This document shows, in pieces, positions 1 through 52,229 of a DNA stretch of 52,229 nt (position 1 is the stretch's first letter; each line of letters starts with the position of its first letter). This stretch comes from Alphaproteobacteria bacterium (GTDB lineage: Bacteria; Pseudomonadota; Alphaproteobacteria; Bin95), in the NCBI GenBank assembly GCA_022827685.1, contig JAJEIH010000137.1:1-52229 (forward strand), written 5' to 3'. The notes beneath the pieces were generated by a model. That model was not told the DNA's origin, did not search any database, and saw only the letters and a list, made by a program, of their open reading frames with translations. A program made the position numbers and the translations under genes.

Positions 1-2
1 TC

Positions 3-92
3 GACCGCGCATGGGAAACCCTCATGCGCGGTGTCGGTACCCCGGCCAACGACAACAACTGCGCCGACTACGCCGACAGGCACGCCGCATGA
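3..92 (+). CDS. C-terminal end of an upstream gene (partial)
   Basis: An open frame enters from the window edge and ends at a TGA at 90-92, giving about 29 residues that finish in PANDNNCADYADRHAA. Third codon positions are almost all C or G, as in real genes of this genome, whereas the other two frames are arginine/threonine-rich noise. The product cannot be recognised from so short a tail. Confidence 0.5.
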   Translation, partial: DRAWETLMRGVGTPANDNNCADYADRHAA

Positions 93-198
93 ACCCGATC
101 AGCCCAGCGATCCCGCCATCGCCATGTCAGATTCACACCCCATTCACAAGACAATATATGGAGGGAGTTATCGAGAAATTGCAATCGGAGTTGGAAGA

Positions 199-1635
199 AT
201 GAGAGCGGCGATCACTTTTTTGCTAGGAGCCGGGTTCTCTGCGCCGTTTGGTGTGCCAACTATGCGTCCGTTCCTCCATGCGTTTAAAAACACAGCAAGA
301 AAAAAGTACCCGGAGCTGTATCCAACGCTGGAACGCCACTTTGAACAACTAGGTAGCGATAGTGATATTGAAGCGCTCCTGTCAAGTTTGGGTAAGGCGG
401 AGAGGCTGAGTGAGGCGATACCAGCCGACATGAAGCCGTCAAGAGAGCTCGTAGAATGGGAGGAGGGGTCAAAGTACCTAAAGGCGCATTTAATTGCATT
501 CATTATCGAACAATGTGAAATGTTCAATCGAGACGCAGTGACTAGAGTACTTTCTCCGGGCGTGAAGATGCTGGCGGAGCACCCGAGGCTGGAGGAAGTT
601 CATATATTTACAACAAACTATGATCGTATAGTCGAATATACATGCGAGGTGGCAGCTTTGGAATTTTCGGATGGATTCGACAGACCAGGTAAGGAACTAG
701 TCGCACCATGGACTCGGCAGTATGATGGAAAGTTGAGGCTGTACAAGTTGCATGGGTCAGTTAGCTACTATATTGACCAAAGCCATAGGGAGAAGCCAAC
801 CTTTCTTAGGCTAGATAGGGGGTATCCATTACCGGGCCCTGACTTTAGGCTTTCGAGGGAAGGTAACGATCTGGAGCCACTTATGGTGGTACCGACGTTG
901 GAGAAGGACGCGTTGGGAGAGCCGTATAGCCATTTGAATCACGTTTTTACGGACACGATGGCACGAACGGAGTTGGTAGTGGTGGTGGGGAATTCGTTAA
1001 GGGACAATCATATTGTAAGTGCTATTTCGTATAATGCCGAGAACGTGGTAGTATTGCTGGTGGATGTTGATCCAGTTGCACCGGGGCAGAGGATTACAGA
1101 TATAAGGAATGTGAAGTTAAGCGCTGATGCCAGTACTTTTTTCGAGCGGTCTGTGTTCCGCTTGATGAGTTGTTTGGAAGCTTGTGCCGTTTCGGGGGGC
1201 GCAAATGAGTTGTTTGAACATTTGCAGCAATTTGCAAGAGAGGAGGGATCTAGATTGTCGAGGGGAACATCGTTGACGAATCAGCAACAGGAAGCTCTGG
1301 AAACTATGATCTCGTCTGAAGATGTCGTCAAGTTGTTCAAGGCGTTAAGTGCGCTGCGCGGGGTGAATGAAGACGGTGTGATACAGGCGGTAGCGGAGAA
1401 AGCGAATGATAAGTTGCCGACGGACCTTAGGAAGGCGGTGGCAGGTTGGCTCGGGGCCAGTACCAGGCCTTTGGCGGTTAGTGCGTTGGGAAGAATAGCG
1501 AAGGAGGATTTAGCATCCGACGTGCGGTTGGAAGCGTACTTGGCATTGTCGGCGCTGGGATCGGACGTGGCACGAGAGGTATTGGAACTAGCGAAAGGGA
1601 AGTGGCCTAGGGACTCCTTTTTTCAAGGAGAGTAA
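199..1635 (+). CDS. SIR2-like domain protein (putative NADase, defence-type)
   Basis: The protein has 478 residues. It opens with a Rossmann-type GAGFS motif (10-14), then TTNYD (138-142), KLHGS (183-187, containing the putative catalytic His) and GNSLRDNH (264-271). This order is typical of the SIR2_2-type domains found in anti-phage and NAD-cleaving proteins rather than of classical deacetylases. The last 120 residues look helical and HEAT-like. The ATG at 199 is preferred because the SIR2 motif begins immediately after it and GGAG lies just upstream; starts at 124 or 31 would add a low-complexity Thr/Pro tail. Base composition is far more AT-rich than the neighbours, which suggests transfer. 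Its partner, if any, would lie outside the window. NADase activity is inferred from the family. Confidence 0.8.
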   Translation: MRAAITFLLGAGFSAPFGVPTMRPFLHAFKNTARKKYPELYPTLERHFEQLGSDSDIEALLSSLGKAERLSEAIPADMKPSRELVEWEEGSKYLKAHLIAFIIEQCEMFNRDAVTRVLSPGVKMLAEHPRLEEVHIFTTNYDRIVEYTCEVAALEFSDGFDRPGKELVAPWTRQYDGKLRLYKLHGSVSYYIDQSHREKPTFLRLDRGYPLPGPDFRLSREGNDLEPLMVVPTLEKDALGEPYSHLNHVFTDTMARTELVVVVGNSLRDNHIVSAISYNAENVVVLLVDVDPVAPGQRITDIRNVKLSADASTFFERSVFRLMSCLEACAVSGGANELFEHLQQFAREEGSRLSRGTSLTNQQQEALETMISSEDVVKLFKALSALRGVNEDGVIQAVAEKANDKLPTDLRKAVAGWLGASTRPLAVSALGRIAKEDLASDVRLEAYLALSALGSDVAREVLELAKGKWPRDSFFQGE

Positions 1636-1650
1636 CCGGGCAACGAGGTG

Positions 1651-2055
1651 TCAAGGAGGGCCGGAGTTGGCTGCTGGGGTGGTGCAGAAGGGGTTGTCGC
1701 GGGAGGTCTTGGCTTCTGGCAAGGAAGATGAGCCCGAAGGCAGCGGGGTCGCGTGAGACGTCGTTGGTAGTCTATGCGGTGGCCCTTCGGGAAGCGTTTC
1801 AATGTCGTGTAGCCGCTGCCACGCTCCTTCCCGCCACTCAACCTCGCCGTCCGCCGATACAGCCGGTGACCGCCTCGGCGCGATGCCCTCTTGCAGCGGC
1901 TCTTCCTTCCAGCCGGAGAGCCGCATGGCCTCTGCAAGGTGGCTGTCGTTGCTAATCACAACCGCGCAATCGTACAGGTCCAGCCATCGCCACGGTGTGC
2001 CCCTGAGAGCGCCGTAGAAGAGGTTGAGGCCGTCCACATAGACGAACGTGCGCAT
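1651..2055 (-). pseudogene. NYN-domain (LabA/DUF88-like) remnant fused to a methyltransferase-like tail
   Basis: The frame starts with a clear NYN-domain N-terminus: MRTFVYVDGLNLFYGAL followed by WLDL (residues 24-27). It then jumps directly to YDCAVVISNDSHLAEAMRL (28-46). In intact family members about 100 residues separate these blocks, and the second block is usually preceded by WLD-R. The gap therefore looks like an internal deletion between two WLD-encoding stretches. After residue 47 the sequence (GWKEEPLQEGIAP) matches the tail of the methyltransferase at 3149-3640 (GWTEEPLPEGVAP), then shifts frame. The remaining residues to 1651 are unrecognised. The chimera is most likely non-functional. 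Confidence 0.6.
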
Positions 2056-2173
2056 CGAAGCCTGCCAAAAAGCAGGGGCCTCCGAAGAGGCCTCGCGCCC
2101 CGCGGTCGAAACCGCAAGGGGTGTTGGCGCTGGTCCATGCCCGCCGTCCCGGAACATCGAGCGGATTCGAGTG

Positions 2174-2566
2174 TCAGCCCCGCCGCCCCGCGAGGCGCTG
2201 CCGGCGTTGCAGGCCGTGGCGTTTCAGGAAGCGCTTCACCGCAGCGTCGCCGACGGTGAGGCCCCTGGCGGCGAGCGCGCGCTGCAAGGCCGGGACGGTG
2301 ATGGCCGGGCGCCGCTTCAGGATGCGGAACACGCGGGCGCGCTCCTCCTCGATCCGCGACCGCCGGCCCCGGGGCGGGTCCGCCCGGACATCGCCGCGCT
2401 CCTCGAAGCGCCGGACCCAGCGGAGCACGCTGGTCGCGCACACCTCGAATTTCAGCCCCGCCTCGCGGTAGCTCATGCCCCGCTCCAGCACCGCCGCCAC
2501 CGCCCGGCGGCGCAGGTCCTCGCCCACCGCCTTGCCGGGTCTCCGGCCTCCCAGTCCGTCCGCCAT
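2174..2566 (-). CDS. orphan IS630-type helix-turn-helix protein (OrfA-like), copy 1
   Basis: The product is a 130-residue basic protein. It has a first HTH (GEDLRRRAVAAVLERGMSYR, then SVLRWVRRF) and a second winged-HTH-like segment (ITVPALQRALAARGLTV, then VKRFLKRHGL). This is the N-terminal DNA-binding region of IS630-family transposases. No DDE catalytic partner follows downstream in any frame. The ATG at 2566 is chosen because upstream sequence encodes only arginine-rich low-complexity protein. A paralogue lies at 31490-31918. It could be a relic OrfA or a stand-alone DNA-binding protein. Confidence 0.6.
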   Translation of the reverse strand: MADGLGGRRPGKAVGEDLRRRAVAAVLERGMSYREAGLKFEVCATSVLRWVRRFEERGDVRADPPRGRRSRIEEERARVFRILKRRPAITVPALQRALAARGLTVGDAAVKRFLKRHGLQRRQRLAGRRG

Positions 2567-3148
2567 CCTGTCCGTCCTCCTTTCCGTCGCCGTTGCTTCC
2601 GGCGCCGCCGCGCCGGTCCGTTTCAGGTGAGTGAGCCGGCCGGGCCCGTTTTCGCCCCGCCGGCCGGCCCGGATTCGTTCCAGGTCCAACGAGCCGGGGC
2701 CTTCCATCGGCCGGCGGGCGGGCGCACCTGTCCTGTTGACTTGTCACCCCTCGACACAGCTCCCAGGTCCCTCGCGAAGCGCCGCCCGGCGCCCCGAATC
2801 ATGTCCACGTCATCGCCTCGCTTCCTCGCGGTTGGCACGGGTTTCCGAGGGGTATATAGAGAACAAACGGGCGGGATGCAAGTCTTTTGGGGGAATTTAT
2901 ACCGGATTTCGCAGTGCGGGGCTTCGCCCGCCGCTTCCGCTGGCGCGAAAGCGGCCCCCCACCCGTCCTCCCCCGCAAGCGGGAGAGGGGAAACAGAGGG
3001 AGGCGGGAGGACAGGGGAATGGAAGGAGGCGGCCCGCTCCCGTGAAAACCCCTCTCCCGCCGGGCGGGAGAGGTTGGGTGCCTGCCCCCGCGAAGGCGGG
3101 GGAGGGCCCCTCGGCGTGACGGGAGGTTGCCGGGCCCTGCCCGCCCGC
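2567..3148. other. gene-free stretch with GC-rich palindromes
   Basis: No credible coding sequence is seen. An AT-richer patch near 2850-2910 (including tatatagagaac) is followed by palindromes built on the agcgggagagg / cccctctcccg theme around 2965-3075. A 22-nt palindromic unit lies at 3081-3102 and recurs at 3730-3751. The stretch looks like REP-type intergenic repeats between two leftward genes. Confidence 0.5.
3081..3102. repeat. REP-like palindromic repeat, copy 1
   Basis: The unit cctgcccccgcgaaggcggg plus gg forms a short hairpin (CCCCCGC..GCGGGGG). An identical copy is at 3730-3751 and an inverted near-copy at 3921-3942. Confidence 0.6.
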
Positions 3149-3640
3149 TCAGCCCGCCATCGGGCGGCGGTAGAGGCGGTAGCGGCCCGGGGCGACGCCT
3201 TCCGGCAGCGGCTCCTCCGTCCAGCCGGGCAGCGGCATGGGCTGGTCGCCGGCGAGGACGGCGCCGGGGGCTGTCAGGCGGGGGAGCAGGGGGGCCAGCG
3301 CGGCAGCCAGCGCCAGCGAGGCCCGCCTGTCGCCGGTGCCGATGTCGGCGTGGACGAGGGCGGCGGGGGCGGGCAGGCGGACATGCGGGAGGGTGTCGAG
3401 GAAGTCTCCGACGATGAGGCGGTCTTCGGGCGGCGTGCAGTCGGGGTGGGCGGCGGGCGCGCGCTCGAACACGAAGATGTCGCGGCCGGGCAGGCGCGCG
3501 CGGAGATGGTCGTAGCTGCGCCCGTTGCCGAGCCCGAGCTCCAGCACCGGGCCGGGCACGCCCGCGATGAGCGCCGCCGCCCGGTCGAGGCAGGCGCGCT
3601 GGGCCGTGAGGCGGCGGATGGCGCTGTCGAGCCGGGTCAT
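3149..3640 (-). CDS. small class I SAM-dependent methyltransferase
   Basis: This 163-residue protein has a SAM-binding motif I, VLELGLGNGRS, at 32-42, and an acidic position after beta-2 (FVFERAP). The rest follows a Rossmann-like pattern (LIVGDFLDTL, LVHADIGTG). There is no obvious substrate-recognition domain, so the target is unknown. It is short for the class but has a complete core. Palindrome-rich spacers flank it on both sides, so it is probably monocistronic. Its C-terminal segment (GWTEEPLPEGVAP..RYRLYRRP) reappears in degenerate form in the pseudogene at 1651-2055. Confidence 0.75.
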   Translation of the reverse strand: MTRLDSAIRRLTAQRACLDRAAALIAGVPGPVLELGLGNGRSYDHLRARLPGRDIFVFERAPAAHPDCTPPEDRLIVGDFLDTLPHVRLPAPAALVHADIGTGDRRASLALAAALAPLLPRLTAPGAVLAGDQPMPLPGWTEEPLPEGVAPGRYRLYRRPMAG

Positions 3641-4043
3641 GCCGGGGCGCGCGAGGACTTGCGGACATGCCCCCCTCCCGCGCGGCCCGGCAACGCCGCA
3701 CCCCGCGCCCCTTCGGCCCCCGCGCCCCGCCTGCCCCCGCGAAGGCGGGGGTCACCCCGGCCCCGCCTTTCGCCACCCCGGCCCTGCTCTTCGTCACCCC
3801 GGCCCCCGAGCCGGGGTCCAGCTCCAGCCCCCGATGCCGCCGCAGCCGGTGGAGAACGGGACCGACCGCCGAAGCTGCCGCCAGAGCCGAGGCTGGGCCC
3901 CGGATCGGGGTCCGGGGCGACCCCCGCCTTCGCGGCGCAGGCAAGTCCGGGCGTGACGATAAGGGGGCATGGCGGGAAGAGCGCATGGCGCGACGGGCCG
4001 TCCGGTGATCGGTGCGGGCTGCGGTCCAAGGGTCCCCCCCCCC
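3641..4043. repeat. intergenic block of REP-like palindromes, copies 2 and 3
   Basis: No gene is supported here. The 22-nt unit of 3081-3102 occurs exactly at 3730-3751 and in inverted, slightly diverged form at 3921-3942. Between them are repeated caccccggcc units and the complementary arms cccgagccggggtccag / ccggatcggggtccgggg, so the transcript could fold into a long cruciform. Such blocks usually lie between genes as transcript-end or mRNA-stability elements. Confidence 0.55.
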
Positions 4044-4502
4044 TCACCCGGCGGCGAGCTGGGCGCGGGCTTCGCGGAGGTCGTTGGTGGTCCGGTCGAG
4101 GCGCTGGGCGAGCTCGCGCATGATCTCGACCGCCATCTGCGGGAACTCGGCCACCAGGCGGAAGAACAGCTCCTTGGAGATGCGCAGCGCCGTCATCGCC
4201 TCCGTGGTGCGCACGGTGGCGGTCCGCGGCACGTCGATCAGGATCGCGATCTCGCCGATGATGTCGTTCCTGCCGAGGTCCGCCACCTTGAGCGGGCCCT
4301 GGGGGGTCTCGACCAGCACCTCGGCCGCGCCCTCCAGCACGATATAGGCGGCGTCCCCGATATCGCCCTCCTCCACCACGAGGTCGCCCGGCCGGAAGCG
4401 CACCCGCTCGCTGGTGAAGGCGAGCAGGCGCAGCTTCGAGGCCTCGATGCGCTGGAACAGCGGGATGGCGCGGAGCGCCTCGACTTCTTCGTTCAGCGCC
4501 AT
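4044..4502 (-). CDS. cyclic nucleotide-binding domain protein
   Basis: The 152-residue protein is a single cNMP-binding (CAP_ED) beta-barrel. The phosphate-binding cassette is readable as GEIAILIDVPRTATV (83-97), with the usual Glu (84) and Arg (93), so ligand binding is plausible. No HTH follows, which makes it a stand-alone sensor or an accessory subunit rather than a Crp/Fnr regulator. The ATG at 4502 has AGGAGG just upstream; the longer frame overlaps the ABC gene. It begins 13 nt after the ABC exporter stop, so the two are almost certainly one operon, and it may gate or tether that exporter. Confidence 0.8.
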   Translation of the reverse strand: MALNEEVEALRAIPLFQRIEASKLRLLAFTSERVRFRPGDLVVEEGDIGDAAYIVLEGAAEVLVETPQGPLKVADLGRNDIIGEIAILIDVPRTATVRTTEAMTALRISKELFFRLVAEFPQMAVEIMRELAQRLDRTTNDLREARAQLAAG

Positions 4503-4515
4503 GGTCCGTTCCTCC

Positions 4516-7167
4516 TCATGACTGCCGCAGGAGCCGGGCGAGCGGGCCGCCGGCTTCGCTGAGCGCCTCATATGCGCCGTCCTCGACCGTGCGCCCGTCC
4601 TCGACGACGACGGTGCGCGGGAAGTCCTCCGCCAGCTCCGGCGATTCCAGCACCCACAGGATGCCGCGCCCCTCCATCGCCGTGCGGGCGGCGAGGAAGA
4701 GCATCCGGCGCGCCACCCGCTCGATGCCGGCGGTCGCCATGTTGACCACCAGCAGCGCCGGGCGCTTGAGCAGGGCGCGGGCGAAGGCGAGCTTCTGGCG
4801 CTGGGTCTGCGTCAGGCGGCTGCCGCCGATGCCGACCTCGAAGGCGAGCCCCGCCTCCATCACCGCCTCGCGGATGCCGACCTCGTCCACGACCTCGCCA
4901 AGCAGCGCGCTCACCCGGGCCGCGCCATGCGCCTCGCCGTGGCGGATGCGCCCGAACAGGATGTTGTCCTGGAGGCTCGCCTGCGCCGCATAGCGGTCCG
5001 CGTCGAAGAACTCGACCGAAGCGCGGTCCGCCTCCGGCAGGCGCTCGCGGAACAGGCGGCGCGCGGCCAGCAGGTCGCGGCGGATGTCGTCGTCGATGAG
5101 GCCGAGGCGGTGGCGCTCCGGGATCAGCAGGAAGGGCAGGCCCAGCAGCCGCTCGCGCTCCGCCGCCTCCAGCCCCTCCAGCCCGAGCCGGTCGGCGCGC
5201 GCGGCGATCGCCCGGAAACCGGGCAGGTCGTCGGCGTCGATGAAGGAGAACTGCTGGAAGAGCTCGTGGCCGGGGTCGATGTCGGCGAACAGCTCCACCA
5301 TGATCTTCGCCACCTGGAGGCCGATGCCCTCCAGCCGGTCCAGCAGGCCGGCTTCCTCCAGCACGCCGCGCACGAAGGGGTGGCCCGCAAGGTTCCCGAC
5401 CTCGAAGGCCGGGCCGATGGGCGCGCCGAACAGGAGGTTCTCCGCGAGCGTTGCGTTGACGTTGTAGGCGTCCGCGTCGAAGGGCTCGATGGGGGCGGCC
5501 GCGCCCGGCGCGTCGAGGCGGGAGCGGAGTGCGGCGCGCGCCTCCAGCACCCGTCCCGCGAGGCCCGGATGGGCGTCCGGGTCGAGCACGCCGCGCAGCC
5601 CCAGCGTGTAGAGGTCGTCGTCGAGGCCGACGGCCGTCAGCACCTCCACCATCCGGCGCGCCATCTCCCGGCCGGGGGCGGCGCCGGCGGCCTCGTAGTC
5701 CACCCAGTCCGCACCGAAATCGGCGTCGCTGTTGCCGGAGCGCCGGGCCTCGGCCGCGCGGGCCTCGCGGCGGGCGGCCTCCTCCGGGCCGAGCTCGGCG
5801 GGGCGGAGCGGCCGGTGGCGCAGGCCGAACAGCAGGTTCTCGCGCACGGTCGCGTTGAAGAGGCTGGCGTTCGGCCCGACATAGGCCGCCTGGCGCCCGA
5901 ACACCGCCTGCGGCAGGTCGGCGAGCGCGGTGCCGTCGAGATGCGCGCGCCCGCCGGTGACGACCGCCAGCCGGGCGGCGAGCAGGCCTAGCTCCTCCTT
6001 GCCGCCGCCGCTCGGGCCGACGACGGCGACATGCTCGTCCAGGCCGAGCGACAGGGTGGCGCTGCGCACCGGCTGGGAAATCTCGTCCTCCGCATAAGCA
6101 GCATTCTCAAACCCAAGCCGGCTTTCCGGCCCGATCCGCGGCAGGGCCTCGGCCTCCTCCACCTGCAGGGCCTCGTCGATCATGCCGGGCGGATCGAACT
6201 GTTGGACGACCTGGTCGTATTTGATGCGCGCGTCGGCCTGCTGCTGGTAGTAGGCCAGCAGCTCCTTCCAGGGCGCGGACATGTCCTTGTAGGCGGCGAG
6301 CACGGCGACCATGGCGCCGAAACTGAGGCGGCCCTCGATGATCAGGTAGCCGCCGATCGAGTAGAAGAAGAAAGGGGTGAGCTGCGCCAGGAAATTGTTG
6401 AGGAACTTGATGAAGAACTTGCGCCGGAAGATCTCGTAGCGGATGTCGTAGATGCCGCCGAGGCGGTGGGCAACGTCGGCGCGCAGCCGGTTGGAGCCGT
6501 CATCGGCGTGGACCGCCTCGATGGTCGAGATCGACTCGCCGATCCGGTCGGACAGCCGGCGCACATGCTGCACGCGCTGCTTGGCGAGCGCCGTCACCCG
6601 GCGCTGGAGCTTCGGGATCGCATACATCTGGAACGGGTAGAGCGCGAGCGCGGCAAGGCCCAGGATGGGCTCCTGGATCAGCATGAAGGCGCCGATGGTG
6701 ACGAGGATGCCGAGCTGATAGACCGGCTGGGCCAGCGCATCGCCCATGAAGCCGCCGAGCGGCTCGACCTCCTGCGTCACCATCGGGATGATCTCGCCCT
6801 GGCCCGTGCGCTTGAACACCGGCAGCGGGAAGCGCAGCAGGCGCGAATAGAGGTCGTAGCGCAGGCGCCGCAGCAGCCGTTCGCCGAGGCGGCCCTTGCC
6901 GGTGTTGATGGCGAATTTGAACGCGCCGTTCATGAGCACGAGGCCGAGGAAGGCGAAGCTCAGCACCATCAGATACTCGATCTGCCCGAGCTCCAGCCCG
7001 AGCAGCGACCGGGGGAAGCCCGAGCCGCTGATGGCGTCGTTGATGATCTGCTTGGGCAGTTCGAGCGAAACGTAGAGCACCGGGAAGGACGCCACGGTGA
7101 GCGCGAGCAGGAAGAGCTGCTGCGCCAGGCTGTGGCGGAACACGAAGCCGTAGATCGTCTTTTCCAT
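4516..7167 (-). CDS. ABC exporter (permease-ATPase) with degenerate, expanded NBD
   Basis: The protein has 883 residues from the ATG at 7167; starts at 7206 or 7251 are possible. Residues 1-325 form a typical six-helix ABC exporter domain. The ATPase half is odd. The Walker A-like loop GPSGGGKEE (about 384-392) lacks the Ser/Thr after Lys. The signature region reads SRLTQTQRQK (about 783-792) instead of LSGGQ. The Walker B-like strand ALLVVNMAT (about 804-812) lacks the Asp-Glu pair. A motif of the form NATxxENLLFG occurs three times (about 437-448, 571-581 and 728-739), as though the Q-loop-to-signature part had been duplicated or expanded. The cargo is probably the product of the divergent glycosyltransferase operon, which is an inference from context. 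Confidence 0.75.
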   Translation of the reverse strand: MEKTIYGFVFRHSLAQQLFLLALTVASFPVLYVSLELPKQIINDAISGSGFPRSLLGLELGQIEYLMVLSFAFLGLVLMNGAFKFAINTGKGRLGERLLRRLRYDLYSRLLRFPLPVFKRTGQGEIIPMVTQEVEPLGGFMGDALAQPVYQLGILVTIGAFMLIQEPILGLAALALYPFQMYAIPKLQRRVTALAKQRVQHVRRLSDRIGESISTIEAVHADDGSNRLRADVAHRLGGIYDIRYEIFRRKFFIKFLNNFLAQLTPFFFYSIGGYLIIEGRLSFGAMVAVLAAYKDMSAPWKELLAYYQQQADARIKYDQVVQQFDPPGMIDEALQVEEAEALPRIGPESRLGFENAAYAEDEISQPVRSATLSLGLDEHVAVVGPSGGGKEELGLLAARLAVVTGGRAHLDGTALADLPQAVFGRQAAYVGPNASLFNATVRENLLFGLRHRPLRPAELGPEEAARREARAAEARRSGNSDADFGADWVDYEAAGAAPGREMARRMVEVLTAVGLDDDLYTLGLRGVLDPDAHPGLAGRVLEARAALRSRLDAPGAAAPIEPFDADAYNVNATLAENLLFGAPIGPAFEVGNLAGHPFVRGVLEEAGLLDRLEGIGLQVAKIMVELFADIDPGHELFQQFSFIDADDLPGFRAIAARADRLGLEGLEAAERERLLGLPFLLIPERHRLGLIDDDIRRDLLAARRLFRERLPEADRASVEFFDADRYAAQASLQDNILFGRIRHGEAHGAARVSALLGEVVDEVGIREAVMEAGLAFEVGIGGSRLTQTQRQKLAFARALLKRPALLVVNMATAGIERVARRMLFLAARTAMEGRGILWVLESPELAEDFPRTVVVEDGRTVEDGAYEALSEAGGPLARLLRQS

Positions 7168-7293
7168 GCCGACCGGCTCCCGCGCCTCGACAAACCTCCG
7201 CATCATGGGCCTATCGGGCGCAATTGAAAGTGCGGCCCGCGCACACGACATTCAATGGAGCAGCGGCCCCGGAGATATGCGATAGTCGGTCCC

Positions 7294-8499
7294 ATGCGAG
7301 GCAAGCGTATCCTCATCTACAGCCATGACAGCTTCGGGCTCGGCCATCTGCGCCGCTGCCGGACGATCGCGCATGCGCTGGTCGGCAGGCGCCGCGACCT
7401 CTCGGTGCTGATCCTCTCCGGCTCGCCGATCATCGGCAGCTTCGACTTCCGCACCCGCGTCGATTTCGTCCGCGTGCCGGGCATGATCAAGCTGCGCAAC
7501 GGCGATTACACGCCGCTCAACCTGAACATGGCGCCTGAAGAGACGCTGGCCATGCGCGCCTCGATCATCCGCCACACGGCGGAGATCTTCGACCCCGACC
7601 TGTTCCTGGTGGACAAGGAGCCGCTCGGCCTGCGCGGCGAGGTGGCCGAGACGCTGGAAATCCTGCGCCGGCGGGGCACGCGCCTCGTGCTCGGCCTGCG
7701 CGACGTGATGGACGAGCCGGAAATGCTGGCGCCGGAATGGGAGCGCAAGAATGTCGCCCCGGCGCTCTCGCGGCTCTATGACCAGATCTGGATATACGGC
7801 CTGCCGCAGATCTGCGACCCGCTGGAGGGGCTCGGCCTGCCGGAGCAGGTACAGCGCAAGGCGGTCTATACAGGCTACCTGCCGCGCGGCGTGCCGGATG
7901 CGCCGCTTTCCCCGGAAGCCGAATGCGCGGCGGACGAGCCCTTCGTGCTGGTCACGGCCGGCGGCGGCGGCGACGGCGACGAGTTGATCGACTGGGTTCT
8001 GCGCGCCTATGAACATGCCGGCCCGATGCCGTGGCGGGCCGTGCTGGTGTTCGGGCCCTTCATGCCCTCGGAGCGCCAGGCGGAGTTCCGCCGGCGGGCG
8101 GCGGCGCTGCCGCAGGTCTCGACGCTCGTGTTCGACGCGCATCTGGAAGCCCTGATGGAGCGGGCCTCCGGCGTGGTCGCCATGGGCGGCTACAACACGT
8201 TTTGCGAGATACTCTCGCTCGACAAGCCGGCCGTCATCGTGCCGCGCACCCGGCCCCGGCTGGAGCAGCGCATCCGCGCCGAACGCGCGCAGGAGCTCGG
8301 CCTCGTGCGGATGCTCGACCCGGACTATCTTGCCGACACCCGCGCCATGGCGGCGGCGATCCGCAATCTCGCCGTGCAGAACCGCCCGTCCGAAGTGGTC
8401 GTGCCGGGCCTGATGGACGGTGTGGAGAGCATCGCGCGGCTCACCGACCTGGCGCTGGAGCGGCCGGCAGCCGAGCCGCTCAGGCTTGTGCAGCCTTGA
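7294..8499 (+). CDS. MurG-like glycosyltransferase (GT-B fold)
   Basis: The 401-residue protein starts with a GT-B nucleotide-sugar fold opening, ILIYSHDSFGLGHLRR (6-20). It has a family-28-like C-terminal half with MGGYNT (297-302) followed by KPAVIVPR, the donor-binding region of MurG-type enzymes. The start at 7294 puts this motif at the N-terminus; an ATG at 7255 would add 13 residues. It is the first gene of a six-gene overlapping operon and is divergent from the ABC exporter across a spacer of about 90-130 nt that should hold both promoters. A paralogue with the same GHLRR opening is at 11325. Substrates are unknown. Confidence 0.8.
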   Translation: MRGKRILIYSHDSFGLGHLRRCRTIAHALVGRRRDLSVLILSGSPIIGSFDFRTRVDFVRVPGMIKLRNGDYTPLNLNMAPEETLAMRASIIRHTAEIFDPDLFLVDKEPLGLRGEVAETLEILRRRGTRLVLGLRDVMDEPEMLAPEWERKNVAPALSRLYDQIWIYGLPQICDPLEGLGLPEQVQRKAVYTGYLPRGVPDAPLSPEAECAADEPFVLVTAGGGGDGDELIDWVLRAYEHAGPMPWRAVLVFGPFMPSERQAEFRRRAAALPQVSTLVFDAHLEALMERASGVVAMGGYNTFCEILSLDKPAVIVPRTRPRLEQRIRAERAQELGLVRMLDPDYLADTRAMAAAIRNLAVQNRPSEVVVPGLMDGVESIARLTDLALERPAAEPLRLVQP

Positions 8500-9728
8500 C
8501 CGTCGCGGTCATCGTCAAGGGCTATCCGCGCCTCTCCGAGACGTTCATCGCGCAGGAAATCCTGGGTCTTGAGGAACGCGGCGTTGCCCAGCGCATCGTC
8601 TCGCTGCGCCGCCCGACCGATCCGGCCCGCCACCCGATGCACGAACGGATCGCCGCGCCGGTCCACTATCTGCCGGAATATGTGCGCGAGGAGCCGCGCC
8701 GCGTCTGGCGGGGCTGGCGGCGTGCGCGCCGCCTGCCGGGCTACCCCGCCGCCCGCGCCGCCTGGCTCCGCGACTGGCGGCGCGACCCGACGCCGAACCG
8801 GGGACGGCGCTTCGCCCAGGCGGCGGTGCTGGCGGCGGAACTGCCGGAGGACGTCGAGCGTTTCCACGTGCATTTCCTGCACACGCCCGCCTCGGTCGCC
8901 CGCTATGCGAGCCTGATGACCGGCCTGCCCTGGTCCTGCTCGGCCCATGCCAAGGACATCTGGACGACGCCCGAATGGGAGAAGCGCGAGAAGCTCGCGG
9001 CGTGCGAATGGCTCGCGACCTGCACAAGCGCGGGCGCTGCGCATCTGAAGTCGCTCGCGGCCGCGCCGGAGCGGGTGATGCTGGTCTATCACGGCCTCGA
9101 TCTCGGCCGTTTCCCCTCCCCGCCGGAGCGCGGCGCGCCCGACGGCAGCGACCCGGCCCGGCCCGTGGTCATCGCCTCGGTCGGCCGCGTGGTCGAGAAG
9201 AAAGGCTACGACACGCTGCTCGCGGCGCTTAGCCTGTTGCCGCCGGACCTGCACTGGCGTTTGGTGCATATCGGCGGCGGCAAGCTTGCCGGGCGGCTGG
9301 AGCGGGCGGCGGCGGGCCTGCCGGCCCGGTTCCTCGGCGCGCAGCCGCAGGACAGGGTCGTGGAGGAACTCCGCAAGGCGGACCTCTTCGCGCTTGCCTG
9401 CCGGATTGCCCCGGACGGCGACCGCGACGGCCTGCCCAACGTGCTGATGGAGGCGGCCTCGCAAGGCCTGCCGGCCGTTTCCACGCGGGTCTCGGCGGTG
9501 CCCGAATTCGTGCGCGCCGGCGAGACCGGGCTGCTGGTCGAGCCGGAGGACCCGCAGGCCCTTGCGGCGGCGCTCGCCGCGCTCATCCGCAACCCGGCAG
9601 AGAGGGCCGCCATGGGACGCGCGGCCCATATGCGCGTCAGCACGGCCTTTTCCTTCGAGGCCGGCATCGACCGGCTGGCAGAGCGCTTCGGGACACCGGC
9701 ATGCGCATTGCGTTCTATGCGCCGCTGA
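8496..9728 (+). CDS. GT4-family glycosyltransferase
   Basis: The 410-residue protein begins at a TTG that overlaps the previous stop as TTGA. The first residues, TVAVIVKGYPRLSETFIAQE, form the standard opening of exopolysaccharide-type GT4 enzymes. The C-terminal half has SVGRVVEKKGYDTLL (about 227-241), GDRDGLPNVLMEAASQGLP (about 309-327, with the E-x7-E-type donor site) and ETGLLVEPEDP. It is probably cytoplasmic or membrane-associated, adding a sugar during assembly of a surface glycan. It overlaps the next gene by 28 nt, so translation is coupled. Confidence 0.85.
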   Translation: MTVAVIVKGYPRLSETFIAQEILGLEERGVAQRIVSLRRPTDPARHPMHERIAAPVHYLPEYVREEPRRVWRGWRRARRLPGYPAARAAWLRDWRRDPTPNRGRRFAQAAVLAAELPEDVERFHVHFLHTPASVARYASLMTGLPWSCSAHAKDIWTTPEWEKREKLAACEWLATCTSAGAAHLKSLAAAPERVMLVYHGLDLGRFPSPPERGAPDGSDPARPVVIASVGRVVEKKGYDTLLAALSLLPPDLHWRLVHIGGGKLAGRLERAAAGLPARFLGAQPQDRVVEELRKADLFALACRIAPDGDRDGLPNVLMEAASQGLPAVSTRVSAVPEFVRAGETGLLVEPEDPQALAAALAALIRNPAERAAMGRAAHMRVSTAFSFEAGIDRLAERFGTPACALRSMRR

Positions 9729-10744
9729 AACCGCCGAACCATCCCGTGCCTTCGGGCGAAAGGCAGATTGCGCGGCTCTTCCTGCGCGCGCTGGAAGCGG
9801 CGGGCCACAAGCCCTTCCTTGCCTCGCGCTTCCGCCCGCTGGACAAGCGGGGCGACCCCCGCCGCCAGCAACGCCTCCGGGCGCTCGGGGGCAGGCTCGC
9901 CGGGCGTCTGGAGGCGCGCCTCCCCGCCTTCGACGTCTGGTTCACCTACCATCTCTACTACAAGGCGCCGGACTGGCTCGGGCCCCGCCTCTCGGCAGCG
10001 CGCGGCGCGGCCTACTGGGTAGCCGAAGCCTCGCACGCGCCAAAGCGCGCCGGCGGCCCCTGGGACATCGGGCACCGCGCGGTCGGGGATGCGATAGCCC
10101 GCGCCGACCGCCTCTTCTGCCTCAACCCGAACGACCGTGCCTGCCTCGCGCCGCTGGCCGCGCCGGACCGCCTCATCGACCTGGCGCCGTTTCTCGACGC
10201 CTCCGCCTGGCGGGCGGCGTCCTGCCGGGGCGACCCGCCTGTGCTGGTGACGGTCGCGATGATGCGCGAGGGCGCCAAGCTCGCCTCATACCGCCGGCTG
10301 GGCGCGGCGCTGGCGGTGCTGGACGACCTGCCCTGGCGGCTGCTCGTGGTGGGCGACGGGCCGGCGCGCGGGCAGGTCGAGGCGGCATTGCCGGCCGGGC
10401 GCATCTGCTGGCTCGGGAGGCGAAGCGAATCCGAATTGCCAGCCATCCTGGCGAATGCGGACCTCTTCGTCTGGCCGGCGGAGCGCGAGGCCATCGGCAT
10501 GGCCCTGCTGGAGGCCGCGGCCGCCGGCCTGCCGGTCGTGGCGGCGGACACGGACGGCGTGCCCGCCGTGGTGGCGCATGGCGAAACCGGCCTGCTGGCG
10601 CCGGCGGGCGATGCGGACGCCTTCGCCCGCTGCCTGCGGGTCCTGCTGACGGACCCGGACCGGCGGCGGGAGATGGGCGCGGCGGCCAGGAAGCGCGTGC
10701 TTGTCCGCCATGACATTGACCGGGCGGCAGCGGCGCTGGCATGA
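9701..10744 (+). CDS. GT4-family glycosyltransferase
   Basis: The 347-residue protein starts MRIAFYAPLKPPNHPVPSGE. It has a GT-B C-terminal domain with LLVVGDGPARGQVEAAL (about 213-229), an acidic donor motif in EREAIGMALLEAAAAGLPVV (about 261-280) and GETGLLAPAGDADAFA. The N-terminal domain is shorter than usual. The start overlaps the upstream gene by 28 nt and the stop shares ATGA with the next gene. It is part of the same glycan operon; acceptor and donor cannot be predicted. Confidence 0.85.
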   Translation: MRIAFYAPLKPPNHPVPSGERQIARLFLRALEAAGHKPFLASRFRPLDKRGDPRRQQRLRALGGRLAGRLEARLPAFDVWFTYHLYYKAPDWLGPRLSAARGAAYWVAEASHAPKRAGGPWDIGHRAVGDAIARADRLFCLNPNDRACLAPLAAPDRLIDLAPFLDASAWRAASCRGDPPVLVTVAMMREGAKLASYRRLGAALAVLDDLPWRLLVVGDGPARGQVEAALPAGRICWLGRRSESELPAILANADLFVWPAEREAIGMALLEAAAAGLPVVAADTDGVPAVVAHGETGLLAPAGDADAFARCLRVLLTDPDRRREMGAAARKRVLVRHDIDRAAAALA

Positions 10745-11328
10745 CGCTGCTCGCCCTCATCCGTCACGGGCCTACTGCCTGGAACCGGGAAAAACGGGTC
10801 CAGGGGCGGCGCGACATACCCCTCGATGCCGAGGGCGTGGCGGAGGTTGCGCGCTGGAAATTGCCGCCGGCCTTCTCCTCTTTCGACTGGGCGGCGAGCC
10901 CGCTTGCCCGCGCGCGGCGCACGGCGGCGGTGCTGGCCGGCGGCGCGGTTCCGTGCGCGCCGGCGCTCATCGAGATGGACTGGGGCGACTGGGAAGGCCG
11001 GCGGTTGGCCGAACTCCGCGCCGAACTCGGGCCTGAGATGGCCGAAAACGAGGCGCGCGGCCTCGACTTCCTGCCGCCCGGCGGCGAGAGCCCGCGCATG
11101 GTCCAGCGCCGTCTCGCGCCCTGGCTCGGGGAGGTCGCCCGCCGCGGCAGGCCGACGGTCGCGGTCGTCCATCGCGGCGTGATTCGCGCGCTCTACGCCG
11201 CAGCCGCCGGATGGGACATGCTGGAACCGCCGCCCCGCGCACTCTCCTCGCCGGCGGCGCATCTGTTCGAAGTCGCGCCAGGCGGACGGCCGCGGCTCCG
11301 CTGCCTCGATGTGCAGGCGTTCCGATGA
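10741..11328 (+). CDS. histidine phosphatase superfamily protein
   Basis: The 195-residue protein has the phosphoglycerate-mutase-like LIRHGPTAWN signature (catalytic His9), the acidic residue in IEMDWGDWEG (Glu78) and the second His in VAVVHRGVIRA (His144). All three active-site elements are therefore present. The length fits small-molecule phosphatases such as alpha-ribazole or sugar-phosphate phosphatases. Both ends overlap neighbouring glycosyltransferase genes by ATGA, so a role in dephosphorylating a sugar-phosphate intermediate of the same pathway is a reasonable inference. Confidence 0.85.
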   Translation: MTLLALIRHGPTAWNREKRVQGRRDIPLDAEGVAEVARWKLPPAFSSFDWAASPLARARRTAAVLAGGAVPCAPALIEMDWGDWEGRRLAELRAELGPEMAENEARGLDFLPPGGESPRMVQRRLAPWLGEVARRGRPTVAVVHRGVIRALYAAAAGWDMLEPPPRALSSPAAHLFEVAPGGRPRLRCLDVQAFR

Positions 11329-12458
11329 AGGTCTTCTTCTGGGTCCAGCATCTGCTCGGCATCGGCCATCTGCGCCGGACGCTGTCGCTGGCGAGGGCGG
11401 CGGCCGCAGCCGGCATCGAAACGGTTGTCGCCTCGGGCGGCCTGCCGGTGCCCGGCGCCGATCCCGGCGGGGCGAAGCTGGTGCAGCTTCCTCCGGTGCG
11501 CGCCGTGGACCGCTATTTCAAGCAACTGGCCGACGAGCGGGACCGGCCCATCGACGACGCCTGGCGCGGCAAGCGAAAGGCGGCGCTGTTCAAGGCCTAT
11601 GAGAAAGCGCGGCCGGATGCGCTGGTTACGGAGCTTTTCCCCTTCGGCCGCCGGCAGTTGCGGTTCGAACTGGAGCCGCTGCTGGCGCGGGCGAAGGCCG
11701 ACGGCTGCACGACCGTCTCCTCGGTGCGCGACATTCTGGTCGAGCCGGACAAGCCCGAGCGCATCGGCGAGATGCTGGAGCGGGTGAAGCACTGGTACGA
11801 TCTGGTGCTGGTCCACGGCGACCCGGCCTTCGTGCCGTTCGATGTGACCTTTCCCGGCCTCGACCGGATCGCGCCGCTCGTGCGCTATACCGGCTACACG
11901 GTGGACCGGGCCGACGCCCCACCTGGCGGCGACGACGGCGAGGGCGAAGTGCTGGTCTCGGCCGGGGGCGGGGCGGTCGGCGAGCCGCTGCTGCGCGCCG
12001 CGCTTGCCGCCCGCCCGCTCTCGGCCGCCCGCGACCGCCGCTGGCGCTTCCTCGTCGGCGAAGGGCTGCCGGACGCCGTGTTTTCCGACCTCGTGCGCGC
12101 CGCGCCCTCCGGCGTCATCGTCGAACGCGCCCGGCCCGATTTCCAGGCGCTGCTCGCCCGCGCGCATCTCTCGGTCTCCCAGGGCGGCTACAACACGGTG
12201 ATGGAAGTGCTGGCGGCGGGGCTCCGCGCGGTCGTCGCGCCCTATGCGGGCGGGCATGAGAGCGAACAGACCCTGCGCGCCCATGCGCTCGCGGAGCGCG
12301 GGGCCCTGCAGGTCGTGGCCGAGGACGAGCTGTCGCCGGAGCGCCTGGCCGCCGCCATAGACAGGGCGCTCGCCGGCCCGCAGCTGTCCACCGCCGGTAT
12401 CGACCTTGGCGGCATTGCCGCGACGATCGCCCTGTTGCAGGGCCTCGATGGCCGCTGA
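11325..12458 (+). CDS. MurG-like glycosyltransferase, paralogue of the first operon gene
   Basis: The 377-residue protein starts MKVFFWVQHLLGIGHLRR, matching the GHLRR opening of the gene at 7294. Its C-terminal half has LVSAGGGAVG and SVSQGGYNTVMEVLAAGL (about 284-301) and then a glycine- and His-Glu-rich donor loop, GGHESEQ. It overlaps the upstream stop by ATGA and the downstream gene by 11 nt. The two paralogues in one operon suggest successive, related sugar additions or a two-subunit enzyme. Confidence 0.8.
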   Translation: MKVFFWVQHLLGIGHLRRTLSLARAAAAAGIETVVASGGLPVPGADPGGAKLVQLPPVRAVDRYFKQLADERDRPIDDAWRGKRKAALFKAYEKARPDALVTELFPFGRRQLRFELEPLLARAKADGCTTVSSVRDILVEPDKPERIGEMLERVKHWYDLVLVHGDPAFVPFDVTFPGLDRIAPLVRYTGYTVDRADAPPGGDDGEGEVLVSAGGGAVGEPLLRAALAARPLSAARDRRWRFLVGEGLPDAVFSDLVRAAPSGVIVERARPDFQALLARAHLSVSQGGYNTVMEVLAAGLRAVVAPYAGGHESEQTLRAHALAERGALQVVAEDELSPERLAAAIDRALAGPQLSTAGIDLGGIAATIALLQGLDGR

Positions 12459-13158
12459 CCCCTGGCAGGCGCTGGCCGACGAGCTCGACCTCTGGCCGGA
12501 GCCCGCGGAATTCTGGTGGCGCGATGACGACGCCGCAGCCTGGTCGCCCGCACTGGAACGGCTGGTCGAGGCGCTCGACGGCGTTCCCTTTGCGCTTGCG
12601 GTCATTCCCGCGGAGGCCGCCGCCGACCTCCCGGGCGCGATCCTCCAACATGGGTGGCGGCACGGAAACCATGCCGGCCCGGCGGAGAAGAAGGCCGAGT
12701 TCGGCCCCCACAGGCCGCAGGAAACCATGCTGGCCGAGCTGGAGGCCGGTCGGGAGCGGCTCGAAGCGCTGTATGGCGGGCGCTTTCTAGCGGTCCTCGC
12801 GCCGCCCTGGAACCGGATCGAGCCGGCGCTGGCGGCGCGGCTGCCGGCGGCGGGCTGGCGGGGCCTCTCGGTTTTCCGCCCGCGCCGAAGCCCGTTCGAG
12901 ACCAACGCCCATGTCGATCCGGTGGCCTGGCGCACCCATCGCGGCTTTCGCGGCGAGGCCGAGGCGCTGGGCGACATCGCCGCCCATCTCCGCGCCCGGC
13001 GGACAGGAACGGTGGACCGGAGCGAGCCCACCGGCATCCTCTCCCACCACCTTGTCGCCGACGAGGCGGGCTTTGCCTTCTTCCGCGAATTCGCCCGCTT
13101 CGTCGCGGCCCATCCCCGCGCCGACTGGCGGGACCCCGCAACGCTCTGGCCGGGTTGA
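12448..13158 (+). CDS. polysaccharide deacetylase-like protein
   Basis: The 236-residue protein has motifs resembling the NodB fold: an acidic WWRDDDA (23-29), a His-rich HGWRHGNH (68-75) and APPWNRI near 128-134. This suggests a metal-dependent amidase/deacetylase core, although the spacing is not that of classical NodB and there is no signal peptide. It is the last gene of the glycan operon. It could trim acetyl groups from an amino sugar on a cytoplasmic intermediate. Confidence 0.7.
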   Translation: MAADPWQALADELDLWPEPAEFWWRDDDAAAWSPALERLVEALDGVPFALAVIPAEAAADLPGAILQHGWRHGNHAGPAEKKAEFGPHRPQETMLAELEAGRERLEALYGGRFLAVLAPPWNRIEPALAARLPAAGWRGLSVFRPRRSPFETNAHVDPVAWRTHRGFRGEAEALGDIAAHLRARRTGTVDRSEPTGILSHHLVADEAGFAFFREFARFVAAHPRADWRDPATLWPG

Positions 13159-13173
13159 ACCATCCGGGCCAAG

Positions 13174-13203
13174 TTGTAGTTTTGCAGCAAACCGCTGTAT
13201 CTC
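13174..13203 (+). promoter_or_regulatory. possible sigma70 promoter of the Rrf2 gene with internal palindrome
   Basis: TTGTAG (13174-13179) and TATCTC (13198-13203) are 18 nt apart. The spacer contains the palindrome TTTGCAGCAAA (13181-13191). It sits 78-107 nt before the Rrf2 start. This is weak, pattern-only evidence; autoregulation is possible. Confidence 0.25.
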
Positions 13204-13280
13204 TCACTCAGCGCATCGTCCTGCGGATCATCTGCGGCTTGTCGGACAAACCCGACGCCCAACCCTGCGAGGCCGGCTAC

Positions 13281-13739
13281 ATGAAAATGACGCGATACAG
13301 CGATTACTCCCTGAGGACGCTCATCTATCTCGGTCTCCACCGCGACCGGCGCTGCACGATCCGGGAAATCGCCGGCGCCTACGGCATCTCGGAAAACCAC
13401 CTGATGAAACTGGTCCACCAGCTGGGTCGGGAGGGCTTCGTCAGGACGACCCGGGGGAAGAAGGGCGGCATCGAACTTGCCATGCCGGCGCGCGAGATCG
13501 GCGTGGGCGCGGTGCTTCGCGCAATGGAAGGGAATTTCCACCTGGTCGAATGTTTCAAGGAAGGCGGGAACACCTGCCCGATCGCGGGGCCCTGCGTGTT
13601 GAGCGGGGTTCTGGACGAGGCCCTGCAAGCCTTCATGGAGGTGCTCGACCGACATACGCTTGAGGACCTTCTGGTCCCGTCGCATGCGCTCGGCCGGATA
13701 TTCGCGGCCAGGCAGGAGGCGTCACTCCGCCTGCAATAA
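13281..13739 (+). CDS. nsrR: Rrf2-family NsrR-type nitric oxide-sensing repressor
   Basis: The 152-residue protein has an N-terminal winged HTH (MTRYSDYSLRTLIYLGLH, then TIREIAGAYGISENHLMKLV). It carries three cysteines, C91, C99 and C105, in the context ECFKEGGNTCPIAGPC, the NsrR iron-sulfur ligand pattern rather than the IscR spacing. NsrR proteins release DNA when their cluster reacts with NO and control nitrite/NO metabolism. The convergent neighbour is copper nitrite reductase, which fits. An ATG two codons in (13287) is an alternative start. Confidence 0.85.
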   Translation: MKMTRYSDYSLRTLIYLGLHRDRRCTIREIAGAYGISENHLMKLVHQLGREGFVRTTRGKKGGIELAMPAREIGVGAVLRAMEGNFHLVECFKEGGNTCPIAGPCVLSGVLDEALQAFMEVLDRHTLEDLLVPSHALGRIFAARQEASLRLQ

Positions 13740-13745
13740 GCGGCT

Positions 13746-13786
13746 CGCCGGGCGCGGCGTTCGGCCCCGGCGCGTCGGCTTTTTTC
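13746..13786 (+). terminator. possible terminator after nsrR
   Basis: A 7-bp stem CGCCGGG (13746-13752) / CCCGGCG (13766-13772) with a 13-nt loop is followed eight bases later by a T-run (13780-13785). The gap before the T-run makes it imperfect. Confidence 0.35.
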
Positions 13787-13829
13787 GGAGCCGCAGGTGA
13801 CAGGCTTGCCGCGCTGGTGGTAGAGGGTG

Positions 13830-13932
13830 AATGGGCGGCGCTGCGCGGTTGCGCCGCCCGTGCAGCGGCAGGGTGGGCTGGAGGAGCGCCTTCCCTGCCG
13901 TCTGCCGGGGGTGAACGCCGCGAATGCGGCGG
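13830..13932. other. two strong hairpins between convergent nsrR and nirK
   Basis: GGGCGGCG..CGCCGCCC (about 13830-13857) and CGCCGC-gaat-GCGGCG (about 13917-13932) are near-perfect stems just beyond the nirK stop on the minus strand. Neither has a T-run. They are probably mRNA 3'-end structures for nirK. Confidence 0.4.
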
Positions 13933-13954
13933 GCGGCCCTGCCGCCGGAGCCGC

Positions 13955-15076
13955 CTATGCCGGAATCGGTCCCGGAGCCTGGACCTGCGCCATCAGGTCG
14001 TCGTCCCAGTCCCCGTCGACCACGACATGGGCGAGCGCCCCCAGTTGCACGGCCTCGATGAGGTTGTGCGAGAGGTACACATACACGCCCGGCTGCCGGA
14101 AGGTGTAGAGCGCCGCGCCCGCCGAGCCGCCCCGGATGAACCAAGTCTCGAGGCCTTCCATCGGCGGATCGATGAACGAGCCTTCCTCCCAGACATAGTC
14201 GCCGTGGCCGCCGATGAGGTGCGGCCTCGAATCGCGGTTGGCCTGGGAGTGGACGAACAGCACCGACTCGCCGACCGCGGCCGTCAGCGCATTGTCGCCT
14301 GTGAGCGCGCCGACCTTGCCGTTCATCACGACATGGGTGGGCGTGAGCGTCCGCATCACGTCCAGCACATCGGCCATCGCGTCGCTGTGCGACTCATATT
14401 GCATGTAGTCGCCATCGGCGTTCCGCGGCACGTAGAAGTCCTGCTCGCCGACATAATAGACCTTGTCGTAGCGGACGGGATTGCCGTTGCGGTCCTTCAG
14501 CCCGTCCCTCGGCAGCACCATGACCGCGCCGTTCATGCCGGAAACCACGTGGTAGGGAATCATGATCCCGCCCGGAGCGCAGTGGTAGATGAAGGTGCCG
14601 GCCTTGATCGCCTTCCAGCGCAGCACGACCTGTTCGCCCGGCTGGACGAGCGTGAGGCCGCCGCCGCCGAGCGCGCCCGTGGAGGCGTGGAAGTCGATAT
14701 TGTGCTCCATCACGTTGGTCGAAGGGTTTTTCAGCGTGAGCTCGATGTAGTCGCCCTCATGGCAGACCATCAGCGGGCCCGGGATGGAACCGTTGAACGA
14801 AAGCGCGTTCAGCACGGTTCCGTCGTCGTCGATCTCCCGCTTTTCCTCGTGGACGACCAGTTCCACCTCGATGATCTTCGGGCCTCCGCTGGCGACCTGC
14901 TCGTGCGCGGGCGCGAAGGGAGGCGCCACGAGTTCCTGCTTGACCCGGGGCAGGCTGTCGAGGTCGGCCTTGACCGCGGCGCTGCCGGTGGAGGCCTTCA
15001 CGATGGGGCTCATGGCGGACATAGCGCCCAGTGTGCCGCCGGCGGTCAGGACCTGGCGTCTGTTCAGCTGTAGCAT
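13955..15076 (-). CDS. nirK: copper-containing nitrite reductase
   Basis: The 373-residue protein has a Tat-like leader ([10 protein letters not shown], 5-14) that sends it to the periplasm, where it reduces nitrite to NO. Two cupredoxin domains carry a full ligand set. The type 1 copper ligands are His125, Cys166, His176 and Met181. The type 2 copper ligands are His130, His165 and His286. Catalytic Asp128 and His248 are also present. AGGAG lies upstream of the ATG at 15076. Convergent nsrR and an AT-rich imperfect palindrome about 110 nt upstream suggest NO-responsive control. No nor genes are in the window. Confidence 0.95.
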
Positions 15077-15182
15077 GGCTCGCGTCTCCTATCTGCTGTT
15101 GCCCGGCAGCCCGGTTTCGATGCGCCCAAACGCGGACCGAGCTTGCAGGCGGCGCATTCGCGATCCGCAGATGAGGAACTAT

Positions 15183-15205
15183 AATATGTATTATTGATAT
15201 AGGTT
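15183..15205 (-). promoter_or_regulatory. candidate NsrR/NNR-type operator upstream of nirK
   Basis: AATATGTAT-tattg-ATATAGGTT is an imperfect inverted repeat (6 of 9 positions) in a sharply AT-rich patch of an otherwise GC-rich region. It resembles the AT-rich half-sites used by NsrR. It lies 107-129 nt before the nirK start and could also affect the rightward gene. Confidence 0.4.
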
Positions 15206-15350
15206 ATTGAATGTCAAGCAGGAACCGGCGCTTGTCCGAAGGCGGAATTGCGGCGGCGGGCGGAATCGCGCAGACTCGAAAAAAGGTCCGGTGCAGAAGG
15301 GGGGCCGCGCGATCTCGACGACGGCGGAAGCGGCCGCGCCAACGGGCGGC

Positions 15351-15845
15351 ATGGCCTTGGGTTATCCGGCCCGCACGCTCTGGCCGGACTATACACGCGC
15401 GGGCATCGGGCTGGCGATTGCGCTGCTGCCCATGCCGTGGGTGCCGCCCGGCAGTTTCGGCAATTGGCTGCTCGGCCTGCTGGCGCTGCTGTTCGGCGGC
15501 TTCGCGGTGATGACCTGGGTGAAACATCGCTCGACGGTGCAGATGAACCCGGCGGGCATACGGATTCTCGGTCCCGTCGGCCGCACGATTGCCTGGGAGG
15601 CGCTCGACCGGCTGGCGCTGCGCTTCTATTCGACCCGCAAGGAGCGCGGCCACGGCTGGATGCAGTTGAAGCTTTCGGGCGGCGGGACGACGATCACCAT
15701 CGACTCCAACCTGGACCGCTTCAATCTCGTCGCTGCGCGGGCGGCGCGGGCGGCGGCGGAAAATGCGCTGGCGCCCGACCCCACGACACTCGCCAATCTG
15801 GAAGCGATCGGCGTCTGGCCGGTCGATCTCGAGGCGGGGCGGTGA
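15351..15845 (+). CDS. hypothetical membrane protein, two TM helices plus a possible PH-like domain
   Basis: The 164-residue protein has two hydrophobic segments near the N-terminus (about GIGLAIALLPMPWV and WLLGLLALLFGGFAVM). They are followed by a soluble beta-rich part (VQMNPAGIRILGPVGRTIAW, then ITIDSNLDRFNLV) that resembles the bacterial PH-like domains of small membrane proteins. This assignment is by pattern only. The ATG at 15351 is chosen because the TM segments follow closely; a TTG at 15207 would add a basic, unstructured leader. It may belong to the ABC-importer operon, starting 55 nt upstream of the duplicated leader. Confidence 0.6.
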   Translation: MALGYPARTLWPDYTRAGIGLAIALLPMPWVPPGSFGNWLLGLLALLFGGFAVMTWVKHRSTVQMNPAGIRILGPVGRTIAWEALDRLALRFYSTRKERGHGWMQLKLSGGGTTITIDSNLDRFNLVAARAARAAAENALAPDPTTLANLEAIGVWPVDLEAGR

Positions 15846-15850
15846 ACGCA

Positions 15851-15908
15851 CGCATTATCGAGGCCGCGCGTTGAGCGCGCGCATTATCGAGGCCGCGCGT
15901 TGAGCGCG
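15851..15908 (+). repeat. perfect 29-bp tandem duplication across the ABC ATPase start
   Basis: The 29-nt unit beginning cgcattatcgaggccgcgcg occurs at 15851-15879 and again, identically, at 15880-15908. Each copy contains TTGAGCGCG, the TTG start of the downstream ATPase, so the duplication creates a 10-codon decoy frame (TTG at 15871 to TGA at 15903) just before the true start at 15900. Confidence 0.95.
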
Positions 15909-17783
15909 CTGCTGGAAATCGACAATCTCGCGGTGGATTTCAACACGCCGGGCGGGGCGGTCACGGCCGTGGACGGCGTGTCCTTCTCCATCCCGCACGG
16001 CCGGACGGTCGCCCTGGTCGGGGAATCGGGGTCCGGCAAGTCGGTGACCGCGCAGGCGGTCATGGGCATCCTGCCGCGCGCCGCCGCGATCCGCTCGGGC
16101 TCGATCCGCCTCCGGCGCGAAGGCCTGCCCGAGGTGGACATCGCCGCGCTCGACCCGGACGGCCGCCAGATGCGCCGGCTGCGCGGCGGCGCGGTCTCGA
16201 TCATCTTCCAGGAGCCGATGACCTCGCTCTCGCCGCTGCACACCGTAGGCGACCAGGTCTCCGAGGCGCTCCGGCTGCACAGCGAAACGACCGCGGGGCG
16301 GCTGCGCGCCGAGACGGCCGACATGCTGCGCCTGGTCGGCTTCCCGGACCCGGAACGCGCGCTCGACACCTATCCCTTCGAACTCTCGGGCGGCCTGCGC
16401 CAGCGGGCGATGATCGCCATGGCGCTGATCTGCCGTCCGGCGCTGCTGATCGCGGACGAGCCGACTACCGCGCTCGATGTGACCGTCCAGGCGCAGATCC
16501 TGAAACTCGTCAAGGACCTCCAGCACGAGCTCGGCATGGCGGTGCTGATGATTACCCACGACCTCGGCGTCGTCGCCAACATGGCCGACGAGCTGGTGGT
16601 GATGTATCACGGCCGCATCGTCGAGGCCGGCAGCGCCGACGACGTGTTCCGGCGCGCCGGGCACCCCTATCTGAAGGCGCTGCTGCGCGCCGTCCCCCGC
16701 TTCCACATGGCCGAGGGCGAGCGGCTGACCCCGATCCGCGAGGTTCGCCCCGAAACCGGCCGGCTGCTCGCCGGGGAAAGCCGTGCCGAGCCGGGGGCGC
16801 CCGCCGACCGCCCGCTGCTGGAGGTTCGCGGCCTCACCAAGCGCTACGGCAGCCGCAAGGCGGGCCTCTTCGGCGGGGCGGCCGAGGAGGGCGTGCTGGC
16901 GGTGGACGATGTCAGCTTCAGTATCGAGCGCGGCGAATGCCTGGGCCTGGTCGGGGAGAGCGGCTGCGGCAAGAGCACGCTCAGCAAGATCGTCATGCGC
17001 GCGCTGACGCCCGACCGGGGCGAAGTGCTGTTCGACGACAACGGCGCCGCGGTCGATCTGCTGCGGCTGCCGCAGAAGAGCCTGCTCCCTTACCGCCGGC
17101 GCATCCAGTATGTGTTCCAGGATCCGTTCAGCGCGCTCAATCCGCGTATGACGGCGTTCGACATCGTGTCGGAGCCGCTGGTCGTGCATCGTCTGGCCGG
17201 GCCGGAGGAGCGGCGCGGGATCGTGCGCGAGCTGATGCGCCTTGTCGGCCTCGACGAACGCCATCTCAACCGCTATCCGCACAGCTTTTCGGGCGGCCAG
17301 CGCCAGCGCCTCGGCATCGCCCGCGCCCTTGCGCTCAAGCCGGAACTGCTGCTTTGCGACGAGCCCGTCTCGGCGCTCGACGTCTCGGTGCAGGCGCAGA
17401 TTCTCAACCTGTTGAAGGACCTGCAGAAGGCGCTCGGCCTCACCTACCTGTTCGTGTCGCACAATCTGGCGGTGGTCGATTACATGGCCGAGCGCATCGC
17501 CGTGATGTGCGCCGGCAGGCTGGTGGAGCTTGCGCCGCGCGAGGTGCTGTTCCGCAATCCGCGCCACCCCTATACCAGGGCGCTGCTGGCCGCCGTGCCG
17601 GAGCCGGACCTCGACTATCCGCTGGATTTCAAGGCGCTCGCCGACGAACGGGCTTCGAAGCCGGAACTCTGGCCGGGCCCCTATCGGCTCGCCGGCGGCG
17701 CGAGAGGCGTGTTCGAGGAGATCGAGGAGGGGCATTTCGTCCGCCTCGGGGAAGACGCCGCGCCCGGCGGGCTCGCCGCGTGA
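15900..17783 (+). CDS. fused dual-ATPase of a peptide/oligosaccharide ABC importer
   Basis: The 627-residue protein joins OppD-like and OppF-like ATPases. NBD1 has GESGSGKS (about 41-48), LSGGLRQR and [15 protein letters not shown]2 has GESGCGKS (about 352-359), FSGGQRQR and [12 protein letters not shown]. Both carry intact Walker A, signature and Walker B motifs, so both sites should be active. Each is followed by the C-terminal zone typical of oligopeptide ATPases ([12 protein letters not shown] and [12 protein letters not shown]). The start is a TTG inside a tandem duplication. It is the first of four consecutive importer genes and overlaps the next by GTGA. Confidence 0.9.
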
Positions 17784-19654
17784 AGCCGCGGGCCGTCCTG
17801 TTCGCGCCGCTCGTCCTCATTGCGGGCGCGTCCCTGGCGGCCCCTGTCGAAACGCCGTCCCTCGCGGAACAGGTCCGCGCCGGCGCGCTGCCCTCCGTTG
17901 AACAGCGCCTGCCGGCCGTCCCGCATCTTGACGGGAAAGCCGGGCCCGGCCGGCATGGCGGAGACCTGCGCGTGCTGATGGCCAAGGCCAAGGATACGCG
18001 CCAGCTGGTCGTTTACGGCTATGCGCGCCTCCTCTGCTACACGCCGGAGCTCGTATTGGAGCCGGACATTCTGGAGCGCGTGGACGTGCAGGAGGGGCGC
18101 ATCTTCACGCTCCATCTCCGGCCGGGCCACAAATGGTCGGACGGCCATCCCTTCACCGCCGAGGACTTCCGCTACTGGTGGGAGGATGTCGCCAACAACG
18201 AGGAGCTTTCACCGACCGGACCGCCGGCGGCGATGCTGGTTGACGGCGAACCGCCCCTCTTCGAAGTGCTGGACGACAGGACCGTCCGCTACAGCTGGGC
18301 GACGTCCAATGCGGGGTTCCTGCCCGCGCTGGCCGGCGCGCGGCCGCTCTACATCTACCGCCCGGCGCACTACCTGAAGCGCTTCCACGCGGCCCATGCG
18401 CCGCCGGAGGAACTGGCCCGGGCCGTGGAAGAGGCGCGCCGGCGAAGCTGGGCTGCGCTGCACAACAAGCTCGACAGCCAGTACAAGAACGACAATCCGG
18501 ACCTGCCGACCCTGCAGCCCTGGGTGCCGCTGACCCGCCCGCCGTCCGACCGCTTCCTCTTCGCCCGCAACCCCTTTTACCACCGCGTCGACAGCGGCGG
18601 CCGCCAGCTTCCCTATATCGACCGCGTGGTGATGAACATTGCCGCGAGCGGCCTCATACCGGCGAAGACCGCCGCCGGCGCCAGCGATCTCCAGGCGCGC
18701 TATCTCAGGTTCGACAATGTGACCTTCCTGAAGCGCGGCGAGGAGCCGGGCGGCTACAAGGTCCGCCTCTGGCGCACGGGCAAGGGCGCGCATGCGGCGC
18801 TTTACCCGAACCTCAATGCCGCCGACCCCGTCTGGCGGTCCCTGTTCCGGGACCGCCGGGTGCGCCGGGCGCTGTCGCTCGGCCTCTACCGGGAGGAAGT
18901 CAACGAGGTCATCTATTTCGGGCTCGCGCTCACCGGCAACAACAGCCTGCTTCCGGGAAGCCCGCTCTACGACGAAGAGGTCCGGCAGCGCTGGGCGGCC
19001 TACGATCCCGATGCGGCCAATGCCCTGCTGGACGAGGCGGGGCTCCGATGGGGCGATGACGGGTTGCGCCTGCTGCCCGACGGCCGTCCGGCGGAGCTGA
19101 TCGTCGAGACCGCCGGCGAGAGCACGGAAGAGACGGATATACTTGAACTCGTCCGCGACAGCTGGCTGAAGCTGGGGATAGCGCTGCACACCAAGCCGCT
19201 CCAGCGCGAGCTGCTGCGCAACCGCATCTTCTCCGGCCAGACGCTCATGTCGGTCTGGTCGGGCTGGGAAAACGGGCTCGCGTCTGCCGATATGAGCCCG
19301 GCCGAACTCGCCCCCACCAGCCAGCAGCAACTGCAATGGCCGAAATGGGGCCAGTATCACGAGACCCGGGGCGCAGCAGGCGAGCCGGCCGATATGGAAG
19401 CGCCGCGGCGGCTCTATGCGCTGAACGAGGCCTGGCGCCACGCCCGCGACTCCCGGGAGCGCCGGCGCATCTGGCGCGAAATGCTGGAGATCCACGCCGA
19501 GGAAGTGTTCATGCTGGGGATCGTCGGCGGAATCCGACAGCCCGTGGTCGTGTCCGACCGCCTGAGGGGCGTGCCGGAGGAGGGCTATTACAACTGGGAG
19601 CCGGGGGCGCATTTCGGCATATTCCGGCCCGACCGGTTCTGGCTGGCGAACTGA
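17780..19654 (+). CDS. periplasmic solute-binding protein of the ABC importer (SBP family 5)
   Basis: The 624-residue protein has a GTG start overlapping the ATPase stop and a signal peptide ending near SLAAPVETP. Family-5 features include LHLRPGHKWSDGHPFTAEDF (about 112-131), an inner region with RRVRRALSLGLYREEVNEV, and a tail ending GYYNWEPGAHFG. It delivers peptides, opines or oligosaccharides to the adjacent permeases; which of these is not visible. At over 600 residues it is at the long end for the family. It lacks an obvious lipobox. Confidence 0.88.
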   Translation: MKPRAVLFAPLVLIAGASLAAPVETPSLAEQVRAGALPSVEQRLPAVPHLDGKAGPGRHGGDLRVLMAKAKDTRQLVVYGYARLLCYTPELVLEPDILERVDVQEGRIFTLHLRPGHKWSDGHPFTAEDFRYWWEDVANNEELSPTGPPAAMLVDGEPPLFEVLDDRTVRYSWATSNAGFLPALAGARPLYIYRPAHYLKRFHAAHAPPEELARAVEEARRRSWAALHNKLDSQYKNDNPDLPTLQPWVPLTRPPSDRFLFARNPFYHRVDSGGRQLPYIDRVVMNIAASGLIPAKTAAGASDLQARYLRFDNVTFLKRGEEPGGYKVRLWRTGKGAHAALYPNLNAADPVWRSLFRDRRVRRALSLGLYREEVNEVIYFGLALTGNNSLLPGSPLYDEEVRQRWAAYDPDAANALLDEAGLRWGDDGLRLLPDGRPAELIVETAGESTEETDILELVRDSWLKLGIALHTKPLQRELLRNRIFSGQTLMSVWSGWENGLASADMSPAELAPTSQQQLQWPKWGQYHETRGAAGEPADMEAPRRLYALNEAWRHARDSRERRRIWREMLEIHAEEVFMLGIVGGIRQPVVVSDRLRGVPEEGYYNWEPGAHFGIFRPDRFWLAN

Positions 19655-19670
19655 TGGCGGGACGGGAAGG

Positions 19671-20669
19671 ATGCTGACCTATATCTTCCGGCGCCTGTTC
19701 ATCGCCGTCCCGACGCTCGCGGTGGTCAGCGCCATCATCTTCGTCATCATCCAGCTTCCGCCGGGCGACTACCTCACCACCTACATCGCCGAACTGCAGT
19801 CCCAGGGCGAGTCCGCGGACAGCGGCAAGATCGAGTTCCTGCGCAAGCAATACGGCCTCGACCAGCCGCTGTGGAAGCAATATGTCTTCTGGGTCCTCGG
19901 CATGTTCCAGGGCGATTTCGGCTATTCCTTCGAATACGACCTGCCGGTCTCCGATGTGGTCGGCGACCGGCTCTGGCTCTCGCTGCTGCTCAACTTCTCG
20001 ACCGTCATCTTCATCTGGGTCGTCGCTTTCCCGATCGGCTTCTACTCCGCCACGCACCAGTATTCCTGGGGCGACCACGGCCTCACCTTCCTCGGCTTTC
20101 TCGGCCTCGCCACGCCGAATTTCCTCCTCGCGCTCGTGCTCATGTATTTCCTGCGGATCGAGTTCGGCATCTCCATCGGCGGGATGATGGACCCGCAATA
20201 TGTCGAGCAGCCCATGTCCTGGGCGAAGACGGTGTCGATAGCGGAGCACCTGATCGTGCCGGTGGTGGTGATCGGCACGGCCGGCACCGCGGGCATGATC
20301 CGCCGGCTCCGCGCCAACCTGCTGGACGAGTTGCAGAAGCAGTATGTCGTGACCGGCCGCGCCAAGGGGCTGCCCAATCTGCGCCTGCTGCTGAAATACC
20401 CGGTGCGGATGTCGCTCAACCCCTTCGTTGCCGACATCGGCAACATGCTGCCGCAGATCGTCTCCGGGTCCGCGATCGTGGCCATGGTGATGAGCCTGCC
20501 GACCACGGGGCCGATGCTGATCGACGCGCTGCGCAGCCAGGACATGTATCTCGCCGGCTCGTTCCTGATGTTCCTCTCGGTGCTCACCATCGTCGGCATG
20601 CTGCTGTCCGACCTGGCGCTCGCCCTGCTCGACCCGCGCATCCGGCTCGGGGGCCGCGCCCAGCGATGA
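19671..20669 (+). CDS. ABC importer permease (OppB type)
   Basis: The 332-residue inner-membrane protein begins MLTYIFRRLFIAVPTLAVVS. It has six predicted helices and the EAA-like cytoplasmic loop around VTGRAKGLPNLRLLLKYPVR. The segment IIQLPPGDYLTTYIAEL after the first helix belongs to a subgroup of OppB permeases also linked to oligosaccharide uptake. It overlaps the next permease by ATGA. Confidence 0.92.
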   Translation: MLTYIFRRLFIAVPTLAVVSAIIFVIIQLPPGDYLTTYIAELQSQGESADSGKIEFLRKQYGLDQPLWKQYVFWVLGMFQGDFGYSFEYDLPVSDVVGDRLWLSLLLNFSTVIFIWVVAFPIGFYSATHQYSWGDHGLTFLGFLGLATPNFLLALVLMYFLRIEFGISIGGMMDPQYVEQPMSWAKTVSIAEHLIVPVVVIGTAGTAGMIRRLRANLLDELQKQYVVTGRAKGLPNLRLLLKYPVRMSLNPFVADIGNMLPQIVSGSAIVAMVMSLPTTGPMLIDALRSQDMYLAGSFLMFLSVLTIVGMLLSDLALALLDPRIRLGGRAQR

Positions 20670-21826
20670 ACGACCGGCCCGAACATTTCGTCGATACCGC
20701 GCCCTGGGACCCGCACGCGGTCGAGGCGCTGACGCCGGAGCAGGAGCGCTACTACCTCGCGACGCAATGGCAGTTGATGTGGTGGAAGCTGAAGCGCCAC
20801 AAGCTCGCCGTCGCTTCCGGCGTCGTGCTGCTCCTGCTCTACGCCTCGGTCCTCATCTCCGAGTTCCTCGCGCCCTACAACCTGCACAGCCGCAACATCC
20901 GCCATATCCACGCGCCGCCGCAGACGGTCCACCTCTTCCATGAGGGCGAGTTCATCGGGCCGTTCGTCTATGGCTATTCCCGCTCGCTCGACCTCGCGCA
21001 GCTGAAGCGCGTCTATGTCGAGGACCCGGAAAAGGTCTATCCGCTGCGCTTCTTCTGCCGCGGGGACAACTACCGCTTCTGGGGCCTGTTCAAGGCCGAT
21101 CTGCATTTCGTCTGCCCGGCGGACCGGGAGGGAGCGACGCTGTTCCTGCTCGGCACCGACCGGCTCGGGCGGGACGTGCTTTCGCGCATCATCTACGGCG
21201 CGCGCATCTCGCTTACCGTGGGCCTGTTCGGCATCCTGATTTCCTTCGCGCTGGGCATCGTCATAGGCGGGCTCGCCGGCTATTACGGCGGCTGGGTGGA
21301 CAGCCTCTCGCAGCGGACCATCGAGATCGTGCGCTCCTTCCCGGAATTGCCGCTCTGGATGGCGCTCTCGGCCGCCCTGCCGGTCACCTGGTCTCCCGTG
21401 CTGGTCTTTTTCGGCATCACCGTCATTCTGGGCCTGCTCGACTGGACCGGGCTTGCGCGCGCCGTGCGCTCCAAGCTGCTGGCGCTCCGGGAGGAGGATT
21501 TCTGCACCGCCGCGCAGCTTATGGGCGCCAGGCCCGGGCGCATCATCGGCCGGCATCTCCTGCCCGGATTCGCGAGCCACATCATCGCGTCCGCGACTCT
21601 CTCGATCCCGTCCATGATCCTCGGCGAGACCGCGCTCAGCTATCTGGGCCTCGGCCTCCGGCCGCCGGTTACAAGCTGGGGCGTGCTGCTGACGGAAGCG
21701 CAGAACATGAATGTCGTGGTGCTCTATCCCTGGCTGATGCTGCCGGTGGTGCCGGTCGTGGTGACGGTGCTCGCCTTCAACTTCCTTGGCGACGGCTTGC
21801 GCGACGCCGCCGATCCATACAAGTAA
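20666..21826 (+). CDS. ABC importer permease (OppC type)
   Basis: The 386-residue protein has an N-terminal helix (ASGVVLLLLYASVLISEFL). A long periplasmic insertion of about 100 residues precedes the conserved LLGTDRLGRDVLSRIIYGAR. The EAA loop follows as TAAQLMGARPGRIIGRHLLP. The large insertion is shared by the PPGDYL-type permease partners. It completes the four-component importer. Confidence 0.92.
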   Translation: MNDRPEHFVDTAPWDPHAVEALTPEQERYYLATQWQLMWWKLKRHKLAVASGVVLLLLYASVLISEFLAPYNLHSRNIRHIHAPPQTVHLFHEGEFIGPFVYGYSRSLDLAQLKRVYVEDPEKVYPLRFFCRGDNYRFWGLFKADLHFVCPADREGATLFLLGTDRLGRDVLSRIIYGARISLTVGLFGILISFALGIVIGGLAGYYGGWVDSLSQRTIEIVRSFPELPLWMALSAALPVTWSPVLVFFGITVILGLLDWTGLARAVRSKLLALREEDFCTAAQLMGARPGRIIGRHLLPGFASHIIASATLSIPSMILGETALSYLGLGLRPPVTSWGVLLTEAQNMNVVVLYPWLMLPVVPVVVTVLAFNFLGDGLRDAADPYK

Positions 21827-21865
21827 GGGCGGCGAACGACGGGGCGAATCACGAGAGGGGCTCTC

Positions 21866-22663
21866 ATGGCGGAGATGGAGGGAAAGGTCGTCCTCGTGGC
21901 GGGGGCGGGCGCCGTCGATCCGGACGGCATCGGCAACGGCCGCGCGGCGGCGATCCTGATGGCGGAGGCGGGCGCGCGCATCATGTGCGTGGACCGCGAC
22001 CTCGCGCTTGCCGAGCGCACGGTCGAGATGATCGCCGGGCGCGGCGGCGAGGCGGCGGCCTGCGCCGCCGACATCACCCGGGACGAGGACTGCGCCGCCA
22101 TGGTTGCGGCGGTGCTGGAACGCTTCGGGCGGCTCGACGGGCTCGACAACAATGTCGGCATCTCCTCGCGCGGCTCCGTGGTCGAGGAGACCGAGGAGGC
22201 GTGGGAGCGCGTGATGGAGGTGAATGTGAAGGGCATGTTCCTCGCCGCCAAACACGCCATTCCCGCGATGGTCTCGACGGCGGGCGGCGGGGCGGTCGTC
22301 AATGTGTCGTCGATCTCGGCGCTGCGCCCGCGCGGCCTCACCGCCTACTCGGCCTCGAAGGGCGCGGTGATTGCGCTCACCCGCGCCATGGCGGTGGACC
22401 ACGGCGGCGAGGGAGTGCGCGTCAATTGCATAGCGCCGGGGCCGGTTTATACGCCGATGGTCTATCAGCGCGGGCCGGGCATGAGCGACACGGCCCGCCG
22501 GGCGCGCGCCGACGCCTCGCTGCTCAAGACCGAGGGCACCGGCTGGGATATCGGCGAGGCGGTGCGCTTCCTGCTCTCGGACCGCTCCCGGTGGATCACC
22601 GGGCACACGCTCGTGGTGGATGGCGGCGCTTCCGTCCGCGGTCCGGAAAGGGATACCGTCTGA
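21866..22663 (+). CDS. short-chain dehydrogenase/reductase (SDR)
   Basis: The 265-residue protein has a classical SDR core: a glycine-rich nucleotide site (VLVAGAGAVDPDGIGNG, slightly extended), NNVG in place of NNAG, catalytic Ser in VVNVSSISAL, YSASK (Tyr-x3-Lys) and a C-terminal ITGHTLVVDGG. Asp after beta-2 (MCVDRDL) favours NAD. GAGAGG lies upstream of the ATG. It overlaps the next gene by one base (TGATG). The substrate is unknown. Confidence 0.9.
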   Translation: MAEMEGKVVLVAGAGAVDPDGIGNGRAAAILMAEAGARIMCVDRDLALAERTVEMIAGRGGEAAACAADITRDEDCAAMVAAVLERFGRLDGLDNNVGISSRGSVVEETEEAWERVMEVNVKGMFLAAKHAIPAMVSTAGGGAVVNVSSISALRPRGLTAYSASKGAVIALTRAMAVDHGGEGVRVNCIAPGPVYTPMVYQRGPGMSDTARRARADASLLKTEGTGWDIGEAVRFLLSDRSRWITGHTLVVDGGASVRGPERDTV

Positions 22664-23208
22664 TGGCCCGCATTCCCCTGCTCGAAGAAGCCGACCTCGC
22701 GCCGGAAGACCGCGACCTGCTCGCGCGGCCGATCAACCTCCACAAGGCGCTTGCCCACAGCCCGGAAGGGGCAAGGGCGTTCGGGGGGCTCGGAAGCTGG
22801 ATCCGCTGGCAGTGCAAGCTGGACCCGCGCCTGCGCGAGCTCGCCATCCTGCAGGTCGGCTGCCTGGCGAAGTCCGAGTACGAATACAGCCACCACATCA
22901 AGATCGGGAAGGATTTCGGGCTCAGCGACGGCGATATCCGCGCCGTCCAGTCGGAGACGCGGGGCGAGCCCGGCGGCCTCGGGCCGGTCGAGACGGCGGT
23001 GCTGAAAGGCGCGCGCGAAATGACCGAAGGCCCCGCCATGTCCGGGGAGACCTTCGCCTTCCTCGAGCGGGAGCTCGGCACGGCGCGCACCGTCGATCTT
23101 GTGCTCGTGGTGGCGTTCTATTGCGGCGTGGTGCGCCTCCTGGAGACGCTGGAGGTGGATGTCGAGCCCGACTACCAGCCCTGGCTCGACGCCTTCCCGC
23201 TCGACTGA
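22663..23208 (+). CDS. carboxymuconolactone decarboxylase-family protein
   Basis: The 181-residue alpha-helical protein carries the CMD core (LRELAILQVGCLAKSEYEYS, then HHIKIGKDFGLSDGDI). The usual CxxC redox pair is absent: only one Cys precedes the Glu-Tyr-Glu stretch. It is therefore more like the decarboxylase/isomerase-type members than a peroxidase. It is translationally coupled to the SDR, suggesting a two-step conversion of a shared substrate. Confidence 0.82.
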   Translation: MARIPLLEEADLAPEDRDLLARPINLHKALAHSPEGARAFGGLGSWIRWQCKLDPRLRELAILQVGCLAKSEYEYSHHIKIGKDFGLSDGDIRAVQSETRGEPGGLGPVETAVLKGAREMTEGPAMSGETFAFLERELGTARTVDLVLVVAFYCGVVRLLETLEVDVEPDYQPWLDAFPLD

Positions 23209-23273
23209 GCGACACGGGGCAGGCGCTGCGCCGCCCTGTTCCGGACCGCGGCCGATGAGGCCCCGGGCGCCGT

Positions 23274-24293
23274 CTATGCCAGCCGGCGGGCGTGGATCAG
23301 CCGGGTCATGCCCGGCACCATTTCCTCGTCGCGGGGCACGGCGAAGCCGACTTCCAGCATCCGGCCCTTCAGCCAGCCGGGCGTGACCGAGCGGGCGTCC
23401 GGCGTGAAGGCCATGTGCTGCAATTGCCAGAGCGCCGCCATGGGCGGGCCGGTGCGGTCGTCCTCCACCATGAAGTCGTGGACGATGAAATGTCCGCCCG
23501 GCGCCAGGCAGTCATAGGCCTGCTGGACCAGCCGCGGCAGTTCGGAGCCCGGAACGCCGCTGAACAGGTATGACATCAGGATCGCGTCCTGCTCGGTCGG
23601 CCAGTCGGCGTTCAGCGCATCGGCGGGGATGTAGCGCACCCGGTCCACCATCCCGGCCTCGGTGATGAACCGCCAGCCGATCTCGGCGACATTGGGGAAG
23701 TCGATGATCGTCGAGACGAGGTCGGGGAAGGTCTCCAGCAGCCGGATGGTCATGGCGCCGGTGCCGCCGCCGACATCGAGCAGGTTGTGGCAGCCCGAGA
23801 GATCGACCAGCCGCGCCAGCGTGCGGCCGGGCCCGAGCGAGCCGGCATGCTGCGCCTCGCTGTAGAGCGTGGCCTGCTCCGGGTCCGACATCCAGTGCTG
23901 GTAGCTGTCCACGGCCTCCGGCTCGAGCGACCCGTCCATCACCTCGTTCAACTGGGTCAGGAACGGGTACATCTGCCGGTCGATCTGGTAGCGCAGATAG
24001 TCGCCGAAATCGTGGCGCGCGCCGCGCACCAGGAAAGACGATGCGGCGGGCGCGTTGAAATAGCTCTCCTCCTCCCGGTCCACGAGGCCGACTGCCGTCA
24101 GCGCCGTCATCAGGGTCGTGATCCGGTTGACGGGCACGTCTGTCGCCGCCGCGATCGCGCCGGCCGTTTTCGGCCCGTCCGCGAGCTGGCTGAAGACATC
24201 GACATGCAATCCGGCGAACAGCGCCTTGGAAGCCATGAAACCGAAAGCCAGCCGTGAGACGTCCTCGGCTGTTTCGGCCAATCGTTCCGCCAT
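23274..24293 (-). CDS. O-methyltransferase (winged-helix dimerisation plus SAM domain)
   Basis: The 339-residue protein has an N-terminal dimerisation winged helix (AGAIAAATDVPVNRITTLMTA). The catalytic domain has DVGGGTGAMTIRLLETFP (motif I), IPADALNADWP, the LMSYLFSGVPG region and the GGHFIVHDFMVEDD strand. This is the architecture of O-methyltransferase family 2 (HIOMT, BchU, hydroxyneurosporene methyltransferases). The acceptor is not predictable. It stands alone, with an AT-rich spacer on its 5' side. Confidence 0.88.
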   Translation of the reverse strand: MAERLAETAEDVSRLAFGFMASKALFAGLHVDVFSQLADGPKTAGAIAAATDVPVNRITTLMTALTAVGLVDREEESYFNAPAASSFLVRGARHDFGDYLRYQIDRQMYPFLTQLNEVMDGSLEPEAVDSYQHWMSDPEQATLYSEAQHAGSLGPGRTLARLVDLSGCHNLLDVGGGTGAMTIRLLETFPDLVSTIIDFPNVAEIGWRFITEAGMVDRVRYIPADALNADWPTEQDAILMSYLFSGVPGSELPRLVQQAYDCLAPGGHFIVHDFMVEDDRTGPPMAALWQLQHMAFTPDARSVTPGWLKGRMLEVGFAVPRDEEMVPGMTRLIHARRLA

Positions 24294-24427
24294 GCGAAAG
24301 AACTCCCCAAGTCAAGATATGCGTCGAGAGCCTATAAACTTGCATGGGGACGATGAATTTTCAATGATAGCTATACTTGCATTTATATTGTCCTATTTAC
24401 GCTCTGTTTATGAGTATCGACGCTTCT

Positions 24428-25474
24428 TTACTGTATTGTTGAACGATTATCTGTATTCCCGAATTCTATACTTGCAGGGGCAATGGCGCCGTGGGTGCGC
24501 AACAGTGCAGCGGCCAATAGCAGCACGGCGCCGAACTGGTGCAGCGCGGCGAGGCCGAACGGCACGACGGCGAGCAGCGCCGCCAAGCCGAGGCCGGCCT
24601 GGAGCAGGACCGCCGCAAGCAGGAGGTGCTCCGCCGTCCCGGCCCGCCGGCCGCCGTCCCGGAGCCAGGCCGCGAAGACCGCCAGAAGCGCGGCCGTCGC
24701 CAGCAGCCGGTGATGGAGCTGGGCCGCGACCGGGTTTTCCAGCGCGTCGGCGATCCAGCTCCGGCCGCTGCGGTAGTCCGGCGGAACCAGATCGCCGCCC
24801 ATGAGCGGGAAGCTGTTGTAGATGAGGCCGCCATTATTGCCGGCGACCAGCGCGCCGCTTGCGATGGCGGCGGCGATCAGGCTGAGCAGCAGCCAGGCGG
24901 AGAGCGCCCGCCTGCCGGCCCGGGGGCGGACGCGGTCGAACACGGTCCAGACGAGGAGCGCGAAGATGAGGAGCGCTATGCCGAGATGGACGGCGAGCCT
25001 CGCCGCGCTCACATCGGGCCGGTCGGCGAGGCCGCTCTTCACCATCCACCAGCCGATCAGCCCCTGCAGCGCGCCGAGCGCCAGCAGCAGGGCCAGGCGC
25101 ACACGCAGCCGCCGGTCGATCCGGCCCCGGAGCCAGAACCAGGCGAGCGGCAGGATGAAGAACACGCCCAGCAGCCGCCCCCAGAGGCGGTGGACATACT
25201 CCCACCAGAAAATCGCGCGGAAGCCGTCGAGGTCGATGGCGAAATTGACCTGCCGGAACTCCGGCGTTTCCCGGTAAAGCGCGAAAATCCGTTGCCACTC
25301 GGCCTCGGACAGCGGCGGCAGCCAGCCGACCAGCGGGCGCCATTCCACCATCGACAGGCCCGACTCGGTGAGCCGCGTGATGCCGCCGATCGAGACCATC
25401 GCGGCCACGGCGCACGCCATGAAGATGAGCCAGACGGTCACGGCGCGGCACGGGGTCGCTTGTCGCTCGGACAT
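24428..25474 (-). CDS. ctaA: heme A synthase (CtaA/COX15)
   Basis: The 348-residue integral membrane protein converts heme O to heme A for cytochrome c oxidase. Family signatures are ITRLTESGLSMVEWRPLVGW, WEYVHRLWGRLLG (heme-ligand His), LHHRLLATAAL and LHQFGAVLLLAAALL, within about eight hydrophobic helices. The ATG at 25474 is chosen because the longer frame adds a non-hydrophobic leader that overlaps the divergent promoter region. The last dozen codons lie in an AT-rich patch. Confidence 0.93.
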   Translation of the reverse strand: MSERQATPCRAVTVWLIFMACAVAAMVSIGGITRLTESGLSMVEWRPLVGWLPPLSEAEWQRIFALYRETPEFRQVNFAIDLDGFRAIFWWEYVHRLWGRLLGVFFILPLAWFWLRGRIDRRLRVRLALLLALGALQGLIGWWMVKSGLADRPDVSAARLAVHLGIALLIFALLVWTVFDRVRPRAGRRALSAWLLLSLIAAAIASGALVAGNNGGLIYNSFPLMGGDLVPPDYRSGRSWIADALENPVAAQLHHRLLATAALLAVFAAWLRDGGRRAGTAEHLLLAAVLLQAGLGLAALLAVVPFGLAALHQFGAVLLLAAALLRTHGAIAPASIEFGNTDNRSTIQ

Positions 25475-25551
25475 GGAGCGCCTAGTTAGAGAGCCCTGCT
25501 GCAACCGGCAATACCGGGCAGGCTCCGCCGCGCGAAGTGTTCCGCCATTCC

Positions 25552-28500
25552 ATGACACAACTCACCCTTGCCGACGGTTTCCGCTTCGAGGACCTCTATT
25601 GTCGCGACGGGCTGGTCCGGCTCGACGCGCTGTTCCTGGAGAGCCTCGATGAGCCGCTGCGCGCGGAGCTGGAGGCCGCCCGGACGGCGCCCGGCGCGCT
25701 GGAGCCGAAGGCGGAAGCGGCGCTGGTGCTGGCGCTGGCGCCGAAGCTGGAAGCCTGCCTCGCCCGGTTGTTCGGCATCGAGGCGGAGGCGGAGGCGCTC
25801 TCCGAGCGCCACACCGCGCTCGCTCCCGTCTATCGCTGCAAGCGGCTGTTCGTGCAGCGCCGCGCCGCGCGGGCGGTGAAGCCGGCGGAGGCGGCCGCGC
25901 TCGACGGAGCGGCGGTCGAGGCGGCGCTCGGGGCGCATATGCCGGTTCCGGTCGAGGAGGAGGACTTTGCGCGCGCCGTGCTCGGCTGGCTTTCCGACGA
26001 GGCGGCGTCCGGCGAGCCGCTGGAGGCGGCGGCGCGCTACGCGGCCTGGGCGCTCCACCACCCGGAGGGACGCGTGCGGCACGGCAGGGGCGTGCTGTTC
26101 AGGCAGCCGGGGCGCATCGATCCCATGCGCCTGATCGACACCGAGCAGCGCATGGAGAACGGCGCGGAGGCCCACGAACTCGCGCAAGCGCGGCTGCGCC
26201 GGCGCGAGGGCTTCGCGCTCACCGACGACGGCATGGACCTGAAGGCGGCGCTCGACCAGGCGCATTACTGCATCTTCTGCCACAACCAGGGCAAGGACAG
26301 CTGCGCGCGCGGGCTGCGCGACCGCCGCACGGGCGCGTTCGGCAGGACGGTGTTCGACGTCGAGCTCGCGGGCTGCCCGCTGGAAGAGAAGATCTCCGAG
26401 ATGCAGCTCCTCAAGACCGAGGGCTGGGCGCTGGGCGCGCTCGCGACCGTGTGCATCGACAACCCGCTCTGCGCCGCCACCGGCCACCGCATCTGCAATG
26501 ACTGCATGAAGTCCTGCATCTACCAGAAGCAGGATCCGGTCGATATTCCGCAGGTCGAGACGCGCGTGCTGAAGGACGTGCTCGACCTGCCCTGGGGCTT
26601 CGAGATCTACAGCCTGCTGACGCGCTGGAACCCGCTGAACTTCGCCCGTCCGCTGCCGCTGCCCGACACCGGCCGGCAGGTGCTGGTGGTGGGCCTCGGC
26701 CCCGCCGGATTCAGCCTCGCCCACCACCTCATGAATGACGGGCACCGGGTGGTGGCGGTGGACGGGCTCAAGATCGAGCCGCTTCCGGCTGCGCTATCGG
26801 GCGTGGACGAGACGGGCGCGCGCCACCCCTTCCGGCCCGTGCGCGACATGGCGGAACTCCGCGAGGACCTGTCCGAGCGCGTCATGGCCGGCTTCGGCGG
26901 CGTCGCCGAATACGGCATCACCGTGCGCTGGGACAAGAACTTCCTCAAGCTCGTGCGGCTGCTGCTGGAGCGGCGCGCGGCCTTCACCATGGTCGGCGGT
27001 GTGCGCTTCGGCGGCACGCTCGGGCTCGACGAGGCGTTCGAATGGGGCTTCGACCATGTGGCCGTGGCGGCCGGGGCCGGACGGCCGACCCATGTGCCGA
27101 TGCCGAATGCGCTGGCGCCGGGCGTGCGCATGGCGTCGGACTTCCTGATGGCGCTCCAGCTTACCGGCGCGGCGCGCACCGACAGCATCGCCAACCTCCA
27201 GATACGCCTGCCCGCGGTCGTGGTGGGCGGCGGGCTGACGGCCATCGACACCGCGACCGAGTCGCTCGCCTATTACCCGGTGCAGGTCGAGAAGTTCCTT
27301 GCGCGCTGCGAGGCGCTGGACGGCAAGGTCGCGTGGACGGAGGAGGAGGCCGAGGTCGCCGAAGAGTTCCTCGCCCATGCCCGTGCGCTGAGAGCGGAGC
27401 GGGCGCGGGCGGCCGCGGCCGGCGAGGCGCCGCGCATCCGCGAGCTGCTGCGCGCCTGGGGCGGCGTCACCATCGCCTACCGGCGCCGGCTGATCGACGC
27501 GCCGAGCTACACGCTGAACCATGAGGAAGTCGCGAAGGCGCTGGAGGAAGGCATCCGTTTCGCCGAGTGCCTGTCGCCGCTCGCGGTGGAAGTGGACGAG
27601 CGCGGCCGGGCCAGCGCGCTGCGCCTCGAGCGCGTGGAGATCGACGAGCGCGGCCGGCGCCGGGCCCTCGGCGACGGCGAGACGGTTTCGCTGCCGGCCC
27701 GCTCGGTGCTGGTGGCGGCCGGCACCCAGCCCAATACCGTGCTGGCGCGCGAGAGCGCCGGCATCGCGCTCGACGGCAAGTATTTCCAGGCCGTGGACGG
27801 CGGGGGCAACCCCGTCGTTCCCGAGCCGACGGCGAAGCCGGCCGCGCCCGAGGTGATGATGCAGCGCCGGGAGGACGGGCGCGCGGTCAGCTTCTTCGGG
27901 GACCTGCATCCCTCCTTCGCCGGCAATGTCGTGAAGGCGATGGGCGGCGTGAAGCAGGCCTATCCGCTGGTGAGCCGGCTGCTGGCGGAACGGCCGCCGG
28001 CCAGTGGCGCGGATCTCGCCGAACGCGCCAATCGCGAGCTGCGCGCGCGCGTCCATGAGGTCCTGCGGCTGACGCCCCGGATCGTCGAGGTCGTGGTCGA
28101 GGCGCCGGCGGCGGCGAGGGCCTTCCGGCCGGGCCAGTTCTACCGCCTCCAGAATTTCGAGAGCCATGCGCTCCGCCGCTGCGGCACGGTGCTGGCCATG
28201 GAAGGCCTGGCGATGACCGGGGCCTGGGTGGATCGGGAGCGGGGCCTGCTCTCGACCATCATCCTCGAAATGGGCGGCTCCTCCGATCTCGCGGCCTCGC
28301 TCCGGCCTGGCGAACCCGTCGTGCTGATGGGCCCCACCGGCTCGCCGACGGAGATTCCCGCAGGCGAGACGGTGCTGCTCGCCGGCGGCGGGCTCGGCAA
28401 TGCGGTGCTGTTCTCCATCGGGCGCGCACTGCGCGAGGCGGGCAGCCGCGTGCTCTATTTCGCGGGCTACAAGGAAGCGGGCGACCGCTACAAGACCGCC

Positions 28501-28995
28501 GAGATCGAGGCGGCGGCCGATGTCGTGGTCTGGTGCTGCGACGAGGCGCCGGGTTTCCGGCCGGAGCGCGCGCAGGACTTCGCCCATACAGGCAATATCG
28601 TGGACGCGATGACGGCCTATGGAGAGGGGCGCATGGGCGCGCCGCCGATCCCGCTCGGCGAGGTGGACCGCATTCTCGCCATCGGCTCGGACGGCATGAT
28701 GGCGGCGGTCCACGCCGCCCGGCGCGGCGCGTTGCGGGACCTGCTCAAGCCGGGGCACAAGGCCGTCGGCTCGATCAACTCGCCGATGCAATGCATGATG
28801 AAGGAGATCTGCGCCCAGTGCCTCCAGCTGCACCGGGACCCGGACTCGGGCGAGGAGCGCGTGGTCTATTCCTGCTTCAACCAGGACCAGCCGCTCGACC
28901 TCGTGGACTTCCCGACGCTGAAAGGCCGGCTTTCGCAGAACGGCGTTCAGGAAAAGCTGACGGCGGCATGGATCGCCCATTGCCTCCAGGCCTGA
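25552..28995 (+). CDS. very large Fe-S/flavin oxidoreductase (NfnB/GltD-like core with PyrK-like tail)
   Basis: This 1147-residue fusion begins with a helical N-terminal region (1-230). It then has two Cys-rich clusters of the glutamate-synthase type (HYCIFCHNQGKDSC near 240; CIDNPLC and CNDCMKSC near 305-330). An FAD/NAD(P) disulfide-reductase-like core follows, with VVGLGPAGFSLAHH (about 380) and VVVGGGLTAIDTATE (about 560). A C-terminal ferredoxin-reductase/PyrK-like module ends in four Cys (C1080, 1087, 1090 and about 1105) for a 2Fe-2S cluster. It probably moves electrons between NAD(P)H and an unknown acceptor. It is divergent from ctaA. Confidence 0.82.
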   Translation: MTQLTLADGFRFEDLYCRDGLVRLDALFLESLDEPLRAELEAARTAPGALEPKAEAALVLALAPKLEACLARLFGIEAEAEALSERHTALAPVYRCKRLFVQRRAARAVKPAEAAALDGAAVEAALGAHMPVPVEEEDFARAVLGWLSDEAASGEPLEAAARYAAWALHHPEGRVRHGRGVLFRQPGRIDPMRLIDTEQRMENGAEAHELAQARLRRREGFALTDDGMDLKAALDQAHYCIFCHNQGKDSCARGLRDRRTGAFGRTVFDVELAGCPLEEKISEMQLLKTEGWALGALATVCIDNPLCAATGHRICNDCMKSCIYQKQDPVDIPQVETRVLKDVLDLPWGFEIYSLLTRWNPLNFARPLPLPDTGRQVLVVGLGPAGFSLAHHLMNDGHRVVAVDGLKIEPLPAALSGVDETGARHPFRPVRDMAELREDLSERVMAGFGGVAEYGITVRWDKNFLKLVRLLLERRAAFTMVGGVRFGGTLGLDEAFEWGFDHVAVAAGAGRPTHVPMPNALAPGVRMASDFLMALQLTGAARTDSIANLQIRLPAVVVGGGLTAIDTATESLAYYPVQVEKFLARCEALDGKVAWTEEEAEVAEEFLAHARALRAERARAAAAGEAPRIRELLRAWGGVTIAYRRRLIDAPSYTLNHEEVAKALEEGIRFAECLSPLAVEVDERGRASALRLERVEIDERGRRRALGDGETVSLPARSVLVAAGTQPNTVLARESAGIALDGKYFQAVDGGGNPVVPEPTAKPAAPEVMMQRREDGRAVSFFGDLHPSFAGNVVKAMGGVKQAYPLVSRLLAERPPASGADLAERANRELRARVHEVLRLTPRIVEVVVEAPAAARAFRPGQFYRLQNFESHALRRCGTVLAMEGLAMTGAWVDRERGLLSTIILEMGGSSDLAASLRPGEPVVLMGPTGSPTEIPAGETVLLAGGGLGNAVLFSIGRALREAGSRVLYFAGYKEAGDRYKTAEIEAAADVVVWCCDEAPGFRPERAQDFAHTGNIVDAMTAYGEGRMGAPPIPLGEVDRILAIGSDGMMAAVHAARRGALRDLLKPGHKAVGSINSPMQCMMKEICAQCLQLHRDPDSGEERVVYSCFNQDQPLDLVDFPTLKGRLSQNGVQEKLTAAWIAHCLQA

Positions 28996-29073
28996 GCGGG
29001 ACCGGGGCGGTCTCTGCGACAACCCGTCCCGCAGGCGTGCTGCAGCACGGCTCGAATTCTGTATAACAGGTTG

Positions 29074-29092
29074 CAATTATTGGGAATAATTG
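29074..29092. repeat. AT-rich inverted repeat upstream of groES
   Basis: CAATTATT-GGG-AATAATTG is a perfect 8-bp inverted repeat lying 41 nt upstream of the CIRCE element. It may be an operator or a terminator-like hairpin of the preceding gene; there is no T-run. Confidence 0.4.
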
Positions 29093-29132
29093 GCGTTCTG
29101 GGCCATCCAGGACAAACTGCCGGCCGAAATTG

Positions 29133-29159
29133 CTAGCACTCGGTGTCCATGAGTGCCAG
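29133..29159 (+). promoter_or_regulatory. CIRCE element (HrcA operator)
   Basis: CTAGCACTC-N9-GAGTGCCAG matches the TTAGCACTC-N9-GAGTGCTAA consensus at all but one position of each arm. HrcA binding here represses groESL at normal temperature. Confidence 0.92.
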
Positions 29160-29165
29160 ATTTTG

Positions 29166-29194
29166 CTTGAACTTTCGCCGCCGAGACCCTAACT
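29166..29194 (+). promoter_or_regulatory. RpoH (sigma32)-type promoter candidate
   Basis: CTTGAA (29166-29171) and CCCTAAC (29187-29193), separated by 15 nt, resemble the alphaproteobacterial RpoH pattern (CTTGAA-N15-CCTATNT-like). It lies immediately after CIRCE and 58 nt before groES. Confidence 0.5.
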
Positions 29195-29251
29195 GCCCCG
29201 CCAACCCCTGTTTGGGGGTCGTTTCACATAGAGACCAGCAGGAGGCAAGGC

Positions 29252-29551
29252 ATGAAGTTCAGGCCGCTCCATGACCGCGTGCTCGTTCGGCGCGTCGAGC
29301 AGGAAGAGAAGACCGCCGGCGGCATCATCATTCCCGATACCGCGCAGGAAAAGCCGATGGAAGGCGAGATCATCTCCGCCGGCCCCGGCGCCAAGAACGA
29401 CAAGGGCGAGCTCGCCCCGCTCGACGTCAAGGCGGGCGACCGGGTGCTGTTCGGCAAGTGGTCGGGCACCGAGGTCAAGATCGACGGCCAGGAGCTGTTG
29501 ATCATGAAGGAGTCCGACATCATGGGCGTCATCGAGCAGGCCGCCGCCTGA
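29252..29551 (+). CDS. groES: co-chaperonin GroES
   Basis: The 99-residue protein begins [20 protein letters not shown]. It has the mobile loop ([18 protein letters not shown]) that docks on GroEL and the conserved [18 protein letters not shown] strand. AGGAGG lies 7-12 nt upstream. It caps the GroEL folding chamber in the cytoplasm. It is the first gene of groESL under CIRCE/RpoH-type control, with 77 nt to groEL. Confidence 0.98.
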
Positions 29552-29580
29552 GCCGGCGCGCCTTGCGAATGGCGGCGTAA

Positions 29581-31275
<1,695 letters not shown>

Positions 31276-31305
31276 TCCACGCCGTCAAGGACGGCAACAC
31301 GGATC

Positions 31306-31332
31306 GGGGCGCCCCTCGGGGCGCCCCTTTTT
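31306..31332 (+). terminator. intrinsic terminator of groESL
   Basis: A 9-bp perfect stem GGGGCGCCC / GGGCGCCCC with a 4-nt loop is followed directly by TTTTT (31328-31332). It lies 31 nt beyond the groEL stop and separates groESL from the convergent tRNA gene. Confidence 0.93.
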
Positions 31333-31345
31333 CTTGCGCGGATCT

Positions 31346-31422
31346 TGGTCGGGGCGGCGAGATTCGAACTCGCGACCTTCTGCTCCCAAAGCAGACGCGC
31401 TGCCAGGCTGCGCTACGCCCCG
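31346..31422 (-). tRNA. tRNA-Pro (anticodon TGG)
   Basis: The 77-nt cloverleaf is read on the minus strand. The acceptor stem is CGGGGCG / CGCCCCG with discriminator A and an encoded CCA. The D-arm is AGCGCAGCCTGG. The anticodon arm CTGCTTTGGGAGCAG has TGG in the loop, and the T-arm contains GTTCGAATC. It decodes CCN proline codons. It is convergent to groESL. Confidence 0.97.
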
Positions 31423-31489
31423 CCGGGCGTCCGTCTTCTACTCCGCCGGCCCGCCGCCCGCAATCGGCGCGGCTGCAGGGCGCCCGCCG

Positions 31490-31918
31490 TCACTTGCGCT
31501 GGGGCCGGCCCCGGTCCGGCCCCGGTCCGGCCCCGGCCGGGCGGTGGGCGCGCTCCAGGCCGTGGCGCTGCAGGAAGCGATGCACGGTGGAGGTTTCGAA
31601 CACGAGGCCCTCGGCGACCAGCCGGTCGCGGAGCGCGCGGATGCTGAGCCCCGGCGCCCTTTTCAGCAGGCGGTGGATCCGCTCCCGCTCCGCCTCGATC
31701 CGCCACGACCGGCGGTCGCCGCCCTTCGGTTCGGGCCGCAGGTCGCCGTGTTCCCGGTAGCGCCTCACCCAGCGGGCGACGCTGCGCCAGTGGACGTCGA
31801 ACTGCCGGCCCGCCGCCGCCAGACTCATCCCCTCCTCCAACACCGCCGCGGCCGCCCGGCGGCGCAGGTCCTCGCCATAGGCTTTCCCCCGCGACCGCCT
31901 CTTCATCGATTTCATCAT
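31490..31918 (-). CDS. orphan IS630-type helix-turn-helix protein (OrfA-like), copy 2
   Basis: This 142-residue paralogue of the 2174-2566 protein shares YGEDLRRRA, RWVRR and a VHRFLQRHGLER segment equivalent to VKRFLKRHGLQR of copy 1. It again has two HTH-like domains and no DDE domain. The start is ATG at 31918 or 31915. The tail is GC-rich and repetitive (three ggccccggtcc-type units near 31500-31540), suggesting slippage. It lies between tRNA-Pro and the selenoprotein gene, a common landing site for elements. Confidence 0.6.
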   Translation of the reverse strand: MMKSMKRRSRGKAYGEDLRRRAAAAVLEEGMSLAAAGRQFDVHWRSVARWVRRYREHGDLRPEPKGGDRRSWRIEAERERIHRLLKRAPGLSIRALRDRLVAEGLVFETSTVHRFLQRHGLERAHRPAGAGPGPDRGRPQRK

Positions 31919-32337
31919 CGCTCCTCCCCGGCGCCGTTGCGCGCCGCCCCCCCTTCCGTTTTCGCCGCGTCGCCCGCCATGTTGGCTGTCGCGAATTACG
32001 ACAGGCCGGTCGGTACCCCCATGCATACCCGCGGCCGGCGCGCGCATCTCCCCTGTCCGGCCCCGAGGCCGGTTTCGCCCTTCGAAATCCCGAATAGCGC
32101 CACAATGCGGCCCATGCCGCACGCGCTCTGCACCGTCAGGTCATTTGCCTGTATGTTCCCGGTTTATACTATTATGGAGAGCAACATAGGCCATTCAGGC
32201 ACAAAATCAAACTTTTTTCAGGAAAAAAAGCATGTAACGGTCCTCCTCCGCCAGCACGGACGCCCGCAAAGCCTGCCCGAACCCGATCCGGGGCCGGCCG
32301 TGGTACACTGCCGGAAACAGTGAACGGGAGGCGGGCC
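31919..32337. other. gene-free stretch with AT-rich core
   Basis: No coding sequence is supported. GC-rich sequence to about 32100 gives way to an AT-rich patch (32140-32235) with TTGCCT and TATACT boxes 14 nt apart (too close for a good sigma70 promoter) and A/T tracts. It probably holds the promoter for the selenoprotein gene at 32338. Confidence 0.35.
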
Positions 32338-33468
32338 ATGTCCGGGGAAACAGCAGCGGTCAGGACCCTCGACTATCGTCTGAGCCCCCTGCCGGTGCGC
32401 GGCGACCTCGTTGCCGCCCAGCAACGCGCCTGGGCCCGGCTGGCGGCTCCGGGCGAATGGTGGTCGGGCGCCGTGCGCCTCGCCATCGCGGAGGAGACCC
32501 GCGCGGCGGAGAACTGCGGCTTTTGCCGCGAGCGCAGGGCGGCGCTCTCGCCCTATGCCGCAGCCGGGACGCATGAGACGGCGACGGACCTGCCGGACGT
32601 GCTGGTGGAGGTCGTCCACCGCATCCGCACCGACCCCGGCCGCCTGACGCGGCGCTTCTACGAGGAGGCTCTGGCCGGCGGCCTCGGCGACGCGGAATAT
32701 GTCGAGACGGTGGGCGTTATAGCGACGGTCATCGCCATCGACAGCTTCTGCGACGCCATGGGACTGCCGCGCCACAGGCTGCCGGCGCCCCTTGCCGAGG
32801 AGCCGCGCCGGCGCCGGCCGGCGGGCGCGAAGGAGGGGCTTGCCTGGGTGCCGACGGTGGCGCCGGAGGACCTGACCGACGCGGAGGCCGGCATGTATGA
32901 CGGCCTCTCGGCCGTGAACATCCACCGCGCGCTTTCGCTGGTGCCGGCGGAAGTCACAGGCTTCTTCGACATGGACTCGGTGCATTACCTGCCCGATGGG
33001 CAGCTCAGGGATTACGGCACCGAATACCGCGCACTCACCCATGCCCAGACCGAGTTCCTCGCGGGCCGGGTGTCGGCCATCAACCACTGCGTCTATTGAA
33101 CCACCAGCCATGCGGTGCTGCTCCGTGAGAGCGGCGAACATACGGGCGACGACTACGAACTGGCGGCGATGGTCGCCGGGGACGGGACCGGCGGCGGCGT
33201 TGCGGCGGGGGCGGCGCTGACCGCCTATGCGGACAGCTTCTACGAAGAGGGCAGGGCCGGCTTTGCGGCGGCGCGGAACCGGCTGCATGAGGAGATCGGC
33301 GGCGAGGCGCTGGTCGATGCCGCCGGCGTGCTCGCCATCTTCAATGCCGTGGTGCGGGTCGCCGATGCCACCGGCATTCCGCTGGAGGAGCAGAAGGCGG
33401 AGGTGAGCGCCGATTTCCGGGGCGAACTCGGCATAAACGACTATCCCGCCGCCTCCGGCAAGGTGTGA
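32338..33468 (+). CDS. AhpD-like selenoprotein with in-frame UGA (Sec254)
   Basis: Read through the TGA at 33097-33099, this is one 376-residue protein. The first half has a CMD-like region with C60-GF-C63. The second half holds the AhpD active-site pattern: Glu239, Cys251, U254 and His258. Spacing matches the E-x11-C-x2-C-x3-H of alkylhydroperoxidase AhpD, with the TGA exactly where the second, peroxidatic Cys belongs. Coding character and family similarity continue on both sides of the TGA in the same frame, and a SECIS-like hairpin starts 17 nt downstream. GGGAGG precedes the ATG. It probably reduces peroxides via a Cys-Sec pair. The alternative, a nonsense pseudogene, is less likely. Confidence 0.88.
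33116..33136 (+). promoter_or_regulatory. SECIS-like hairpin for Sec insertion
   Basis: GCTGCTC (33117-33123) pairs with GAGCGGC (33129-33135), seven pairs including one G-T wobble, around the 5-nt loop CGTGA. Position 33116/33136 can add a wobble pair. The loop G is about 26 nt after the TGA, within the window used by bacterial SECIS elements, and G is the second loop base. Confidence 0.75.
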
Positions 33469-33552
33469 GATGCAGGCTCCGCTTGATGTCGGGCGATTGC
33501 CCGGCGCCATGTCTTTCTTGACACGCCCGACTACTTTCCAAACACTCGAGCC

Positions 33553-34503
33553 ATGCTGCCCGGCATTGGAATGCGGCTGCGGATGGCGCCAATTGCGCTG
33601 GCGCTGGCAGCCTCCTTTGCCGCGCCGGAGGCGGGCTCGCACACGGATACGCCGCCGGATGCCGCAACGGCCGAAGGCGGCGGGTGGTTCGCGCGCCTCA
33701 TCGGGCCGGCCGTCGAATTCCAGCGCCAGGCGAACGCGGAAATCGCACTGCACATGAGCGCTCTCCAGCGCGGCGACGACCTCGGCGCCTTCTTTCTGGG
33801 GCTGGCGATAGCCTTCGCCTATGGAAGCATCCACGCCTTCGGGCCGGGGCACGGGAAATTCGTCATCGTTTCCTATTTTCTCGGCCGCGAGGCGCGGGTC
33901 ATGCGCGGGGTCGTCATGGCGGCGCAGGTCGCAATCGTCCATGTCGCCGCCGCGGTCGTCGTCGTCTGGCTGGCGGACATCGTGCTGAAGGCGGGGTTCG
34001 GCATCGGGCTCTCCGAAGTGCCGGGCCTGCGCGCCGGGAGCTTCCTGATCATCGTGGGAATCGGCGTATATATGCTGTATTCGGCCGTCCGGGCCTCTCT
34101 CGATCCCGGCGCCGGCACTCACGGCCGCCATCACCGCCACGGCCATGACGACCACCATCACGATCACGGCGGCAGGGCGGAAGGCGGCCTGCTGGCTCTC
34201 GCCGCGGGCATGGCGCCGTGCCCCGGCGCGGTGCTCATCATGCTTTACGCGGTGGCCAACGGCATGATCGTTCCGGGGTTCCTGCTCGTGGCAGCGATGT
34301 CGCTGGGGATCGGGCTCAGCATCTGCATTCTGGGGGTGAGCGCGATTCTCGCCAGGCAGACCGCGATGCGGGTCATGGAGCGGGCCGGCGGCAACCGGGG
34401 CCTGGGCGCGCTCCGGCACGGGATGAACTATGCCGGGGCGGTGTTCGTCACTCTTGTCGGGCTGGCGTCCTTCATGGCGCTGATGCAGGCGCCGCCGGGC
34501 TGA
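33553..34503 (+). CDS. NicO/RcnA-family nickel/cobalt transporter
   Basis: The 316-residue protein has a signal-like N-terminus (IALALAASFAAPEAGSH). Several helices carry the family landmark HAFGPGHGKFVIVSYFLG (about 95-112) and a second transport motif, GMAPCPGAVLIMLYAVANG. Between them lies a His-rich loop (GRHHRHGHDDHHHDHGG), a likely metal-binding cytoplasmic loop. It probably exports Ni2+/Co2+ across the inner membrane. ATGs at 33571 and 33583 are alternative starts. It is separated from the selenoprotein gene by 84 nt, so co-transcription is possible. Confidence 0.88.
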   Translation: MLPGIGMRLRMAPIALALAASFAAPEAGSHTDTPPDAATAEGGGWFARLIGPAVEFQRQANAEIALHMSALQRGDDLGAFFLGLAIAFAYGSIHAFGPGHGKFVIVSYFLGREARVMRGVVMAAQVAIVHVAAAVVVVWLADIVLKAGFGIGLSEVPGLRAGSFLIIVGIGVYMLYSAVRASLDPGAGTHGRHHRHGHDDHHHDHGGRAEGGLLALAAGMAPCPGAVLIMLYAVANGMIVPGFLLVAAMSLGIGLSICILGVSAILARQTAMRVMERAGGNRGLGALRHGMNYAGAVFVTLVGLASFMALMQAPPG

Positions 34504-34548
34504 TTTACTTCTGTTCCCGGCCGCCAAGCTGTGGTTTGCTCTCGTGCC

Positions 34549-36291
34549 ATGACCGAAATCGACGATCCCATCGCCTTCGAGCTCTTCAAGAACGCCATCT
34601 TCTCGATTGCCGACGAGATGGCGCTCACCATCTGCCGGACCACCTATTCCGGCGTGCTGCGCGACAATATGGACTTCTCCACCGCCTTCGCGGATGCGGA
34701 CGGGCGGCTGGTGGCCCAGGGGCTGACCCTGCCGGGGCATCTGGGCTCGATCCCGACCGCGCTCGCCACGGTGGTCGAGCGCTTCCGGGACGACATCCAT
34801 CCGGGCGACGTGTTCTGCCTGAACGACCCGTTCGACGGCGGCATGCACCTGCCGGACATCTTCGTCTTCCAGCCCATCTTCCATGAGGGGCGCCGGCTGG
34901 CCTTCGCCTGCACCATCTGCCACCACACCGATGTCGGCGGCCGCGTGGCGGGCTCCAACGCCTCCGACTCGACGGAGATCTACCAGGAAGGGCTGCGCAT
35001 CCCGCCGCTCAAGATGTTCGAGCGCGGCAAGCGCAACGAGACGCTCTGGACGCTGATCGAGAGCAATGTCCGCGTGCCGGTGCGGCTTGCGGGCGACCTG
35101 CGCGCCCAGCTTGCGGCCTGCCATATCGCGGAGGCGGCCTTCCTCGATCTCGTGGAGAAATACGGCGAGGCGCGCGTCGGCGTCTATATGGAAGCGGTGA
35201 TCGACTATGCCGAGCGGCTGACCCGCGCCGCGCTCCTGGAACTGCCGGACGGGACCTGGTCTTTCGAGGACTGGATCGACGATGACGGCATCGACGTCGG
35301 CAAGCCGATCCGCCTGTTCGTGACCTTCACCAAGAGCGGCGATTCGATGAAGGCCGACTGGACCGGCTCGTCGGAACAGGTGAAGGGCGCGATCAACAAC
35401 ACGCTGTCCTTCACCAAAGCCGCGACTTACTGCGCGGTGCGCTCGATCCTGCCGTCCGGCATCCCGAACAATGAGGGCGTGTTCCGCGCCATCGAGGTGA
35501 CGGCCCCGCCGGGCACCATCGCCAATGCGGTGCTGCCGGCGGCCTGCGCGGCGCGCGGGCTGACGGGCTTCCGCATGGTGGACTGCGCCTTCGGCGCGCT
35601 TGCGCAATGCGCGCCGGACAGGGTGTTCGCCTGCTCCGACGGCGGCAACACGGGCGTGTCCATCGGCGGCTACGACAAGGAGCGCCGGCCCTTCATCTAT
35701 GTCGATTTCGCCTGCGGCACCTGGGGCGGGCGGCCCTATGCGGACGGGCTCGAGGGCAACGCCAACATGTTCGCGAACATGGCCTCGCACTCGGTCGAGG
35801 TGACCGAGGCGGAACAGCCGGTCCAGGTGCTGCGCTACGACCTGGTGGCGGACCGGATGGGGCCGGGCGCCTATCGCGGCGGCGCGCCCTATCGGCGGGA
35901 ATACCGCTTCCTGGAGCATGAGGCGGTGCTGCAGGTGCGCGCCGACCGCATGGCCTTCCGCCCCTACGGCCTTTCCGGCGGCAAGCCGGGCGAGCCGGCG
36001 GCTAACTATCTGAACGGCGAGCCCGTCCCCTCGAAGATTACGCGCAACATCCATGAGGGCGATGTGTTCCTGCACGAGCTGGCGGGCGGCGGCGGCTGGG
36101 GCGACCCGCTGGACCGCGAACCGGCGGCGGTGGCCCGCGACGTGCTGAACGAACTGCTCTCGCCCGAGGGCGCGGAGCGGGACTACGGTGTCGTGCTCGC
36201 CGCGGACGGGCGCACGGCCGACGAGGCGGCCACGGCGCGCCTGCGCGCTGCCATGCGGGACGAAAGCTCCGACAGCCGCGCGGCGGAATAG
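34549..36291 (+). CDS. hydantoinase B/oxoprolinase family protein
   Basis: This 580-residue HyuB-type protein contains the characteristic MDFSTAFADADGRLVAQG (about 43-60), GDVFCLNDPFDGGMHLPD (about 87-104), CHHTDVGGRVAGS and, near the end, GGGGWGDPLDREP. It belongs to the ATP-dependent cyclic-amide hydrolases (N-methylhydantoinase, 5-oxoprolinase, acetone-carboxylase-like). It normally pairs with an adjacent HyuA subunit, but none is present on either side. It heads a rightward catabolic-looking run, separated from the next gene by 207 nt. Confidence 0.93.
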   Translation: MTEIDDPIAFELFKNAIFSIADEMALTICRTTYSGVLRDNMDFSTAFADADGRLVAQGLTLPGHLGSIPTALATVVERFRDDIHPGDVFCLNDPFDGGMHLPDIFVFQPIFHEGRRLAFACTICHHTDVGGRVAGSNASDSTEIYQEGLRIPPLKMFERGKRNETLWTLIESNVRVPVRLAGDLRAQLAACHIAEAAFLDLVEKYGEARVGVYMEAVIDYAERLTRAALLELPDGTWSFEDWIDDDGIDVGKPIRLFVTFTKSGDSMKADWTGSSEQVKGAINNTLSFTKAATYCAVRSILPSGIPNNEGVFRAIEVTAPPGTIANAVLPAACAARGLTGFRMVDCAFGALAQCAPDRVFACSDGGNTGVSIGGYDKERRPFIYVDFACGTWGGRPYADGLEGNANMFANMASHSVEVTEAEQPVQVLRYDLVADRMGPGAYRGGAPYRREYRFLEHEAVLQVRADRMAFRPYGLSGGKPGEPAANYLNGEPVPSKITRNIHEGDVFLHELAGGGGWGDPLDREPAAVARDVLNELLSPEGAERDYGVVLAADGRTADEAATARLRAAMRDESSDSRAAE

Positions 36292-36498
36292 GCGGCCGGC
36301 CTCCGGGCCTGCTTGCGAGGGCGGGTGCAGCCGTCGTCCTCGGAGACGGACTCCTTTCGAATTGCACCGGGTTCCGGCTCTATTCCGGCGCCCGCGGGAC
36401 CGCGCCCTTTTCCTCGTTTCAGGGAAAGCCACGGGCGCGCCTGCGGTGCTACAAATGTCCGACAGGCGGCGCCTGCAACCGGGAAGGAGAGACCGGAC

Positions 36499-37539
36499 GT
36501 GTTCACCGACCGCATAGAGGAACGCTGGATCGCGGCGTTCGATACCGTCTTCGGCCTCTGCAAGGTGGAGAAGGGCGAGGAAGTCGCGATCCTCTCGGAA
36601 ACGCAGTCGCGGCGGCTCAATGTCGAACTGGCCGAGCTTGCCCTGCTCCGGCGCGGCGCGCGGCCGTTCCACGTCACCGTCGTCTCACCGCCGCAGACGG
36701 CCCCCGTGCCGGTGCGCTCGACCGGCTCGTCGCCCGCCCTGCAGGGGCTGGGTCCGGCGATCAGGGCGCTCGCCGCCAGCGCTCTCGTCGTCGATGTGAC
36801 GGTGGAGGGAATGCTCCACGCGCCGGAACTGCCTGAAATCATCGCCGACGGCGCGCGGCTGCTGATGGTCTCCAACGAGCACCCGGACGCGCTAGAACGG
36901 CTGTTGCCCGACCCGGCGCTGACCGAGCGCGTCAAGGCGGCGGTCAGGCGGATCCGGGCTGCGAAGGAGATGCGCGTGACCTCCGAAGCCGGCTCGGACC
37001 TCACCGTCGCGCTGGAGGGCGCGCCGAGCGCCGGGGTCTGGGGCTATTGCGACCGGCCGAGGACGGTCGCCCACTGGCCGGGCGGGATCGTCGTCGCCTT
37101 CCCCGCCGCCGGCTCCGTCCAGGGCCGGCTGGTGCTCGATACCGGCGATGTCAACCTGACCTTCAAGCGTTACCTGGAGGCGCCGGTGGCGCTCACTGTC
37201 GAGGATGACTACGTCACCGCCATCGAGGGCGAGGGCACCGATGCCGAGCTCTTCCGGCGTTACTGGGCCGCCTGGGGCGACCGCGAGGCCTATGCCACCT
37301 CGCATGTCGGATGGGGCCTGAACGAGGCGGCCCGCTACGAGGCGCTCGCCATGTACGACCAGCGCGACTTCAACGGCACCGAGATCCGCGCCTTCGCGGG
37401 CAACTTCCTCTACTCGACCGGCGCCAACGAGTTCGCCAACCGCCACACGCTCGGGCATTTCGACCTGCCGATGCGCAACTGCACGGTGAGCCTTGACGGG
37501 GTGAATGTGGTGGAAGCCGGCCGGCTGGTCGATTCCTGA
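36499..37539 (+). CDS. M29 aminopeptidase/NicX-like (dihydroxypyridine dioxygenase family) protein
   Basis: The 346-residue protein starts at a GTG with GGAAGGAGAG upstream. The fold is that of the M29-related family which includes NicX, the 2,5-dihydroxypyridine ring-cleaving dioxygenase. Candidate metal residues lie in TSHVGWGLNEAARYEAL (about 269-285), NRHTLGHFDLPMRN (about 314-327) and IEGEGTDAE. The family holds both peptidases and dioxygenases, so a ring-opening role is an inference from context with the CoA-type genes downstream. It lies 19 nt before the acyl-CoA dehydrogenase gene. Confidence 0.75.
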   Translation: MFTDRIEERWIAAFDTVFGLCKVEKGEEVAILSETQSRRLNVELAELALLRRGARPFHVTVVSPPQTAPVPVRSTGSSPALQGLGPAIRALAASALVVDVTVEGMLHAPELPEIIADGARLLMVSNEHPDALERLLPDPALTERVKAAVRRIRAAKEMRVTSEAGSDLTVALEGAPSAGVWGYCDRPRTVAHWPGGIVVAFPAAGSVQGRLVLDTGDVNLTFKRYLEAPVALTVEDDYVTAIEGEGTDAELFRRYWAAWGDREAYATSHVGWGLNEAARYEALAMYDQRDFNGTEIRAFAGNFLYSTGANEFANRHTLGHFDLPMRNCTVSLDGVNVVEAGRLVDS

Positions 37540-37558
37540 GCGGATGGAGGGCGTGGCG

Positions 37559-38815
37559 ATGGCTTCCAGCGACGAGCGGCGCGACGCGCCGATGTTCGAC
37601 CCGGACTATTACGGGCTCACCGGCGAACAGGCGGCGCTCTGCGCGGAGGCCCGGCGGCTCGGCGAGGAGAGCTTTGCTTCGCGCGCCGACGAGTGGGACC
37701 GCGACGCGGTCTTCCCGATGGCGAACTACCGGGATCTGCACGAGGCGGGCCTGCTCGCGGTCTGCGTTCCGAAGGAGCATGGCGGGCACGGCGCGGACCT
37801 GAAGACCTATGCGCTGATGGCGGCGGAGATCGGCCGTTACTGCGGCTCGACGGCGCTCACCTTCAACATGCATGTGAGCTCGTGCCTCTGGACGGGGGCG
37901 CTCGCCGACGACCTGCCGATGACCGACGCCCAGAGGAACGAGCATAACCGGCGGCGCGCGCTGCACTACGCCCGTATCGTGGACAAGGGTGCGATCTATG
38001 CCCAGCCGTTCTCCGAGGGCGGTGCGGCGGCGGCCGGGTTCCGGCCGTTCGGCACGCTGGCCGACCGGGTGGATGGCGGTTGGGTCATCAACGGCAAGAA
38101 GATCTTCGCCTCGCTTGCCGGCTCGGCGGACTATTACGGCGTGCTCTGCACCGAGAAGAAGGAGAATCTGAGCCGCCGCGACACGATGTATTTCGCCGTC
38201 CCGGCCGATGCCGACGGCGTGAGCGTGATCGGCGACTGGGACCCGCTCGGCATGCGCGGGACGGTATCGCGCGACCTCCTGTTCGAAAACGTGTTCGTGT
38301 CCGACGACGCGGCGCTGATGCCCAAAGGAGTTTATTTCGAGGCGGCAACCCGCTGGCCGCACATGTTCACCACGCTGACTCCGGCCTATATGGGCATCGC
38401 CCAGGCGGCATACGATTTCACCGTCCGCTACCTGCGCGGCGAGGTGCCCGGCATGCCGCCGGTCAGGCGGCGCATGTATCCGACCAAGCAGCATGCCGTC
38501 GCGGAGATGCTGGTCGCGCTGGAGCAGGCCAAGGCGCTCTGGTTCCAGATGCTGGGCGAGGCCCGCCCCGACCCCTCCAAGGCGTCGGTGCTGCGCGCCT
38601 ACTGCGCCCAGTACACGGTGATGGAGACCGCCAACGACCTCTGCCAGAAGGCGATCCGCACCTGCGGCGGGCAGTCGATGCTGAAGAGCCTGCCGCTGGA
38701 GCGGCTGTACCGCGACAGCCGCTGCGGCTCGCTGATGCTGCCCTGGACCGCCGAGCTCTGCATCGACAAGCTCGGCCGCGAGGCGCTTTACGAGCGCGGC
38801 GAGGACGACGGATGA
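37559..38815 (+). CDS. acyl-CoA dehydrogenase family protein
   Basis: The 418-residue flavoprotein shows the ACAD pattern: helical N-terminal domain, AQPFSEGGAAAAGFRPFGTL (about 143-162) in the middle beta domain, VINGKKIFASLAGSADYYGV, and a C-terminal helical domain with TCGGQSMLKSLPLERLYRD. The usual Glu base region is not obvious by eye. GGAGGG precedes the ATG. It overlaps the CoA-ligase gene by ATGA, so the two are coupled and probably act on the same acyl-CoA. Confidence 0.92.
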   Translation: MASSDERRDAPMFDPDYYGLTGEQAALCAEARRLGEESFASRADEWDRDAVFPMANYRDLHEAGLLAVCVPKEHGGHGADLKTYALMAAEIGRYCGSTALTFNMHVSSCLWTGALADDLPMTDAQRNEHNRRRALHYARIVDKGAIYAQPFSEGGAAAAGFRPFGTLADRVDGGWVINGKKIFASLAGSADYYGVLCTEKKENLSRRDTMYFAVPADADGVSVIGDWDPLGMRGTVSRDLLFENVFVSDDAALMPKGVYFEAATRWPHMFTTLTPAYMGIAQAAYDFTVRYLRGEVPGMPPVRRRMYPTKQHAVAEMLVALEQAKALWFQMLGEARPDPSKASVLRAYCAQYTVMETANDLCQKAIRTCGGQSMLKSLPLERLYRDSRCGSLMLPWTAELCIDKLGREALYERGEDDG

Positions 38816-40305
38816 ACGACCTGTCCTCGTGGGTCGAGAAAAACGCAGCATTCACCCCGTCGAAGACCGCGATCCGCTTCGAGGGCGAGGACATCGACTA
38901 CGCCGGCTTCGCGGAGATGATCCGCGGCCATGCGCGCGCCCTGAAAACCGTTCATGGCGTCGGGCGCGGCGACCGGGTCGCCTTCCTCGGCTTCAACAGC
39001 CCCTCGATGCTGGCTCTTTTCTTCGCCTGCGCGCGGATCGGCGCGATGTTCTTGCCGCTCAACTGGCGGCTGGTGGCGCCGGAGCTCGCCTATATCCTCG
39101 GCGACGCGGTGCCCCGGGTGCTGGTCGCGGACGCCGGCCACGCCGAGCTTGCGCGCGAGGCGGCGGCGGACTGCCCGGAGACCGCCGTCATTCCCGTGGA
39201 CGGGATCGCCGGCGATGCGGCGGCGGCTGGCGAAGGCCCCGACCCGGAGGCCGGGCCCGAGACCCCCTGCCTGCTGGTCTATACCTCGGGCACCACGGGC
39301 CACCCCAAGGGCGCGGTGCTTGACCAGCGGGCGATCCAGGTCAACGCCCTCAACTGCATCCACTATGCCGGGCTGACCGGCGCCGACCGCGTGCTGACGG
39401 TGCTGCCGATGTTCCATGTCGGCGGCCTCAACATTCTCACCTCGCCCGCCTTCTATGTCGGCGGGACGGTGATCCTGCACCGCCGTTTCGAGCCGGAGGC
39501 GGCGCTCCGCGCGATCGCCGATGAACGCCCGACGCAGCTCGTCCTGGTCCCGGCGACCATCCAGGCGGTGATCGACCTGCCGGACTGGGAAGCGGCGGAC
39601 CTCTCCAGCCTGCGTCTGCTCACCACGGGTTCCTCGGTCGTGCCGCTCCACCTGATCGACGCGGTGCAGGCGCGCGGCATCCCCGTATGCCAGACCTACG
39701 GGCTGACGGAGACCGCGCCGGTCTCTATCTACCAGAAGCCGGGCGACGGGCTGCGCAAGCCGCGCTCGACCGGGAAATGCGGGCTCCACTGCGAGATGAG
39801 GATCGTCGACGACGAAGGCAACGAGGTTCCGGTCGGCGCGTCCGGGGAAATCCTGATCCGCGGCGGCAACGTCCTTCGCGAATACTGGAACAATGAGGAC
39901 GAGACGCGCCGCGCGCTCAAGCACGGCTGGTTTCATACCGGCGACGTGGCCTGGCGCGACGAAGAGGGCGACGTGTTCGTCATCGACCGCAAGAAGGACA
40001 TCGTGATCTCGGGCGGGGAGAACATCTACCCGGCCGAGATCGAGCAGCTGATCCACCGGATGGACGACATCGCCGATGTGGCCGTGGTCGGCCGCGAGGA
40101 CGCGCGGTGGGGCGAGGTGCCGGTCGCCGTCGTCGTGCCTGCCCCGGGCGCAAGGATCGCGGCATCGGATTTTCTCGCCCGCTTCGAGGGCCGGCTCGCC
40201 CGCTTCAAGCACCCGAAGGAGGTGCTGTTCGTCGATGCGCTCCCCAGGACCGCCCTGGGAAAGACGCGGAAGCATGAACTGAGGGAGCGGGTGAGGGGAA
40301 GTTAG
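38812..40305 (+). CDS. acyl-CoA synthetase (AMP-binding)
   Basis: The 497-residue ANL-superfamily enzyme activates a carboxylic acid to its CoA thioester. Motifs in order are LLVYTSGTTGHPKGAVL (A3 loop, about 154-170), YGLTETAP (A5), GWFHTGDVAW (A7), DRKKDIVISGGENIYPAEIE (A8 hinge) and PRTALGKTRKHEL (A10, catalytic Lys). All key residues are in place. It overlaps the upstream acyl-CoA dehydrogenase. A strong 12-bp hairpin 21 nt after the stop probably ends the transcript. Confidence 0.95.
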   Translation: MNDLSSWVEKNAAFTPSKTAIRFEGEDIDYAGFAEMIRGHARALKTVHGVGRGDRVAFLGFNSPSMLALFFACARIGAMFLPLNWRLVAPELAYILGDAVPRVLVADAGHAELAREAAADCPETAVIPVDGIAGDAAAAGEGPDPEAGPETPCLLVYTSGTTGHPKGAVLDQRAIQVNALNCIHYAGLTGADRVLTVLPMFHVGGLNILTSPAFYVGGTVILHRRFEPEAALRAIADERPTQLVLVPATIQAVIDLPDWEAADLSSLRLLTTGSSVVPLHLIDAVQARGIPVCQTYGLTETAPVSIYQKPGDGLRKPRSTGKCGLHCEMRIVDDEGNEVPVGASGEILIRGGNVLREYWNNEDETRRALKHGWFHTGDVAWRDEEGDVFVIDRKKDIVISGGENIYPAEIEQLIHRMDDIADVAVVGREDARWGEVPVAVVVPAPGARIAASDFLARFEGRLARFKHPKEVLFVDALPRTALGKTRKHELRERVRGS

Positions 40306-40735
40306 ACGGGCGGGCCGCAAAGGAAAGCAGCCGGCGGGTTTGGGGGCCCCGCCGGCTGCGCTGCCGGTTGCGGTGGAGGAAACCGCTACCGGCAGGGAAT
40401 GTCGAGGAAGTCGGCCTGAAGTCGGGCCGGGCCGCCATGTGGAGCCGGGACCGCCGTCACCGGGGTCCTGCGCCGCCTGCGCCCCTCTTCGACACTCCAT
40501 TTGCGTCCCGCATCGCAACCTGCCTTCATTTGCCGAACACTCATCTCTCGTTTCTCCGGCGTTTGCCGTTTCTTCCGAGTCCCAGCGCCCGGCGCGGAAG
40601 AGTTCCGAAGCGGACATTCGCAGTCTTGCAGCGCCGCTATGCAAAGAACCAATACCGATTTCTTCTTCGCCTCATAATATTTTCAAATAATATTGCGCCG
40701 CAGCCCGCCCGGGCTGCGCGGTGTAGAATGGCGCC
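40306..40735. other. gene-free stretch with hairpin and AT-rich promoter-like end
   Basis: No gene is supported. A strong hairpin sits at 40327-40359. The last 70 nt before the P450 gene are AT-rich (ataatattttcaaataatat near 40674-40693) and probably contain its promoter. Confidence 0.4.
40327..40359 (+). terminator. 12-bp perfect hairpin after the CoA-ligase gene
   Basis: GCAGCCGGCGGG (40327-40338) pairs perfectly with CCCGCCGGCTGC (40348-40359) around a 9-nt loop. There is no T-run, so it is a transcript-end/stability structure or Rho-assisted terminator. Confidence 0.5.
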
Positions 40736-42157
40736 ATGACCGAGACCGCCAGCGCCCTGACCCGGCTTCGCGACCTTCCCGGCCCGAGGGGCCTGCCCCT
40801 GGTCGGCGTGCTGCACCGGCTCCGCTTCGACCGGCTGCACCTGACGCTGGAGGAATGGGCGGACCGTTACGGGCCGCTCTTCCGGATCAATATGGGGCCG
40901 CACCCGATCGCCGTGGTGTCGGACAGCGCGGCCATCCAGCGCATCCTGGTGCAGCGCCCGCAGGGCTTCCGGCGCACGCGGCGGCTCGAGTCGGTGGCGG
41001 TGGAAATGGGGCTGCGAGGCGTGTTCGCCGCCGAGGGCGAGGACTGGCGCCGCCAGCGCCGGATCGTCACCGCGGCGCTCAACCGCCACAAGCTCGCGGA
41101 CTTCTTCCCGAAGCTCGCCCTGATCGCTGCGCGCCTGCAGCACCGCTGGGAGGAGGCGGCGGACCGGGGCGACCCGGTGGATGTCTGCAGCGACCTCATG
41201 CGCTTCACCGTCGATGTCACCATGCAGCTCGCCTTCGGCGTCGACGCCAACACGCTGGAGACGCCGGGGCCGGTGATCCAGCGCCATCTGGACAAGGTGT
41301 TCCCCGTGCTGCACCGGCGCACCAATGCGCCCTTTACCTATTGGCGCTGGTTCCGCCTGCCTTCCGACAGGGCGCTCGACCGCGCGCTCGAAGCCATAAG
41401 GCGCGAGGTGGGCGGGATGGTGCGCGCCGCCAGGGAGCGCATGGCGGCGGACCCGGACCGCGAGCCCGCCGACTTCCTGGAGGCGATCATGGCGGCGGCG
41501 GCGGATGAGGGGTCCGGCATCTCGGATGCGGACATCTTCGCCAATGCAGGCACCCTGCTGCTGGCCGGCGAGGACACGACCGCGAACAGCATCGCCTGGG
41601 CGATGCACTATTTCACGCTCCATCCGGAGCTGTTCGGGCGCGCCCGGGACGAGGTCGATTCGGTCATTGCGCCGGCCGCGGCCGTCGAGGGTCTGGAACA
41701 GGCGAACCGGCTGCCCTTCCTCGACGCCTTCTGCAACGAGGTGATGCGCCTCAAGCCCGTGGCGCCGATGCATGTGGCAGAGCCGCTGGAGGACACGGAG
41801 ATGCTCGGCTGCCTGATCCCGAGGGGCACGCCGATCATGATGCTGCTCCGCCATGCGGCGACGCGCGACGAGCATTTCGCGGACGGCGAACGCTTCGATC
41901 CGGAGCGCTGGATCGCCCCGCCCGAAACGCGCCCCAACCCCCATGACCGCCGCGTCTTCCTGCCTTTCGGCGGCGGCCCGCGCCTCTGCCCCGGCCGGGC
42001 GCTGGCGCTGCTCGAAATCCGTACGGTTCTCGCCATGCTCTGCCGCAATTTCGACCTGGAGCCGGCCACGCCCCGCGAGCAGGTGCAGGAGCATCTGGCT
42101 TTCACCATGCTGCCCGCAGGGCTGAAAGTGCGGCTGAAGCGGCGGATGGCAGGCTGA
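40736..42157 (+). CDS. cytochrome P450
   Basis: The 473-residue heme monooxygenase has no membrane anchor. It starts after a proline-rich LPGPRGLPLVG (14-24). Signatures are AGEDTTANS (I-helix oxygen site, about 277-285), EVMRLKP (ExxR, about 335-341), PERW, and FGGGPRLCPGRALALLE (heme Cys, near 418). All P450 hallmarks are intact. Redox partners are not adjacent. It is followed after 15 nt by an enoyl-CoA hydratase gene, so it may supply hydroxylated acids to the CoA enzymes nearby. Confidence 0.95.
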   Translation: MTETASALTRLRDLPGPRGLPLVGVLHRLRFDRLHLTLEEWADRYGPLFRINMGPHPIAVVSDSAAIQRILVQRPQGFRRTRRLESVAVEMGLRGVFAAEGEDWRRQRRIVTAALNRHKLADFFPKLALIAARLQHRWEEAADRGDPVDVCSDLMRFTVDVTMQLAFGVDANTLETPGPVIQRHLDKVFPVLHRRTNAPFTYWRWFRLPSDRALDRALEAIRREVGGMVRAARERMAADPDREPADFLEAIMAAAADEGSGISDADIFANAGTLLLAGEDTTANSIAWAMHYFTLHPELFGRARDEVDSVIAPAAAVEGLEQANRLPFLDAFCNEVMRLKPVAPMHVAEPLEDTEMLGCLIPRGTPIMMLLRHAATRDEHFADGERFDPERWIAPPETRPNPHDRRVFLPFGGGPRLCPGRALALLEIRTVLAMLCRNFDLEPATPREQVQEHLAFTMLPAGLKVRLKRRMAG

Positions 42158-42172
42158 GGGGCGGGTAGCGCC

Positions 42173-42937
42173 TTGACCGGCATTTCCGTGGAGCGCCGTG
42201 ACGGCTGTGTCTGCATCCGCCTTGCCCGGGGCGAGGCCAATGCGCTCACGACATCGCTCATCCGCGAGCTTGCGGACGCGGCGGAGGAAGCCGGGCGCGG
42301 CGCCCGCGGCGTGTTGCTAGCAGGCGGCGGGAGGTTCTTCTCGAACGGCGTCGATCTCGACTGGGCGCTCGGAGAGCCGCGCGAGTCGATCCGGGAGATG
42401 TTCCAGGAGCTGGGCCGGCTCATCCTGGCGCTGCTGGAGGCGCCGGTGCCGGTGGTGGGCGCCATAAGGGGCCATGCGATAGGCGCGGGGCTCGCCATGT
42501 TCCTCGCCTGCGACTACCGCTACGCGGCGGCGGGCCGCGTGCTCATCGGCAAGCCGGAAATCCTGCTGGGCGTGCCCAATCCCTATTACGGCGACCGGTT
42601 GCTGCGCTTCGTGGCGGGAGACTTCGCCGCCTCGGACCTGATCTATACGGGCCGGCTCATCCACGCCGAGGAAGGCCGCAGCCTCGGCCTCGTCCACGAA
42701 ACCGGGCCGAAGGACAAGATCGAGAACATGGCATGGGAGAAGCTGCTTTCCCTGTGCAATCTCGCCCCCGCCGCCTTCGCCGAATCGAAGCGCATGCGCC
42801 TCGGCCGCTTCTGCGCCGACCTCCGCGAACAAATGCCCGCCCGCGTCGCCCGCCAGACCGAACTCTGGCACAGCGAGGACGCGCAGACACGGCTGCGCGA
42901 GGCGGCGGAACGCCTGCGGCGGCGCGCGGCGGGTTGA
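42173..42937 (+). CDS. enoyl-CoA hydratase/isomerase family protein
   Basis: The 254-residue crotonase-fold protein starts at a TTG. The oxyanion-hole motifs are visible: FFSNGVDLDWAL (about 59-70) and IRGHAIGAGLAMFLACDYRYA (GAG loop, about 98-118). The usual catalytic Glu of hydratases at the second site is replaced around GKPEILLGVPNPY, so an isomerase or other crotonase activity is possible. It lies 15 nt after the P450 gene. Confidence 0.85.
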   Translation: MTGISVERRDGCVCIRLARGEANALTTSLIRELADAAEEAGRGARGVLLAGGGRFFSNGVDLDWALGEPRESIREMFQELGRLILALLEAPVPVVGAIRGHAIGAGLAMFLACDYRYAAAGRVLIGKPEILLGVPNPYYGDRLLRFVAGDFAASDLIYTGRLIHAEEGRSLGLVHETGPKDKIENMAWEKLLSLCNLAPAAFAESKRMRLGRFCADLREQMPARVARQTELWHSEDAQTRLREAAERLRRRAAG

Positions 42938-42972
42938 ATGGTCGAGGCGGACTATCGGTCAACAGACCAAGC

Positions 42973-42984
42973 ACTTGACCAAGT
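42973..42984 (+). promoter_or_regulatory. possible operator of the toxin-antitoxin pair
   Basis: ACTTG-ac-CAAGT is a short perfect inverted repeat about 70 nt before the antitoxin start, in a locally AT-richer patch. Type II antitoxins usually autoregulate from such sites. Confidence 0.3.
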
Positions 42985-43055
42985 TTGTCTTGCGGCCCAA
43001 TTTGCGGGTCGGTACTGGTTTCTGACGGATAAGCCATTCAGGGAGCGCTTACGAG

Positions 43056-43298
43056 ATGACACGCCATGTGAAGATCGGCGAGGCCAAAACTCATTTGTCG
43101 GCGTTGCTGGTGGAAGTCGAAGCCGGCGAGGACCTCGTCATCTGCCGCGGCCCTACGCCCATCGCCCGTGTGACCCGGGTCGGCCGGAGCGAGGAGCGTG
43201 CAGCGCTGTTGGCGACTATTCGGCGGGAACGGGCGAAGCAGAAAGCCGTAACGACATCCGAAATCCTGTCCTGGCGCCATGAGGGGCACACGCACTGA
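43056..43298 (+). CDS. Phd/YefM-type antitoxin
   Basis: The 80-residue protein starts MTRHVKIGEAKTHLSALLVE and continues with DLVICRGPTPIARVTRV, the Phd/YefM N-terminal DNA-binding dimerisation domain. The charged C-terminus (RRERAKQKAVTTSEILSWR) is the usual toxin-wrapping tail. It overlaps the toxin gene by one base (TGATG). It neutralises the toxin and represses the operon. Confidence 0.88.
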   Translation: MTRHVKIGEAKTHLSALLVEVEAGEDLVICRGPTPIARVTRVGRSEERAALLATIRRERAKQKAVTTSEILSWRHEGHTH

Positions 43299-43699
43299 TG
43301 GCGTTCGTGCCGGATGCTTCGGTCGCAGCCGTCTGGCTGTTGCCGGACGAAGAGGCTCCACTCGCCGATCTGGCACTCGGCCGGTTGATGGATGAGGAGG
43401 CAAAGGTCCCGAACCTGTTCTGGCATGAGCTTCGGAACCTGCTGCTATCGGCCGAACGGCGGGGACGGATCGACGAGCGCCACGCCAATGAGTCCATCGC
43501 CCGCCTCCGCCAACTCCCCATCCATTGTCCGGGCGAGCCGGATGACGCCCATGTGATGGCGCTGGCCCGCGGCCATCGGCTCACGGCCTATGATGCCAGT
43601 TACCTGGCTCTCGCGATCCGAGAGGGCTGTGCACTGGTGACTCTGGACCGCCGGCTGACTCAGGCCGCCAGCGCAGAGGGTGTGTCGCTATTCGCATAG
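43298..43699 (+). CDS. PIN-domain (VapC-type) toxin
   Basis: This 133-residue PIN-fold RNase has the acidic residues expected for Mg2+ binding: Asp6 (PDASVAAVWLL), Glu44 in NLFWHELRNLLL, Asp in LTAYDASYLALA, and a late Asp in LVTLDRRLTQA. It probably cleaves tRNA or rRNA when released from the antitoxin. The gene pair sits at the edge of an AT-rich island. Confidence 0.9.
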   Translation: MAFVPDASVAAVWLLPDEEAPLADLALGRLMDEEAKVPNLFWHELRNLLLSAERRGRIDERHANESIARLRQLPIHCPGEPDDAHVMALARGHRLTAYDASYLALAIREGCALVTLDRRLTQAASAEGVSLFA

Positions 43700-43834
43700 C
43701 TAGCACGAGGAACTTGTCGACAACACGGATGACAGCTGTGCGCCGCCCTTCATCGGATGGCGTTGCCTCAAGCCAGATTGCTCACTCTTCCAATCGGCAC
43801 ACCCAACCAATAATTCAGACCAAGCCGCATATAG

Positions 43835-43849
43835 CCTGTTGATAACAGG
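43835..43849. repeat. perfect inverted repeat upstream of the nuclease gene
   Basis: CCTGTT-GAT-AACAGG, 6-bp arms, 57 nt before the nuclease start. It is a candidate operator within the 206-nt spacer after the toxin gene. Confidence 0.4.
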
Positions 43850-43905
43850 TTAAACACGTGCCATCATCGCGTTGACGAAGTGCAAGTTACGGGGATTTCA
43901 ACCTT

Positions 43906-44916
43906 ATGCAAAATAAATATTGCCGAATCTGCTGGAATACTAACGGTTGGCAAAGGCCTTCAAAGGACGCAGCGCTCATCGAAACTGGAAATTCCTATGT
44001 CGCCCAAAATCTATTTGGTCATGAAGAATGGCTGTTCAACTTTGAATGGGTGATTGGTGGTTTTCGTTATGGATTTCTGCAACCAATAGGAAAATATTAC
44101 AAGAAGTACGCTGGAGAATCTTGCTCGATTACGCTTTATACTCTATCGCCGAAGAAGGAAACTCTTATTGTTGGCTACTTGCGAAATGTATATGTTCCAA
44201 CAGAAGATGAACTTGAAAAAGTTCTGGGTGTCGCTAGGGAACAAGGGTGGCTTAACGAAATGAGGTCGTCTATAAAACGAATTGGCGGTAATGTCGGTAT
44301 GCTAAAGGATCCAAAGGCAAAGGAATTATTTAATATTCGCTTCCGCCCCCGTGATGCTGAGATACTAGATCCCATGATAAAGGTTATTGGAAAACATAAG
44401 ATTATCCAACCACCTCTATATTATCAGCCATATGATTGGCAAGAGAATGATGATTTAAAAACGGAAAATCGCGTCAAAAATCGATCCCTTATTGATCCTA
44501 GAAGATCAGAGGATTTGCAGATTCGTTCGGCACAGAAAGGCGTACAGGTAGACCCCAAGCACATTCGGCTTCAGAATCGACTTTATGAAACGCTGTGCTC
44601 GAAATACGGCACTAAAAATGTCGATTATGAAGCGAATTTTGTGGACTTGACCTTGCGACTCAACGACAAAACGATATTTTTTGAGATAAAGACTGATCAA
44701 ACTGCACGCCGCTGTATCCGAAATGCAATCGGGCAACTATTAGATTATGCCTACTATCCTGAAAAAGAGAGCTCGACTTGTCTTGTCATCGTTGGCGATG
44801 CCCCGTCAACCAATGAGGATCGAATTTATTTGGATTTTTTGCGAAATAAATTCGATCTTGAGGTTCAATATTCCCAGTTTATTTGGGAAACAAATATGTT
44901 GGAGGGTAAAATTTAA
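43906..44916 (+). CDS. PD-(D/E)XK-type nuclease, AT-rich, orphan
   Basis: The protein has 336 residues. The C-terminal third shows a restriction-endonuclease-like core: a helix (RLQNRLYETLCSKYG, 221-235), Glu242, Asp247 in NFVDLTLRL, Glu260-Ile-Lys262 in TIFFEIKTD, and a Gln-bearing helix (NAIGQLLDYAYY, Gln277). The N-terminal domain has HEEWLFNFEWVIGGFRYGF (39-57), reminiscent of restriction-enzyme target-recognition regions but not assignable. Base composition is much more AT-rich than the flanks, so transfer is likely. There is no methyltransferase partner, which fits a type IV-like or other stand-alone defence nuclease. Confidence 0.75.
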   Translation: MQNKYCRICWNTNGWQRPSKDAALIETGNSYVAQNLFGHEEWLFNFEWVIGGFRYGFLQPIGKYYKKYAGESCSITLYTLSPKKETLIVGYLRNVYVPTEDELEKVLGVAREQGWLNEMRSSIKRIGGNVGMLKDPKAKELFNIRFRPRDAEILDPMIKVIGKHKIIQPPLYYQPYDWQENDDLKTENRVKNRSLIDPRRSEDLQIRSAQKGVQVDPKHIRLQNRLYETLCSKYGTKNVDYEANFVDLTLRLNDKTIFFEIKTDQTARRCIRNAIGQLLDYAYYPEKESSTCLVIVGDAPSTNEDRIYLDFLRNKFDLEVQYSQFIWETNMLEGKI

Positions 44917-45006
44917 TTGAGAGAATTTATGAGTGAAAGGAACAGACCATGCGGGGAGGGAGTTCGCAGAGGCTAAACGATACAATGTCATTTGGTGTGA
45001 CGCTCG

Positions 45007-46569
45007 CTAATCCCCCCGCCCCGCAGCCCGGAACGCCCATTTCACCGCCGCTCCCTCCGCGTCGGTGCGGCCTTCCAGGAGGATGGCGTCGGTGTTTCTG
45101 GGGCGGCTTTCGCCGAGATAGATGCTGCTGGCAAGGCTGAGGCGGCCTCCAGAGGCGCGGAAGTCCCATAGCTGGCCGTTCGGCAGCGTCAGCCGCACCG
45201 CGCCCGCCTCCAGCTTCGGCTCCACATCGGGGTGGAGGTGGAAGCGCAGGCTGAAGGGCCAGCCGGCATTGCCTTCCAGCAGGTCCTCGCCGCGCAGGTC
45301 GCCGCCCTCGCGCGTCAGATAGAGCCGCCGGCGGTGGATGAGGCCGAAGGGCGCGGCATAGCCGTCATGGCTGAGGTCGAGCCAGAGGCCGCCCTCGGCC
45401 TCGGTGCGGCGCGCCTCGACATGGAGGCCGCCCGCGCGCACGCCGCCGCCCTCGTCGATTTCCAGCGCATGCACGTCGTTCACCGTCAGTGTGGAATGCG
45501 CGGCGGTGGCGCGCGCCAGCTCGTTCCAGGGTTCGGAGCCGTCCGCCGGCGCGCCGCAATTGACCACGATGCGCCGGGTCCCGTCGCTGAATTCCATCGC
45601 CAGCGGGCTCGAATGGCCGCCCCGGTCGAACCCCTTGGCAGTCGGCAGGCCGCTATCGACCAGAACCAGCGTGCGCCCCGCCTGGAGCCGGTCGAAGCCC
45701 GCCTCGATGCTCCGCGTCGGCGGCCGGGCGTGGCGGTCCACCCGCGCGAGCGCGAGATCGACCAGCTCGCTCTCGGACTCGTGCCCGCTATGGAAGCAGG
45801 CGAGCCGCTTGTCGCCGTGGCGGAAGAAGGCGAGCGGCGGGCCGGCATCGCGGATGGTCTCGGCCAGGCGCTCCGGCGGCGCGATGCCGGCCGCGCGCAG
45901 CAGGCCCTGGACCTCGATCAGCCGGCGGAGCGCGGACAGCTGCGCCACCGGGTTGCGCGAGCGGTGGAAGCCGTCGGCGAAGAACTGCTCGTCCAGCGCG
46001 CGTTCGATCCGGCGCAAAGCCGCCCCCGGCTGCTGCCCGAAGGCGATGGCGGCGGCGAGCGCGCCCGCGAGCGCGGCGAGGCGCGGCGCGCCTTCCGGGG
46101 CCGACTCGACGCCGCGCGCAAGCAACCGCGCATGCACGGCCATGCTCTCGACGATGCGGGCGCGGAAGAAGTCGCCCGCGCTTGCGGCGAAGAACTCGAA
46201 ACTGCCGAGCCAGGAATAGAGCCGGGCGCCGGCGATGTCCGCGCGCCAGACCTCGCCGCGGCCGGACCCGTGCGCTTCGAGCCAGAGCAGCACCAGCCGC
46301 CTTGCCTCCGTCCGGCCCTGGTCGCCGCCGATGGCGCGCAGATGGCGCAGCCAGTCGAAGCGGTGCAGCAGCAGCGCGGTATTGTCCTCCGGCCGGGCCT
46401 CCAGCGCCGCCGCCAGCCGTCCGCCGTCATTCAGCAGCGCTTCTCCCCGGTCCGAGACGCCGGGCCAGAGGTCGCGCGGCGCATTTGCAAGGCTGCGCGC
46501 GCCGCCGGCCCGTCTCGAAAGCCCCGCAGGAAAGAGGCGCCGCCCCGCAAGGCCGGGCAGGCCGATCAA
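45007..46569 (-). CDS. heparinase II/III-like protein
   Basis: The 520-residue protein starts at a TTG that overlaps the rpe stop (TTGA). An alpha/alpha barrel N-terminal part has WRADIAGARLYSWLGSFEF and RNPVAQLSALRRLIEVQGLL. The beta-sandwich C-terminal part has NCGAPADGSEPWNELARATA and HSTLTVNDVHALEI, the latter carrying the His/Tyr-type residues of polysaccharide lyases. There is no signal peptide. In many alphaproteobacteria this gene follows rpe and precedes purH; here purH is not next and an AT-rich island follows instead. Confidence 0.85.
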   Translation of the reverse strand: MIGLPGLAGRRLFPAGLSRRAGGARSLANAPRDLWPGVSDRGEALLNDGGRLAAALEARPEDNTALLLHRFDWLRHLRAIGGDQGRTEARRLVLLWLEAHGSGRGEVWRADIAGARLYSWLGSFEFFAASAGDFFRARIVESMAVHARLLARGVESAPEGAPRLAALAGALAAAIAFGQQPGAALRRIERALDEQFFADGFHRSRNPVAQLSALRRLIEVQGLLRAAGIAPPERLAETIRDAGPPLAFFRHGDKRLACFHSGHESESELVDLALARVDRHARPPTRSIEAGFDRLQAGRTLVLVDSGLPTAKGFDRGGHSSPLAMEFSDGTRRIVVNCGAPADGSEPWNELARATAAHSTLTVNDVHALEIDEGGGVRAGGLHVEARRTEAEGGLWLDLSHDGYAAPFGLIHRRRLYLTREGGDLRGEDLLEGNAGWPFSLRFHLHPDVEPKLEAGAVRLTLPNGQLWDFRASGGRLSLASSIYLGESRPRNTDAILLEGRTDAEGAAVKWAFRAAGRGD

Positions 46570-47234
46570 GGCGCGGCCTCGCGCAGCCGGCGGATGCGCC
46601 CGGCGCAGCCCTTGAGGCCGTCGGCGAAGACGAAGCTGCCCGCAACCAGCACATCGGCGCCGGCGGCCCGCACCTCGGCCGCGGTGTCGTCGGTGATGCC
46701 GCCGTCCACCTCCAGGTCGATCTCGCGGCCCGATTCGTCGATGCGCGCGCGGAGCGCCGCGATCTTGGCGCATTGGGCGCGCAGGAAGCTCTGGCCGCCG
46801 AAGCCGGGATCGACCGTCATCGCCAGCACGAGGTCGATATCGCCGAGCACGGCATCCACGGCGCTGGCCGGCGTGCCGGGATTGAGCGCCACGCCGGCCC
46901 GCCGGCCCGCTTCCCTGATCCGCTGCACGCTCCGGTGGAGATGCGGCCCGGCCTCGGCATGGACGGTCACGATGTCCGCCCCGGCGTCGAGGAATTCGGG
47001 CAGCAGGGGGTCGAGCGGCGCAATCATCAGATGCGTGTCGAAGGTCCGGTCGGTGCGCTTGCGGAGCGCCTTCACCACGGCCGGGCCGATGGTGAGATTC
47101 GGGACGAAGTGCCCGTCCATGACATCGATATGAATATAGTCGGCCCCGGCCGCTGCCAGGCAGTCCACGGCGGCCCCGAGCTCCGCGAAGTCGGCGGAGA
47201 GTATCGACGGGGCGATCCGCGTTGACCGGCGCAT
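46566..47234 (-). CDS. rpe: ribulose-phosphate 3-epimerase
   Basis: This 222-residue TIM-barrel enzyme interconverts ribulose-5-phosphate and xylulose-5-phosphate. Signatures are IAPSILSADFAELG (7-20), HIDVMDGHFVPNLTIGP (metal His and Asp), DTHLMI, MTVDPGFGGQSF and LEVDGGITDDT. All active-site residues are present. It is translationally coupled to the heparinase-like gene and divergent from the MBL gene across 69 nt. Confidence 0.97.
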   Translation of the reverse strand: MRRSTRIAPSILSADFAELGAAVDCLAAAGADYIHIDVMDGHFVPNLTIGPAVVKALRKRTDRTFDTHLMIAPLDPLLPEFLDAGADIVTVHAEAGPHLHRSVQRIREAGRRAGVALNPGTPASAVDAVLGDIDLVLAMTVDPGFGGQSFLRAQCAKIAALRARIDESGREIDLEVDGGITDDTAAEVRAAGADVLVAGSFVFADGLKGCAGRIRRLREAAP

Positions 47235-47303
47235 GCACAATTGATAGCAGCAGGGTCGCGGACCATCAATCCGGTGCGCGCCCGTAACCCCAGCGAGGCA
47301 GGC

Positions 47304-48212
47304 ATGGCCGCGCCGATTCCGTTCTACCGGGACTTCGATATCGAGCCGGAACGGGTCTATGAGCTGACGCCGCTGGTGCGCCGCATTACCAGCGCCAATC
47401 CGAGCCTTTTCACCTTCAAGGGCACCAATACCTATATCGTCGGGCAGGGCGAGGTGGCCGTGATCGACCCCGGCCCGGAGGACGCCGCGCACACGGCTGC
47501 GATCCTGGATGCGCTCGGGAGCGAGACCGTCACCCACATCGTCGCGACCCACACGCACCGCGACCACTCGCCCGGCTGCGCCGCGCTCAAGGCGGCGACC
47601 GGCGCGCCGCTTTGCGGCTACGGCCCGCACGGCATCGGCGCCCGGCGCAATTGGCCGTTCGACTCGCCCGAGGGCGGGGACACGGGTTTCGACCCCGATA
47701 TCCGCGTGCCCGACGGCGGGCGCATCGAGGGCCGGGGCTGGACGCTGGAAGCGGTATTCACGCCGGGCCACATCTCCAACCATCTCTGCTTCGCGCTCGC
47801 AGAGGAGAACTCGCTGTTCAGCGGCGACCATGTGATGGGCTGGTCCACCTCCATCGTCTCCCCGCCGGACGGCGACATGGCGCATTACATGGCGAGCCTG
47901 CGCAAGGTGCGGGCACGCACGGAAACGCCCTGGTGGCCGGGGCATGGCCCGCCGATCACCGATCCGGGACCGTTCGTCGATGCCTTCATCGCCCACCGCG
48001 AGGAACGCGAGCGGGAAATCCTGGCCTGCCTCGAAGACGGCGTGGCGGCGATCCCCGACATGGTCCGGCGCATCTACACCGATGTCGATCCGGGCCTGCA
48101 CCGCGCCGCCGGGCGTTCCGTGCTCTCGCATCTGCTGCATATGGTCGAGGACGGCCGCGCGGCCTGCGGCGACGACCCGCCGGGGCCGGACTCGCGCTAT
48201 GCCCTGGCGTGA
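47304..48212 (+). CDS. MBL-fold metallo-hydrolase (LACTB2-like)
   Basis: The 302-residue protein has a metallo-beta-lactamase core with THTHRDH (metal ligands, about 79-85), VIDPGPED before it, GHISNHLCF, and FSGDHVMGWSTSIVSPPDG. A C-terminal helical part has EEREREILACLEDG. This matches the LACTB2 subgroup, some members of which are nucleases or hydrolases. It is 37 nt upstream of the sirtuin gene and probably co-transcribed with it. Confidence 0.92.
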   Translation: MAAPIPFYRDFDIEPERVYELTPLVRRITSANPSLFTFKGTNTYIVGQGEVAVIDPGPEDAAHTAAILDALGSETVTHIVATHTHRDHSPGCAALKAATGAPLCGYGPHGIGARRNWPFDSPEGGDTGFDPDIRVPDGGRIEGRGWTLEAVFTPGHISNHLCFALAEENSLFSGDHVMGWSTSIVSPPDGDMAHYMASLRKVRARTETPWWPGHGPPITDPGPFVDAFIAHREEREREILACLEDGVAAIPDMVRRIYTDVDPGLHRAAGRSVLSHLLHMVEDGRAACGDDPPGPDSRYALA

Positions 48213-48249
48213 CCTAAGACTTGATGGCGGGCACAGGGCGGAGGCAGCG

Positions 48250-48999
48250 ATGGCGGACGGCATCGAACGGCTGAGGGAAGCGATCGGCAAGGCGCGGCGG
48301 GCTGTGGTGTTCACCGGGGCCGGCATCAGCACCGAGTCCGGCATTCCGGATTTCCGCAGCCCCGGCGGCGTCTGGGACCGCTACAAGCCGATCATGTTCG
48401 ACGATTTCATCTCCTCCGAGGAGATGCGGCGCGAGACCTGGCGGCGCAAGATCGAGACCGACAAGACGATGGCGACCGCGAAGCCGAACCGGGGCCACCG
48501 GGCGGTGGCGGCGCTGGTCGAGCGCGGCATCGTCTCGGCCGTCATCACGCAGAATATCGACGGGCTGCACCAGGCCTCCGGCGTGCCGGACGACAAGGTG
48601 ATCGAGCTGCACGGTAACTCGACCTACGCCGCCTGCCTCGATTGCCGCCTCCGGCACGAGCTGGACGACATCCTGGCGGCCTTCCGCAAAGACGAGACCC
48701 TGCCGGTCTGCGCCTCCTGCGGCGGCATGGTGAAGACGGCGACGATCTCCTTCGGCCAGGCCATGCCGGAGGACGCCATGCGCCGGGCCGAGCTCGAGAC
48801 GATGGCCGCCGACCTGTTCATCGTCTGCGGCTCCTCGCTGGTGGTCTATCCGGCGGCGGGCTTCCCGATCGCGGCGAAGCGCAACGGCGCCTTCCTCGCC
48901 ATCGTCAACCGCGAGCCGACCGACCTCGACCGCTTCGCGGACCTCACCGTCCATGACGAGATCGGGGACGCGCTGGGCGGCGCGGTCGGCAACAACTGA
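48250..48999 (+). CDS. NAD-dependent deacylase (sirtuin, Sir2/CobB family)
   Basis: The 249-residue protein has a complete sirtuin core: [20 protein letters not shown] (23-42), [11 protein letters not shown], the catalytic His in IELHGN, a Zn ribbon C-LD-C ... C-AS-C, and [13 protein letters not shown]. It removes acyl groups from lysines using NAD. It overlaps pgk by one base (TGATG). It is a true sirtuin, unlike the SIR2-like protein at 199-1635. Confidence 0.95.
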
Positions 49000-50174
49000 T
49001 GCCGGTCCCGACGCTGGACGGGCTCGACGCGGCCGGGCTGACCGTGCTGCTGCGCGCCGACCTCAATGTCCCCATGCAGGGCGGCAGGGTCGGCGACCGG
49101 ACGCGCATCGAACGGACCCTGCCGACAATCCGCGAGCTCACGGCCCAGGGCGCGCGCGTGGTCGTCCTCTCCCATCTCGGCCGGCCCAAGGGCGGGCCCG
49201 CGCCGGAGCTTTCGCTGCGCCCGGTGGCGGAGGCGCTGGCCGATGCGCTGGAGGCGCCTGTCGCCTTCGCGGCCGACGACCCGGCCGCGGTGATTGCCGG
49301 CCTGCCGGCGGGCGGGGTGGCGCTGCTGGAGAACCTGCGCTTCGACCCCGGCGAGGAGGCCAACGACCCGGCCTTTGCCGCCCGGCTGGCCGCGCTCGGC
49401 GATATCTATGTCAACGACGCCTTCTCCGCCGCGCACCGGGCGCATGCCTCCACCGAGGCGTTGGCGCGGCTGTTGCCGGCTGCGGCCGGGCGGCTGATGC
49501 AGCGGGAGCTCGAGGCGCTGGAGGCGACCCTCGACGCGCCCGCGCGTCCGTCCGGGGCCATCGTCGGCGGCGCCAAGGTCTCGACCAAGCTTACCCTGCT
49601 CGGCAACCTCGTCGCCCGCGTCGATATGCTCGCCATCGGCGGCGGCATGGCGAACACCTTCCTCCACGCGCAGGGATATGAGGTCGGCCGCAGCCTCTGC
49701 GAGCGCGAGATGGCGGAGATGGCGCGCCATGTCCTCGACGACGCGGAGAAATGCGGCTGCACGGTGGTGCTGCCGGAGGATGCGGTCGTGGCGCCCGCGC
49801 TCGAAGCCGGCGCGCCGACGGAGGTCGTGGCGGTGGACGAAGTGCCGCCGGACGCCATGATCCTCGATATCGGCCCGGAGAGCACCGCCGGCCTGATCGG
49901 CCGGCTGGGGCTGATGCGCACGCTGGTCTGGAACGGCCCGCTCGGCGCGTTCGAGGTGCCGCCCTTCGACCGGGGCACCTGTGAGGTGGCGCAGGCCGCG
50001 GCCGGCATGGACGGGCTGCTGACCGTGGCCGGCGGCGGCGACACGGTGGCGGCGCTCGCCGGGGCCGGCGTGGTCGAGCGGTTCGGCTATGTCTCGACTG
50101 CGGGCGGCGCGTTTCTCGAATGGCTGGAGGGCCGGGTGCTGCCCGGCGTGGCGGCGCTGGAGGCCGCGATATGA
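48999..50174 (+). CDS. pgk: phosphoglycerate kinase
   Basis: The 391-residue glycolytic enzyme converts 1,3-bisphosphoglycerate + ADP to 3-phosphoglycerate + ATP. Conserved elements include [37 protein letters not shown] and [11 protein letters not shown]. Length is normal. Unusually, gapdh is not adjacent; pgk is joined at its 5' end to a sirtuin gene and at its 3' end (ATGA overlap) to an aquaporin gene. Confidence 0.97.
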
Positions 50175-50839
50175 CCCTTTCCCGACGACTGACGGCGGAG
50201 TTCGCCGGCACCGCCATGCTGCTCGCCGTGGTGGTCGGCTCCGGCATCATGGGCGAGACGCTCGCCGGCGGGAACACGGCCATCGCATTGCTCGGCAACA
50301 CCATCGCGACGGGCGCGATCCTGGTGGTCCTGATCCTGATCCTCGGGCCCGTTTCCGGAGCGCATTTCAACCCGGCCGTCACGGTGGCGTTCCTGATGAG
50401 GCGCGAGATCGGGCCGGGCGACGCCGCGCTCTACATTCTCGTGCAGGTGGCCGGCGGCCTGCTGGGCGTCGCGGTCGCGCACATCATGTTCGAGCAGCCG
50501 GAACTGTTCTTCGCCTCCGGCAAGGAGCGGTCGGGCTTCGCGCAGGCCTTCTCGGAGGGGGTAGCGGCCTTCGGGCTGGTGTTCACCATCCTGCTCTGCC
50601 TGAGGGCGCGGGCGGAGGCGGTGGCCTGGGCGGTCGGGCTCTACATCACCGCCGGCTACTGGTTCACCGCCTCCACCTCCTTCGCCAACCCGGCGGTGAC
50701 GGTCGCGCGCGCCTTCACCGACACCTTCTCCGGCATCCGCCCGGAGGATGCGCCCGCCTTCATCCTCGCCCAGTTCGTCGGCGCCGCGCTCGCCGTCGCG
50801 CTCGCCCGCTATCTCGGCGCGGGGGCAGGGAAGGGATAG
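50171..50839 (+). CDS. MIP-family aquaporin/aquaglyceroporin
   Basis: This 222-residue six-helix channel has both half-helix motifs, [10 protein letters not shown] (NPA at 67-69) and [13 protein letters not shown] (NPA at 173-175). The Arg that normally follows the second NPA in water channels is Val176; an Arg appears only at 180. This suggests an altered selectivity filter. Related NPAVT-type channels often occur in arsenic-resistance loci. It overlaps the pgk stop by ATGA, so co-expression with pgk is likely. Confidence 0.9.
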
Positions 50840-50858
50840 GGGAACGGCCCCGCCGCCG

Positions 50859-51248
50859 TCAGCGGTTGGGCAGCACCTCGATGTCGGGGCAGTCGAGCAG
50901 CCGGGCGTCGGCCGTGACCAGGGTCAGGCCGAAGACCAGCGCGCTCGCAGCGATGAAGCGGTCGGCCGGGTCCTTGTGATCGAGGGCGATGCTGCGGCTG
51001 GCCATGGCCACCTCGAAGGTGAGCGGAACCTCGGTGACGGGCGCGGCGGCAAGCGCCCTGTCCAGCCAGCGCCGCGGATCCGGCTCCAGCGCGATCCGGC
51101 CCCGCTCCGCCAGCATCATGGCCTCCCACACGCTGATCGGGGAGAGCCGCAGCGTCTCCGCCGGCGAGGCGAGCAGGGCGCGCACGGCGCGGGAAAGCCG
51201 GGCCGGGTCGAGCAGCGCCCAGAGCCAGATATGCGTGTCGAGCAGCAC
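50859..51248 (-). CDS. PIN-domain (VapC-type) toxin, second system
   Basis: The 129-residue PIN domain begins at a GTG (MLLDTHIWLWALLD, Asp4). Further acidic positions lie in SPISVWEAMMLAERG, HKDPADRFIAASA and LVTADARLLD, matching the VapC active site. It follows the HTH-Phd antitoxin by 3 nt. It is probably a ribonuclease held inactive by that antitoxin. Confidence 0.9.
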   Translation of the reverse strand: MLLDTHIWLWALLDPARLSRAVRALLASPAETLRLSPISVWEAMMLAERGRIALEPDPRRWLDRALAAAPVTEVPLTFEVAMASRSIALDHKDPADRFIAASALVFGLTLVTADARLLDCPDIEVLPNR

Positions 51249-51251
51249 CGC

Positions 51252-51791
51252 CTAGCCGAGTGCTTCCCATTCCTCCGGGTCGAGCGCGGGCGCGGTGAGG
51301 TCGCCCAGGATCCGCCCCGTGCCGGCCATGGCGCCCAGCCAGTCGCCGGAAGGCGGCGGGACGATCTGCGCCACCGGCTGGCCGAACCGCGTCACCAGAA
51401 CGGGTTTGCCGGTTTTCCCCACCCGTTCGAGGACCGCAAGGCATTTGGCCTTGAAGGCGGATATCTGCATTTCCTCCATCCCCTCCGGGAATGCCGGCGA
51501 CTCCGGCGTTTCCAGCCCTGCGAATACCGCCGGCGCTTCCTGCAATCCCCCATGCGCCCCGTCTCCGGCGAGCCCGGTTGCGTAGGCGATACTGCTTGCC
51601 GGAACGCCCCCGGCGATGCGCTGCCCGACGACCTCCAGCAGCCGGCGGTAGCGGCCGGCGTCCCACTCATGGCGCCAGCCGTCGCCGCTGCGAACCCCGA
51701 GCGACCGCAAATGCCGCCGGACCGCGGCGGGCGTTGCGTCGAGCGCCGCCGCCAGGTCTTTCACCGTGTATCGTTCGCTCCGCCCGGGCAT
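51252..51791 (-). CDS. HTH-Phd fusion antitoxin
   Basis: The protein has 179 residues. The C-terminal 72 (108-179) form a Phd antitoxin: MQISAFKAKCLAVLERVGKT, then PVLVTRFGQPVAQIVPP. Ahead of it is an extra region with a likely HTH (YTVKDLAAALDATPAAVRRH, 8-27). Start ATG 51791 has GGAGAGAGA upstream; ATGs at 51821 and 51830 are alternatives. An internal ATG at 51470 with GGAGG just upstream could yield the bare 72-residue antitoxin as well. It precedes the PIN toxin by 3 nt and sits next to a perfect operator palindrome. Confidence 0.8.
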   Translation of the reverse strand: MPGRSERYTVKDLAAALDATPAAVRRHLRSLGVRSGDGWRHEWDAGRYRRLLEVVGQRIAGGVPASSIAYATGLAGDGAHGGLQEAPAVFAGLETPESPAFPEGMEEMQISAFKAKCLAVLERVGKTGKPVLVTRFGQPVAQIVPPPSGDWLGAMAGTGRILGDLTAPALDPEEWEALG

Positions 51792-51830
51792 CGGTCCGCT
51801 CTCTCTCCGGAACCCTGTCATTGAGAACAT

Positions 51831-51851
51831 ACTATGGTCAGTAACCATAGT
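51831..51851 (-). promoter_or_regulatory. operator palindrome of the second toxin-antitoxin operon
   Basis: ACTATGGT-cagta-ACCATAGT has perfect 8-bp arms and a 5-nt spacer. It lies 40 nt upstream of the HTH-Phd start, in an AT-richer patch. It is a strong candidate autoregulation site. Confidence 0.7.
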
Positions 51852-51861
51852 CAATCCTGAT

Positions 51862-52086
51862 TCACTCCTCCCACCAGCGCCCGCCGATCACCATTCCGGC
51901 GGGGAACAGGCGTTGTTCGCCGCCGAGCACGACGCCGTCCGAATCCTCGTAGTCGAACCGGCCGGTGCGCAGTTCGAGCACCGAGGCGTCGGCGGCCACG
52001 CCCGGCTCCAGGCTGCCGAGGCCGGGCCGCCCCAATGCCGCCGCAGGTGCAGCCGTCGCCGCGCGCAGCACCTCGACCAGCGGCAT
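51862..52086 (-). pseudogene. 3' end of an amidohydrolase gene, truncated
   Basis: About 74 residues (MPLVEVLRAATAAPAAALG, then GSLEPGVAADASVLEL) match the C-terminal end of amidohydrolase/dihydroorotase-like metallohydrolases. The metal-binding barrel is missing. Upstream of 52086 the frame stays open but abruptly becomes AT-rich and unlike the family (translation contains KIKWHYTDKPKTTIKLYQHL). The gene is therefore probably cut by an insertion near 52087-52100. Confidence 0.55.
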
Positions 52087-52229
52087 GCCTAGCCCAAGTT
52101 TAACAGTTTGGCGGTGGCTTCGGTTGATATTGAAGTGTTCTGGTTCGGCAAGGTGTTGATATAGCTTGATTGTGGTTTTGGGCTTGTCGGTGTAGTGCCA
52201 TTTTATTTTTGTGTTGAGGTTCCGGGGCG
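52087..52229. mobile_element. AT-rich foreign-looking sequence at the window edge
   Basis: The composition changes sharply from the surrounding GC-rich DNA. On the minus strand the frame is open to the window end and translates to a basic peptide without a recognised family. It could be the end of an insertion sequence that disrupted the amidohydrolase gene. Only one edge is visible, so terminal repeats cannot be tested. Confidence 0.35.

Follow-up and report, generated by a model that had tools for sequence, protein, structure and literature searches.

The nucleotide-binding domain (NBD) is normally the least-changing part of an ABC transporter. A gene in the window, the whole 52,229-nucleotide stretch of alphaproteobacterial DNA analysed here, encodes an exporter half in which this domain is greatly enlarged and departs from the canonical motifs. 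A preliminary description, made from the sequence, left a choice between a regulatory or scaffold ABC protein and an expanded ATPase in which catalysis is arranged in a new way. We asked what the enlarged domain consists of, whether it could still hydrolyse ATP, and with what the protein may work.

The exporter gene and its family

The open reading frame, its strand and its coordinates were checked and agreed with the preliminary description. The protein comprises 883 amino acids, and its start Met is also the start Met of its relatives. The membrane half, which had been called normal, was assigned by Pfam to ABC_membrane at residues 53-291 with 83 bits against a cut-off of 28, as expected of a six-helix membrane domain. 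ABC_tran was found by Pfam as two stretches, and PDB alignments placed the NBD halves at about residues 350-450 and 770-880. The ATPase half, previously given as about 480 residues, measured about 540 (345-883).

4516..7167 (-): ABC exporter half-transporter P0001, 883 aa (ORF, strand and coordinates checked)
6193..7167 (-): membrane domain, residues 1-325, six-helix ABC_membrane (Pfam PF00664, 3.3e-23, and AlphaFold model)

A profile search detected the exporter family in 132/385 alphaproteobacterial genomes and in 119 of the 315 genomes of good quality. A phylum-wide draw yielded 32 genomes out of 398, 31 of them in Alphaproteobacteria; the remaining one was a membrane-domain-only match. Members also occur on plasmids, including those of Rhizobium and Sinorhizobium, under the annotation "ABC transporter ATP-binding protein". 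The fetched loci provided 152 sequences, of which 112 were retained as representatives after removal of those more than 80% identical; this number includes one artefact, a contig-end ORF without the insert (L044), which was considered as a canonical member and excluded. A second, divergent family copy (L060, 50% identity) was seen in genome G003, which has 9% contamination. A search of a literature library found no paper on this exporter family. The msbA2 gene of S. meliloti is a candidate named member, and its correspondence to the pSymB gene is putative. For R. johnstonii 3841, pRL110056 from a transposon study (PMC11103875) was considered as the family gene and set aside, as no mapping was obtained.

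A single NBD fold with an insertion

The full AlphaFold model, a monomer built with 20 sequences, had a mean pLDDT of 82, with membrane helices that were partly weak. In structural alignments it aligned along entire exporters, and the closest half-transporter by Foldseek was the cyclic glucan exporter NdvA/Cgt. All residues of the ComA NBD (239/239) aligned to the model NBD with an rmsd of 1.9 Å and a Z of 28.4. Because the full ComA NBD aligns, the domain is read as one NBD fold with an insertion and not as three ATPases; three separate ATPase domains were also ruled out, since the protein has a single half with Walker A and a single half with Walker B.

The insertion lies between the Q-loop and the signature and is about 320 residues long. 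About 110 non-redundant relatives share it at almost constant length, the 450-770 segment measuring 314-330 aa in most of the 112 representatives. It had no match in Pfam, PHROG or PDB sequences, and Foldseek against the PDB gave a best E of 0.65. The three ENLLFG-type blocks of the preliminary description were all found, as NATVRENLLFG (438-448), NATLAENLLFG (571-581) and QASLQDNILFG (729-739), and the extra segment holds the second and third. The Asn of each copy is conserved in 111/112 representatives; Asn 444, 577 and 735, one per module, are invariant or nearly so.

4858..5817 (-): extra segment (451-770), Q-loop to signature (near-constant length; model pLDDT 94.5)
5491..5889 (-): module 1 (427-559), Q-strand, NATVRENLLFG, helices, tail GLAGRVLEARAALRSRL (profile comparison)
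5017..5490 (-): module 2 (560-717), strand, NATLAENLLFG, helices, tail DDIRRDLLAARRLFRERLP (profile comparison and structural match)
4738..5016 (-): module 3 (718-810), strand, QASLQDNILFG, signature-like helix, Walker B-like strand (canonical NBD match)

Profile-profile comparison bore out the recurrence of the post-Q-loop motif. Heads 2 and 3 matched at E 4.7e-17, heads 1 and 2 at 1.5e-7, heads 1 and 3 at 7.9e-8, and tails 1 and 2 at 5.7e-9; in each of these comparisons the observed score exceeded those of all 100 column shuffles. For module 3 alone, the match to a canonical NBD began at the Q-strand and extended to Walker B, at E 1.8e-19. The tails of modules 1 and 2 showed no significant sequence homology to the true signature helix in the profile comparison. 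In the proposed register, the helix equated with the signature helix carries one invariant Arg per module (Arg 544, 703 and 797).

The extra segment was also modelled alone with 100 sequences (pLDDT 94.5, pTM 0.85). When the Foldseek candidates for this model were aligned with VIA-align, nine ABC exporters came out on top, all through the region from the Q-loop to the signature (for example P-gp 472-544, TAP 550-624 and Atm1 443-515), with Z 5.0-5.6 and rmsd 2.5-3.3 over 69-78 residues; the next, unrelated match had Z 3.1. The Z values are modest, and it is the run of nine consecutive matches to the same family and the same region that makes the predicted likeness persuasive. Homology of the tails to the signature helix is thus suggested by the modelled structure for module 2 and by register for the rest. 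Because repeat profiles, the conserved Asn and Arg of each module and the structural matches agree, the helical (signature) subdomain appears to have been triplicated in tandem, with a worn LSGGQ in the last copy only. The insertion is not a simple one, since it contains two extra helical-subdomain units.

Loss of catalytic residues

The preliminary description had noted Lys followed by Glu in Walker A, SRLTQTQRQK at the signature position and NMAT at Walker B, and all three readings held: K390 and E391 in GPSGGGKEE, residues 783-792, and VVNMAT at 807-812. The Q-loop Gln and the H-loop His, which it did not list, are also absent from the window protein; the residues at the positions of Walker B Asp/Glu, Q-loop Gln and H-loop His are NM, P and E. 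GPSGGGKE thus stands in place of the GxxGxGK(S/T) of Walker A and RLTQTQ in place of LSGGQ, and the protein departs from the features of ATP-hydrolysing ABC proteins at Walker B, Q-loop and H-loop as well.

5992..6018 (-): Walker A-like GPSGGGKEE (384-392), Ser/Thr replaced by Glu391 (Asp/Glu here in 85/112 representatives)
4786..4824 (-): signature-like GSRLTQTQRQKLA (782-794), where LSGGQ is expected (motif reading)
4729..4755 (-): Walker B-like LLVVNMATA (805-813), without the catalytic Glu (motif reading)

The loss spans the whole family, although its degree is uneven. With L044 set aside, no member among the 112 representatives had the full set of seven canonical catalytic residues. Walker A Lys with Ser/Thr was present in 7/112 and both Walker B Asp and Glu in 8/112; 22 representatives had the Q-loop Gln and 35 the H-loop His, whereas the GG of LSGGQ was seen in a single one. 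The Thalassospira lineage retains GKS and DE and has lost the signature and the H-loop; judged from the retained GKS and DE, its members may bind and hydrolyse ATP. The window protein ranks among the most degraded and is the sole case in the family of Met at the catalytic Glu position. Of the outcome that the preliminary description had named as its refutation, one canonical NBD with a simple insertion and intact catalytic residues, only the first half was observed: the fold was that of one complete NBD with an insertion, but its catalytic residues were degraded family-wide.

Such losses could come from a decaying gene or an assembly error. The presence of the family in a third of the alphaproteobacterial genomes searched, its constant architecture, the invariant repeat residues and a dN/dS below 1 against close relatives in the membrane domain, both NBD halves and the insert already refute this explanation, to which we attach a negligible probability.

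The rate of change differs between the domains. Mean identity was 39% in the NBD core and 53% in the membrane domain, and the core was lower in 95% of 6105 pairs. Among 86 pairs of control exporters drawn from these genomes, only 8% showed lower conservation in the NBD than in the membrane domain. The NBD core of the family evolves faster than the membrane domain, the opposite of the control exporters.

We also observed membrane-domain-only paralogues of about 400 aa without an NBD (L220-L223, L227:8773-10077 and L228:6776-7957), with no canonical NBD-like ORF in the fetched stretches. Because the membrane domain exists here without any attached NBD, these paralogues weakly favour an ATP-independent role. 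Copper genes (multicopper oxidase, PCu(A)C chaperone and copper resistance) adjoin L223, L227 on a Phaeobacter plasmid and L228 on a Sulfitobacter plasmid, and do not adjoin L221.

These data bear on the possibility that the protein is an ATP-driven exporter with a re-tooled site, in which Mg binding or catalysis would fall to the acidic residue that follows Lys/Arg in Walker A and the modules would only tune activity. In place of the Walker A Ser/Thr, the family shows a fixed preference for Asp/Glu (76%) and not a random loss; Lys/Arg precedes the acidic residue in 82/112 representatives, Glu or Asp occupies the Walker B catalytic position in 79/112, the position of the D-loop Asp816 is conserved in 101/112, and the NBD is under purifying selection. 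However, the window protein combines Met at the catalytic Glu with the absence of the Q-loop Gln, the H-loop His and the signature GG, its family's NBD core changes faster than the membrane domain, and membrane-only paralogues exist. We regard a re-tooled ATPase as rather unlikely. The interpretation offered by the preliminary description was supported in part: the evidence points to no new catalytic arrangement, and lost or weakened catalysis fits equally well or better.

A cyclic nucleotide-binding partner

Whether the family always pairs with a cNMP protein had been raised as a point to survey. A gene for a cyclic nucleotide-binding domain (CNBD) protein lies directly downstream in 90 representatives, and the domain is fused C-terminally in 15, giving 105/111.

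4044..4502 (-): partner gene, cyclic nucleotide-binding domain protein, 152 aa (Pfam PF00027, 4.2e-19)

The fused domain of Thalassospira was confirmed by Pfam (PF00027, 2.9e-20). The partner encoded in the window retains the pocket GEIA..PRTAT. Across the cNMP domains, the Arg for the cyclic phosphate is present in 142/142 and the Glu in 135/142, as required of a phosphate-binding cassette. Unlike the ATP site of the exporter, the predicted ligand pocket of the partner is conserved.

Genomic neighbourhood

A divergent operon of glycosyltransferase (GT) and associated genes lies beside the exporter gene.

7255..8499 (+): GT28-like glycosyltransferase, divergent operon (Pfam; neighbour conserved in relatives)
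8490..9728 (+): GT4 glycosyltransferase, start approximate (Pfam; conserved neighbour)
9701..10744 (+): GT4 glycosyltransferase (Pfam; conserved neighbour)
10741..11328 (+): histidine phosphatase superfamily protein (Pfam; conserved neighbour)
11325..12458 (+): second GT28-like glycosyltransferase, start approximate (Pfam; conserved neighbour)
12451..13158 (+): protein conserved in the cluster, start approximate (no Pfam match; resemblance to deacetylases judged by eye only)

At least four of these six genes were found in 45/61 unfused members for which 6 kb of upstream sequence was available, with the operon extending as far as Microvirga. The operon was beside none of the 15 fused members, which may handle a different substrate; the operon link may instead reflect lineage history. 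On S. meliloti pSymB (L226), an FkbM methyltransferase follows the ABC-cNMP pair and the GT operon is reduced.

At all Thalassospira loci examined (L020-L043; for example L021:6114-7876), an MBL-fold gene of the Pfam Apyc1 family is located directly upstream of the fused gene. The Apyc1 family is named for cyclic-nucleotide cleavage. In most Thalassospira loci, an Ion_trans channel gene also precedes the fused ABC-cNMP gene at a distance of about 1 kb. Together with the near-universal sensor partner and the eroded ATP site, this gene would suit a regulator or a cNMP-gated, channel-like ABC protein that does not pump, comparable to SUR or CFTR. Nevertheless, the Ion_trans gene is limited to Thalassospira, a glycan operon stands beside most members and the membrane domain has the standard exporter fold, so we judge this explanation improbable.

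Degenerate halves are common in heterodimeric exporters such as TmrAB and TM287/288, and the genome has other exporters, among which a canonical half could be encoded elsewhere. Partners are usually neighbours, however, and at the loci fetched with flanks of about 7 kb around the family gene, no other ABC exporter half was found in that range; a heterodimer is accordingly given very little weight.

Elsewhere in the window, an ORF at 31-1635 (+) has SIR2-like features by eye (GAGFSAPFG, TTNYD and KLHGS) and is possibly a defence-type SIR2 protein. A transposase-like ORF fragment with an IS630-type helix-turn-helix, also recognised by eye, lies near the cluster at 2174-2707 (-), and an Rrf2-type regulator stands beside a divergent NirK-like copper nitrite reductase, again by eye, at 13234-15076. 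An RNA family search of positions 1-15500 gave no match.

Proposed model

Here, we propose a cNMP-controlled exporter half for glycans or glycolipids with a non-canonical ATP site, a triplicated helical subdomain and a sensor that docks on the extra modules; we rate the chances of this model as evenly balanced. The protein, a half-transporter with the fold of type IV ABC exporters, would probably act as a homodimer and would export or flip the product of the neighbouring glycosyltransferase operon, a glycan or glycolipid. Its ATP hydrolysis would be strongly reduced or lost. The partner CNBD, a separate protein here and a C-terminal domain in other lineages, would control activity, and the extra helical modules probably provide the surface on which the sensor docks or through which its state is passed on to the coupling helices of the membrane domain. 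More tentatively, ATP hydrolysis might have been abandoned altogether, and the NBD with its triplicated signature subdomain might act as a lever that responds to cyclic nucleotides and gates the membrane domain, a possibility that we consider less likely than not.

A widespread family whose NBD is eroded, enlarged and tied to a sensor would be a test case for the extent to which transport and ATP hydrolysis can be uncoupled. The family would also give Alphaproteobacteria, rhizobia among them, a route for surface glycans under second-messenger control, and its database label conceals the unusual architecture.

Comparison with known systems

The type IV ABC exporters NdvA/Cgt, MsbA, SAV1866 and MsRv1273c/72c resemble the window protein in membrane domain and NBD fold by full-length structural alignment. 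The present family differs from them in its incomplete catalytic set, in its long segment with two more helical-subdomain units and in its cNMP partner. TAP, TmrAB and TM287/288 are exporters with one degenerate and one canonical ATP site (PMC7756269). They share altered Walker B and signature residues under selection with our family, in which both sites would be degenerate if the protein is a homodimer, and in which no partner gene is nearby.

Two systems tie a cNMP-binding protein or domain to an ABC exporter. NHLM bacteriocin-type export proteins with cNMP domains (TIGR03896) share this trait, but the match was weak (score 48 against a cut-off of 161) and the window locus has no peptide cluster. 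HetC is a cyanobacterial peptidase-ABC exporter whose CNBD is needed for function (ppGpp) and whose catalytic residue is essential (PMC10986499). It has an N-terminal CNBD and a C39 peptidase, a domain for which the window protein had no Pfam match, whereas our family combines an eroded ATP site with a CNBD that is either a separate protein or C-terminal. As an exporter coupled to a CNBD, HetC provides a precedent for a CNBD-dependent ABC exporter.
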